In this document: positions 1 through 64,000 of the stretch, piece by piece
Numbering within the stretch: position 1 is the first letter of the stretch
Layout: each line of letters starts with the position of its first letter
DNA from: Daphnia carinata
Taxonomy: Eukaryota; Arthropoda; Branchiopoda; Diplostraca; Daphniidae
Assembly: GCF_022539665.2 (NCBI RefSeq)
Contig: NC_081339.1
Span: 7,375,367-7,439,366, forward strand
Reading direction: 5' to 3'
Length of the DNA stretch: 64,000 bases
Notes under the pieces: model-generated
What the model saw: the letters and a program-made list of their open reading frames with translations, nothing else
What the model was told of the DNA's origin: nothing
Databases searched by the model: none
Position numbers and translations under genes: made by a program

Positions 1-1207
1 ACGAAGTAAAAGTCTTCAACAGTGATCGGCATTTGGCATTACCGTTACATCAGCCCCTAACAAACGAAATGTACAACTGATGAAAATTGAAGTTATTTTG
101 GTATTTCATTTTCATAAAAGTTCAAATTAGTTTTAAAATAAGTATATTATTATACAAGTTGAAAAATCAACGACATTTAAGATGCTTGATAATTTGTATC
201 TAAATTTAGGAGCAGCAGCATAGTAATGTGACTTGAAAGTAACTGATTGCAAGTACAGTATATTGCAGAAAAATGTGGCGGTCTTCCCTATCCTTTGTTT
301 GCCAAACCTGACACATTTCACTGCAACCTCCTGTACATGATGGATTCCTGCAATGATGAAACAGTATGGTACTAATATATATGCTTTAAATAATTAGTGG
401 TACTTACACTTAAATTCCTCATTTGTTGCAATTTGGTAGACACTCGGAGTAACCTATCAGCTACTAACAGAAGGACTGCAAACCGTCGTACTATAAAGAA
501 ATACAACATTATTGGTAACACAGTTTAATTAAACTACTTAGTTTTTGCTACCATAGATTTCGAACTAATTTTGTTTTACACAGCTAAGATACACTCGCAT
601 TCACTGCATAAAAAATTAACTAACGTAACTAATGAACACTAATCAACTTACCTGACAGCCTAAGCGCCCGACGATGGTATAGGAGTGGTCGTACATTTGC
701 AGAGGAAATACCTCATACGAATGTGACTGCATAGCATCGTGTGGCGCCTTAAATACTCGCAGACATGGTGCCACATTATTGCTTTCCCGGAAGTAGAGGG
801 TAGGGTAGAGGAACCCAATTCTGAAGGTCGATAGGTTGAAGGCAAATTTTTTATTTCCAGGTGAGCCCGAGGTTATGGCCATTCCGCATCGATTGACCCA
901 ATGTGTTACCAAGGGCCAAAAACAGATGAAGAACCTCGGGCAATTCACAAAAAAAGGGGGGAAGGAAGAAAAAAAGAATCTAGAAGCTCAGTAGCTCGTT
1001 GATCAGCACGCGGTGCACTAGTGTAGATTTCTTGCTTGCAATCCTCATGTAGTGATTGTTAGAACTTTCGCACGTGCACTCAGCTTTTGCACTTTGTAGA
1101 TTCATCAATTAGGCACTAATAACGCACTGCATCAGCACCTGGTTTAGCCTCTGCACTGGTTTTGTTTAGTTAGGGAGTACGATAAGTGTAGATGAAAGAG
1201 ATAAACG

Positions 1208-1340
1208 TAGATTAAGTTAAAGATAAGTAAATCTAAAGTTAAGTTAAGGATAGGTAAATCTAAAGTTAAGTTTAAGGATAGGTAAATCTAAAGTTAAGAT
1301 TAAGGCTAGGTAAATCTAAAGTTAAGATTAAGGCTACTTG
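1208..1340 (+). repeat. Minisatellite, unit about 28-31 bp, left arm
   Basis: About five units of the type GGTAAATCTAAAGTTAAG, with alternating GATA/GGCTA variants, follow one another. The mirror copy is at about 14152-14285. Confidence 0.85.
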
Positions 1341-1709
1341 AAGTAAGGCGTAAAGCGTAGTCCACCTCACTTCGTTATTTATGCACAACACTATCCCAGC
1401 GATTTTCTTCCACTGTTTTATGTAATTATTTACCGTAGTCGTTCGCAAACCATTTTTCTACGAACATTTGTACGTTTCGAATTCATACAGTTTACACATG
1501 AACAAGCCAAGCCCAATCCAAACAACCTCCTGACTCTTTATCTATTAATAAACAATTTCTTTTTTCAGGAACTTTTTATCCAATGTAACTGTAATTTGTG
1601 TACTTGATGCCTGTTAGAATTAAGATGAAACACGGTGCTTTTCAAATATTAAAAAAAAAAAAATTTTATTTTTTATTTTTTTATTTTTTGTCCCTTCCTT
1701 ACATACAGG

Positions 1710-3336
1710 AGTGCAATCTCTGGGGCCGAAGAGGACATTGGGCAACGAGGATAGCCCCGCAGCCACTGGAATATCGTCCAGGATTCTAAGGTATATAATA
1801 AAAAATTTAGTATCTAACTATGTATTCGTTTTAAATTTTATATATCTAGGAGGGCCACATCACCACCGAAGGGGGACCGTTGGGCAACGAAGGTCACCGC
1901 AAGAATCCTAGCCCAAAATCGCAAGGTATTTAACAATTTTAAGTGTTTTTACCATGTTCTGTCTATTTATCTGTGTCTAGGAGGGCTTGCAACACTACCG
2001 AGGAGGATTACTGGGCGTCGGGGATCGCCGCCGAAGTCGCCAAGGGTTGCCAGGTATTGCTTTAACAATTTTAAATGTCTAATCGTTTTTTTTAAAAATG
2101 TATTTAGGGTGGTCCACATCACCGAAGAAGGCCACCGGACAACGAGGTTCGCCGTCGGAGCCACCTTGATCGTCGCCCAAAATTGTCAAGTATTTCATTA
2201 AAAATTTTAAGTTTTGAACTATGGTTTTATTTTGTTTTTATGAATTTAGGAGGGCTACATCACCATCGAAGAGGATGCGTGACATCGAGGATCGCCGCTG
2301 GAGCAACGAGATTGCCAGCACGGTATTGAGGTATTTTTTAAAAAACGTTTAAGTGCTTAATCATGTTTTTTTTTATGTATGTAAGAGGGACCTACCACCG
2401 CCGAAGAGGATGGTGGACGCCGAAGAGGATGGTGGAGCACCGACATCGTCGTCATAGATGTTTCAGGTATATGTTTTACACGTTTAATTGTCTAACCATG
2501 TTTTTTTTTTGTATTTAGGAGGGTTCCATCATCGCTAAGGAGGACCACTGGACAACGAGGTTCGTCGTCGGAGGTATCATAATTGTCGCCCAAAATTATC
2601 AAGTATTTAATTGAAAGTTTTAAGTTTTACACTATGATTTTATTTTGTTTTTATGGTTTTAGAAGGGCTCCACTATCATTGATAAGGATGTAGGACGCCG
2701 TCGGAGTCACCATGATCGTCGCCCAAAATTGTCAAGTATTTATTTGTAAATTTTAAGTGTTACACTATGATCTTACTTTGTTTTTATGTATTTAGGAGGG
2801 CCCTACCACCACCGACGAGGATGCTGGGCATCGAGGATCGCCGATGGAGCAACGAAATTGTCGCCATGGATGTAGCAGGTATATGTTTACACGTTTAATT
2901 GTCTAATCATTTTTTTTATGTATTTAGAATGGCCTACATCACCACTGAAGAGGGCCACAGGGCAATGAGGTTCGCCTTCGGAGCTACGGTAATTGTTGCC
3001 CAAATTTGTCAAGTATTTAGTTGAAAGTTTTACGCCATAATTTTGTTGTTTTTATGTATTTAGAAGGGTTCTGCCACCTGAAGAGGACGCCGAAGAGGAC
3101 GCTGGAGGCTGAAGAGGACGCTGGAGGCTGAAGAGGACCGAGATCGTCGCCACGGATATTCAGGTATATATTTTTTTTAATTTAGTGTCTAACCATAGTT
3201 TTTTTTTTTTTTTTTACGTACATAGGAGGGCCCCGCCACCACCGAAGAGGACCACTGGACGTCGTGGATCGTCGTTGGAGGAATGAGGGTCGTCGCCCAG
3301 CTCCGAGATTCACGCCCATTAGGACGATGGAAATAA
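1710..3336 (+). repeat. Array of 12 exon-like modules, left arm
   Basis: Twelve units of about 127-162 bp begin at about 1710, 1851, 1979, 2106, 2248, 2384, 2516, 2661, 2793, 2925, 3061 and 3223. Each starts after an acceptor-like TTTAG or ATAG with GAGGGCC..CACCACCGAAGAGGA. It continues GC-rich for 60-100 bases (ACGAGG..TCGCCG..GGAG), then ends at a donor-like CAAGGTATTT or CAGGTATAT followed by an AT-rich spacer of about 60 bases with a T-run. Some neighbouring modules join in one open frame, but others meet stops, so I cannot derive a protein. The region resembles tandem duplication of one exon plus its intron, or a satellite that mimics this. Confidence 0.8.
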
Positions 3337-5330
3337 AGATGGTACGGTGGAGTATTGCCAAATTGGCTTTCACTTACTTTCTTTCGTATTGTGATTTGTG
3401 TGATTGATAGATGTGTTTGCTTCGTTCCTTTTTCCCTCCCATTATTTTCCCTCAAGCATTATTGCTTATGATTTTACCTTCCACTGAGCACGCAATTTCA
3501 CTACACCTGCACCGCACGGATCGTTCACGGCTTGTATTCGACTTAATGCACCGGGTTGGGATTAGTGGTTTAGGTAATGTAGCCCTACTTACATAGGTTC
3601 AACGCCAAGTATTTGTTTGCTGCAGATTTGCAAAACACTAACTGCTTTAAAAAGAAAAGTAAAACAAAATAAATTACTGTTGTATTTTGAATATTGAATA
3701 GTGACTTGAAAAATAGGAATACTAAAACATTTAATTGCTTGTGATCGATTTGCCTACAACGATTGACAACCCGATAAAAACATGATGGGGTAATAACCCG
3801 TTTAACCTGCCCCATAAACGGAAATGAACAACCCGCTCAACAAAACGCGACACGATCGAAGCGGGGCTGTGAATCTGACCCTAGTCTTTCTTCCTTAACC
3901 TTCCCCTTTCCACTTACCAATTCGATGTTTTGCAACGCTGTCTAACATGTCTGCACAAGGGCATATGAATTTCAGTGTTGTATGCGCAGAAAGTATGTAA
4001 GCAAAACAGAGATACCGGTAGATATATTCGATAATTTCATATTGGCAAAATTTTATTTGGCATTTAATCCAGCTTTGGTAATTTTAGAATTTTGAAGACG
4101 TGTAGCGAACGCAAAGATATGGCAGCATCGAAGACCACTCACGAGCGTCGCATCGTTAAAATTAAAGGGGATTATAGTTCAACATGGCGACGACAGGACA
4201 CCCACCTGTAAAGCCTTGACCACAGAAGAGAATTTTAACGAAGTCATAGAAATTCTCCTTGATTTTGAAAAACAGACTAGACCCGTGAGTTGAATTTCTG
4301 TATCTTTTTGTATCTTACTTGATCCTATGCTTTGCTTACAGGTAGATACCATTTCAGCAAGGTGCATCTTGGAACCGATTGTGCAGATCAGTTTCGGAAT
4401 TAAGCAGTGGCACCTTATCAATGAAAATATCCTAAGCTAGAACTAATGATGGAGCAAGCTAAAGGCTTCTGGTCTAATAGTACCAACTAGTATGGCGAAT
4501 GGGAGAGACCTCCACCCCGTCATGAATTGTGGATATGAATGTACAAATCTGTGATTACTGGATTTGATACTCAGAACTGTTCCTGTTAGAAAGGTGCATA
4601 TCTTTGTTTCTGTTATTCTTTTTTACATAAAATATTTTATTTTCAATCTATGTTGGAGTGAATCGAGGCTGATGCATAATGCAAGAGAAATAGGGTAAAG
4701 TTGCTGAAGCCGCAGACATTCTCCAAGAACGTCTGTTCAAGACCAGTGATTCTATGGAAAAGCTAGAAAATGTAAGATTTACTAATTTTGGTTTTAATGT
4801 CAAATAATTCTGTCATGCAATTCTCATGTTCTAATACCAGTGAACAGGTTGAGCTTATCCTGAAACCAATGAGATTGTTTCTTCTTCATCTGCACTCAGA
4901 TCATTTTGAAGAAGATAAGTGTCAGATTTGTTTTTAGAGAAACATGTGCTAAGTCTTAAAGTGAAATTTTTTCATGTAGGAATATTTTAACGTTGTTCCA
5001 TTTGTCTTATTAAGCGTGGGAAGGTGGAGAGGAAATGTTGGTAAATTATTCATCATTGTGTAGATTCCTGATAGATGTTGACAAGAACAGGTATTACATC
5101 TCTACATTTGTTAACATAATCAAGCCATGTATAACATAACAGTGATCCAAGAGAAAGAGCTTCTGCAATTGTTGGTGGTTGTCGAGCTGATGTTTCGCCG
5201 ACACGCTGTGTCAATAGTACAAACTAGTATGGCGAAGGGAGAGACCTTCCTCCCGACAATGATATCATTAACATAGGTCAGTGCAGTAAATCACATTTAT
5301 AGTAGAGAAAAACGTACAAGTAACTTCTTT

Positions 5331-5520
5331 TTGCATAAGTTAATGAGGATGGCGAGAAACGGTGGAAAGTTACCGAATACGTCTTGTATAGAATGTCCGA
5401 ATCATGGCCAAACACTACAGCCTTGTGACGATCAATGGATGGTTGCACACTTTGACTATTTTGTTGAGGGAAGAGAAGAATTTCAATCCAATTTAATGTG
5501 CAGAAGGACGGACGTACTCT
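5331..5520 (+). other. Open frame in the palindrome arms, not recognised
   Basis: A frame of about 65 codons before a poly-A run contains three Cys (CIECPNHG and CRR) and several charged residues. Its mirror is at 9935-10127 (minus). It has no recognised domain and no convincing splice partners. The poly-A run is about 28 bases here but shorter in the right arm. It may be a fragment of an old coding element. Confidence 0.25.
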
Positions 5521-6765
5521 GTAAAAAAAAAAAAAAAAAAAAAAAAAAACACTTACCTATCCGGTTTTTAAAATTTTTTCTTAAATTTTAAATAGGTTGG
5601 GTGGTAGAGAAGAATCGCGATGCTATTCGATAACACGAATGAGGCGGATGAACACTTTGTAAACCTGGATTAACTATGCAAATTAGATTGCATCACATCT
5701 GGAATTTAGCTGCGTGTAATGGGTTCAACATATCAGCAGAAGTACGTTTATTGCCAAAAATTTTTCGGAAATGTAATGTGTTGATGTGATTAATGCATTT
5801 TTACAGATAGACCAGAATAAGTCATTCAATGAACTGGGCATTGGAATGTGGGAGAATGAGATATATTGCTAGGAATTTGAAGAAATGGTAAGTGAAGGAG
5901 AAATGATCTAACACCAAAAGCCTATAAGATTGAGCGTTGGCAGAACATTGCAAGTGCTTTGTTGAAGGATAGGCAATGAGGTATGTTTAAAAAAATGGCG
6001 ATTAATAATTCAGTACGGAATTGCATAATGTTGCTAGTCTGGGGTAAAAGTTTACTGGTTTAGTTTTTTTTATTTTGATTTACGTGATAGGTTAAATCAT
6101 ATTAAAATTATTCGTTTAATATTCCTTTCCGATTGGGTGTACATAATACACGTGCCCACGGAAAAGATATATTACCCCGCGGAATAAAAATAATGCGTAA
6201 AACGCAAAGCAATAATAAGCCTTTCCGATTGGGTTTATTTAATGCCCACGAAAAGGATAAAATAACTTGAAGGAATAATAAAAATGCGCAAGAAAAACAA
6301 ATGCAGGGTGTTGGGTTTATAAATTGCACATATATTTAGCTTGCCGTTCATATGCCTTGCAAGAACGGAAATTTTATTTTAAGAGGGTTATTTTATTCGT
6401 GCTGTAATGATATTAACATTGGTAAGTCTGGAGATATGCAAGACATTTTACTTGTGAACTGTAAAATGTATAAGGCGATATGTAGAAAGAGATGGGAGTT
6501 TTGGTAATTATAAATGGGTTTATATCAACCGTAAAATTCGGCAAAGGTATGCATTATAACAAGTACAGTAATTATACAAAGTACTTAGTAGAAATGGGGA
6601 AACGTTTTTATAATAATAATTGTGATATATTTATCTGCAAGTTGTAAATAAATGACTACAATAACACCAATTAGTAATTTGTAAAAAAATTATTGCACTT
6701 ACCAATATTAACATAATCTAGAGCTATATCGTTTACATATTTACATCATGTTATACACTTTCTGG

Positions 6766-6832
6766 TTTTCGGACCCGAACCTTCGACCTATAGCGTCCCA
6801 TGCCGATCCTCTGCATATGGGCCACCATCGAC
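6766..6832 (-). repeat. tRNA-like cassette D, left arm
   Basis: Read on the minus strand, it has an A-box-like TGGCCCATATGCAGAGG and, about 40 bases on, a B-box-like GGTTCGGGTCC. The T-arm does not pair well and no acceptor stem is visible, so this is not an intact tRNA gene. The mirror copy is at about 8626-8696 on the plus strand. Confidence 0.45.
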
Positions 6833-6931
6833 ATATTCAACTTTGACGTATCGATTAGCATATATTGTTAACCTAAGTAAATACGAGCACACAAATGTAG
6901 CTGCACAAATGTTCAATCAAGATATACATCA

Positions 6932-6992
6932 ATGGCTCAGTTGTAGAGTGCTGACTTGGTATTTCAAAGGTCCTTGGTTCAACTCCGAGAGT
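6932..6992 (+). repeat. tRNA-like cassette A, left arm
   Basis: TGGCTCAGTTGTAGAGTG gives a D-arm (GCTC pairing with GAGT) and a good A box. CTTGG-TTCAACT-CCGAG gives a complete 5-bp T-arm with the standard seven-base loop and B box. The anticodon arm is imperfect and the acceptor stem does not pair. It looks like a tRNA-derived repeat or tRNA pseudogene. The mirror copy is at about 8464-8526 (minus). Confidence 0.55.
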
Positions 6993-7085
6993 AGACATGG
7001 TGATAATAATTGTACCATGTGAATCTGTTGTATTCCACCATAATTAAAAATCTATTATAAGCTTGCATACTTATACGCTATACCT

Positions 7086-7156
7086 ACACCACTTGGAGTT
7101 GAACTCCCAACCTTATAGTTACAATGCTGCTCCTCTACCACTGAGCTACCATTGAC
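7086..7156 (-). repeat. tRNA-like cassette B, left arm
   Basis: On the minus strand the D-arm region TAGCTCAGTGGTAGAGG is strikingly canonical, and a B-box-like GAGTTCAACTCC follows after about 35 bases. T-arm pairing is partial. The intact-looking mirror copy reads on the plus strand at about 8300-8372. It is more likely a tRNA-derived repeat than a working tRNA. Confidence 0.5.
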
Positions 7157-7258
7157 ACATTTTAATACCATGACTCTGCCAATACACTAAATTAACTATC
7201 TCCAAGGTAGCATACGTAAAAAGGCTCTAAAAATCGAAATGTTGATAACAAGCAAGTT

Positions 7259-7323
7259 ATGGCACGATGGTAAAGTGCTTGCGTCTGAATACATAGTGCT
7301 GTGGTTCAAATCCCAGATCATCC
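7259..7323 (+). repeat. tRNA-like cassette C, left arm
   Basis: GGCACGATGGTAAAGTGC resembles a D-arm, and GTGGTTCAAATCCCAG resembles a T-arm with a one-base bulge. A separate B-box-like GTGGTTCAAGTCCCAC stands alone at about 7387-7402. The mirror copy is at about 8131-8199 (minus). Confidence 0.45.
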
Positions 7324-7492
7324 AATGTAAATAATTAAATGATTCTAACAGTTGGCCGACTCAATGTGATTTACATGACGGTTGTGGTTCAAGTCCCACA
7401 GCAATTTACCTTGCCGTAAATCATTAATGGCAAATGACGTTCGGCGAAGATAAAAGGTAAGAGAAAGCCAAGGTTTAAAAAATTCTGGCAAA

Positions 7493-7624
7493 GGTCAAGT
7501 CCGAATTACAGCTAAGGTTACGATAACCTTAAAGGATGACCTTAAGGTCGTACATTTGACAGTGAAACTTTTTGAAGGTCAAATATATGACCTTGAAAAT
7601 TTTGAAGGTCGAATATTCGACCTT
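7493..7624. repeat. Cluster of short palindromes with AAGGTC half-sites at the hairpin tip
   Basis: Several inverted motifs follow each other: a 7-base inverted repeat around CGA at 7514-7530, the perfect 12-base palindrome GACCTTAAGGTC at 7538-7549, a near-perfect AAGGTCA/TGACCTT pair at about 7575-7594, and a perfect 20-base palindrome at 7605-7624. The right arm repeats most of these at about 7858-7940 but lacks the 20-base one. AAGGTCA resembles the half-site bound by nuclear receptors of the FTZ-F1/ERR type. A regulatory role is only inference. Confidence 0.7.
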
Positions 7625-7637
7625 GAAATATATATAT

Positions 7638-7848
7638 ATCCCGGATCCCATATCCCATATCCCGGATCCCATATCCCATATCCCATATCCCATATCCCAT
7701 ATCCCGGATCCCATATCCCATATCCCATATCCCGGATTCCATATCCCATATCCCAGATCCCATATCCCGGATTCCATATCCCATATCCCAGATCCCATAT
7801 CCCGGATTTCATATCCCATATCCCGGATCCCATATCCCGGATCCCATA
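7638..7848. repeat. CCCATAT/CCCGGAT satellite in the palindrome spacer
   Basis: About 30 seven-base units alternate between CCCATAT and CCCGGAT, with occasional CCCAGAT and CCCGGATT variants. The array is nearly the whole single-copy spacer between the palindrome arms. It reads open in several frames on both strands (Gly-Tyr-Gly-Ile-type repeats on the minus strand), but this follows from the seven-base period and I do not regard it as a gene. Confidence 0.95.
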
Positions 7849-8130
7849 TTTCAAAATTTTCAAGGTCATATATTTGACCTTCAAAAAGTTTCACTGTCAA
7901 ATGTACGACCTTAAGGTCATCCTTTAAGGTTATCGTAACCTTGGCTGTCATTCGGACTTGACCTTTGCCAGAATTTTTTAAACCTTGGCTTTCTCTTACC
8001 CTTTATCTTCGCCGAACGTCATTTGCCATTAATGATTTACGGCAAGGTAAATTGCTGTGGGACTTGAACCACAACCGTCATGTAAATCACATTGAGTCGG
8101 CCAACTGTTAGAATCATTTAATTATTTACA

Positions 8131-8199
8131 TTGGATGATCTGGGATTTGAACCACAGCACTATGTATTCAGACGCAAGCACTTTACCATCGTGCCATAA
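8131..8199 (-). repeat. tRNA-like cassette C, right arm
   Basis: Mirror of 7259-7323 on the minus strand, with the same D-arm-like and T-arm-like segments and the same one-base bulge in the T stem. Confidence 0.45.
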
Positions 8200-8299
8200 C
8201 TTGCTTGTAATCAACATTTCGATTTTTAGAGCCTTTTTACGTATGCTACCTTGGAGATAGTTAATTTAGTGTATTGGCAGAGTCATGGTATTAAAATGT

Positions 8300-8372
8300 G
8301 TCAATGGTAGCTCAGTGGTAGAGGAGCAGCATTGTAACTATAAGGTTGGGAGTTCAACTCCAAGTGGTGTAG
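8300..8372 (+). repeat. tRNA-like cassette B, right arm
   Basis: Mirror of the cassette at 7086-7156. It carries the canonical D-arm TAGCTCAGTGGTAGAGG and a TTCAA-containing T-loop. The acceptor stem is not recognisable. Confidence 0.5.
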
Positions 8373-8463
8373 GTATAGCGTATAAGTATGCAAGCTTATA
8401 ATAGATTTTTAATTATGGTGGAATACAACAGATTCACATGGTACAATTATTATCACCATGTCT

Positions 8464-8526
8464 ACTCTCGGAGTTGAACCAAGGACCTTTGAAATACCAA
8501 GTCAGCACTCTACAACTGAGCCATTA
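8464..8526 (-). repeat. tRNA-like cassette A, right arm
   Basis: Mirror of 6932-6992. The T-arm is intact, but the bases upstream of the D-arm differ from the left copy (CCATTAATGG against TACATCAATGG on the coding strand), so the two copies have diverged slightly. Confidence 0.5.
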
Positions 8527-8625
8527 ATGGATATCTTGATTGAACATTTGTGCAGCTACATTTGTGTGCTCGTATTTACTTAGGTTAACAATATATGCTA
8601 ATCGATACGTCAAAGTTGAATATGT

Positions 8626-8696
8626 CGATGGTGGCCCATATGCAGAGGATCGGCATGGGACGCTATAGGTCGAAGGTTCGGGTCCGAAAACCAGAA
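8626..8696 (+). repeat. tRNA-like cassette D, right arm
   Basis: Mirror of 6766-6832. A-box-like and B-box-like elements are spaced as in a tRNA gene, with poor stem pairing. Confidence 0.45.
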
Positions 8697-11600
8697 AGTG
8701 TATAACATGATGTAAATATGTAAACGATATAGCTCTAGATTATGTTAATATTGGTAAGTGCAATAATTTTTTGACAAATTACTAATTGGTGTTATTGTAG
8801 TCATTTATTTACAACTTGCAGATAAATATATCACAATTATTACTATAAAAACGTTTCCCCATTTCTACTAAGTACTTTGTATAATTACTGTACTTGTTAT
8901 AATGCATACCTTTGCCGAATTTTACGGTTGATATAAACCCATTTATAATTACCAAAACTCCCATCTCTTTCTACATATCGCCTTATACATTTTACAGTTC
9001 ACAAGTAAAATGTCTTGCATATCTCCAGACTTACCAATGTTAATATCATTACAGCACGAATAAAATAACCCTCTTAAAATAAAATTTCCGTTCTTGCAAG
9101 GCATATGAACGGCAAGCTAAATATATGTGCAATTTATAAACCCAACACCCTGCATTTGTTTTTCTTGCGCATTTTTATTATTCCTTCAAGTTATTTTATC
9201 CTTTTCGTGGGCTAGTGTATTAAATAAACCCAATCGGAAAGGCTTATTATTGCTTTGCGTTTTACGCATTATTTTTATTCCGCGGGGTAATATATCTTTT
9301 CCGTGGGCACGTGTATTATGTACACCCAATCGGAAAGGAATATTAAACGAATAATTTTAATATGATTTAACCTATCACGTAAATCAAAATAAAAAAAACT
9401 AAACCAGTAAACTTTTACCCCAGACTAGCAACATTATGCAATTCCGTACTGAATTATTAATCGCCATTTTTTTAAACATACCTCATTGCCTATCCTTCAA
9501 CAAAGCACTTGCAATGTTCTGCCAACGCTCAATCTTATAGGCTTTTGGTGTTAGATCATTTCTCCTTCACTTACCATTTCTTCAAATTCCTAGCAATATA
9601 TCTCATTCTCCCACATTCCAATGCCCAGTTCATTGAATGACTTATTCTGGTCTATCTGTAAAAATGCATTAATCACATCAACACATTACATTTCCGAAAA
9701 ATTTTTGGCAATAAACGTACTTCTGCTGATATGTTGAACCCATTACACGCAGCTAAATTCCAGATGTGATGCAATCTAATTTGCATAGTTAATCCAGGTT
9801 TACAAAGTGTTCATCCGCCTCATTCGTGTTATCGAATAGCATCGCGATTCTTCTCTACCACCCAACCTATTTAAAATTTAAGAAAAAATTTTAAAAACCG
9901 GATAGGTAAGTGTTTTTTTTTTTTTTTTTTTTTTTACAGAGTACGTCCGTCCTTCTGCACATTAAATTGGATTGAAATTCTTCTCTTCCCTCAACAAAAT
10001 AGTCAAAGTGTGCAACCATCCATTGATCGTCACAAGGCTGTAGTGTTTGGCCATGATTCGGACATTCTATACAAGACGTATTCGGTAACTTTCCACCGTT
10101 TCTCGCCATCCTCATTAACTTATGCAAAAAGAAGTTACTTGTACGTTTTTCTCTACTATAAATGTGATTTACTGCACTGACCTATGTTAATGATATCATT
10201 GTCGGGAGGAAGGTCTCTCCCTTCGCCATACTAGTTTGTACTATTGACACAGCGTGTCGGCGAAACATCAGCTCGACAACCACCAACAATTGCAGAAGCT
10301 CTTTCTCTTGGATCACTGTTATGTTATACATGGCTTGATTATGTTAACAAATGTAGAGATGTAATACCTGTTCTTGTCAACATCTATCAGGAATCTACAC
10401 AATGATGAATAATTTACCAACATTTCCTCTCCACCTTCCCACGCTTAATAAGACAAATGGAACAACGTTAAAGTATTCCTACATGAAAAAATTTCACTTT
10501 AAGACTTAGCACATGTTTCTCTAAAAACAAATCTGACACTTATCTTCTTCAAAATGATCTGAGTGCAGATGAAGAAGAAACAATCTCATTGGTTTCAGGA
10601 TAAGCTCAACCTGTTCACTGGTATTAGAACATGAGAATTGCATGACAGAATTATTTGACATTAAAACCAAAATTAGTAAATCTTACATTTTCTAGCTTTT
10701 CCATAGAATCACTGGTCTTGAACAGACGTTCTTGGAGAATGTCTGCGGCTTCAGCAACTTTACCCTATTTCTCTTGCATTATGCATCAGCCTCGATTCAC
10801 TCCAACATAGATTGAAAATAAAATATTTTATGTAAAAAAGAATAACAGAAACAAAGATGTGCACCTTTCTAACAGGAACAGTTCTGAGTATCAAATCCAG
10901 TAATCACAGATTTGTACATTCATATCCACAATTCATGACGGGGTGGAGGTCTCTCCCATTCGCCATACTAGTTGGTACTATTAGACCAGAAGCCTTTAGC
11001 TTGCTCCATCATTAGTTCTAGCTTAGGATATTTTCATTGATAAGGTGCCACTGCTTAATTCCGAAACTGATCTGCACAATCGTTTCCAAGATGCACCTTG
11101 CTGAAATGGTATCTACCTGTAAGCAAAGCATAGGATCAAGTAAGATACAAAAAGATACAGAAATTCAACTCACGGGTCTAGTCTGTTTTTCAAAATCAAG
11201 GAGAATTTCTATGACTTCGTTAAAATTCTCTTCTGTGGTCAAGGCTTTACAGGTGGGTGTCCTGTCGTCGCCATGTTGAACTATAATCCCCTTTAATTTT
11301 AACGATGCAACGCTCGTGAGTGGTCTTCGATGCTGCCATATCTTTGCGTTCGCTACACGTCTTCAAAATTCTAAAATTACCAAAGCTGGATTAAATGCCA
11401 AATAAAATTTTGCCAATATGAAATTATCGAATATATCTACCGGTATCTCTGTTTTGCTTACATACTTTCTGCGCATACAACACTGAAATTCATATGCCCT
11501 TGTGCAGACATGTTAGACAGCGTTGCAAAACATCGAATTGGTAAGTGGAAAGGGGAAGGTTAAGGAAGAAAGACTAGGGTCAGATTCACAGCCCCGCTTC

Positions 11601-12116
11601 GATCGTGTCGCGTTTTGTTGAGCGGGTTGTTCATTTCCGTTTATGGGGCAGGTTAAACGGGTTATTACCCCATCATGTTTTTATCGGGTTGTCAATCGTT
11701 GTAGGCAAATCGATCACAAGCAATTAAATGTTTTAGTATTCCTATTTTTCAAGTCACTATTCAATATTCAAAATACAACAGTAATTTATTTTGTTTTACT
11801 TTTCTTTTTAAAGCAGTTAGTGTTTTGCAAATCTGCAGCAAACAAATACTTGGCGTTGAACCTATGTAAGTAGGGCTACATTACCTAAACCACTAATCCC
11901 AACCCGGTGCATTAAGTCGAATACAAGCCGTGAACGATCCGTGCGGTGCAGGTGTAGTGAAATTGCGTGCTCAGTGGAAGGTAAAATCATAAGCAATAAT
12001 GCTTGAGGGAAAATAATGGGAGGGAAAAAGGAACGAAGCAAACACATCTATCAATCACACAAATCACAATACGAAAGAAAGTAAGTGAAAGCCAATTTGG
12101 CAATACTCCACCGTAC

Positions 12117-13790
12117 CATCTTTATTTCCATCGTCCTAATGGGCGTGAATCTCGGAGCTGGGCGACGACCCTCATTCCTCCAACGACGATCCACGACGTC
12201 CAGTGGTCCTCTTCGGTGGTGGCGGGGCCCTCCTATGTACGTAAAAAAAAAAAAAAAAAAAAAACTATGGTTAGACACTAAATTAAAAAAAATATATACC
12301 TGAATATCCGTGGCGACGATCTCGGTCCTCTTCAGCCTCCAGCGTCCTCTTCAGCCTCCAGCGTCCTCTTCAGCCTCCAGCGTCCTCTTCAGCCTCCAGC
12401 GTCCTCTTCGGTGGTGGCAGAACCCTTCTAAATACATAAAAACAACAAAATTATGGCGTAAAACTTTCAACTAAATACTTGACAAATTTGGGCAACAATT
12501 ACCGTAGCTCCGAAGGCGAACCTCATTGCCCTGTGGCCCTCTTCAGTGGTGATGTAGGCCATTCTAAATACATAAAAAAAATGATTAGACAATTAAACGT
12601 GTAAACATATACCTGCTACATCCATGGCGACAATTTCGTTGCTCCATCGGCGATCCTCGATGCCCAGCATCCTCGTCGGTGGTGGTAGGGCCCTCCTAAA
12701 TACATAAAAACAAAGTAAGATCATAGTGTAACACTTAAAATTTACAAATAAATACTTGACAATTTTGGGCGACGATCATGGTGACTCCGACGGCGTCCTA
12801 CATCCTTATCAATGATAGTGGAGCCCTTCTAAAACCATAAAAACAAAATAAAATCATAGTGTAAAACTTAAAACTTTCAATTAAATACTTGATAATTTTG
12901 GGCGACAATTATGATACCTCCGACGACGAACCTCGTTGTCCAGTGGTCCTCCTTAGCGATGATGGAACCCTCCTAAATACAAAAAAAAAACATGGTTAGA
13001 CAGTTAAACGTGTAAAACATACCTGAAACATCTATGACGACGATGTCGGTGCTCCACCATCCTCTTCGGCGTCCACCATCCTCTTCGGCGGTGGTAGGTC
13101 CCTCTTACATACATAAAAAAAAACATGATTAAGCACTTAAACGTTTTTTTAAAAATACCTCAATACCGTGCTGGCAATCTCGTTGCTCCAGCGGCGATCC
13201 TCGATGTCACGCATCCTCTTCGATGGTGATGTAGCCCTCCTAAATTCATAAAAACAAAATAAAACCATAGTTCAAAACTTAAAATTTTTAATGAAATACT
13301 TGACAATTTTGGGCGACGATCAAGGTGGCTCCGACGGCGAACCTCGTTGTCCGGTGGCCTTCTTCGGTGATGTGGACCACCCTAAATACATTTAAAAAAA
13401 AAAACGATTAGACATTTAAAATTGTTAAAGCAATACCTGGCAACCCTTGGCGACTTCGGCGGCGATCCCCGACGCCCAGTAATCCTCCTCGGTAGTGTTG
13501 CAAGCCCTCCTAGACACAGATAAATAGACAGAACATGGTAAAAACACTTAAAATTGTTAAATACCTTGCGATTTTGGGCTAGGATTCTTGCGGTGACCTT
13601 CGTTGCCCAACGGTCCCCCTTCGGTGGTGATGTGGCCCTCCTAGATATATAAAATTTAAAACGAATACATAGTTAGATACTAAATTTTTTATTATATACC
13701 TTAGAATCCTGGACGATATTCCAGTGGCTGCGGGGCTATCCTCGTTGCCCAATGTCCTCTTCGGCCCCAGAGATTGCACTCCTGTATGTA
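12117..13790 (-). repeat. Array of 12 exon-like modules, right arm
   Basis: Mirror of the left-arm array, read on the minus strand. It has one more copy of the GAAGAGGACGCTGGAGGCT-type short repeat (about 12320-12410) than the left arm. All splice-like signals are in mirror orientation. Confidence 0.8.
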
Positions 13791-14151
13791 AGGAAGGGAC
13801 AAAAAATAAAAAAATAAAAAATAAATTTTTTTTTTTTTTTTTAATATTTGAAAAGCACCGTGTTTCATCTTAATTCTAACAGGCATCAAGTACACAAATT
13901 ACAGTTACATTGGATAAAAAGTTCCTGAAAAAGAAATTGTTTATTAATAGATAAAGAGTCAGGAGGTTGTTTGGATTGGGTTTGGCTTGTTCATGTGTAA
14001 ACTGTATGAATTCGAAACGTACAAATGTTCGTAGAAAAATGGTTTGCGAACGACTACGGTAAATAATTACATAAAACAGTGGAAGAAAATCGCTGGGATA
14101 GTGTTGTGCATAAATAACGAAGTGAGGTGGACTACGCTTTACGCCTTACTT

Positions 14152-14285
14152 CAAGTAGCCTTAATCTTAACTTTAGATTTACCTAGCCTTAATCTTAACT
14201 TTAGATTTACCTATCCTTAAACTTAACTTTAGATTTACCTATCCTTAACTTAACTTTAGATTTACTTATCTTTAACTTAATCTAC
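14152..14285 (-). repeat. Minisatellite, right arm
   Basis: Mirror of the array at 1208-1340, reading CTTAACTTTAGATTTACC on the plus strand, about five units. Confidence 0.85.
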
Positions 14286-14834
14286 GTTTATCTCTTTCAT
14301 CTACACTTATCGTACTCCCTAACTAAACAAAACCAGTGCAGAGGCTAAACCAGGTGCTGATGCAGTGCGTTATTAGTGCCTAATTGATGAATCTACAAAG
14401 TGCAAAAGCTGAGTGCACGTGCGAAAGTTCTAACAATCACTACATGAGGATTGCAAGCAAGAAATCTACACTAGTGCACCGCGTGCTGATCAACGAGCTA
14501 CTGAGCTTCTAGATTCTTTTTTTCTTCCTCCCCCCCTTTTTTTGTGAATTGCCCGAGGTTCTTCATCTGTTTTTGGCCCTTGGTAACACATTGGGTCAAT
14601 CGATGCGGAATGGCCATAACCTCGGGCTCACCTGGAAATAAAAAATTTGCCTTCAACCTATCGACCTTCAGAATTGGGTTCCTCTACCCTACCCTCTACT
14701 TCCGGGAAAGCAATAATGTGGCACCATGTCTGCGAGTATTTAAGGCGCCACACGATGCTATGCAGTCACATTCGTATGAGGTATTTCCTCTGCAAATGTA
14801 CGACCACTCCTATACCATCGTCGGGCGCTTAGGC

Positions 14835-16715
14835 TGTCAGGTAAGTTGATTAGTGTTCATTAGTTACGTTAGTTAATTTTTTATGCAGTGAATGCGAGTG
14901 TATCTTAGCTGTGTAAAACAAAATTAGTTCGAAATCTATGGTAGCAAAAACTAAGTAGTTTAATTAAACTGTGTTACCAATAATGTTGTATTTCTTTATA
15001 GTACGACGGTTTGCAGTCCTTCTGTTAGTAGCTGATAGGTTACTCCGAGTGTCTACCAAATTGCAACAAATGAGGAATTTAAGTGTAAGTACCACTAATT
15101 ATTTAAAGCATATATATTAGTACCATACTGTTTCATTTCATCCATCATGTACAGGAGGTTGCAGTGAAATGTGTCAGGTTTGGCAAACAAAGGATAGGGA
15201 AGACCGCCACATTTTTCTGCAATATACTGTACTTGCAATCAGTTACTTTCAAGTCACATTACTATGCTGCTGCTCCTAAATTTAGATACAAATTATCAAG
15301 CATCTTAAATGTCGTTGATTTTTCAACTTGTATAATAATATACTTATTTTAAAACTAATTTGAACTTTTATGAAAATGAAATACCAAAATAACTTCAATT
15401 TTCATCAGTTGTACATTTCGTTTGTTAGGGGCTGATGTAACGGTAATGCCAAATGCCGATCACTGTTGAAGACTTTTACTTCGTGAAATAATAATAATTA
15501 AATATTCGTGAAACGCATTTGTACTGTTCCCGTACCTGCAAATGAACGTTAAATTTTCTTTCAAATCAGAAAAAAGAAATAAATTTGAAAATCTTACCAT
15601 ATTAACTACTAATACGATTATAGTAAAGTCTGAAAAGTGACTTACCATGTAAAAGCAAAAAGTTAACTGGAAGCACCGGGTTAATGGGTAGGTGATTACA
15701 TTACCTAATGGGAAATGGTATTAACCAGATTGATTGAAAGTCATATTATATTTCTAATAATATAATCTACTCCAGGACCAGCTGTACACTAATTAATTAA
15801 TCAGGTAAGTTAATTTCTTGGTAATTGGATTCGTTTGTTATTTTGTGATGCAGTCAATGCGAGAATATCTTAACTGTAAAAATTAGTTCGAGAAATATAT
15901 TAACATAAACTAATTTTAACTTAGATCAGAATGTTGCCATTAGTGTTCTATTCCTTTGTAGTACGGTGGGTTGTCAGAGCTTTTGTGAGTAGCTGATGAC
16001 AGGTTAACCACAGGTGCCTATCAAGCTGCTACACATGAGGAACTCAAGTTTAAGTACCACTATTTGTTTAAAACATATAATAGTACCATAAATGTATGTT
16101 CGCTGTGGTTACTAGGAGTCATCACTACCGGTCGTCATCACGAAATAATTTGCTTTTAAGTCATATTACGAGCCTGCTACTCCTGAATGAAATACAAATT
16201 TTTAAGCATTTTAAATGGCATTGATATTAACCCTTGTATAATTACTTAAAATGACTAAAATTAACTTTAACCGAAAAGCGGTACCCATACTATTTTTAGG
16301 ATTCAGCGTTACATCCGGAGATCATAAAATTTAATGGTCATATAAATTAGCCAACTATAACCCTAAATATACTACCCTTGCTTTTAAATATAATTTTTTT
16401 AGCAATAGAAATATTTACTACATTACCGTGAAATGCTGATCGAAGCACTATTGTACTTTTCATATTTGCAACCGAAAATCTATCTTTCCATGTATCATTT
16501 TATTTGTTTGTTATTTCAAGTTAATCCATTTTAACGCACTGAAAAAAAAAATTGAAATTGATTAACTTAGTAAACCAATGACTCCTACCTATTGTTTAAT
16601 CGGAAATGGTATTAGCCAGATAAATTGTAAATTATAATTTACTTCTAATAACAATCTGTTCTCGTCCCAGTTTTACTAAAATTCCTGCCAATTGATTAAG
16701 ATCGGTAAACGATAC
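14835..16715 (+). repeat. Diverged direct duplication at the outer end of the right arm
   Basis: The segment 14835-15800 recurs in the same order at about 15800-16715 with many substitutions and small gaps. Shared landmarks are CAGGTAAGTT (14838 and 15804), AGTCAATGCGAGA against AGTGAATGCGAGT, TTTGTAGTACGGTGGG against TTTATAGTACGACGG, GTAAGTACCACTA-type blocks and GGGAAATGGTATTA against CGGAAATGGTATTA. The inner copy straddles the end of the palindrome at 15484, so the palindrome border falls inside the first repeat unit. Confidence 0.8.
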
Positions 16716-17083
16716 AGAAACGTACATCGCATTAATAAAATTACCATTGGCTGCTCAGCTGCCAGTCAATAGTCACGGTGTTGGAAGCGACGCTATCTTT
16801 AAAAAAATATATTGATAACATTTGATGTAGAAAAGTAAGATAAAGTACCTTGATGGTAATGTTTTGGATCCAAGTGTGCTAGTGCTTTCTCTCCGTTCAA
16901 TCACCATGAAAGTTTCAACATAAAAAGAATAATAAGCTTGCCAAAAGCTTCCTAGACTTCAATTGCAGTTCAACTAAGAAAAGGTATGTGTTAAACATAC
17001 GTTGCATTACTTGTATTGGGCATGGGTTGAAAATGGAAGGTAAAAGAATCGAAAGAAAACTTGTGCTACATTCATGGTTAATT

Positions 17084-19653
17084 CTAGAGTTTTACCATTG
17101 CTAATTGAGTTACAAGACGTGGGCTATTCTTGTTTCCGCGTTTTGCCTTTGCCTCATTTACCATTAGTCTCGTCAATAACTATACAGTTGAAAAGACATT
17201 CATTACACAAAAAAGCGATAATAAGTTTTGCTATCTTACCAATAATCCCATTGCACTTGCCACCATCAATGCGTAGAAAACGTAGTCCCAACCTAAATTC
17301 GACAAGGGTCCTGCAACAAGTGGTCCGACGGCTGCACCTTAATGCATAATTGTCCGAGAATTATGTGGTTGCATTAATTCTAACAGTGTGAACACGCAGG
17401 TTGAACATGAATGCTACTGCAGAAATATTCATTGATTACAAAATGTGCCTCTAGCTTACCTATTGAACCTGTGCCATCAATAATTGCCGTTACCTAGAAT
17501 GTTTGTTAAAAATACGCAAAAACCTTTTATAACTCTAGGTGCCAATAACAGAACACATTGGTTTACCGTCGCCAAGGCACGGGTAGATCCTTTTACTTCA
17601 GGATGGGTTCCCAAATCAGCGGACACAGCTGTCGTGATCAAAGCGTACGGTCCGTTTGCGAGAAAACCAACTAGAAACAATAACGTCATATTGAACGCTC
17701 CACCTACAGATCCGAATTCCCTGTAAATGAACAGCTGAATTGAGCAAAAAAAAAATTATGAAATGAATAAAAATATGACTATGTTGACAATAGATTACCG
17801 CTGGTATTGTAAGAATAAAATAGCCAGAACACGTAAAAGCACTCATGCCCGTGAGATCGCTCAAAAGGCCAGCTAACACACCACCGAATATTCCGCCAAT
17901 ATCAAAGAGAGTCGATAAATCAGCAGCTTGCTGACTACCCAACGTTTCACCTTTGAAGATAAATTATTCATTAAATTTTGACATGTTTACCGATTCACTA
18001 CGAGATAGCCACTTAATTGATAGAAATTTTTAGAAAACAAGGTTGAATGGCAAAAAAGGATGAAGCTTACTTGAATCCTTCAGATAACGTGGTAGCCAAT
18101 AAAGGAAAGTATAATTGATACACTTTGTGAAAAACAGGCTAAACGAATACTCAACGACGCCCTAGAAAATTAAGAAAACATTAGGTTGCATGGAGAAAAC
18201 GTTTTTCTAGGCACAACGTATTACGGGAATCCGAACGGCCCTCCAGAAACTAATGGCTTTTTCTTTATCCTCAGCTTTCAACTCCGATGGAGGGTCGCAT
18301 TGTTCGTTCATCTCGGAAGTGGTGGATCTCGTACTACCATTTCCTTGGCTTTCGAATGCAGCATTCTCCACAGTGGGATACGTTTGCTTGAAAGAAGTTA
18401 ATTGTTTAGATTTAAGAAAGGAATGTTTAAGCACGTTATGATATTAGGTTCTCACCGATACGCAACCAGTGTGTTCTGGAACGTCGCATCCCACAGCTCG
18501 AGGGTCAGGAACCAAAAAAAGGAAGAGAAACAAACCTAATCCAAAAATTATGGCAGCTGGAACAACAAACGAAAGACCCCATGCCTCCTCGACAAAAGCT
18601 CCGGCAATCAGCGTACCAATGATATTTCCGATGCTGTGGTGTGAGCGCCAAATGCCCATTATAAGTCCTGTCCATAATAATTCATTTAAAGCTGAATTGT
18701 TTATACCAGTGCACAGGAGAACGTACCTCGTTTGCTTTTCCCAAACCAGTTACCTACAGCGGTTACGCAACCTGGCCAACCAGTGGACTGGAAAAGTCCT
18801 GCTAAAATCTATGGCAAAAACCGAATGTTTTAATAACTCGCCAAGTTGTACTACACCTTTTTGTTTAGAATTTTTCTTTGATCACTCGTAAATAAAAAAC
18901 AAGGAAAATATTATACCTGAACGATAAGGAAATACGTTAAAGAGTGAATATCAGCCCAATATGCCAAGCCCAGCAAACAGGCCAAAAATCCAGATAGCAT
19001 CATTCCAATAGAAAGAAAGTATCGGATGTTGATACGCTCTCCAAGTAAGCCCCTGCAAAGTGTAAAAGATTAAAGTTTACTATATAGCTTCTTCATTTGG
19101 TTAAATTTGAGAAGTATACGTACATTATGTACATCCCGAATGCGTATGAAAACAGGGAGGCAGAGTCCAAGGCACCAAGAAGTGTACCAGCATTTTGTCC
19201 ATCTGTTTGAGGACAGTATTGCGGTAGGTAATCAAGGAATAATCAAGAAAATTAAGATTATCTGAATTTAAAGACATTCTAATGAATGTTTGATGAATTA
19301 CTTACCAAACGGAGGCCAACTGCACCAGGTATTTTCAATGCCAGTTATGTTTAATCCCGGTAGATGTTCCAATCCAGTACAATTTTGATTAAGCACATTT
19401 TTGATGACGCTCGTTGGTTTACGAGAAATGTGGTAACTTGCATAGGAGAGAAACGTCAGAAACAATATGTTGAATTGATGCCTTCAGATTTATAAATGAA
19501 TTTTTGTTTAGTATGTTTAATTCTTAAAATTCTTGATCTAAAAAAAATTAATCACCAGCGATTTTTCCAAACACTGGAAAGATTCTTTAAGAAGGAAACC
19601 TTTTCCAGAAGACGGATGCCAATCGGAACGTCATAAACTTTTTCGAGTAGCAT
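17084..19653 (-). CDS. SLC37-family sugar-phosphate exchanger
   Basis: Predicted 527-residue major-facilitator transporter of the SLC37 (glycerol-3-phosphate/glucose-6-phosphate:phosphate exchanger) family, expected in the endoplasmic reticulum or another membrane. Thirteen exons join in frame: 19556-19653, 19306-19481, 19124-19202, 18917-19052, 18727-18808, 18456-18667, 18225-18386, 18071-18161, 17799-17950, 17567-17734, 17460-17493, 17240-17337 and 17084-17179. Family marks include YHISRKPTSV after the first membrane segment, QSTGWPGCVTAVGNWFGK, MGIWRSHHSIGN, ADLSTLFDIGGI, FLANGPYALITTAVSADLG and AIIDGTGSIGAAVGP. Residues 262-315 form the polar central loop between the two six-helix halves. 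Length is normal for the family. No stop or frameshift interrupts it. The particular paralogue (A1, A2 or A3-like) cannot be fixed by eye, though it looks closest to the A1/A2 type. Confidence 0.93.
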
Positions 19654-19699
19654 TTCATGTACAATTTTTCAGTAAATACGTTCCGTCGTACTTTGGAGT

Positions 19700-20866
19700 A
19701 ACCTAGACGTAAATAATGGAAACTATAATTATCCATTAGTTTTAATTAACTCGGAGAAAATTTGTTCTTACTGTCAGAAAATATAAGAAAAACAAAATAA
19801 GCTAGTACGAACCAAGAAGATGTAGTCCGCTTTGTTGATCACTCCAGTAAGAAGCAGGATGATTTCTGTGAGGGTACGACTACCTTGAACTCATCTCGTG
19901 CCTCATTGCTCATTCTGTGCCTATAGCCTAGACATTGAAGGGAAATTATACCAGCAATGTCAAATACGAACAAGAAGTAGGTCAGAAGAGAAAGGACAAA
20001 GATCCCCACGAAATTTTCAGATATACCCGGAAGGTGACCTTTGGCCTAGCAGGTAAAGAGTTCCAACAAATCAGGTAAAAAAACAACGGTTTTTTGCATT
20101 TAACTTTTGAAAATAAAGATTACTGACCTAGGGACCAAGACAAACCTGTTCCTTATCCAACATTCACTTGTTTAACCTCCAATCGCAGACGTAATTGGGA
20201 AAAATGGTGAAACCTGCTTTTAGAATGAGAAAAAAAAAATTAACTCTCAATTTAAATCGTTCTCGCTAAGTCCTCTATGCAATTAGAATGTAGGCTCATT
20301 GCACCGTGACACGAAAAATATCTGGCAGGTATAAACAAAATTCAAAGAAAAGCTGTGATCTGCTTAAGCCTTTGCAAGAATGTTTTACGGGACCCACACC
20401 GACAGGTTACTAAATAAAATCTTTCTAGAAGTTGATTTCTCTAACTGAACCCTAAAGCATTCGGCAAAGAAACGGTAATTGAAACAACGGAATTGAGACC
20501 GCCGAATTTCTGGCAAGAACCTTCAGAGTACATGTTTTTCTATAGATACATTTACCTAGAATGAAATTTTTTCTCTTAACTACAGCTCGAACGAGATCAT
20601 TATTGAGCAGGGCATAACACAAATACACCGTTAAAAAAAAACAATAATAAGTTAATTAATTAATATGATTAGGAGTTGTTACCGTGTTGGCCAGTATCTA
20701 GAAGACGTAGTTTTGTGCTTGAAATGAATGAAAGTATCAAGGCAGAATTCAGCGCTGATGGCAATTTAAAAAACGCAGCACTTCCGAGAACTGCCCAGCG
20801 CGTATTCACGCCAGGTGGAAATGCATTCTTGACACAGCGGACTTCATATCTCATATTTGGCCACAC
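19700..20866 (-). pseudogene. Possible broken membrane-protein gene (exon-like pieces)
   Basis: Two minus-strand segments look like exons. One is 20683-20866, 61 codons between CAACAG and GTAACA, including NTRWAVLGSAAF. The other lies at about 19880-20050, starting after CTGCTAG and holding a membrane-like stretch VGIFVLSLLTYFLFVF followed by a charged segment ending DEFK before GTAGTC. Between them, 20563-20635 reads YALLNNDLVRAVVKR but has no usable acceptor. I cannot join the pieces into one reading frame and do not recognise the family. It may be a degraded gene or a gene with exons I have missed. The remainder of 19654-22260 shows nothing else I can support. Confidence 0.25.
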
Positions 20867-22267
20867 CTGTTGAAAATAAGCATTAGACGGACTGAATTGT
20901 GATGTGAAAGCTAAAAATATTGGCAAGTTTTTACTTTTAAGCATAAAAATGACGTAAAAGTACAAATTAGAATAGAACAATGTTTCAAGTTTTTCAAAGC
21001 AATTGTCCAATATGTTGATCTTCTAAATTAAGCTGTGCGTTTAAATGTCATGCAATTAATCGGTATATCACGTTGTTCGAGCGGGGACGGAAAGGACGTC
21101 ATCCGAACATTTTTTTAATACAAATTTTTAGAAACGCGCCCAGATACGTTGATGGGGGAGAACGAGGAAAGAGTACTGGACAACCTGCCGTGCGCTAAAC
21201 CCCCCAATTGCGAATGTCGATAGAATCCACTACCCGATGAACGCCAGTAACATCGGAGAAAGTAATAGCAAATGCATCATTTTACGAAGAATATTGAGAA
21301 TTCTATTAGCGAAAAGGCTAAGGAAATATTAAGGGGGTCAAAGATTCCAAAACGTATTTGCCTGTTTGCGCTCTTAATGTGGTGCGTATTGGACAGAAGG
21401 CATTAGCGTAAACCATTCTTCCAAGTATCTGTAATAATTGGGGAAATATTTTCCTGAAAAATTTGCATGCAAAGAATGTAGGTTTGGGCTAGGGGATAGT
21501 GGGTGTGTATACACAATGTTCTCTAATACTTGTACCTCAACTTAGAAGTTTAACCTTGAGGGTGGTGCTAATAATTGTGCTGAGGTAGATGTGAACTACT
21601 ACAGAAGATGATAATCCAATATGGGTGTCATAATCATGGTGTACATGTTTCCCCTCAACCAAGATTTTTGAAATAAGAAAAAAATAAATAAAGAACCTGC
21701 CACTTTAATGGGAGATTAGTACTGGCATTGTACAAGACAAGGTTACTACGTAGAGGCAATTTTATCATGTGTTTCAGAAAATTAGCCTTTACAAATCATT
21801 GTAAGAATAAAAAAGAGGTCTGCGTTCCTTCTGACATATGTTTAGAAACCAAAACTAATTTTACCTTGTGCCATGGTTTATGGGCAGTAAAGTGAATACG
21901 CAAAACTACTGTTGGCGTTGTAACTTTTTCAACTTCATTTACACATCTACTGCTGATAAATTGCCTCTACCAAACCTAACGGTGTCTTTGTTGATAAAAT
22001 TTGCATAAAACTGGTATGGAAGTTACAATTTTAACTGGTCAAACATATTTTGCATTGAAGTACAAGAAATAATAGGTGTCAAAGTTAGTAACATCCAATT
22101 ATAAGGCAAATCCCTTAAAATTTGGTTTGAATTTACATGCTTGACTCAGTAATAGCAGACTTACAATCCCAGTTACAGTTGTTATTCACTATTTTTTAAT
22201 GAAAAGAAATCTAAATTACCGTTCAACAGAAGGTGCTTTTCATTTTGTCTTGCTGCCGCAATTAGTA

Positions 22268-22275
22268 TATATAAG
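22268..22275 (+). promoter_or_regulatory. TATA box of the coiled-coil gene
   Basis: TATATAAG lies 103 bases upstream of the ATG at 22378, the only strong TATA element nearby. It would place the transcription start near 22300. Confidence 0.5.
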
Positions 22276-22377
22276 GACGAATATAAACCAGCAAAGAACA
22301 AATTCTTAACTGGATACGGTTGTCTTGGAGTTTTTTGGTTTTGAAAAGCACTGGACTTTTGTGTACTGATTTACATA

Positions 22378-23653
22378 ATGCCTACCAGATGGGAGCAGCA
22401 TCGCCACGTGTATGAGCAATTACGGGAATCAATTGAAACCGGACACCAAGGATGATCTTTGGCTGCCTTCGAAAGATTCCATAATTATTTTTCAGTTACA
22501 TCCTAACTAGTAGAAGTGAAACACAACTTACCGCCTCTCCTCTGTCTATTGATTTTTCTTGTCACGAAATGGCACGTGATGGCTCTCCTTCTCCCACTAC
22601 ATTGACTCCCCAGTCGTCTCTAGAAACGGTGAAAATAATTTTTTTTATTCCACGTGTCCTTTGCTGATCTATGTCAATTTGAAAAATGTCTATGTTATTG
22701 GATAAACCTGTTTCATAATTCTTGGAAGCAGGTGTCTAGCTACAATACAAGTAATAACGAAACTGTAAAATCGCCATGGAGCCGTCTGCGTCAACGTGTT
22801 CACGAGGTGACTGGCCGTTCTAAAAACGAAAGCTCAGGTCGCCACCAGAGAAAATATGGCTCACTCCTTAAACTGGCCAATGAGGAGCGTCGCAACGTCC
22901 ATCAAGCACGACGTTGCAACAGCCAAGTACGCCTCAATGTTAATGACGTATAACTTACCAATTTTTGTTTTGTTTCCGAGAAGTTATTAAAACATATTTT
23001 GTGATTCAATGTGGAAGGATGGCACGACTGCTTTATGGCATGTAATTCATCTGTTGGAAGAACGAGTGGAAGTGCTCGAAAATACCTTAGAAGTGAGCCG
23101 AGAACATATTTCGAAAACTGAAGAAAAGTACGAGAACCTCCAACGACAAGGTAAAAGGCGTACTTTTACTTTAGTATCAAATTGGAGTCATATGCTTTTA
23201 TGTAAATTTTTTTCGTGGAACTTGTTTTTTTTTTCTCCTTCAGTCGAAAAGATCCTTGAAAAAAGATTACAAAAACCACCGCTAGATGCTGATACAGGTA
23301 TTTCCCGTGTTTTCCGCGAAAATCTTTCTTTTAAAATAGAAACAAAAAAGAAAATAACAACAAAAAGATCAAAACATTGATTTTCTAAAACGGCGTAAAA
23401 TGCAGATCGAGATTCGGTTAGGGATAAAATGAGTCTCTGTTTTGAGCAGATTCGGAATAAAGAGTTTCGCCTCAATCACGTAAGGAAAACTGGAGGACGT
23501 TCTTGTCACATTTTCAAACATTTTCCACTTAAAAAAACAAACAAACTGACTGAACTATAAATGCATTATCCATCCAAGGTGGAAGCTGCAACATCAAGAC
23601 GGACGTCGAGACACAGTAGGAAGTGCGCTGGATGCGGAAAGAGCACATTTTAA
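22378..23653 (+). CDS. Small coiled-coil protein with C-terminal CxxC, unknown function
   Basis: Seven exons join in frame to a predicted 231-residue protein: 22378-22409, 22496-22628, 22732-22926, 23018-23150, 23244-23297, 23406-23479 and 23579-23653. I do not recognise the family. Residues 1-60 are polar and Ser/Thr-rich (SPSPTTLTPQ). Residues 65-120 are basic (SRLRQRVHEVTGRSK, EERRNVHQARR). Residues 121-185 form a strong heptad-type coiled coil (HLLEERVEVLENTLEVSREH, then VEKILEKRLQ). The tail is Arg/Ser-rich and ends CAGCGKSTF at residues 223-231. No signal peptide or membrane segment is seen. The start is supported by the TATA box about 100 bases upstream and a good GTATGA donor that gives the correct phase. 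A nuclear or cytoskeletal scaffold role is possible but unproven. Confidence 0.75.
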
Positions 23654-24640
23654 TTAACTGATCCTACGCGCTCCGCATTCCTAATGAACGTCAATTCTGT
23701 AGCCGCTGTCTTTGCTTAATGATGTCGAAAATTGTTGCTGTGTTTTATATGTTATATATACCTATATTTTGTTAGAGCCCGCGGAGAATTGAAAATTGCT
23801 TCGAAAAAATACACGTTTGTCTTCCCATTTGTTAGATTTGCACCGCCAAATCATGTATTTTCGCTAATGAATCTGACGATTCTGAATGGATCAAGACTGA
23901 TTGCTTTTTGATGCGTTTTTTTTTCTTTATTATTATTCATTTTTTCCCGCATGTCGTCTTTGTTTTTACCACCCGAACCTTAGCAGATCGTTAAAAACGA
24001 AAAGGGTTGTGAAATCGGTTTTGCGTGTGCCGAAAAAAAAAATGGGATGACGGAAATAAACAAGAGATGGCAGCGTTTTGCGACCGGCCATTTTTTTTTT
24101 CGGCGGGCGTCGGTAAAAAAAATAAATCGAAGGGGTAAAAAAAAAATGAAAAATAAAATAGGGAAAGAAAAAAAAAAAAAAAAAAAATACTTACAACAAA
24201 TGGAATCCAAATGCTCCGCCTTCTCTCCGGCACCGGCTCGACGAGATAGCCAATGCGGTACGCCGTACCATTTCGGCTTTTGCGTGCAAAAAAGGAAAAC
24301 ATTTTTAAAGCTACCATAGAGACCAAATGAAAAATCTGTTTTTTTTTTTTTTTTTTTAAACTTTATTTATTTTTTTCCAGTTTCCTTGTTTTCCCATTTT
24401 TCTTTTTAATTCCTTTATCAGATGTTCGTTTTTAAATGTTCTGTTTTCGTATTTCTTCTTTTTTTTTTTGTTTTTGAACGAAAAATAAGCTCCGCCTGTC
24501 TTTTCCGAGTATCCCGAGATCACGTGACCCATTCTCCTTTCCCCCCAAATTTTTTTCTCTCCCCCTCCTTTCCGTAATTTTTTTTTTTTTATTTTATTAT
24601 TTATTTTTTTTTTTTTTTTTCTTCTTCAACTCTTCTCCCG
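23654..24640. other. Gene-free, homopolymer-rich interval
   Basis: Between the coiled-coil gene and the BTB-Psq locus I see only AT-rich sequence with many A and T runs (for example 24162-24187 and 24338-24358). The open frames here are Lys- or Phe-rich readings of those runs. Confidence 0.6.
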
Positions 24641-24739
24641 TCCGCCACCCTGTGAGAAGCTCCCCCCACCACCACAGGTCCCCGCGGCCCCGCACGGGTC
24701 CCTCCGCTCTGGTATAGAGCTGTGTGTAGTAAGAGTTAG

Positions 24740-24993
24740 AGGGGAGGGAGAAGGTTTTGCAGTCGAGAGTCGACACTTGAAACCGATTGCAGCTCGTTGC
24801 TGGGGCTCTCTCCATCCAACGGCTGCGCGTGTGTTGTTGTCTACTACTCGTGCTGTTGCGGGATAGAAGACGAAGGAGAAAAAAAAAAAAAAAAAAAAAA
24901 AAGAAAAAGGCAAAGCAGACGTCCATCTGATTCACGACGACGTCCATTTTCTGTTTGTTTTTGGCGCGCGCGCGCGCTCTGCCCTACTCGCCG
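24740..24993 (+). other. Probable 5' noncoding exon of the BTB-Psq gene
   Basis: A GC-richer block ends at a perfect donor, CTCGCCG|GTAAGTT, at 24993. The next plausible acceptor in the same direction is GGCAG at 27133, just before the BTB-Psq start codon, so this is likely its 5' leader exon with an intron of about 2.1 kb. The block includes an Inr-like and GAGT-rich stretch near 24740-24800, but the transcription start is not defined. The intron is unusually full of poly-T and poly-A runs. Confidence 0.45.
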
Positions 24994-27138
24994 GTAAGTT
25001 ACTTCTTCAATGTGTTTGGTGTTTTTCTTTAATTTCGCAAACAACGTTCGCCCAAATTCGTTTCGATTTTCACGATGATTTAGAATTAGAATTGTGTTTT
25101 GTTTTTTGAAGTCGAAATGTGTGTGTGTGTGGGTCTAACGGTAAAAGTAAGCCACACACAACAATGTGACGTCATTTAGGTGAAGGGATTTCGTGGAAAA
25201 AAAAAAAAAGGGGGGAGAAGCTTTTAAAAGACCAACAAACAAGACCCAAACAAAAACAGTACAAAAAAAAAAAGAATATCATCCGGGGGGGAGAGAACCG
25301 AGCCAAAGACGCCATATTTCCGTCGTGTGTGTGTGTGTGTGTTGTTTTTTTTTCTTGTCGTATTTCCTCCGGCACTCTGTTCAAATTTCGAATGACCGTC
25401 ATGGCTTCACATTTCTATTCATTCCTTTCTTTTCTTTTTCTTTCTTTTTTTGGTACAAAAATAAAGAAAACTTAAAAACAAAACAAAAAAAAACAAAACA
25501 AAAAAAGGAACTCACGTCTATATGGTCGAAACGGTTTCACGGGAAAGAGAGAAAGGACACGAGAATTCGATTCGTCTCTTCCTGGAAATTTCGCTCTCTC
25601 GCACGCCGTGCTCCGTTTTTTTTTTCCCCCACGCCAACGTGATTTGAAAATTTCGCCTTTCAGGTTTTTAGAAATGAGATCCCCTTTTTTCTTATTCACG
25701 TGCAATTTCGAAGAAACAATCTCACAAAACTGTACACTCTTTGAAGAAAAAACGATTGTCGAAATGCAGCGGGATGCAGTAACAGACGAAAGAACAACAT
25801 TGAACTTTGTACGTCTGCTATAAATGGGAAATGTACTAAACAGTGGGGCGATACCCCCCATCTTTTGGAAACTATTCGAAAATTCGGCGGCGATGTAAAA
25901 AAAAAAAGGGGGGGGGGGTGGTGGCAATGTGCAGACGACTGATTAATCCGCAAGATTGGATTGGGCGAGAACAAGCTGAGCTTTTAGTTTTATTGATCGC
26001 ACAGGGCACATTAATCATGAGACACGAATGCAATTTTTCTCTGACTCACTTTCAATTTTGATCCATTTTTTTTTTACTTTTTTTTTTTTTTTCCGTTTTT
26101 TTATTATTTTTTTTTTCCCGCTGGCGCATGCGCTTGCGCCATCTTTAGCTATTTCGGCGTGACTTTTTTTTTTTTTTTTTCATATTAGATTTATTTTTTT
26201 TCCTTTCTATTTTTTGTATTTTTTTTATTTTTCGAGGGTCGCATTGTTCAACTCCCTCTTTTCTCTTCATCCACCCGTCCGTCCGGGCCCTTTTTCTATC
26301 TGGGCCATGACTTGTAAAAAAAAAAAAAAAAAAAAAAAATATTATAAATGAAAAGAGAGGAACGGACGGGTTATATTTCCCCACGTTTGAAAAAAAAAGA
26401 AAAGAAAAGAAAAAGAATTAGCATTTAAAAAAATAAAAATTATTACGCAATTTTTTTTTTCTTCACCTCCTTTTTTTTTTTTTTTTTGTTTCGTTCAATT
26501 TCCGTTTTTGATGGGAGACTCATCCACCCGAAACCGGTTTTTTCGAGCCTTGCCAAAAATTCTGAGAAAAAAGTGTCAGTTATTTTCTCCACACTTTATT
26601 TCTTTTTTTTTTTCTTTCTCTTTTGCCGTTTCTCTCTCTCCCGTTTTTGTGTGTGTGTGTGTGTGTGACGTCGAAAAATAACAAGTTTCGGCTCGATCGA
26701 TTTCGAGGCGTCCTGCGTCGTTTTTCCCTTTTTTTTTTTTTTTTTTTTTTTTTTCTTTTTTCTTTTTTTTTTATCCCGGGGAGGAGGAGCGCCAGCGGGT
26801 GGGTGGGAGAATAAACAAGCGAAACTAGACACACACACACATAGAGAGAGAGAGAACGCAGGGAATTAAAAAAGTGGAAGGGAAAAAAAAAAATAATAAT
26901 AAAAAAAAAAGTAAAGAAAAAAAATATATAAAAGAAGAATGGATAACAAAAGATTGGGGAAGAACCCGCGTGCAGCGCTCCGCACGTTACAAAAATACAA
27001 CATTAAAAAAAAATAATAATAATAAGAAAATACAATTTTCAATGTACGGCCGCATGTGTCCATCGGCGTCGAAATTCTAATCGCATTTTGTTTCCCTTTA
27101 ATTAATATTAGATTTTTTTACATTTAATGGCAGGTACG

Positions 27139-29644
27139 ATGGAAATGTCTCACCATCAATTTTGTCTGAAATGGAACAACCACTCTACCAACCTGCTCAA
27201 AGTCTTTGGAAGACTCTTCTCCAATGAGAGTTTCACCGACGTCACTCTGGCGGCAGAGGGGAGAAGCATCCGCGCTCACAAGGTACAGCCCATCTCTTTT
27301 TTCTTTCCCCTCGCTCCCTTCTCTTTTTTTTTTATTTTAGATCCCCCCCCCCCAAAAAAAAAAAAAAAAATAATAATAATAAAAAAAAAAGGAAAAATAT
27401 CCATTATCCTCCACAGTTTTTTTTTTTTCTGTCCCCCCTTTTACCTCGTCTTTTTCCCTTCCCCCCTGGAGCAGTGCTCCGCTCCCGAACCCGTTGTTGG
27501 CGGAAAATCGATAATTTGGCTTTGCTTTTTTCCCCGTTTTTTTTTTCTTTTTCCATTTCTTTTTTCGTTTTTTTTTTTTTTACTCGTTCTTGGGTTTGTT
27601 GTGTTCTCATACTTGCTTCTTTGCACTGCAGATGGTGCTGTCGGCATGCAGTACCTACTTTGAACAACTCTTCTTGGAGCACGCCGAGCCACCCGTCACG
27701 GGACCGATGATCGTCATCATGCGCGAAACCAGTTTCGACGACCTAGCCATCATCGTCGAGTTCATGTACAAGGGAGAAATCAACGTCTCTCAGGTACGAC
27801 GCTTCTGGAACTTGAAAAAAAAAACAAAAAAACAAATGAATTCAAATGAATAAATCATTGAAAAATGGACACGTAGGATCAGTTGGGGTCGTTATTACGG
27901 ACGGCCGAAAGTCTGCGTGTGAAAGGCTTGGCACAGGCGTCGTCGGGAGGACACGGCGATTCGATGGAGCAGCCTTCGTTCACGGCTGCAGCGCCACCGC
28001 CTCAAGCGGCACAACAACAACAACAGCAGCAGCCGGTGTCACTGACGACGGGAGCTGTAGCGGCGCCGTGTCGCAAAACGCCCACGCCGACAACGACGCC
28101 ACCGCACAGCCAATCGAGCACATTTTCACCTCCTCCGCACACGATGGGTCAAGCGCCTCCGCCGCCGGCCCTCCTGCCCCTCTTTCAGAACGCCGCCCTT
28201 TTGTCAGCTGCCATCACAACGGTACGAACAAAAGAAAAGAAAAAAAAAAAACGAATAAATAAATGACGTGAAATAAAAATCGATAACAGTTTTTAGTTTT
28301 GACCTGACGTTTTTTTGTTGGGTTCCATGGACTTTGTTCAGGTAGAAAAAAAAAAGAAATATCGATCCACACAGCTGTTTGGGTTCCCTTTCCTTGTTGT
28401 TTGCTAGAAATTCCAGTCTTTTTTCTTTCATTTGTTTTGAAATTTTTGTTGTCATGTTTGGGGCGGGGTTTCTTTTTTTTTTTTTTTTTTTAGGTAGTGG
28501 AATCTTCGTCGTCATCGACGGGACGCGAATCGCCATCGAGCAAACGCAGACGAATTCGACCCAAAATCGAGCCGGGCACGGCCAGCCATCAAGACCACTC
28601 CAATTATTCAGACAATAGTCGGCCGTCTTCAGCCACGTTCACGCCTCGCATAGAAAATGTCGTTACTATGGTAACTCCATTAAGTTTAGTTCCGCCCCTC
28701 ATTTTGTTTTTCTTTTCTCCTTCACAACGATCAAATAAAAATAAAAGACGTCAATCAATTTAATTTTTTTCAGGGCCCACCACCACGTAACGAGGCCGAG
28801 ACGCCGACACGAAGCGACACGATGGAGAGCGCACCGACGTCCGCGTTAGACCTGCGTCTAACGGATCCATCCCACCTTCAAGAGTTGACCGCCCGGCTGG
28901 AATTGCGCGGTAATTTCGCTATCCAACCGCCAGATGGCGATAGCGAAACTCTACGCAAAGTCCAGCAAGAGAAAAGTAAAAAAACAAGAAAAACATATCA
29001 AAATTCAAATGTTGTTTTCAATATTTTACACAATTTAAATTTGATTTGGAAAGGCGAACCTCATTGTTTCTTCCGTGGATTTGCCGTCTATAAATTCAAT
29101 GACTACATCGCCCATGGAACCCGGCAACAGTACTGGGAAGAACCTTTCACTAAAGCTGTCATGGAAGGAATTCAGGTATTCATTATTTTCACGGACATTT
29201 TTGAATTTTTTGTTTGAAACTTACCCGATTGAAAACAAAAAGGATCGCGAGTTGGACTTGAAGAAAGGAGCGGAATTATTGGGAGTTTCGTACAGCACTC
29301 TCTATGGACGATACCGTGAATGTCATGGTTATTTGCGTCACGCCTGGACACGGGATTACCGTCGCTCTTCCGGTTCGGGAGTTGGCGGCAACGGAGGTGA
29401 ATGGTGGGAAGCGGATCCGCAAGAAGCGCACAGACGTGGAGAGAACGGCGGGATGACGGCCGAAGAACTTGTCGTCGAAGTAGACAGTTACATGGATGAG
29501 GACGTAATCGTCGAACGCGATTCGAATGACAAATCAACGGCCGATATCGAAGCTGCCAGCAAACAAGAATCTCTCATTCTCAGCATTCGTCACGGTAAAG
29601 TCCAGAGGAAACTTCAAGGAGCCCATCACAAAGAATCCTCTTAA
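27139..29644 (+). CDS. BTB-Psq domain transcription factor
   Basis: Predicted 517-residue nuclear DNA-binding protein. Seven exons join in frame: 27139-27282, 27632-27793, 27877-28221, 28494-28670, 28774-28975, 29054-29175 and 29243-29644. The N-terminal BTB domain (about residues 5-118) is of the insect tramtrack/bric-a-brac type: HHQFCLKWNNHSTNL, FTDVTLAAEGRSIRAHK, MVLSACSTYFEQLF and FMYKGEINVSQ. A low-complexity middle follows with Q148-Q154, Pro-rich stretches and a basic KRRRIRPK at 234-241. A Psq-type helix-turn-helix lies at about 369-418 (YWEEPFTKAVMEGI, LDLKKGAELLGVSYSTLYGRY). One BTB plus one Psq domain fits ribbon-like or bric-a-brac-like regulators; I cannot choose. The start at 27139 is preferred because an acceptor (GGCAG) at 27133 would cut off the upstream in-frame ATG at 27127. 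Confidence 0.9.
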
Positions 29645-30267
29645 AAACAAAATGGAGGGAAATTCAAATTTTTTTGATTTCATTGTTAATTTTTTTTTAA
29701 ACGTCCGGTGAGAATTGCAAGTCATTTTCTTTTTGTACATCTTGTTGGTTTTTTTTTTTTAATGTTCTATGACGTAACTCCATGTATACCCAGAAACAAG
29801 CAAAAAAAAAAGAAAAAAAGAAAAATGGAGTTGATTGTATACAATTCAGTCGATCTCATGGCCAATACTGGGCATCTGCTTCTCTTTTTTTTTTTGTGTG
29901 TGAACATTTTTCTATATCACATAATCCTATTTATCAGATGTGTTTGTTGAATGTTTCCCACCCATCAAACATTTTTTTTTTTTTGTTTCGTTCACTTCTT
30001 TTTGTTTTCTGAAAAATGTTCGTAGTCGTTTTCAAACACTCGCGCAACAGTGTCAATTTGTTTTTGTGTTTTGCAACATTTTTTAACGACATTTCTCTTT
30101 TCGTGCGTGTGGTGTGTGTACGTATGGTCAAAATATTTATTGGATCTGATTTAAAAAAAAAAAAAAGATGATTAAAAAACATTTTGACGACATTTCTCAG
30201 AATTTTGTGAAACTTTTGGGGTCAAGTTTTAAAATCAACTTTTTTTTTTTTTTTTAATTTGAACGAC
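29645..30267. other. 3' region between the BTB-Psq and integrin genes
   Basis: The BTB-Psq gene (plus) and integrin gene (minus) converge here, so this interval should hold both 3' untranslated regions. It is AT-rich with T-runs. No further gene is visible. Confidence 0.6.
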
Positions 30268-32909
30268 CTACTTACGACCGGCTACTCCTTTTTGAAATGC
30301 CGGGTTATTGTAATTGACCGAAGCCTCGACGTAGAGCGGATTATTATCCTAAGAAAATGAAGGGAAATCTCTTTCATCGTTTTCCACGTAAAAATTGCAC
30401 AGGTAAATTGAATTGCTTACGGCAGTCCATTTAGCGTTTTTGCTCTCGCTGATAAAACGGGCGTATTCTTTGCGATCGTACATGAAGAGGAGAAGCCTCC
30501 ACAAGAGCAAAAGGGCCAATCCGAGAGCGACGAGGGCTCCCATCATCATGAAAGCAATTTTCGACACTGGCAGGGCGATATTAGGCAGGCAAATTGTGTT
30601 GTTATAAAGAATGAATTTCTCGTCGTTTTCCGTGTAGCCATAAACGAAATCCCTTCGACTTGAAAATTAAAAATTAATCTTTTAAAAATAAAAAATTTAA
30701 TACGCTTAAATTTGGTTGAACGAAAATGTTCTAGCAACACACCAGCCAGTAGAGTTGTAAGTAATGGAGCATTTCCGGTATGGAAATAATTCTGTAAAAT
30801 CAAAAATAAATAATTGGCGCTAGTAATTAAAAAAAAAAAAAAATGAATCTCGCTAACGTACTCGGGGAGAATTCGTCGTCTTTGATCACATTAAAATGAC
30901 TGCATTCGAGAGCAATTTTATCTGCATCTTCATCTGGTGGGATACGCTCCGGCTCGACGCAATACGTAATTTCCTTGCAGGTGGTCGGGCAACTCTGCAT
31001 TTTTAGAAATCATTAACGTTTCTAATCATTTGAATTCAAAATAACAAATTGAACCTTACCACATTATCAGCTCGTTCGCAAGGACATTCATCACATTCAA
31101 TGTCTAAATCGATAATCAAAGCATCGGACAATCCGACCGGAGAGACAGCAATCGTTTGGCGGTGGGTAGATTTCCCAGCAGGGCATTGCGTGATCTAAGT
31201 ATTTGTGGCAATTGATTATTTGTTTCAAAGAAGGAAAAAAATAATAACGTTAACCTACTTCGATACTGATGTTATATCTGACCAGACTTCCAACTTTGAG
31301 TCCACCACAACTGGCACTCTCCTCAACTGGAGAGCCGGCCGGCTCGAGGCAGTTGGTGAAGTATCGAACTTTGACTCCATTTGTGGCATTATCTTTCAAT
31401 TCCACCGAAGACGTAATGAGCTATTAAGAAAAAAACTTTTCACATATTGTTTTTGAAATTAGGCAAAATGATGTCACCTTGTACTGATCCTCGACGAGGG
31501 TCACAACGTTGGATGAATCTGATGTCAGAACACCGACCGAAGAGCCGCTGATTAGCGGAGAAAACGTTTGGTAAGGTTTGGCCACATCTTTCGTAACAGC
31601 AAAAATAACATTCATCGAATGTTCCCGAACGAGGCGGCTGATTTGGCCCAGTGACGGATAGTCGTGTGTCAATCCGAAAGTATAATCTCGTCCATCCGGA
31701 TTTAAATGGCAATGTCCATCATTGGGAACTAAAATACCCCCCAGCTTTTAAGTTGTCAAGGAAAATATAGTTAAGCAATATCACATGGAAATTAGAAAAT
31801 CAGACCTTTCCGTTGCCTGCCTGTAAAAAACAAACGATGAAGAATGTCAATTAAAAAACAAATAATCACTAATAATTCAATTTTGATTACCAAATGTGAG
31901 TAGTTGTCGGTAATCATCAAGATGATGTGTCTGGCTTTTGCCCTCCATCCAATCTGTGATGTACAAACGGTAGCTTGAATAAGAGCTTCAAGTCCACCTT
32001 CCGGCTCATCATACGTTTCCACAATTTTCGCCCTATTGACTTCATTCTATGAGGATTTAAAAAACGAATTAAAAAATGGACACAGTGAATGAACGTTTTC
32101 TCTGTACCGTGAAGCGCTGGATATTATCAGCTATAGGCATATGGTTTATGAACGAATATGTCTTTTGCGAAGGCCTGATTGCATACAACGTCGTTAGTTA
32201 ATTGTTGAATTTAAAACTAATAATTAATTAATGTAGATAATACCAGCTGTATGGGAAGGCATTTTTGTCGACAAACGAGCCAAAACCGATGGAGAAATAT
32301 CGTGTGATGTTGCGCATAGTTGCGGCTAGTTTGCTGCTCAGTCTCTCCACTTGAGTTTTGTCGTCACCCATTGAATTGGAAAGATCCATCAAGAAATACA
32401 AATCGATGGGGTAGTCTTTAGCTTGCTTGAATTCTACCGCAATGCTATAAGATTGACCTGTTTCAAAAAACATATCACGAGTTTGTATCTTTTATTATTT
32501 AAAAAATGAATTTGATGTTACCCTTTCTGGCTTTGCTCATGGAGACTCTCTGCGGCCGTAGCTGGATCGGATCCTCTGATCTTTGCGCCTCAGCCAAGGG
32601 ATTATCTTCAGTTAATTGAATCTGCACTTGAGGGTCGACCACAAACTGCGTTGAACAAAGATCAGATTCATCTCTTTTCATGCATCGATTTCCGTTGAAA
32701 CTCTGTAACAGAAAAAGAAGAATTACATCATTTTTTTACATCAAATTTTAATTAGCATAAGATAAAATATTCACCGGTTGACGACACCAGACACAATCGC
32801 GGGTGATTGTACAATTTTTGCAATCGGTAGCTAAGCCACACAAAGGGACCAATTGGCACCAAGCGATCGGCCATAAAATGGCCATCAGGCTAATCATTTT
32901 CAAGCCCAT
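30268..32909 (-). CDS. Integrin beta chain lacking the EGF repeats
   Basis: Predicted 610-residue type I membrane receptor subunit. Thirteen exons join in frame: 32775-32909, 32522-32702, 32244-32457, 32108-32174, 31891-32046, 31806-31820, 31478-31744, 31259-31420, 31060-31194, 30862-30994, 30743-30791, 30421-30658 and 30268-30348. Order: signal peptide (1-about 20), PSI domain (CKNC..CVWC), beta-I domain with MIDAS D130-L-S132-N-S134, ADMIDAS D137/D138 and D212-E-P-E215-GG, hybrid remnant ending ECDECPCE, then directly the beta-tail (CPTTCKEITYC), membrane helix 539-557, WRLLLFMYDRKEYARF and tail motifs NPLY (587-590) and NPAF (599-602). Integrin beta chains are normally near 800 residues with four cysteine-rich EGF modules between hybrid and tail. 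Here the intron at 30995-31059 leaves no room for them. Metal-binding and talin-binding motifs are intact, so it is probably functional. Confidence 0.92.
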
Positions 32910-33988
32910 GTTGCACGTCGTTCATCAAACGTGATTCAACACTAAACAAACGAATACTGACAACAATTTCCTTTGCTTTCTGGTTTAATTTTGCGGTTTT
33001 GGTGTCATATCTTTACCGGATTTCGCGGTTAAGAAGCAAGACTTAATCATTGCGTTTGCGCCATTGTAACGCATCCTGCTGATGAAATGATTAACACACA
33101 ACGTATCAACACAATTCCATTTTACTTCCCTTGAAAAATAAGTGAAATTCAAATTGATTGCAATAAAGCTGTCGCCATAGCAAAAATGAAGTTTCAAAAA
33201 AACTTCTAAACAAAAACGAAACGACGACACTGATTTCCATTTAAGTCGTCTCGTCATTCTTAGAATTTCTTGCATCGACATTAATTATCCAAAAAAAAAA
33301 GAAATACATTCTGAAAAAATTAATCACTTGATAAATCGAAATAAAGAAAAAACAGGAAACAACTTTTAACTGATGGCGTTATTCGATATTGTGGGTCATC
33401 AACGACCCTTTCGATTGACAATTTCGAAACGCTGCAGACATAAAAAATTAAAGACGAAAATTAATGTTTTAATGCCAACGAGGTTTTGTGTCGTCTACCA
33501 AAAAAAAAAGAGAAAATATCAGGATTAAGATGAACCCGTTTTCATTAGCGATGTACTTGCAGCGAAGCCAAGAACTTTTGGTTAAACAGTTCAAGAACAA
33601 TCACTTTACAACGTTCGATGCGATTATCAAAGAAATTGTATCTTGTACGGCAACCGATATGGTACACACAATACGAGGCTATTCATTTTAAAGAAGAATA
33701 TTATTATTTTCCTTGAATAACTATTGGTGTGATCGATAACCCAAAACACCAAAATGCGCAGTATTTTATAACTCTTATAAATATAGATAAATCATTTTTT
33801 TCTGTGGGGTAGGGTAGATTAAAGAAGGAAGCGTGTAAAAAAAAAAATGAAGACGAAATGACGCCCTTTTTTTTTTAACTTAAAGAAGAAAAAAAAAAAT
33901 ACTCTTATCGATAATAATCGTACAGACAGTTATTGTGTACAGTTTGAGAAAACAAAAAGAATTTTGTAAAGAAGCGAAATGTTGCCCG
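32910..33988. other. Intergenic between integrin and ZYG11-family genes
   Basis: AT-rich interval holding the integrin upstream region and the 3' region of the ZYG11-family gene. Small open frames occur, but none has splice signals or recognisable protein features. Confidence 0.55.
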
Positions 33989-36900
33989 TCACCCTTCTAA
34001 ATCGTCCGAATGTTCATCGGCGTTCACCATTGCGTTGCGTTCGAGGTACTCGATTGAGCCCTCGAGAGCGTCTTTAGCGAAACGTCGCACTTTGTCGTCA
34101 GTTGTCCTCGCTACCAATTTCTCCAAAATCTGAAATCCATTTTCTTCTTTCAATAGTCGACAATATTTCTCGGCTACGACAGAACAAAATGCAGATCAGT
34201 TGGTGATGGCAACAACAAAAAAACAAAAATGAAACATAAAGAAATAGGGTCCTACCGTATACACGTGTAAGATTCGCCAACGCCCAAACGGCCCAGTACT
34301 GACATTGCGGTGTGTGATCCATGTCCAGAAGACGAAGGATAGGCTCGAATGACCTTTTACGAAAAATAAAACATTCATTTTAGAGCGTGAAGATAATAGG
34401 AGAAATGGGTGTAGTACCTGTAGTTGATATTGCGCTTAGAATCCAGATCCCAGCGATCAATAGCGGTGACGATTCGGTTAAGTACGTCTTCTCGGTTAGG
34501 CTCTTTGATTTTCCAGCATTCCGCACCGTCAGATGCGATATGTGCCAAAACACCAGCGGCATTGTAACTCACCTAAAGAGGATTTAGATGTGACATCCCG
34601 TTTGCATTATTTAGTGAGTTTTTACATCAAATAGTACTTCAATTCCATCGCTGGTAGAATAAAGTAATTCCGAAAAAACGGTGATGAATTCGGTGGTCAT
34701 CAGTTGCGGCCTCAATTCTTCCACTTCAGCCACGTTACCCAAAAGGCCCATCATATTACGAAGCAACTCGGGATGATTAGGGAAGGCCTGAAAAAGATTT
34801 TCAAATTTAATGGTGCATGAAACGTGGAAAAAAGAAATACGAGACTTATACTTTGAGACAATTGAGGAAGAATTGCATCCCACTGTGCCTTAAAAACCGC
34901 TTGCAGTTTAGAGCAGTTTCATCGGTCACGTTCCACATGGTAGACCACGCTACTTCCATGACGTCATCGCAAACATTGCGTCTTAGCTTCTCTTCTATCA
35001 GCTGTAACATCGTCTAAAATATCGAAATATTTGTTGAAGGAATTAACAACTTCAGCTATGAAACTCGAACTTACTTCGATCGCCCCGAGACTACCGACAA
35101 GTTGCTTAAACTTTCCATCAACTTGACAAGCTAATGAGTTCAGCAAATAAATAGCGATTCGTCGGACAAAGTCGTCTTGATTGTGGTCTCCCACGACATG
35201 GAGCAAGATGAGAATCAATCGCTCGTAACTAAACAGCTGCAAGACCAATTAAAACAAAATTTGATAATCAATTCAAAGTTGCAAGAAATCTGTAAGTCCT
35301 TACAACGTCCTGAGGAATTTTAAACTGACAAAGTGTCAAACATCCATTCCGCATCATGGTAGGATCATCACTGTGCATATCCATTGCTTTAAGGAGAACA
35401 GATATCGTCTTCTGCTTGATCCTGACATTGAGCAACGATCGCTCGCGTTCTGGGCTTTTGACGATATAAAATAGCGACGCACTGCAAAAATGAAAAAAAA
35501 AACATATAGATGTGAAGAGATATCAAATATGTTCCTGGAAATTGTACCGATTACCTTCCAGATATCTGAATATGACTTTCCGTCAGATGGTTTTCCATCG
35601 CTTGCAGGATAATATCCAACGCAGCTAGTGGATTCTGACAAGTTTCAGGACGTATAATACCATAAAGGTCATTTAAAACTCCTTGCATCATTTCTGCCCT
35701 ATCGATGTAAGCCTAAAGAAGAGCATAAGTTAAACTTGCCTCTGTTTGTCACAACTATAAGAAAACTAATGTCGATTTAGATTTACCTTCCCGGCTGCAA
35801 GAATTTGCTCTTCACTGGCATCACCGGTTACACAAAGAGCAGGTATGTGATGACGATGACAAGCTTCATGTGATGTGCCATAAAGACCCAACATATCCAG
35901 TGGATTGGAGATCCGGCTCCGTAGTCCTGGAATGTCTGTAGCCAAATTACCGCTTGGCGTCTTTTCAGCAACACCTATTAGGAAAACAATAATTACATCA
36001 GGCTTACGTTTCGTTGCTGATGCTCAAGAGTGTTACCCGTTCCAGCCAAATTTGTTCCAGAGATATCTAGGCATTTCAAATATGGCAGGCTTTCTACAAG
36101 CGTAGCTAAGGTCTGATTGGGTCGTTCGTATATTCCATTTTTTTCATTCGACCTTCCTCGGATATCACTGCTTTGCGAAATATCCAGGTGCCTAAGAATC
36201 ATACTCATTTATTCAGGGGCACTAACGTAAGTTTCACTCTCTTTTGTTACTTACCTCAGACTAACCAATTTGCAGATATGCTCAATGGCATCTTGTAGAC
36301 CAGATACATTATAAAGGATCAGTGTTGATAAATTGGGACAATGTAACAAACAGGACAGATCACCCACGTAATTGCATTCTGACAGATCTAGATAGGCCAG
36401 GTTGGGGAACCCTCTCAATAAGGAGGAAAAAAATTCATGGCCAGAATCAATGTGAACAGACTGAAGTACAAATTTTCTCAATTTTGGAGCTGTTATTTGT
36501 AGTTCAGTGACAGGTTGGGAGAAGAAATCAATGCATTCTGAAACAGTTAATGAAATCAACTGTTGGGAATATTCGTTCAAAATTCTCCTAACTCTTGGAG
36601 AGACCTGGGTAGACAAATGAAATTCTCTTCTTATATGTTTTAGAAATATATGAAGAATAACCATATGTTACCTTCATACGAATCAACTCCAACTCTCTGA
36701 GCTCATGTCTTAACAAGATTTCAGCTTCATGTTCTTTAAGGGTGCATAATTTCAGAGAAACTCGTTTGAGACGAGTGCAACTGGTATCCTCAAAAATGCT
36801 GACAAACTGAGAGTCTAGGTCTCTGTCTTCTTGAATCTGATAATGTAACAATCTCTCACAGAGCTCTGTGGGCAAAGAGAGTCCATCTCGTGCACCCAGG

Positions 36901-37004
36901 AAAAGAACCTGGTTGGCTGAATTCAAGTACTTCCCCAATGACTGGAGACAAAGATCTTGTAAACTATATGGGGTGTTATCAACAAGGATAGATTTGAAAG
37001 GCAT
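33989..37004 (-). CDS. ZYG11-family substrate receptor of a Cullin-2 ubiquitin ligase
   Basis: Predicted 761-residue cytosolic protein of the ZYG11/ZER1 family, which brings substrates (including proteins with N-terminal glycine) to Cullin-2 RING ubiquitin ligases. Twelve exons join in frame: 36672-37004, 36255-36604, 36037-36191, 35787-35974, 35555-35712, 35304-35481, 35075-35236, 34852-35013, 34626-34787, 34418-34572, 34256-34353 and 33989-34173. The N-terminal third carries leucine-rich repeats (LKRVSLKLC, LAYLDLSECNYVGDLS, LKCLDISGTNLAG). The C-terminal two thirds is an armadillo-like helical solenoid with family-typical stretches: MEVAWSTMWNVTDET, LLRNMMGLLGNVAEV, SYNAAGVLAHIASDG and QYWAVWALANLTR. 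Human ZYG11B is about 744 residues, so length is as expected. No damage is seen. Confidence 0.92.
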
Positions 37005-37635
37005 CGCTGTAGAGCAAAAATTTCGTTTGATCTAATGCGCGTAATCTTGAATTTTGGTATCTAAAGACAAAAGCTGATGAATTTTCCAGATCTGTTAGCA
37101 AGTTCACATTTCAACTCATCATTTAATATAACATAAACAAGTTTAAACTTTAAAAAGACTAAAGGGTTCTCTCCGAATTCATTACGATCCGTTTACTGTA
37201 CGATTTCGTATCCGTCAATTATTCAATTACAAATGGATTTTAGTTTTCTTCCCCTTTGAGTAATCTAGAAAATGTAAACACAGCAGGCAAGAATGGAAAC
37301 CCCCCCCCCGTTTGATAGCGCCACAGTGGTAGATATCCGAACCATATTCCCTAACTTTCTTGCTATCACTCCCCCTTCAACCTTTGTTTACCACGTTGTT
37401 GTCCCGGTGCCAAATTAATCGACGCCAAAAGAACGTTCGCACGCAAACCTTTTTTCTTCGAATTGATACAAATAGAACACGGTTTACTCAACCTCTTGTA
37501 TTGCGGAAATATAAACGTTCACTTAAAATCTACTTGCATTGTTCCATTCATAATCATAAACCTTTTTTTTTGTGAGCTCAGATCGTTAGATGAGATTTTA
37601 AAAAAGTTAAACAAGTTCACGGAAAATTTTTCGTT
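37005..37635. other. Intergenic between ZYG11-family and ACADM genes
   Basis: Upstream region of the ZYG11-family gene and 3' region of the ACADM gene, both on the minus strand. A C-run sits at 37301-37309. I see no gene. Confidence 0.55.
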
Positions 37636-39639
37636 CTATTCCGTCAAACGACTGACCAATTCTCTGGAGATAATAACGCGCTGGATCTGGGCAGTTCCTT
37701 CATAGATTTGGTAAATTTTGGCATCTCTCATGAGTTTCTCTACTGGATATTCAGAATTGAATCCATTACCACCAAAAATCTAGATGTTGCAAAAAATAAA
37801 GTAATGATTCAGTTAAGAAAAACATCTTGACTGCATTGCACAATATCTTACTTGAACAGCGTCAGTAGCACACTTGTTGGCCACATCACCAGCAAGGGCT
37901 TTAGCAATGGAAGCATAGTAGGTATTACGTCTACCCTGGTCAATTTCCCATGAAGCCCTCATCCAAGCTAGACGGGATGTTTCAATTCCGATAGCCATAT
38001 CAGCCAACATGAAAGCCACAGCCTGATGTTTAAAAATGGGGACGCCGAAAGTTTTACGTTCCAGAGAATATTTCAGGGCTTCATCATATGCTCGTTGGGC
38101 CAAACCAACGGCACCAGCAGCAACCTAAAAACGATTGATGGAAAGGAAAATTCTTGTTTATTTTGCTTAAGCGATTCCACGAAGAGTATTCTATCGAGTA
38201 GTAAAAATGACTGTACCGGAGGGCGGGTCTGGTCGAAGGCGCCCATAGCAATCTTGAAGCCAGCACCCTCACCGAGCAAGACATTCTCTTTTGGCACCAA
38301 AACATCTTCGAATGTGATTCCACGAGTGTCGGAAGCTCTTTGACCCATGTTGATTTCCTGATTTTAAAATTTAATGTCAATCCTATATGCTAAAACTATT
38401 GTTGTGATAGCTAAATTATACCTTTCGACCAGGAGTGACTCCAGGTGTGTCACGATCGACGATAAAACCAGTCAGCGCCTTATGGGGTGGGGCTTTCGGA
38501 TCGGGATTCGTACGAGCCAAAACGAAGTACCAATTTGCGTGACCGCCATTGGTAATCCACATTTTCTGTCCATTCAAAACATAGTGGTCGCCTTTCTTCT
38601 CAGCTCTGGTTTTGATATTGGCTACATCAGATCCTGCTCCAGGCTCAGTGACACCATAAGCCTTTTGTATGAAAAAAAAAAAAATAAAGCATTCAATAAT
38701 AGTACTTTTAAAAGAACAAACTGTATTTTAACACTTACACACATGAGTGGTTCTTCTACCATCCTACCCAAGTACTTCTTCTTTTGTTCTTTGTTTCCAG
38801 CCAGGATTACTGGAGCTTGCTAATAAATTCAAAATTTATTCATTTTTTAAATAATAATCGTTGGTTAAGATAATGATAAACCAACGTTTAATGTAAAATG
38901 TACCATACCCCAAGGCCATTAGCTTCAATTGCAGTTCCAATGCCAGTGCAACCATAAGAAAGTTCTTCAGCAATCAGACATCCCTCAAGATTGCTCAAAC
39001 CCATGCCACCTAAATAATGACAATACCAATACAAGTTAAATGAGAAAAATATGTTGACTGACAATAGTTTTACCAAATTCAGCCTCAATGTGTCCATTCA
39101 TCAATCCAAGGCTATGGGCTCTCTTAATAAGTTCCCATGGATACTCTCCAGTTCTATCATGATGAGCTGCTACAGGAATGATTTCTTCCCTGGCGAATTT
39201 TCTAGCCAATTCCTGCACTTCTCGTTGTTCGGGTGTCAATTCTAAAAGAACAAATAGAGGTATAAACACAATAGAAACTCTTACAACACTTAAATTTTAA
39301 GTTTACCAAAGCAATATCCTGTTGACGGTCCTTGCTTATCCTGTTGAGGTGCAGGAGTTGATGATGAAGTTGGGTTAGTAGTGGAAGCCAAGCTTCGTTT
39401 GATCACATGAGCAGAGCGCAAGGCCAGGGGAGTTTTCAAAACCTAAAGATAATAAGGACACAAATGTCAAATAGTGGGGAGCCAATAGAAACCCAACATC
39501 CTTGCAATGCAAAAAAAATGGCGTACAAAGTGAAAGTGTACGTGCCGTATGTAGGCCATCTGGATGCTGAACGTTTATGTAGACAAACAAACACCTGATT
39601 ACAAGACTATCGCATCTTTACCTGGATTAGAGACGTCAT
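37636..39639 (-). CDS. ACADM: Medium-chain acyl-CoA dehydrogenase, mitochondrial
   Basis: Predicted 433-residue flavoenzyme that introduces the trans-2 double bond in medium-chain acyl-CoAs, the first step of mitochondrial beta-oxidation, passing electrons to ETF. Nine exons join in frame: 39622-39639, 39307-39442, 39074-39241, 38909-39009, 38739-38819, 38422-38661, 38217-38357, 37852-38124 and 37636-37779. Residues 1 to about 45 form a Ser/Thr/Arg-rich mitochondrial targeting peptide. Family marks are [76 protein letters not shown] and [19 protein letters not shown]. The catalytic base is Glu413 in [13 protein letters not shown], placed as in medium-chain enzymes. The first coding exon is only 18 bases. 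Length agrees with the human enzyme (421). Confidence 0.93.
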
Positions 39640-42600
39640 GATGTGTGTGGCGGTGATAAGAAACTGATACCAGATAACTGCAGTGACTGGATGGCGTACC
39701 TCGGACTCTGCTCAGCAAAGCAAGTTACAACGTAGTTGCCCGACAATATATTCTTATATAATTTGCTTCCTGTTTTGAAGAAGACTGCGTTGCCAATGCT
39801 TCATTAAACGAAAGCTCAAACACAAAATTCTATCAATTTAACGTCGTGTTATGTGTAAAGCCACAGCTACTGGAATAGTGTCATATTTAATTCAGATGCG
39901 TTCTAAATAAGCGCATTTTGTTCACTCCAGTGAACTCACAGCGTTCGCAAAATTTACCGTTTCAATTCAGATGAATGGCATCCGAGCGAACCCAATGAAC
40001 TTCATGGCGCTTACTCGCAGAAAACAAAGCACTATATTTCGCTCTCGTTTATAGCATCTAAAATGTTCAAACAAAGCTTGAAAATAATAAGAAAACAAAA
40101 ATAAAAGAGAAACCTCGCAGTAGAAAACGAGATGCATGTTTTGTCTGCATTCTACTGACGTCGGCGTCGCCTAATCGAATTGCGAGAAGACCGTACCACA
40201 TTTACAGAAAAAAAAAAGATGGGAGAAACGTTGCGAGACACTGATGCTCTTTGACATTACGCAAAATTTTGACCCTTGGTCTAAACTCCGGCCAAATGAT
40301 GCACACAACGAGCATGATCTTGTTAGACAGAAATGCAGCGTACGAGTCATCGTACGCTTTCGTTCAACTACATTTCTTCATTGGTTGTCATGTTGACAGT
40401 TTTTTGCCAAGACGAAATTTGTTTCATCAATCTGAATCGATAATCAATTCTTCCCTTACTCTATGGTATACTTACTTGTGTTAGCGTATAGTGCACTCTG
40501 TCAGTGTAAGGTAAATAGCGGGACAAGCTACGGTGGGCAAAAGGAAGCGGTTTACGGGCTGTGTAAATAGAAGTACGAGAGAGAAAGGCAGATGACAAGA
40601 ATGCCTTGGAAAAGAGATTAATGCTCTATGCGCGCGCGTGCCTATAGCTTATTTACACGAGCCGTCTTGGCCAAATAGACGCGGGCAAAATGGACGAAAG
40701 AGGGTGAGTGTACAGGAATATGGAGCGAGCAAGCCCAGAGAAAAAGCGGAGTGCTCCCGAAAGCAACAGCAATCCAAGCGGCAATTGATCACGCGGAATC
40801 GTACGGGAACGAACGAAAATCTATAAAATTGCAAAGAAGGGGGGAAATTAAGTATCCTATAGATGTATTTTTCCATTTTCTTTAGAGATAATACCAAATG
40901 TGCCGACGTTGCTGCCGACGTCGCATCACTCGCTTGATGCTGCTACTGATATCGATCTTTTTTTTCCTCTCTGGTCGTTGCGGCGGCTATATCCAATTTA
41001 TACGGTACACTCCATACAAGTGTGCTCCTCGGATTCTTTCTTTTCGATGATGAATTGCAGATACGTCGTGTAACTTAAGAAGCCTGCAAGAATATGTATG
41101 GGTTATTTACACAGTGGTTCACATTATGGAGGAGCGAGGATCGATTCAAGTATGTTTGACTCGATTGTCCATACGCTTGGCTCTCCTTTTTAGCGAGTGT
41201 AAAGATAGCTAACCAAGTAAGATGTAATAGAGGAAAGAATTTTGTATCTGAGGTGGTAAGAGTCATACGTAATATTAAGAGATGTAGAGGGACCATCGTC
41301 TATTGTGTTCATCACGTTCTACTATAGACGTGACGGCTTCCGTCCATTCTTCTTTTGGTTGTTCCCAGCATACAGAGTTCTCCATTCAGACTTGCCCCAC
41401 TAAATTTATTTACAAAAAAATAAAATAAATAATAATAATTTTAAAAAATATAACAATTGCAAAGAGAAAAGTAGAAGACTCTTCCGTAAATGCTCATTGT
41501 TGTTCAAGAGAAATAATATAGAGGTAAGTAGTGGAAAATGGCTCAATATCTTCTATTACAGTCTTACTTGATAGCTTTAGATATTGCCTAGATAACTGTT
41601 ATACAAATGCTGCAGTAGTTGCAATTTTGATACAAGAGGAATACTTACAATGGAGACAGTGGGAAACTGCCTTTAGCAGTAACTTTCCGGCCTTTTTTTC
41701 CTTTTCTTGATCCAATTCAATCATATGCTGAGATTAGATAAAAACTTGCCAACAAAACCCACAGAGTTTGTACTTAATAGTTTTGCCCAGCCTTTGCTTG
41801 TATTCACTTAAGTCATTTTTTATTACGACTTTTAACCTCGTGTACAATGCGGCTATCTATTTTATTTATTAAATAACTGTTGTGAAAGTTTTACTTACAA
41901 GAAAAGACGAAGAAGAATCACGTTTTAAAAATATTTCGTCGTCTGCAACGGCTGTCTGCTAGCGTTGCTCTGTGTTACACACGAAGGATTCTATTATGGC
42001 TATTTGAAGCCTTGTAGGTGCATCTGTAGTATTGGTTGTCTTGGTTTATCGTCGAACGATTTTTATGCATTTATTTCGTTTGGTTGGGGATTTTTTTTCC
42101 TTTTCTTTTTTCCATTCTACTTGTTTTTTAAGAGATGTGGGGCGTGCTGGTTTGGACTTCCCTTGTAATCTTGTATGTGACAGATGCTTGTCAATATTCA
42201 AATTTCAGCTTATGATCCATGCAGATGTCATGTGAAAAGAAAAAAAATGGACATAGATTATGCAGAGGGAAATGGAAGCCAAAGGCACTCAACTGTTTTT
42301 TTTTTCTACATATGTGGCTGTCATAGAATGAAAAAAAAGGAGAGAATCCCAGTTTCGATTTTATGCGTCTTCCCAATGCGAAGCCACACATTCGTGTCTT
42401 TCGAAGGGTACAATTAGGGTACACAATTGCCACTGCAAACTCACAGAAGACTAACTAAAGAACCATTAAACTAAAAAAATGTATTTAAATTTTGTTCTGG
42501 CCAGGAAAACAAGGGCGGCCATTGCTTTTTCATGCGAGGATTGGCTTTCGTAAAGGAACGTGGGGATGAGAAAAATCATGACATAAGAAAAAATCCAGCC

Positions 42601-45600
42601 TCATTTAATGCCAACCGATGCACGCGTCAACCATAATAATCTTCACGAACAAAGAGAGAAAATGAATACGGGTTAAGTCATTCGTGTAAGAAATCGTCCA
42701 TATTGTATCAGCCAACGGAATCTCAAAAAATCATAATAATAGATGATGGGCGCCAGCAGGCATGTATGAATAATCGGCTCTACGTGCAGCACGCGCCTCC
42801 AGCCTTACGTGGAATGGGAACAAAAAAACCTTACGTAAGTAGAAAATGTTTTCCCAGAAATTTAGAAATAATAAAATGCCTAACATTTTATGAACCAACT
42901 TTTATTTTCGCAACAGGTAGGACATGTACAGTACATGACACACGCAATATTCAATATCATATGTATAACTGTTATCCATAGTGAGCTCTTCTTTTCGCGT
43001 CCATCTTGGGGGATTTTAGCGGGTATACTTAAATTGCCCTTGTTTAAATCAAAGTACCATCGCCCATTGCTGATACAAAAACATAGACAGCAAATAATAC
43101 AGAGGGAATGTATGGTAGTTCCAATTTTTGATGACCAAACACACGAACAAATGTCCACAACAACAAACATTTCGAATGGAGCAACAGTGTCAGATGCCAC
43201 CATACAAAACGGCCTGTTTCTATCGTAGTCATCAATGAAATCAAGGTTTTAATCAACTGAAATGTGACTGGAATTATTTAAAAACTTGAAATAAATGAGG
43301 GCATCTTTAAGAGGGAAAAAAAATTTGGCTTTTCCATCAGTTATTTATATTTTTGCTTACGTCCAGGCTGCGATTTTATTGATTTCGTTGTCGACCGAGC
43401 TACTTCTAGTTACGCAATACGATCCCTATATGACAAGGAGAAATAAAAACAGATATACAGACGAAGAAAGAAGGAAACAATCCGACGATCGAAATGAAAT
43501 TGCTTTTTTTTATCCAGCCGCCATTTTAGATATGCCTGGAGCAATCCTTTTCGCTTCTCGAAGATGAAAACTAACCAACGCAATAACTTCCACCATTTGT
43601 TTGTTTTTCAACAAAAAAACGAAGAACTAGACAGAAACAGATAATCACCACGATCATAAATCATCATCAACGGAAAGAATAGCAATTTCACTCTGTAGTG
43701 TTGGCCTACAGAGAGCGTAGGGATCGATGCTAATCATTTCAGCAGACGAAAAAACGAAACAAAACAACAAATGAAAAAAACGAAAAGACAAAAGAGTTGG
43801 AATATAAAACGCGGAATAATCCTCTTCTTCTCTTGCCCAGGCACTACCCATTACACCTCTATAAATACGCTTAAATGTTTGGAGAAAACTGCGGACGAGA
43901 TGGGAACAAGAAAAAAAAAATCAATACTTTTATATACGTGTAAGCATACAGTGAGTGTATGTGGAAAGCTGCAGGGTTGGTTTTTGGGTTATAGAGAAGA
44001 AAGGACTGCCTAGAGCAATGATGATGAATTGATTGTTTCTGTCTAGCTCTATTGTTTCTTTTCTTTGACGTTCAAGAATGGCCCAAAATGTTGCATGAAT
44101 CTTTAATTCATCTTTCTTTTTTTCTACTTAAGTCGAATCAATATGGCGTAGTCTGCCTTTCAGGCTTTTTCACTGCACTTGTTAACGAGATGAGCTATTT
44201 AACCGGAATTTGAATTGTCGCTGGATATGATCGTATCTTTTGTTGAAAGAAAAATGGATTTTGGTCTGAATTTTTTTTTTACCTTGTTAGCAGCTGAACT
44301 ATTGATTTAACCTGAAAAGGCGGTGAATGCCAGATGTTTTCGATAAGAAATAACTGAAAATAGGTAGCAGCTGTTACTCCCATTCTTCCTCCCCATTTCC
44401 AAAAAATGATAAGACGTCCAGGACAGCGTTTGACGACGGTTGTGATAATCAGCACGAGCAGGTGGGAACGCAGACATTCAATTGTTTTTTGGCCAATGCG
44501 CAACATAGACTAAAAAATATCATTTGAGAAAATCGGGAAATACAAACAAAAAAATTCAATTGACACGTCTACAATAAAAATGGCACAACGCGAAATGGAG
44601 GAAACTAAAACATATGAATAGTTACAGTATATAAATGTATATATATATTTATAGAACGATTTTGGTTACGGTTCACAGACGGTGAAGGAATGATCGATAA
44701 ATCCACGAATTGATATTTATCATTACACGATAATTATTCATCACAAACACTGACATCTATTGATCTATTTTTCTACGTTTTCGACGTCATTTGCAGGGGA
44801 TCGCGCTGTCCTTTTACTTGGAATAGTTATTACATTTTTTGTTTTTTTCTTTTAGAGATGTGACATACTAATTATTGATGTATATCTACGCAGTTATAGA
44901 GCTTACACAGGTATAATGTTGACGTGTGGAATCATACCGTTATATAAGCGTTATTGATTTGTCTCAGACGCAATGACCACAAAATGAAGTTTTGGGGATC
45001 AGAAAACCAGAAAAAGAAAATTCTAAACAAAAAAATGATGGACCGCGATTATTTTATATCATACCTTTACAAATATAGCATTATAAACATTTGATTTTAC
45101 TGGAAGAAAAATACAGATTAAAAAAGAAATTCGACCAAGGTTTTACTCGGGGAGACAGATGACTTACAAACAAGAATCTATCGGACCCATATTATCTAGA
45201 AAAATAATAATAATTGTCCTTTTAATTATTAGCCTATATACTTAACTATTAGGCTGCTGTACACGCTGCTACACATTTCGAAGAAAGCTACGATTTTTAG
45301 ACTGTCCCTGTTTCCCCGGTCTACAATTGTCAAACGACTTGGGCTACTAATTTTGTTAGTATACGCAACACCCATTTGTATATATATATATATATATATA
45401 GTACGGTTCTACACACCACAAATATACGTAAATCTGGCTTCTCTCTTTTTTTTTTTTTAAGTTTTATTTGAATGAACCTGAGCAGAATCGTCATCATTTT
45501 CGACACTGTCCATTTCTTTTTTTTTTTAATGTCTTCCCTACGACCATTATACAAAATTAAACGTCCCATCTATTAGATTGGGAGGAGCTTTTAATTCAAA

Positions 45601-45677
45601 ATTCGCGCCTTTGTTTCTCCTATCTAAAATAAGCGCGGGTAAATTCAAAAATGAAGAAAAAAAAATACGGAATGAAA
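39640..45677. other. Gene-poor interval of about 6 kb
   Basis: It holds the ACADM promoter side near 39650-39900 and the 3' side of the GPCR gene near 45.0-45.7 kb. Between them I find AT-rich sequence, a TA run at 45378-45400 and scattered open frames of 60-110 codons without splice partners or recognisable domains (for example 42890-43228 plus). Regulatory or noncoding transcripts cannot be excluded. Confidence 0.5.
40898..41050 (+). CDS. Possible 50-residue membrane-anchored peptide
   Basis: The frame begins 12 bases after a good acceptor (TTTTCTTTAG at 40885). Its start, MCRRCCRRRITR, is Cys/Arg-rich and is followed by a hydrophobic stretch LMLLLISIFFFLSG and a short polar tail. A basic cluster before a single hydrophobic segment would suit a signal anchor. 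No homologue comes to mind, no promoter is obvious, and short frames of this size occur by chance. A candidate 5' exon (ATG at 40693, donor GTGAGTG near 40705) does not keep this frame open. Confidence 0.2.
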   Translation: MCRRCCRRRITRLMLLLISIFFFLSGRCGGYIQFIRYTPYKCAPRILSFR

Positions 45678-48600
45678 TCACCGTCTGTAGATGATTTCGT
45701 TATTGTGGTGGTGATGGGGATGATGGTTCCTGTTAGCCGATCCGGAAGTGAGCGGTCTCCTCGCGTTGGCGTTATTCCTTTTCGCAGCGCCACAGCAGAG
45801 ATAGGAGAGACAGAAGATCCTGAGCTTGTGCCGGAAGAGCGGGCTCATGGCGACGTAGATGAACAACTTGAAAAACGAGTTGCAAATGCCGAGCCAGAAG
45901 ACGGTAAAGTGTAGGAAAGGGATGGAGTCGATGCGGTGCTGGGCCAGGAACTCGTAGAGCGTCAGGCAGATGAACGGGAGCCAGGAGAGCCAGAAAGTCA
46001 TGACGAGGATGAAGGACATGAGATGCGTCGGATTGGACAAGTTCTCACTCAGCGCCGTGGCGTACTCCTTGTCCTGCTGGAGCAAGGAGCTACGCATCTT
46101 CCGCATGGAGCTGAAGATGTAAAAATAGGTGTAGGCGACGGTGGCCAGGGTCGGGCCCAGGACGAGGATGACGAGCGTCACCGAATAAGCGGCCATGCCC
46201 GTCCAGTCGAGGTGGCAGACGAAGGCCTCCGGGTCAAAGTACGGTTTGGCGTAGCCGGTGGATCCCTGTAGGAGAGGCGGGCAGCAGGCCAGCATCGACG
46301 TCAGCCACGTGAAAATGACCCAGCACTGACACCGCGACGGCGTCTGCACTGTTTCGTAGCGCAACGGCTTACGGATGGCCAAATAACGGTCCACCGATAT
46401 CCACATGAACGAATAGACGGACACGGCCCACAACGTCGCCTCAACGTAGCCGGCTATGGAGCACAACACGTCACCGAACGGCCAACTATCTGTCAACGCT
46501 GGATAAATGGAGAGAGGCACCACCAGAATTCCGGCCAAGAGATCGGCGGCAGCCAAACTGATTAGGTAATAGTTCATCACTTCGCCACCTGTCCAAAAGT
46601 AATATGAATAAATTATCAAACGAAATTTTCATTCCTCATCTTCAGTTGCTTTTTATCGACCCGCATTTTTCTTTCTTTTTCTAGAGGATAATTAGAATGG
46701 ACATTAACAAGCCACGGCAGTCACACAATTGGGCTGTTCTCAAACAAGGGCTAATACGTAACAGTATCACGCAAGATGTGTACAAGGGCGGCGTTGGATT
46801 GTTGCGACGTGGGGCTAATCAATTTACTGGTGGCAGCGGACAGCAACCATCATCTAATGAGAGGACCGTATAATTTTCGTCGCAGAGGGCTGCCAACATC
46901 AGACGTCGGCAAAAGAACAAGCTGCTTCGCTCTTTCCTTCATAAATAATCGCGTTGTCTGATGTTGGACATAGAAGAGAGAGAGAGAGATACTGTACTAG
47001 TTTTTTTGTTTTTTTTCGTCGAGTGCTCCAACTCGTCATGGAAATCGAGTTGGAGACGGTCTCCAAAGACATTCATCTTGTTGTGAATGCTGCCCGATGG
47101 GACGACACAATCGGACAAACTGTTGGGCATAGCTAAAAGAAAAAGGGAGATCTTTAACGCTTTGCACTGTCGCAGTCTATATAGTTAAATGTATAACAGT
47201 GTTTGCTAATTGAACTTCAGATGAACTTCTAGAGCTGATGATATACTCGGTAATTTGCTTGTCTTGCGTGACTGATGAGCTGTACGGACATTATTGTTTT
47301 GAGATGTATTGAGACATAACGGGTCGCCATTTTTATTTGTTGAAGTCCATCCGTCTAAAGACTGGCAGGATTATATTGTTTAAAATTCAGAGTTATTTAC
47401 GTTTGGGTTTGGCTGCCCTTTTTTGAGCGGGTAGATACTATGTTTAAACGATACGTAAATAAATAGGGAAGTTCGGTTGTTATAAGGGCAGCGCAAAAAG
47501 AGTGATGACGGCAAAACGTGTGGCCGACAGCGGAAGAAATGAGGTGCGATTCTTCTCTGTCCGGATGCGGCGAGACGGACGGACATTTTCAACCGTCACT
47601 TCGGATCTTTTTTTTTTTACGAGTCTCGCTGGAACAAATTCTGAATAGATGACCAACACATTTGGTATGTCTTCCTCTATAGACACGAGACTATCATTTA
47701 GTATAAAGATGAATCGATCTTCGGACAATGGGAAGTTGGAAGAATTGGCTACTAGACAGAGGCTGTTACATTGGATTTCGTTCTGTGAGACGCGTGATTC
47801 TTTTGTCCAAAAGCCCCGGAATGTCTGAGAGAGGCCAACCTTAAAGGCAAAAAAAGAGCTCAAATCTAATATTGATTTATATAGACAGAAAAAAAAGATA
47901 AAAGATATATATATATACTGTATATTAATGAGAGAAAAGCTGCGGTTTCCTCGATGAAGATATTGCTCTCAAAAAAGAAAAAAATAACAACGTATGTAGC
48001 ACGAGACGCTCTCCCTTTTTTTCTATTAATACGAGTCTCTCATGTAACACACACACGTCGATAAATATATGGATGCCGTCGATGTATTCCGCCCTTTTTC
48101 GGATGTTGCCCGAATTTTGCCGTTTTCGCAGCAAATCGACGACAGATTCCCATCACTTCTCTTGATTTTTCTTATACATACATTTCCCCTATATTTTTTT
48201 TTTAGGGAAGTACGAAAAAAAATAACAGGGGGAGGGGGGCAAAGAGAGAGGAACGAATAGATGAAAGGAACCGACGATCCGTTGTGCACGGATCGATCGA
48301 TATGTTTCCCGGCCCGTGTTTTATAAGCAGGCTGTACATGTACCGTATAAAGGATGACGTGGCTGTCGACACGCCCGCAAAAATGTTCACTAACCTAACC
48401 TTTCTTTTTTCTTTTTTCACGTTCAGACATTTTTGCTGCTGTAGCGCCCACCGACTGGGCAAAAAACGAAGTTTATGACGAGCATCTTGCGGAACGATGG
48501 CAGATAAAAAGATTTGCGTCGCTTTCAAAATTCCGGCTTTTTTTTTTTTTTTTTTTTTGTTCTTTTGTTTCTCATTCCAACTTGCAATTCGTACTCATTT

Positions 48601-51600
48601 TATGTAAATAATAGTCGCCCTTTTGTTTGTTTTTCGCAATCGCTGTTTATATATCTATAAGGCCGAGGCACACGAATGATTTAAGTTGTGATTACAGAGC
48701 GAAATGCAAGCTATCAAATCAATTGCGTTGGGGAGGAGGGGGAGCTTCCGTGTCGAAAATAGGGTCGCTTTACGTGTATAATAATAAAAAAAAAGAAAGG
48801 TATATATAATAATGGGTGTCGTAAATAACGGACCGCATCTCGCACATTCGCGTGACGCCAATGCTACCTACACTAACGTGTGCACGGCCAGAGCTATTCA
48901 CACTACATAAAATGTGGCGTGAATGCGGCGACTTGCACCTTTTATTGTTAGCCAGTTGGAAATGAAACGTCGCTGCGCAATTGATCCATATCGCAAAGTG
49001 CACCTAGTTAACGGATAATGCACATTATAAAATAAAAAACTATTTGAAATGCCCCGCTTCCAAATGGGCGTGGACCGTCAATAGAAAATCGACAATCAAT
49101 CTGCCCACATGGCAATTGAAAAGACCAGCATTTTTTTTTCTTTCTTTTTTTTTATTGAACGCTATAAAGACCCCCCCCCCCCCCAGAGCTCGTTTTCTTT
49201 CAATTTTCTTCTTGTAGACAGACTGGTTCTATAGATTTCGCAATTTTCTTCGTTTTATCTGGGGATAGTAACGGATACGAGGTCATTGGCCAATACAAAC
49301 ACGTACTGCAATATTACTGATATATATATATACGAACAGTGCAAACATGTCGGTATACAGAGGACGTGAGTGTAAACGGACGTCTATTTAATTGCGCGTA
49401 TAGAAAAAAGAAAAAAAAAAGGGGGGAGAAAGAAAGATTCGTGTCGGTTATCGATCGTCGTGACCCATTTGCCAACAACAACGTCCATCTTCTTGTACGT
49501 CGGCGTCTATAAGGTAATGCATATCACAGATAAACGTAATAATCATGTGCTCTTTGATGAATCTTACGGTCGATATGGCGAGAGAGGAAGACTCTTTTGA
49601 TTGTGAGTTTTATCTTTGCCTATTTTCTTGAAGGGAGCATAACCGAACATGGTTTTTTTTAACGAACGTCTTATGAATGTGAAACTTCAGACAATAAATC
49701 TGAGAAAAGAAAAAGGGAATTTTCGCATGGAAAAAGCTCTTAAACGATCTAATTGAAGAGCTACATCGATTTCGATATGATCAATGATCTTTAAAAGACA
49801 AATAATTCAAGAAAAAAAAAAGAACATTGATTTTCTTGTGTTCCAAATGCTAAATGATGGCTCTCTAATTCCGATTTCTTAAAAAGAAAAATAGAATCTG
49901 TTGGAAGAAGAAGAACTGAATCGACGACGCGTGAATATTTCTCTTCTTTTGTTAAAGTTATTTTAAGAAGAAAAAAAAAACGGCTGGTTGTGAACGATGA
50001 ACGCCAGACGGTCCATTCGAGTGTAATTAGCCAAGCTCTAATTGAATCCAACCACTATACACACACCATCAGCATCAGCAGGCTTCTTTTTTCATGGCTA
50101 TTGTGTTGACGGCCTATAACCAGTTCCTGTGGACATTCATTCCCTTATCACACACCAGAGTACATAACCTTTAAACTTCCCCTTATTTTGAACATTCCCC
50201 ATTCCAATCGTATCGAAACACCTTACCCAACAGACTGAAATCATTCAAACATTTGGACGCCTTCCCACCTTTTAATTTTAAACACTTGATCGACAGCTTA
50301 TCGCCTTATTGCCATCCCCTTAGCATAAAAGAAGAGAACTGCATTTCTTTTTTCAAATGATTGCAAGTCTTGCACACAGTGCAATAAATGAGCCAGTAGA
50401 ATTTCACTGCGAAGGAGAATAAAATAAAACACGTAAAAAAAAATAGACGGCTGTTTTTTTGCTGGAAAACAACGGAACACAAGAGCGCAAAAAAGGAAAC
50501 AGGAGGAAAAAAAATGAGAAGGTTTGAATTAGAGTTTGGGGTCGATGTGTGTATACAGGGCAAATCATCATGGGCGTTCACGCTCGAGTGAACCGAAGAC
50601 GACAGTTGCGCGCTCCGATGGAAATTTCCCCCCTCCCTTTTCTTTTTTTTTTTTTTTGGTACTTCCCAATCTAATAGGATATCCTTCTCTCCTTTTGCCA
50701 TTCTCAATTCGTTCTTCTAACAACATTTTCCAGCAGCGTCTCTTCTCGTCCGTGTTAGATGAAACGAGATCGAAGACATCATCTGTGTGTATGTGTGTAA
50801 AGGCCTTCAATCCAGAACGGAGCGTGCACTCGTTGCTGAAGGCTCTGTGTTTGTACCGTCTCTTGCGTGAATATGGGTGTGGCTCGACAGACGTAAAAAA
50901 ACATTTTCGCGTCGAACACTATGTTTTGTTTAAAATGTCGATTAAGGTTTAATTTGATTTTTGAAAGAATGGTTTTTTTTTTGAGGTTGCGCAAATCAGC
51001 GGAAAAGAAAAAATTAGATAATAAAACGGCCAAAGATTGTGGTTATTATTGTAAAAGGACATTGTCCACGTCTCGTCTTTTTTGATGATTGGCTCTTGTT
51101 CCGAGATTACACCGGATACTTTTCCACCAGCGTAGATATCACCATCCGACGTAACGCAAAACTTTGCTTCCCTCCCCCCCCCCCCATCCCACTGTTATTT
51201 CTTTTGATCGATTTCCGCGTGTACCACGTCTATACATCCGTCTTCCTAAATCCCTTGGCCGCATACGCTGCAAATCATTTCTACCAGAATCTATTTAGAG
51301 CCGATAGGGTATTACATCATGTTTTCGAAAACTGTTCAATCCGAAAGGACCCACCTTTTTTTTGTTTCAATTTCATCCGTAGTCCATTGATTGCTTGCCC
51401 ATACAATGTTCCCTTGTTTATATACGTTCTATATTACGTCCGTCTTTTACGAGATTGTCTAACAGTTCTCGTATAAAAGGAACAACAAAAAAAAAAATGC
51501 GATGGCAGTGGTTCTCATCACACGAAAAGCACATAAATTAGCTATCGAAAATAGAGAGATAGATATATAGTCTACGTGCGCAGTGCGTCCAACATAAAAG

Positions 51601-52615
51601 CCGAGATCGGCCATTCAGCAAAAGCTTTGCAAAAGTCTGGTAAATACATCGGGGCTATATAAATGACGGCTGTATCAAACCCCGCATTTATTTGCGAGTA
51701 GATATAGAAATGAGGGAGGCGGGATAGATGTGCACACACAGCAAAGAGAATATGAAAGGAAATCTATTGCATGCACGTAGATATCTTTTTAAAAATGGGC
51801 TTGCCTTTCTGCGTAAACATAAATAGAAGTATTTTTTTCCCGCTAATGTACACAGACACACACACAAAAAAAAAAGGCAGGAAGAATTAATTATTCTTCT
51901 TCGTCCGTTTTGTTTGGCTTTCTCACGAGGGACATTGCAAGGGATCCTTGTTACAACCGTGTTTGTGTTCCATTATTTCTAGGAAAAAGACCAGCCTGAA
52001 TAGATATGTTTCAAAAGGTCCCTAGGCCTCTAGTCAAAGCAAAATGATGGGAGCACACATTTTTAGAACTATTTGCGGGAGCATCGATCTTTTAATGCGT
52101 ACGATTAGAGAGCCATTCATCCTGTAAAATATTATTGAACGTTCGTACCGATAGAGAATGTGAGCGGAGGGTCTTATGCAACCTAGTGACTCGTGTTTCT
52201 CGGATGATGGATGTCGTGGAAAGAGACGCAAGATGATCAGCAAAGATCGGAAGAATGCGAGTGTACATTTCAAACTCGGTTGATAAACGCTAATTATCTT
52301 TGAAGTAAATCGCCCACAAGAAAATCTAAAGAAAATTGAAAAAAACAAAAACAAAAAAACAAACTGACCTGATCCTGTGGCGAGTGTGGCGATGATGAGG
52401 AGATTGGAGCAGATGATGACCACGTCCAGGATGAGGATGATGGCCGCCTGAGTCAAGTTCTCGGCACTGAGGATGACGTCGCCGGCCGGAGGGCCACCGA
52501 TCGACGACTGATGAGCCGCTGCCGACACGGCGGCCGTCAACGACGGAGACGATGCCGCTGCAGAATCTGCAACCGATGATTGCCATCGTTCGACAACGCC
52601 CAGGGAGATGAGCAT
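45678..52615 (-). CDS. Class A orphan G-protein-coupled receptor
   Basis: Predicted 385-residue seven-helix receptor in two coding exons, 52369-52615 and 45678-46588, joined in phase across a 5.8-kb intron that interrupts just after helix 1. The extracellular N terminus is Ala/Ser-rich with a glycosylation site (NLT). Helix 1 is LILDVVIICSNLLIIATLA. D98 is the conserved helix-2 aspartate (LAAADLLAG). DRY occurs at 149-151 (SVDRYLAIRKPLRY). Helix 6 has SWLPF in place of CWxP. Helix 7 reads NSFFKLFIYV, so the usual NPxxY is altered. The tail contains CCGAAKR (possible palmitoylation) and a His/Asn-rich end. The arrangement of the helix 3, 5 and 7 motifs recalls the vertebrate GPR21/GPR52 group, but I cannot assign a ligand. 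A biogenic amine-like receptor is less likely because the helix-3 aspartate is absent. Confidence 0.88.
46589..52368 (-). other. Large intron of the GPCR gene
   Basis: No coding exon is recognised inside. It holds GA runs (46975-46988), a C-run near 49171-49185, TA runs (47907-47918 and 49319-49330) and many short homopolymers. It is far longer than the 60-100 bp typical of introns elsewhere in this window, so regulatory elements or a nested noncoding gene are possible. Confidence 0.6.
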
Positions 52616-54628
52616 TTTCTAGAAACGGCACCAGCAGCACGACGTCTGACGTTGCGCCTCCGGTCCTCTGCTGGATGTCGCCGCTGGCGGTGGCTGCTGC
52701 AACACGTCGCCGGTGCACGCCCCCTCCTCGCTCGATGCACAGCAGATGGCGCTCCACCGTGACGTCCAACTACGTCGACTAGTCAGTTGCAGCCGCCAAT
52801 GAGCAATTGTCTGGTTCCCGAACCACCACCGGCAGGAACAACAACCAAGCCCCCCACACCCATCACGAAAAATTTTTAAGAGTCACGCGCAACGGGGCCA
52901 GTCACGCACACGACCATCGTTTCACAGTTGTTTGTTTTGTTTTTTTTCCGGGTAATAACAATAATAATAGAGAAAAAGAACGATGACAATAAGACATGAG
53001 AAATGTGTTAGACATGACGTATATATATAGAAGGAGAGGGGGCCAAAAAAAAACAAAAAACAAAACAAAAGGTTAGAAACATATAGACGGGGCCAATCAA
53101 TAATAGGAAACGTGTAATCGACAAGACACGCGTCATCTGTTGGTAAACTGGCAGATAGAAAAAGAAAGAAAGAAATAATAAGAACTAAAGGGAGGAAAAG
53201 GTAAGGCACTGATCGATCGACCTGTTATATCGATTGAAGCGTCAAAACTGTTCGCACACTGTTTTTTTCCCTATGACAGGTCATTTGCAACTGATCGCTT
53301 TATTTTGTCGTCCCATGTTTGAGGCGAACAAAAGAAAAATCACCTCGGGATATTTAGCGACGCGAGGTTGTCGCGAAGCGGAATAAACAGGATCGGCCAA
53401 AAACATCGCCATGGCTTCGTTAATCGATACCAATTAGCGATGGTATCTATGTCTCCAGTAAGAGGTTTCCTTTTTTTCTATATATATATATAAAAATCAC
53501 TGACGGAATGTGTAAAACTGATTTTGCGAAGAGCCGCCAGCGAATGATGTAACTGTTACGTGATTCTCTCGCTTGGCCGTCATTGCGCAAGCGCGTCGTC
53601 TGCTGATCGTGTCAAGCAAATTTGTGTGTCCTCCCTTTTCCTTCTTTTTTTTTTTTATTTTTTAAATAAAAATAAAAATAAAAAAGGTTCTTGGCTTTCT
53701 TGGCACGAAATCTACTAGCTCAACAGCGTCCGGATGAGGGAAACTAAGGCTCCGCTAGTGTGATGGTCTTATTGGTAGGTCCACACGCCGCCCATCCGTT
53801 ACGCATCGGCTGTGTCAACATAGACGACAACTCAAAAAATGTTTTTTATCGTTGCACTTGAAAGGGGAATTCAATTCTGTTTTTTGGGATCTTTGAAATG
53901 AAAATTTTAAAAGAGCCCCTGTGCGAATTAAAGGTAGCCCCGAAAAAAAAGTCTTTTGTTTTGACGCGTTTTCACAATTCGATTAGAACAAATAAACCGA
54001 ATGGTATTTCAAGCCGAGGGTCAACACCTCCCCCCCCCCCTTACTGTCTCCTACACTCAAATGGATTTCACTTTTCGTCAGCGCCGAATAAAGAAGAAAA
54101 AAAAACAGAAATGCCCCTTTAAGGTTTTCTTTCTTTTTGGTCTCCTATCCTTTTGTGTTCGCCATAATTTCTTAAGTTCTTTAAAAAAAACACATTTAAG
54201 TTGATCGACGTTTTGAAGGCTATCGTTTTTTTTTTCTCAGAAGGTCGGTCAGTGCGCGAAAAATGAACTAAAAAACTAAACACTTGTGAGAGAGGAAAAA
54301 AAAAAAAAAGAAAAGAAAATGATTCAACAGCGCAATTTTCTTTTGCTCGTTGAACGAAGAGGTTGGGTTTAAAAGAAAAGCGGAATCGGTTCTCGACGTC
54401 AACGTCGTCGCCGACGATTTAGTCGATTGATTTCCCCTTCCCTCCGCACATTTCCAACGGTTCTCCGCCCGTCCTTTTGCCGGCTGCCTCCCGCCATTTC
54501 CCGCTTTTCATCCGCTCTTCTCCTGTCTCTCAGCGTTCCGTCGAGTTGACACAATCGATGAGCCGTGAAAAGAGTGTGGGGAGTACAGCAGCAGCAAAAG
54601 GATGGGGGATCGGGGGGTAAGGTTTGAA

Positions 54629-54639
54629 GAGAGAGAGTG

Positions 54640-54678
<39 letters not shown>

Positions 54679-54679
54679 G
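54629..54679 (+). repeat. GA microsatellite
   Basis: Long GA/GAAA run, interrupted by a few TG and AAA steps. In insects such runs can bind GAGA-type factors, but no such role is shown here. Confidence 0.9.
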
Positions 54680-56588
54680 TTGGCGGGAGCGCCTTACAAC
54701 TCCTCCGGCACACGGCGGGAGCTTTACTACCAATACACGCAACCAATGGGGTACCACCCCTCCCGCGGCAGCTCCTCCCCATTAGTTTCTGCACATACTC
54801 TTTTTTTTTTTTTTTTTTTTTGCTGTGTACCTTTCCCCATTCTTTTTCTATTTCTTTTTTTTTTTTTTCTTTTTCGGTGAAAGGCCAAAGTCACATCCCG
54901 ATGGCGTTTCAAAACAGAACACATACACAGGGAGAGAGAGAGAAAGAGAAAAGGGCGGACCCCCGTCCCGTTTTTTGTGTTTCTTTTGATGGCGATAAAG
55001 CGCCAAGTGTGTAAACTATCAATTTTCTATCCGATACTTAGCGAAATTGCAATTTATGCGAGTTATTTTTTGTGCGAATTATTTTTGAAAACATGAAATG
55101 ATTTTTTTGAGTTGCTCTAGTAATGGCGTGTACATTAATACTCAAACACCCGTCATTTTTAGATTTCAAACGAAGGAGGGCGCTTAAATTTGAATTTCAA
55201 AGGTAAAAATGAACTGAAATACGAATGATAATAAGTTTGATGAATCTACCTGGTTCATGATGGCGGGATTCAAGTCCCGCTGCTATTCCTCCGACTCCAG
55301 TCCCCACCTTTTGTAGCATTCACTTTGATTTTAAGCGTTTTCTATTAGACACAGGCACACGCACGAACGGCGCACAAGGATTTAAAAATTTAAAAAAATA
55401 ATTGGGTTTTAACAATCCCGATTGTAGACACACAACACCGATTTACACTATCCAATTGGGAGGACGTGTGTGTGTGTGTGTGTTTTTTTGTTTTAAAAGA
55501 GAGAAAGAGACAACACGAACGGAACGGTGTGGTTCCTGCTGCTCCCGCTGGCTGTCTGGAGGTTGGCCCGTGAAAGCGCACCAGGGTATATCGGTCCTTT
55601 TCACATACATACTATTGCAAACAGCTAAAGAAGAGAGGAGTACAGCACGCGACTCGGCCATATGTTGCATCCAATGTGTGTGTGTGTGGGGGGGGGGGAT
55701 AGATTCGATCCGTCTCGCCATCCCTCCTTTAACATTTCTACAATAAAATAAGAATTGTTCAATTTGTCGTTTCTAATTTCGTTCGATGAACAATGACGTG
55801 TAAAATTATAGATTTTAAAATTTTGATTGGCTGGAAATCAAAAACAATTTTTGATCGTATTTGAATTATTGCGAAAACAAAAGGGAAGGAGGAATTACTG
55901 AAATTTTTAAAGGGGACATTCGGGTACGTGTGCGTGAAGCCCGCTAACAAAAAATAGGCGTCCGTTTCGGCTCAAGGTGTGCTTTGTTTGCGCATCCCGC
56001 CGACCTGTATGAACTGAACGCGTGCGTGCATTATTATCTCGAAAAAGAAAAAAAAAGGAGAGAACTTTGCTTTCACGCACTTGATAAAAAGGTGTCCGTC
56101 ACGCCGACATTCAAAGGCAAACTTATCGAAGGATATCTTTGTTTCTTTGTGCGTTCAATTTGACACGCCCCACCTTCTAAAACATACATTTTTGGGGGGG
56201 AAAGAGGGGGGGGATTTATTGTTATATATAATAGAAAGGTAATAAAAATCAATTGCCTTCCTTTTTTTTTTCTTTAGGTATATCGGTGGGGGACAGTGAT
56301 GGAATGATGGAGAATAGCTAACGTCCAGCTTTTTTTGTGCCGGTGTCGTTGAAACCCTGTTAGTGAACTGGAACTTAAAAAAAAAAAATAAGCCATTGAC
56401 TTTCGAGGATGGAAAAAGGACGAGTCAGCGCAACACTGGCCCAGGCAAAAAAGGGAGGAGACGGACCAACATTTGCCCTGCCTCTCTTTTCGTCAGCGCA
56501 GAGCCACATACACATCGTGTATGTGAAGTTTCTCTGGCAAGACGAGTAGCGAGAAGCCTTGGAGAAAGAGAGAAAACGAACGGATAAC

Positions 56589-56619
<31 letters not shown>

Positions 56620-58170
56620 GGAACATTTTGCGCCTTTGCAGCAAGTATTGAACGTGCACGCTCCCGTAGACGGGAGCGCGCACACACACACACCGTCTTT
56701 TCTATTCGTTTCTCTTGTGTGTTTGCCCCCTCTTTTTTTTTTTTTTTGACACAGCCAGTGGTGCTGTACACGAAACAGGCTGGACTGTTTGGTACCATTA
56801 TTTTGACATATATCTGCTTGAAATATCTGTTGGGGGGGGGGGGGGGGAGACAGCCTGTCTTCAAAAAAAAGGGATGGAAGACGTGGCCGAACGAAATAAA
56901 ACTCGTTTCGTAATTGGTCAGGAAAAGAGTGCGCTTTATATCTACGTTGAATCCAGGCACACAACAATTACAGCGAATAATAAATGAACGATTGTTTTGA
57001 GATGCAGCATTTTCCGGTTCAATTTGCATAAACGTAGAGGAAATGATTCATTTGGAATGGAAAACAAAATAAATTACCTAGGCACTGTTGCAGCCCCGTA
57101 CAAATCTTTAAAGAGGTAGGTATGTACAGCCAAGGTATCAGATACTCTTACTGGGGCAAGGGGGGGGGGTGGGTGGGGGTGGTGGATGAAAGTAAGCGGA
57201 GGAAAAAGAGGAAGGAAGAAATGAAAAATGGTATATAGAGGGGGGAGAAGCTGTGCATCGTGACGATCGATCGGGACGACTTTGCTCTGCGAGTATAACA
57301 CGGAAAGCGTGAGCCACAGCAGAGTTGAAAATCCCTGGCTAACCGAGTGAACAAGATGATGTTTGTACAGAAACCCGTAAAGCCGGCCTTCACATCGCTC
57401 TCACGTGCGTTCACGAACGTTATTCCCCCTCTTTATATATATATATATATATATATACGTACGGCCGCCGTGAAAATGCTGCGTCCAATACAATGTGTCA
57501 TATTATCATCGAAATGTGTCTGTTCTAAGAACGGTCAGCAAACTGCGCCATTTGATAGGAAATAATAAAAGCCAACTGACAGTGAATTGAAGGCGATATG
57601 CAAATGAAACCATAAGGTTGGAATAGTAAATTTGAAACGCAGCCTGATTTGATGTGATAGTCCCTATCCATTTTTGTATATAAGGGACCTACCGACATTT
57701 TTTGATTCGTCATTTCTGTGATTCGAAAGTTTGCTAGAAGGACTAAATGTCGTCACACTTGGTCTCTTTGCTGGCACTGCACTCAGCTGGACGTTCGGTG
57801 GCATGTCAATCTACGTCTTGGGTATATACAATGCGAGCTGAATTAGAGCGTGATCGACGAGCCCGCAATGCACAAGCGAAAACTAAACGCAAGTTATACA
57901 AGTGAACGTGTCGGGCTTCTGGACGTGCCCTTCAACGTGAACACAAAAGAGAAAATAGCACTTTGCGTAGTGTCAGATAAAAAGGACAGCACAAAGAAAA
58001 TGAGAAAAGAAAAATATTTTAACTTTAGTCTGTCTTAGATTAAATCATAAATGATCCACGAGCGTCGTGATTCAACAGCATTGCGTATTGTTTAAATTTC
58101 TTTTCTAGTTGTAATTAACTAATGAGCCAACAGATTAGACATCTACATATAAATAGGAGAGACAGACTTA

Positions 58171-58332
58171 CGTTTTTTAAATACAAATTGCAGTTGGGCT
58201 CGTTCCAGTTGTTAGGACAGGTTTCGTACGGATGTTGGCCGGATTCCCTATGTTCTTCAACAATAAACCACACAGTCGCGACGTAACGGTTATAAGCGGC
58301 CACGATGAATAGCAAAATTCGAATGTCACTGT
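58171..58332 (-). other. Isolated exon-like segment, unknown
   Basis: Between ATCGACAG and a perfect GTAAGT donor, one frame reads a hydrophobic start (RILLFIVAAYNRYVAT) followed by a Cys/Asn/Trp-rich stretch (TCPNNWNEPNCNLY). It looks like part of an extracellular or membrane protein. Neighbouring exons are not found, so it may be a relic or belong to a gene I failed to trace. Confidence 0.3.
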
Positions 58333-58646
58333 CGATTGTGTAATGTCAAAGACGAAAATACGCGAATGACAATTGTTACATTTATAAATATTAAATATTT
58401 ATAGTATTTCACGACAAAGACACAATCGTTGGATGTTTCAACTCGACGGACACGTGTTGACTGCCGGTACGTCACAATAATCACAAAAAGACGAAGATAG
58501 TAAAATTTAAATGCACATAAACAGAGAAAACAAAATGAATCGATTTGTCTCTGGAATGTAAACAGTTTGATAAATATCGGATCAAGCGATGTCGTCAGAA
58601 TCGCAGCTAAATCACGTAGCCACGCCCTTTCCTATGGTAATGACCG

Positions 58647-59671
58647 CTATTGCTGTTGCCGGTCATATTTCTCCAGTTTCTGCAATTCGGTCTGTTTTTA
58701 AAAATAAAAATGTTACATGTCAGACAACTGGCAGAAATAGCGAAATCAATTTTTGATTCAGATTTAAATGAGGTAAAGAAATGCCATTTAATAACCATCC
58801 TTTTTCCCGAACCCCCAATTTGCATGTGTACTCACCTCCAAACGGCTTTCTTTCCCATAATAGATTACTTCGTGAGCGTGTATAAGCGAGTGTCTGCACG
58901 GGTACAAATGAGAAAAGCAGTAGGGGAAAAAAACGAGCAAGTGATTTGTCGTGATTGTTGGACCGAGAGCGTTCTGCGGGATCAATTCATCTGCCACTGC
59001 CTGATAATGAAGAGAAGAGGCCACCCAAGCCCTTCTACCCCTTACATGTATATACGTCCTGTCCCTATTGGTTGGAGAGGGAAGCTTGCCGGTCCTCAGT
59101 TGTTCCATACTTCACTTTCGTTCAATCATTAGTTGTCTCGCTAATTGGCTCCTAACTCATTTGTGAAAAACGTCTACCATATATTATAATATATCTCTAA
59201 GCCGTAGACTTAAAAGAAGAATAAAAAAAACATTTTTCTTCCGCTTAAAGCTTCCCTTAATACAACACTTGCCATCTAACGGTCGTCTTCAAAAGATTGT
59301 GATCCAAACCCAAAACAAATTTTAAAATTTACCTCTACGATCTGATTAACCAACATCAAAACTTTGAGAAGAGACAGGCAAGGGCTGGGTAGTAAACTGG
59401 ATGCTCGTTGGTCTTCGGCTTCGTCGTAGACTGTTTGCGCTCCGGAATCCGCATCCGGAAGAACGTTATGTTGTGATTCCACGCCGGACTCCTTCTTGGT
59501 ATGAAACTTCTGTCGTAACGCGAGGTAAGATCCTTGAGGCGAGGATGCTGCTGGTACTGGTAAAACAGAAGGCGAACGCTTTCCCCAACTGGTAGAGAAA
59601 TTCACCTGGGCACTGGCTAGGCCAATCACCAATAGCGCCACAATCAAAACGCGTATATTTGCAACGTCCAT
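58647..59671 (-). CDS. RPCH: Red-pigment-concentrating hormone (AKH/RPCH family) precursor
   Basis: Precursor of an AKH/RPCH-family neuropeptide, released from neurosecretory cells and acting through an AKH-type receptor on pigment movement or energy use. The signal peptide is residues 1-21 (RVLIVALLVIGLASA). The hormone QVNFSTSW is residues 22-29, followed by G30 (amide donor) and K31-R32 (cleavage). The mature product would be pyroGlu-blocked and amidated. The octapeptide is that described for Daphnia RPCH. A related peptide follows with a Cys and LLKVLMLVNQIVE. Coding exon 59333-59671 is clear. I propose 58647-58691 as the last exon, adding TELQKLEKYDRQQQ, because phase and splice sites fit, giving 127 residues. 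If exon 1 is not spliced there, it would read through to a stop at 59276. The second exon is less certain than the first. Confidence 0.85.
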
Positions 59672-60084
59672 TCTGTCAATCAAAAGTTTCAAAAGCATTT
59701 CTAAAATTAACAAAATGATCCGCAGTTAAGGCTCGTGCAGCTCACGTGCTGCGAGACTGGCTATGGTAACAAGGATGTTTATTTACGTGTCTACAATAGA
59801 TAATCACTTAATTCCGTGACTTGTCGTCACGGATCCCTGTTAGTGCGCTATTACCGACAATTGGACGTTAAAATGTCTGACACAAATGTACCAACAACGG
59901 TATTACACGCAGTAAAATTCTTACAGGCCCTTTATCATCATGGATATTTAAAAAGCAACAAATAGAAGCAAACTTCAAACACAACACGCAACTCCCCGTA
60001 CCCAGAAAATGATCTAAAACGTAAGACAAATTCCCTTTGCAAACAAGGCGATATCTTAAATAAACATATGAGTAAAACACTAAC

Positions 60085-60210
60085 CTTAATAGAGATGACT
60101 GAAGTGAAGGAATGGCAGCCAGATGATGACAGAATTCCCGATGAAATTCAATCTGCAGGATTGGTTTCTCTGTTCGGCTCTTTAGTGTGCAAGAACGAAA
60201 GGACGAATGA
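60085..60210 (-). other. Probable 5' noncoding exon of the RPCH gene
   Basis: Runs from the expected start site below the TATA box to a donor TATTAAG|GTTAGT at 60085. The coding exon begins at an acceptor (GATTGACAG) at 59673, one base before the ATG, showing that an upstream exon must exist. Confidence 0.55.
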
Positions 60211-60236
60211 TTGCGAAACGACGATTGTCAGTCTCT

Positions 60237-60245
60237 CTTTATATA
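60237..60245 (-). promoter_or_regulatory. TATA box of the RPCH gene
   Basis: TATATAAAG on the minus strand, with the inferred start about 30 bases downstream near 60210. Its placement fits the noncoding exon that ends at 60085. Confidence 0.6.
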
Positions 60246-60249
60246 CGAG

Positions 60250-61960
60250 AGCCTCCGCGTTTGCGAGGGGCACCTTAGGCTCTAAGAGAACGAAGAAGTT
60301 TTCGCCTCTCTCTGTTTTATTATTTCGTTTATTGCATTCTCCGATTTTTTCAACAAAAAAAAAAAGGATTTTCTTTTGGTGGGGGGCGTGTTCTGTATCC
60401 TACAGAGGCAAATCGAAGGAGGAGAAGGGAGAGTTAAAGGACGTAAATAAAGTCCGTTAAAGAAGTGGTTAAGAAAAAAACAAAACAAAAGAAAAACAAA
60501 AGACGGTTGAAATGGCTAAAATAATTTAGGTGAACCACGCGTGTACAAGACTTTGCTCTCTCGTCCCCTCTCTTTTTGTTTTCACCTTTTCCCTTTCGTG
60601 TCCCCACCTCTGCCGTCTTTTTACAATGACCTATGATTTAAGCTGATTGATCCTTTTATTTGAACCACTTGCAATCGTCAATGGATTCATCACGTACCAA
60701 GACAGATGCGTCTACCTCCCCCGGATGTGATAACGACATCACCAAATCATCCGTGACATTTTGCCAAAGATCCTTCGATATCGTTTACATACAGAAGCAA
60801 GAAGATTTCAACCCCTGGACGGATGTGGGACCCTTCTGGAGGAAGCTAAAAAACGACCCTATCACAATGATACTTAAACATTGTTTATACTGAATTTAAT
60901 AGAGACACCTAGTCAAGATTTTTGCCCCAGCTGCGCTATCGATTTGATGAGAATTCAAATTGTAATAGTTTCTATTTCATAGGATAAAAGTAAATATTGA
61001 ATTTAGTGCGCCTATCCTTAGACCTTAGGCTCAAGCTATTGATTAACAGGGAATCCAGAAAGCCCCGATCGTTTCGCAACGATCGCGCGTATCAAATGAG
61101 TTTAAAGGCGAGGTCACTTAACGATATCGGTAGTCCTCGTTTAATCTCTTTTCCGACCTTGCTAAACTTGAGAAGCTTAACTACGCTCGATTGGTTGTTA
61201 CAAATACATCAAGCTCCTTACACGGCGCTGACGTCATAACGAGGGAATGTATCATTCGGTTATTACGCGAACTGGAGAAGCCGCTAAGTCACGACGTTGC
61301 TGCAACAATCTGATAAAAGGCATTCCGAGTTCGGTTTTGGGTGCTTTATAGTTGCAATCTAGCACACAGGGCGTGTGTGATTGGGCAAGATCGTGGTAGG
61401 GCCTACACTTGTGCTAAACGAAAATCCGCAATTTCGTCGTTCACATAGCATGCGACGCCGACCGTAATTATTAGACACGCTAAATCAAAAGAATCCCGCG
61501 GTTGAAAAAAAACCGCGCCTCAAACTATTTGCCGATGTTGTTTGAAATTATTACTTTCGAACTGGCGGATGAATATCAATCATAAAAATACAATTTGAAC
61601 CTTTTCAAGTTGAAACAAAAAACGTGAATGCAACGCGATTGCGCTAGCAGATTAACACGCGTATGCAAAAAATGCATAGCAAGAAGACTTGGTGCATGAC
61701 GTGCTTCATTATTTTAATATGACGACAGGGTGTGTCACGGTACGTAATATTATACGATCAATCGTTAACACACTGTGGCCGCCATAGGTGTGCGGCCATG
61801 CCTTATCTTGCGGAAACAGTCTAGTACCATTAACGTTTATCTTTCGAGAACCGTTGCAACATCCTGTGAACAATTTACATTTTGTTTTTTGGTTTGATCC
61901 ACCCAATAAAATGCGTCTTTAATAGCTTGTTTCGTACGTGCTGATACTTCTCAAGAGTTT
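60250..61960. other. Intergenic between RPCH and chitin deacetylase genes
   Basis: These two genes diverge, so the interval should hold both upstream control regions. An open frame at 60660-60893 (plus, ending DVGPFWRKLKNDP..) has no splice partners or recognised domain. Nothing else is supported. Confidence 0.5.
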
Positions 61961-61964
61961 GGAC

Positions 61965-61972
61965 TATAAATA
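61965..61972 (+). promoter_or_regulatory. TATA box of the chitin deacetylase gene
   Basis: TATAAATA lies 88 bases upstream of the ATG at 62053. A start about 30 bases downstream would fall near the TTTCACAGTT at 62002-62011. Confidence 0.65.
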
Positions 61973-62052
61973 TGAAAAGGAAACGGACCACTTCGGACAG
62001 AGTTTCACAGTTTTCTGTATAGTGCTGGACAAGTCGGGAAACTTACGCCAAG

Positions 62053-63788
62053 ATGCAACGAGCTTTGGCCGTCATCTTCTTCTTGGCCGTCTTCTTCCAT
62101 CAGTCGCTGGCGCAATGCAATTCGTGAGTGGCTTCCGTGTTTATTCTAATTGTTTTCTTTTCACGATTAACGCAGGCAATTGACTTTTAATTTTTCTTTT
62201 AATTTATTCAAAAACAGCACGAATTGCGTTGGCCCCGCCTGTAGGTGTATGTCTACCTCTATACCAGGCGGCTTGACTAAGGCGAACACACGTAAATTCG
62301 ACTATACTTACACATACTTTAACCAAATTGCCATAACATCAATTCGTACGTCAATTTGAAACGATTACAGCCCAGTTGGTGTTCCTGTCCTTTGATGGCG
62401 CTGTGACGACGAGCAATTACGACAATTACACCTATCTACTGAATAATCGGATGAATCCCAATGGATGTCCAATTGGTATGACTTTCTTCATCTATCACGA
62501 GTACAACGACTACACGCTGACTCACAGTCTCTACTACAAGAGGCAGGAAATCGCTACGCACAGCCTGTCGTGAGTTTCCGGCCTAATTTTTCTTTCAAAT
62601 TATAGTCAGGTGATTAACCGAACTTCTTTTGTTTGCCTTTCAAAACAGGCATCGAACTCCGCAAGAAGTTTGGGCTAGCAAGACGGCCAGCGAATGGGTC
62701 GATGAAATTGGTGGAATGAAGGACGCCCTTGCCAAATTCGCTAACATCCCGAAGGCACCGATCCGTGTGAGTTTAAAAATCAAGCAAAACGTCTTGCTTT
62801 TGTTTTAAATTAACATTTTTTTTTTCTAAAAATGAATTAAAGGGCTCGAGAGCTCCGTTCTTGCAGACCAGCGGAGATAATACGTTTTCTGCTATGAAGA
62901 CACTGAACATGTTCTACGATTCTTCTTTACCAACTACAGAGTTTACTGACCCTCCCGTTTGGCCTTACACCTTGGATCAAGGATTTCAACACGTAAAACC
63001 GATTGAAATTGAATGAATTTCAATTAATCTTAACTACGTCTTTGTTACCTATGCAGGATTGCCTGATTCCACCGTGCCCGAGTAGTAAATATGCTGGTAT
63101 TTGGACAGTTCCTGTGGTAACTAACGCACAATTGATTTGCATGTCCTCTTCACAGTTAACGATTGTACATTTGTCGGAAATCGTAGATCACTTTGGAGAA
63201 CAATGGCACTAGGTGCAACACCGTGGAAGCCTGCCCACAGTAATAATCCCCACAAGTTGAAAAACAAAAATTCTTGTCTGAAAATGACTTTAAATGTGTT
63301 ACTTCTACTTCCGTTTTTTAGGCCAAAGACGTTGGAAGAAACCTTCCAGTTTTTGAAGAGAAACTTCGAACGCCATTATAACACTAGCAAGGCTCCCTTC
63401 GGTGTCTATTCGAACAACAACGGCTGGTTCCAATCAGCGGATTTCCGTCTGCAAGGTTACAAGAAGTTCCTCGATTATTTGTCAAGCAAAGAGGACGTCT
63501 ACATTGTGCCCCTAGGAAGGGTAAGATATACTTTAAGTCTTGTGCTTTCCTTAATGAACTGACTATGATATTTGTGTACGTTAGGGGCTCGATTGGATGA
63601 AGGATCCCAAGCCATTGACTGAAGCTGGAAACTTCTTCAGTTGCCCCGCTATGACACAGACGGCTTGTCAACCTGTTTCGTGTTATTACGACGGTGAGGC
63701 GTCTGCCATCGGACCGCGAATCATGAAAAGTTGCGTCACATGCCCGGACGTTTACCCTTGGACCGGCAATCCTCTCGGTATCGCTTAA
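62053..63788 (+). CDS. Chitin deacetylase-like protein, group V type
   Basis: Predicted 375-residue secreted carbohydrate esterase family 4 protein, which would remove acetyl groups from chitin. Nine exons join in frame: 62053-62123, 62218-62291, 62371-62569, 62649-62766, 62843-62992, 63057-63116, 63187-63239, 63322-63520 and 63585-63788. Signal peptide 1-21 (VIFFLAVFFHQSLA). Then CVGPACRCMSTSIPGG, typical of arthropod chitin deacetylases, leads into the catalytic domain. Motif 1 reads SFDGAV (56-60), so the second, metal-binding Asp is Gly58. Motif 2 is intact (H112-S-L-S-H116), as are motif 3 (R157-A-P-F160) and motif 4 (D180-S-S-L). RCNTVEAC and NFERHYNTSKAPFGVY follow. There is no chitin-binding or LDL-receptor module, as in group V (gut-type) enzymes. 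Without the metal ligand, activity is doubtful; a binding role is possible. Exon 7 was placed by choosing the acceptor that restores the conserved Cys frame. Confidence 0.9.
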
Positions 63789-63989
63789 ATTTGTTCTATG
63801 GTCGACACACACCTTTATGATTTAGTCGATGTCGATCGTACGGACGCAATGCACAGCTTAGTTTTATGTTAGTTTTGAGCTCAAAGAAAATGTTCGCATT
63901 TTCTGGCGAAACAAATTTGAACGCTATTCGGTTATAACATAACGTATTATATGTATGTGCGCTGTCGAATTAGCGGATTAGACATATGC

Positions 63990-63995
63990 AATAAA
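63990..63995 (+). terminator. Polyadenylation signal of the chitin deacetylase gene
   Basis: AATAAA about 200 bases after the stop codon and close to the window end, with a second overlapping ATAAAATAAA. The position is typical for a 3' end. Confidence 0.6.
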
Positions 63996-64000
63996 ATAAA

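What the first reader, a model, noticed from the sequence alone, without database searches (positions are those of the whole stretch)
1..15484. Near-perfect palindrome of at least 15.5 kb with no recognisable mobile-element genes
Two arms of about 7.6 kb are inverted copies with only scattered differences. This is far larger than ordinary foldback or MITE elements, and no transposase-like frame is present. Small differences (substitutions, homopolymer lengths, one extra short repeat) suggest real sequence, possibly homogenised by gene conversion. An assembly error, such as a long read that crossed a missed hairpin adapter, would also give a mirror image, and must be excluded first.
Basis: partly seen in the sequence, partly recalled or inferred. 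Interest (0 to 1): 0.85.

Follow-up and report, generated by a model that had tools for sequence, protein, structure and literature searches.

The report
Family of giant palindromes in Daphnia
The mirror-image stretch is real and is one of at least sixteen related giant palindromes in a water flea genome, whose two halves can be copied onto each other and in which we recognised no transposon genes.

Summary
The palindrome is real and larger than reported: the arms run from 310 bases left of the window to 15794 (about 16.1 kb, spacer 7607-7849) and differ by 19 substitutions and 13 gap events over 7.6 kb. It is neither a lone oddity nor, in all likelihood, a missed-adapter artefact. Related palindromes lie on at least six chromosomes of this genome (Daphnia carinata by database match): a conserved arm block occurs 53 times, 16 times as a mirrored pair 9-14 kb apart, never in the opposite order. 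Local arm identity ranges from 99.8% to about 68%. Trees show that some palindromes were duplicated whole with already diverged arms, while in three (this one, C7, C2) the two arms of one locus are each other's closest. Just outside the right arm lies a remnant of an older, diverged right arm, so overwriting by the left arm is the simplest account. Common ends and a transposase were not found and target-site duplications are inconclusive, so I do not file it as a foldback transposon. Best reading: a clustered family of palindromic segmental duplications renewed by arm-to-arm copying. Function is unproven.

The parts
1..7606 (+). left arm (continues 310 bases left of the window, to genome C9:7375057)
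7607..7849 (.). spacer: (ATATCCC)n minisatellite from 7636, preceded by 30-bp repeats (7570-7628) that are themselves nearly palindromic; the same kind of centre is present in palindromes C7, C3e, C1, C3s
7850..15794 (-). right arm, inverted copy of the left arm; ends abruptly at 15794
15795..17016 (-). remnant of an older, diverged right arm (15801-16090 is 74% like 365-655; 16144-16683 is 59% like 15235-15794; 16597-17016 is 87% like the left flank)
718..894 (-). conserved promoter-like block, left arm, pointing outward
14598..14774 (+). conserved promoter-like block, right arm, pointing outward; TATTTAA at 14737, CAG|GTAAGT after 14840
1709..3300 (+). about 12 tandem units, 127-162 bp apart, that look like exon plus mini-intron, left arm
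12158..13781 (-). mirror copy of the tandem exon-like units, right arm
   Evidence: mirror coordinates
6927..6997 (+). tRNA-derived unit, best of the left arm (marginal ones 6754-6830 -, 7084-7154 -, 7254-7323 +, E 0.038, 0.002, 0.15)
8459..8529 (-). tRNA-derived unit, best of the right arm (marginal ones 8133-8202 -, 8302-8372 +, 8626-8702 +)

Best explanation
This is one member of a dispersed but clustered family of roughly 11-18 kb palindromic segmental duplications in the genome of Daphnia carinata. An ancestral inverted duplication, with a minisatellite and tRNA-derived units at its centre and lying next to an HP1-like gene, was duplicated whole to many sites. The two arms of a copy then drift apart until a break or stalled fork lets one arm be copied over the other (gene conversion, or template-switch/break-induced copying that can end at a non-homologous point), which makes the palindrome near-perfect again. 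In this copy the left arm was copied over the right arm and the copying ended at 15794, leaving the outer part of the old right arm in place. Shown: the family, the shared centre of five copies, the two kinds of arm relationship, the old-arm remnant, the swapped centre of two copies. Inferred: the direction and molecular route of copying, the founder beside the HP1-like gene, and that the copies spread by DNA duplication and not by a transposase.
For: Window 3000-4500 gives at least 151 matching stretches in the genome, many of the listed ones as inward-facing pairs. A 32-base pattern of the conserved block: 53 matches, reversed control 0; 16 neighbouring outward-facing pairs 9.4-13.9 kb apart, 0 in the opposite order; strand shuffles give a mean of 4.5 and at most 11 (2000 shuffles). 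Local arm identities: C7 99.8 and 97.6%, C2 97.9-99.5%, C3e 76-86%, C1 79-82%, C3s 69-82%, C9a 68-89%, C9b 69-84%, C9:6.753 Mb 77-89%. Trees: the two W (window) arms pair at 100/100 in 3 of 3 trees, the two C7 arms in 3 of 3, the two C2 arms in the one tree that holds both; C1L pairs with C3eL and C1R with C3eR in the mid and inner segments, C9aL with C9bR in mid and outer, C9aR with C9bL in mid. Centre swap: mid and inner segments of C1/C3e are coupled the other way round than in C3s, and the minisatellite is on the opposite strand there. Old right arm remnant. The C7 right arm stops abruptly at sequence like the 180-bp satellite, while its left side goes on homologously to other copies (TRF calls no array at that right end). 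HP1-like pseudogenes keep intron sequence, so they came by DNA duplication. Clustering: 35 of the 53 block matches lie in C2 2.57-3.79 Mb or C9 5.94-7.51 Mb.
Against: C9a and C9b share a unit with sharp ends on both sides, and a TSD-like TATGAA flanks C9a one or two bases off the ends, which a transposon could also give. No read data, no second Daphnia assembly and no population data were available. In the outer segment C3eL pairs with C7 and C1L with C3sL instead of with each other, and C9aR and C9bL are not joined, so the history is more mixed than the simple story. 21 of the 53 block matches are unpaired in the pattern list. Heterochromatin is inferred from position and satellites, not measured.
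Confidence: 0.65

Rival explanations
1. A giant non-autonomous foldback (FB/Galileo/Tetris-like) transposon: long terminal inverted repeats with internal tandem repeats, moved by a transposase encoded elsewhere.
For: Multi-copy, palindromic, tandem repeats inside the arms, satellite nearby as in Tetris (passages), sharp ends of the C9a/C9b unit and a near-miss TSD at C9a.
Against: Ends differ between copies; the two ends of the C9a/C9b unit are not inverted repeats of each other and the left-end query finds only those 2 places in the genome; no TSD seen at C9b; no transposase domain in the 9 window ORFs and 1 C7 ORF scanned; copies cluster in a few domains.
Confidence: 0.2
2. A functional RNA locus: the arms are transcribed from the conserved block into spliced long non-coding RNA, possibly long double-stranded RNA that feeds small-RNA silencing, and arm identity is kept because the hairpin is used.
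For: The block is found in 13 of the 14 other arms (not in C1L), 88-97% like the C9aR query. Among 9 arms its mean pairwise identity is 0.85-0.94, and on the outer side, beyond a TATTTAA box, it drops to 0.42-0.75. Tandem exon-like units with GT donors kept in 123 of 138 cells against 0.68 for other GTs. HP1-like pseudogenes face inward at C7.
Against: On the inner side of the block identity stays at 0.73-0.94 in windows with few gaps, so the contrast is one-sided. CAG|GTAAGT is intact in only 5 of the 9 arms. Exon-like parts are no more conserved than intron-like parts (0.828 against 0.826), and AG acceptors are kept in 134 of 158 cells against 0.77 in the control. Several palindromes have arms too diverged for a good hairpin. 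No RNA data.
Confidence: 0.1
3. Assembly artefact: a read that crossed a missed hairpin adapter.
For: Mirror symmetry; 5 of the 13 gap events are homopolymer lengths.
Against: 19 substitutions between arms; family palindromes with 68-89% arms; old right arm remnant outside the arm; two neighbouring palindromes, judged from paired hits, with inner-arm sequence 95-96% like this one.
Confidence: 0.02

Closest known systems
Ampliconic palindromes of sex chromosomes (human Y; willow W, PMC7023750, passages read)
   Same: Large inverted repeats with a spacer, arms over 99% alike, arm-to-arm gene conversion, several palindromes sharing arm sequence.
   Different: Not one chromosome: the arm block lies on 8 of the 10 chromosome-scale contigs; no intact protein gene was found in the window's arms; many copies have badly diverged arms.
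Long intergenic inverted repeats of Caenorhabditis (PMC1803023, abstract and discussion read)
   Same: Near-perfect arms kept alike while the sequence itself changes (2207-bp arms, 126-bp spacer, 99.7% at one locus).
   Different: There, loci flanked by paralogous genes; here a multi-copy family with arms several times longer that duplicates as whole palindromes.
Foldback transposons: Tetris (PMC4079207, passages), Galileo (PMC4168063, passages)
   Same: Inverted repeats with internal tandem repeats; for Tetris a link to satellite arrays.
   Different: Those have target-site duplications (8-10 bp in Tetris, mostly 7 bp in Galileo); here none was established, the ends vary, and the arms are about 8 kb.
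Palindromes of parthenogenetic animals (PMC7953838, passages)
   Same: Palindromes in genomes of animals that reproduce clonally, suspected of gene conversion.
   Different: Those were found through gene annotation (D. pulex could not be screened there); this family is almost gene-free and would probably be missed that way.

Membership tests
Foldback (FB-like) DNA transposon | long inverted repeats with internal tandem repeats | tested here: met
Foldback (FB-like) DNA transposon | same termini in all copies | tested here: not met
   (C9a and C9b share ends with each other only)
Foldback (FB-like) DNA transposon | target-site duplication | tested here: inconclusive
   TATGAA near, not at, the C9a ends; none seen at C9b (read by eye)
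Foldback (FB-like) DNA transposon | transposase in an autonomous relative | tested here: inconclusive
   none among the 10 ORFs scanned; longest ORF 131 aa in the 7 arm stretches listed, not all scanned; an autonomous relative elsewhere was not searched for
Ampliconic palindrome kept by gene conversion | arms of one locus closer to each other than to other loci | tested here: met
   W, C7, C2; not met in C1, C3e, C9a, C9b
Ampliconic palindrome kept by gene conversion | intact genes in the arms | tested here: not met
   none found in the window's arms (9 ORFs); an intact HP1-like gene lies beside, not in, the matched arms of the C9:6.753-Mb palindrome
Ampliconic palindrome kept by gene conversion | lies in a region without crossing over | not testable with these tools
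   no recombination map
Missed-adapter artefact | arms identical apart from read errors | tested here: not met
   19 substitutions, 10 of them transitions

The most novel reading that the evidence does not exclude
A new class of self-renewing chromosomal element: a palindrome that spreads as a unit and restores its own symmetry, with paired promoter-like blocks, exon-like arrays and a tRNA-derived centre, that arose beside an HP1-type heterochromatin gene and may help to build or mark the domains in which it clusters (for example through RNA from its arms).
Probability: 0.12. Interest if true: 0.88.

Novelty: new variant of a known kind. Interest (0 to 1): 0.62.

Why it matters
Large palindromes are best known from sex chromosomes (PMC7023750, passages; general recall). 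A family with many copies, at stages from near-perfect to badly decayed, in an animal that mixes clonal and sexual reproduction (recalled), lets one watch palindromes form, decay and renew, and count how often one arm overwrites the other. It also suggests that annotation-based screens for palindromes in clonal animals can miss such families.

Tried and rejected
Coding genes in the arms: 10 ORFs against Pfam, no match above a curated cut-off; the window stretch 4060-4480, well kept in five arms, shows no clear excess of silent changes in any frame (for example 12 silent to 27 changing where 0.22 silent is expected by chance, 15 to 26 in another frame that holds stops). The 114-aa ORF at 646-987 found no candidate in the protein database. 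Exon-like units as a protein: lengths are mostly 1 mod 3 and frames hit stops. tRNA genes: the units are clearly tRNA-derived (ARAGORN reads Thr in C1, C3e, C3s and Ser or Arg in C2, C9a, C9b, none in the window), but in the flanks printed the outward units have no T-run directly downstream and the window's own score just below the Rfam cut-off (27.3 against 29), so I do not call them genes; the pair-count signal reflects three lineages as much as selection. A PF00385 search missed the decayed HP1-like copies though it found the intact one; a protein query found 95 stretches, many with stops. Telomere repeats: at most one TTAGG and one CCTAA in any of 20 contig-end pieces (17 starts, 3 ends), so subtelomeric position is not shown. 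Centromere reading: C3 has block matches near both ends and C6 near its start, with HP1-like pieces again at 10.12 of 10.90 Mb, so one centromere per chromosome does not fit simply. Literature: nine searches; among the titles and abstract starts that they listed (some lists were cut) I saw no palindrome family in Daphnia; the library holds open-licence papers only.

Caution on counts: genome searches score only the best candidates, so copy numbers are lower bounds. In one search one donor (exon 2250) was probably placed 7 bases off and gave 0 of 13; I kept it in the 123 of 138. The binomial test on inner substitutions was chosen after seeing the data. My notebook says that the block is in all 14 other arms; one search shows 13 of 14.

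Full report
CHECK. The mirror image is there. Window 1-7606 and 7850-15484 align inverted at 98.98% over 7649 columns. The arms go on beyond the window: 310 bases of left flank match the stretch 15485-15794 at 99.4%, so the symmetric part is about 16.1 kb with a 243-bp spacer. Global alignment of the arms shows 19 substitutions and 13 gap events, 5 of them in homopolymers. Eight of the 19 substitutions fall in the innermost 1 kb (binomial p 0.002, test chosen afterwards).

WHERE. The window is C9:7375367-7439366 of a 108-Mb assembly in 106 contigs, of which C1-C10 have 7.9 to 14.4 Mb. An HP1-like protein spliced from this genome is 100% identical to 'chromobox protein homolog 1-like [Daphnia carinata]', whose longest contig, 9910348, has the length of C9. 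The host is therefore Daphnia carinata.

NOT ALONE. Window 3000-4500 has at least 151 matching stretches, and the listed places often come as a plus copy followed by a minus copy. Seven loci were fetched around such pairs: C7 (centre 4.6757 Mb), C2 (2.8350), C3e (13.2400), C1 (0.0236), C3s (0.0455), C9a (6.3078), C9b (6.5085); all seven are palindromes. Local arm identities run from 99.8% (C7) and 97.9-99.5% (C2) through 76-86% (C1, C3e) to 68-89% (C3s, C9a, C9b). An eighth, at C9:6.753 Mb, has 77-89%. Two more, judged from paired hits and not fetched, lie in tandem about 140-150 kb to the left of the window copy, with inner-arm sequence 95-96% like it.

GENOME-WIDE COUNT. A ~170-bp block at window 718-894 (minus) and 14598-14774 (plus) is one of the best kept parts across loci: it is found in 13 of the 14 other arms fetched, all but C1L. 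A 32-base pattern from it matches 53 places with up to 3 mismatches, the reversed control 0, on C1-C7, C9 and C45. Sixteen neighbouring pairs face outward at 9.4-13.9 kb, none faces inward; strand shuffles give 4.5 on average, 11 at most. Twenty-one of the 53 are unpaired in this list; at least one partner is merely too diverged (C2:3487066, whose partner near 3499178 appears), others may be lone arms. The 16 pairs lie on C2, C3, C6, C7 and C9; with C1, six chromosomes have shown palindromes.

ANATOMY OF AN ARM, outside to inside. (a) In C7, C3e, C1, C3s and C2 (8 copies), but not in the window copy and not convincingly in C9a or C9b, decayed HP1-like genes that still contain intron sequence, reading inward. 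(b) The conserved block, with an ETS-like ACTTCCGG and a TATTTAA box (motif names recalled), followed about 104 bases on by CAG|GTAAGT in 5 of 9 arms (W, C2R, C3eR, C3eL; C7L in the alignment; altered in C3sL, C9aR, C9aL, C9bL). Mean pairwise identity among these 9 arms is 0.85-0.94 in the block and 0.42-0.75 outward of the TATA-like box, but it stays high, 0.73-0.94 in windows with few gaps, on the inner side. (c) About 12 tandem units, each like a 73-100-base exon plus a short intron, with T-rich acceptors and GTAT donors. GT is kept in 123 of 138 donor cells, AG in 134 of 158 acceptor cells; other GT and AG dinucleotides are kept in 0.68 and 0.77. But exon-like and intron-like parts are equally conserved (0.828 and 0.826), so selection on exons is not shown. 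(d) Mid-arm sequence without a clear coding signal where tested. (e) Units derived from a tRNA, alternating in strand about every 165 bp in the window; only one per arm scores strongly there. (f) 30-bp nearly palindromic repeats and the (ATATCCC)n minisatellite at the centre, shared by the window copy, C7, C3e, C1 and C3s; C2 has another centre. A satellite of 177-180 bp forms arrays beside C7, C3e, C3s and C1, and a short piece like it lies near C2; it occurs widely in the genome.

HOW ARMS EVOLVE. Trees of three arm segments (14, 16 and 10 rows) show two regimes. In C1 and C3e, left arms pair with left and right with right in the mid and inner segments; C9aL pairs with C9bR (mid and outer) and C9aR with C9bL (mid). 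These palindromes were therefore copied whole when their arms had already diverged. In the window copy, C7 and C2, both arms of one locus pair with each other at 100/100 wherever both are in the tree. Exceptions: in the outer tree C3eL pairs with C7, C1L with C3sL, and C9aR and C9bL are not joined. In addition, the mid and inner segments of C1/C3e are coupled the other way round than in C3s, and the minisatellite is on the opposite strand there: the centre appears to have been inverted by an exchange between arms.

THE WINDOW COPY SHOWS THE EVENT. Right of the near-perfect arm, 15801-16090 matches the arm's own 365-655 at 74%, 16144-16683 matches 15235-15794 at 59%, and 16597-17016 matches the left flank and the first 89 bases of the left arm at 87%. 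In order and orientation these are a right arm of older date. The simplest account is that the left arm was copied over the right arm up to 15794 and the product joined the old right arm further in, which duplicates roughly 1 kb. C7 may show a like event: its right arm stops where sequence like the 180-bp satellite begins, while the left side goes on homologously to other copies. Whether this is gene conversion, break-induced replication or template switching is inference.

ORIGIN. An intact four-exon HP1-like gene, with relatives at 82-83% identity annotated in D. sinensis and D. magna, lies on one side only of the palindrome at C9:6.753 Mb, just outside its matched arms (no HP1 match within 8.8 kb on the other side). 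The 8 HP1-like copies seen in the other fetched loci look broken by frame changes or stops in their alignments. A plausible founder is thus a palindrome beside this gene, but direction is not proven. A paper on D. magna reports four HP1 genes (PMC12286036, passages read).

TRANSPOSON? C9a and C9b share a unit with sharp ends (C9a 6301748-6313515, C9b 6502679-6514745), but the two ends of the unit are not inverted repeats of each other; one end was found only in these two places of the genome, and a TSD-like word fits C9a only, off by one or two bases. Other copies end at different points. I therefore do not file the family as a foldback transposon, though it looks and partly behaves like one.

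DOMAINS. Of 53 block matches 35 lie in two domains, C2 2.57-3.79 Mb and C9 5.94-7.51 Mb, about 2.8 Mb of 108. Others lie near contig ends (C1, C3 both ends, C6 start) or inside C4, C5, C6 and C7. With the satellite, this looks like heterochromatic or pericentromeric surroundings, which is inference; the window copy itself lies near ordinary genes such as a GPR52-like receptor.

VERDICT. A real palindrome; a member of a clustered family of giant palindromes that I did not find described in the searches named above; arms renewed by copying; function open.

Noticed in passing
G000 C9:6760264-6761267 (L049): Intact four-exon HP1-like gene just outside one arm of a palindrome; equals a D. carinata database protein, 82-83% to D. 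sinensis and D. magna.
   Followed up: partly
G000 C9:7229076-7246005: Paired hits that suggest two palindromes of the same family in tandem, centres about 14 kb apart, inner-arm sequence 95-96% like the window copy.
   Followed up: no
G000 C7:4653638-4665759, C9:5971632-6003700, C6:111355-131879: The 180-bp satellite lies in larger repeating blocks of about 3.6, 4.4 and 2.8 kb.
   Followed up: no
G000 C2:2794203-2801073: Probably a lone arm: 99% like the C2 2.83-Mb left arm where compared (2799829-2801073); the match breaks off and 180-bp satellite begins within 400 bases.
   Followed up: no
G000 C2:816626-816946 and C8:5612252-5612572: HP1-like pseudogene pieces with identical scores on two chromosomes, which suggests a recent copy between them.
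   Followed up: no
L016:4910-5125 (C1:14909-15124): Twelve copies of an 18-bp repeat at 100% match beside a 177-bp satellite array.
   Followed up: no
window 1709-3300 and mirror: Tandem units that look like exons with mini-introns in an arm without a recognised gene.
   Followed up: partly
window 45684-46628 (-): GPR52-like receptor gene, 97% to a D. magna protein.
   Followed up: no
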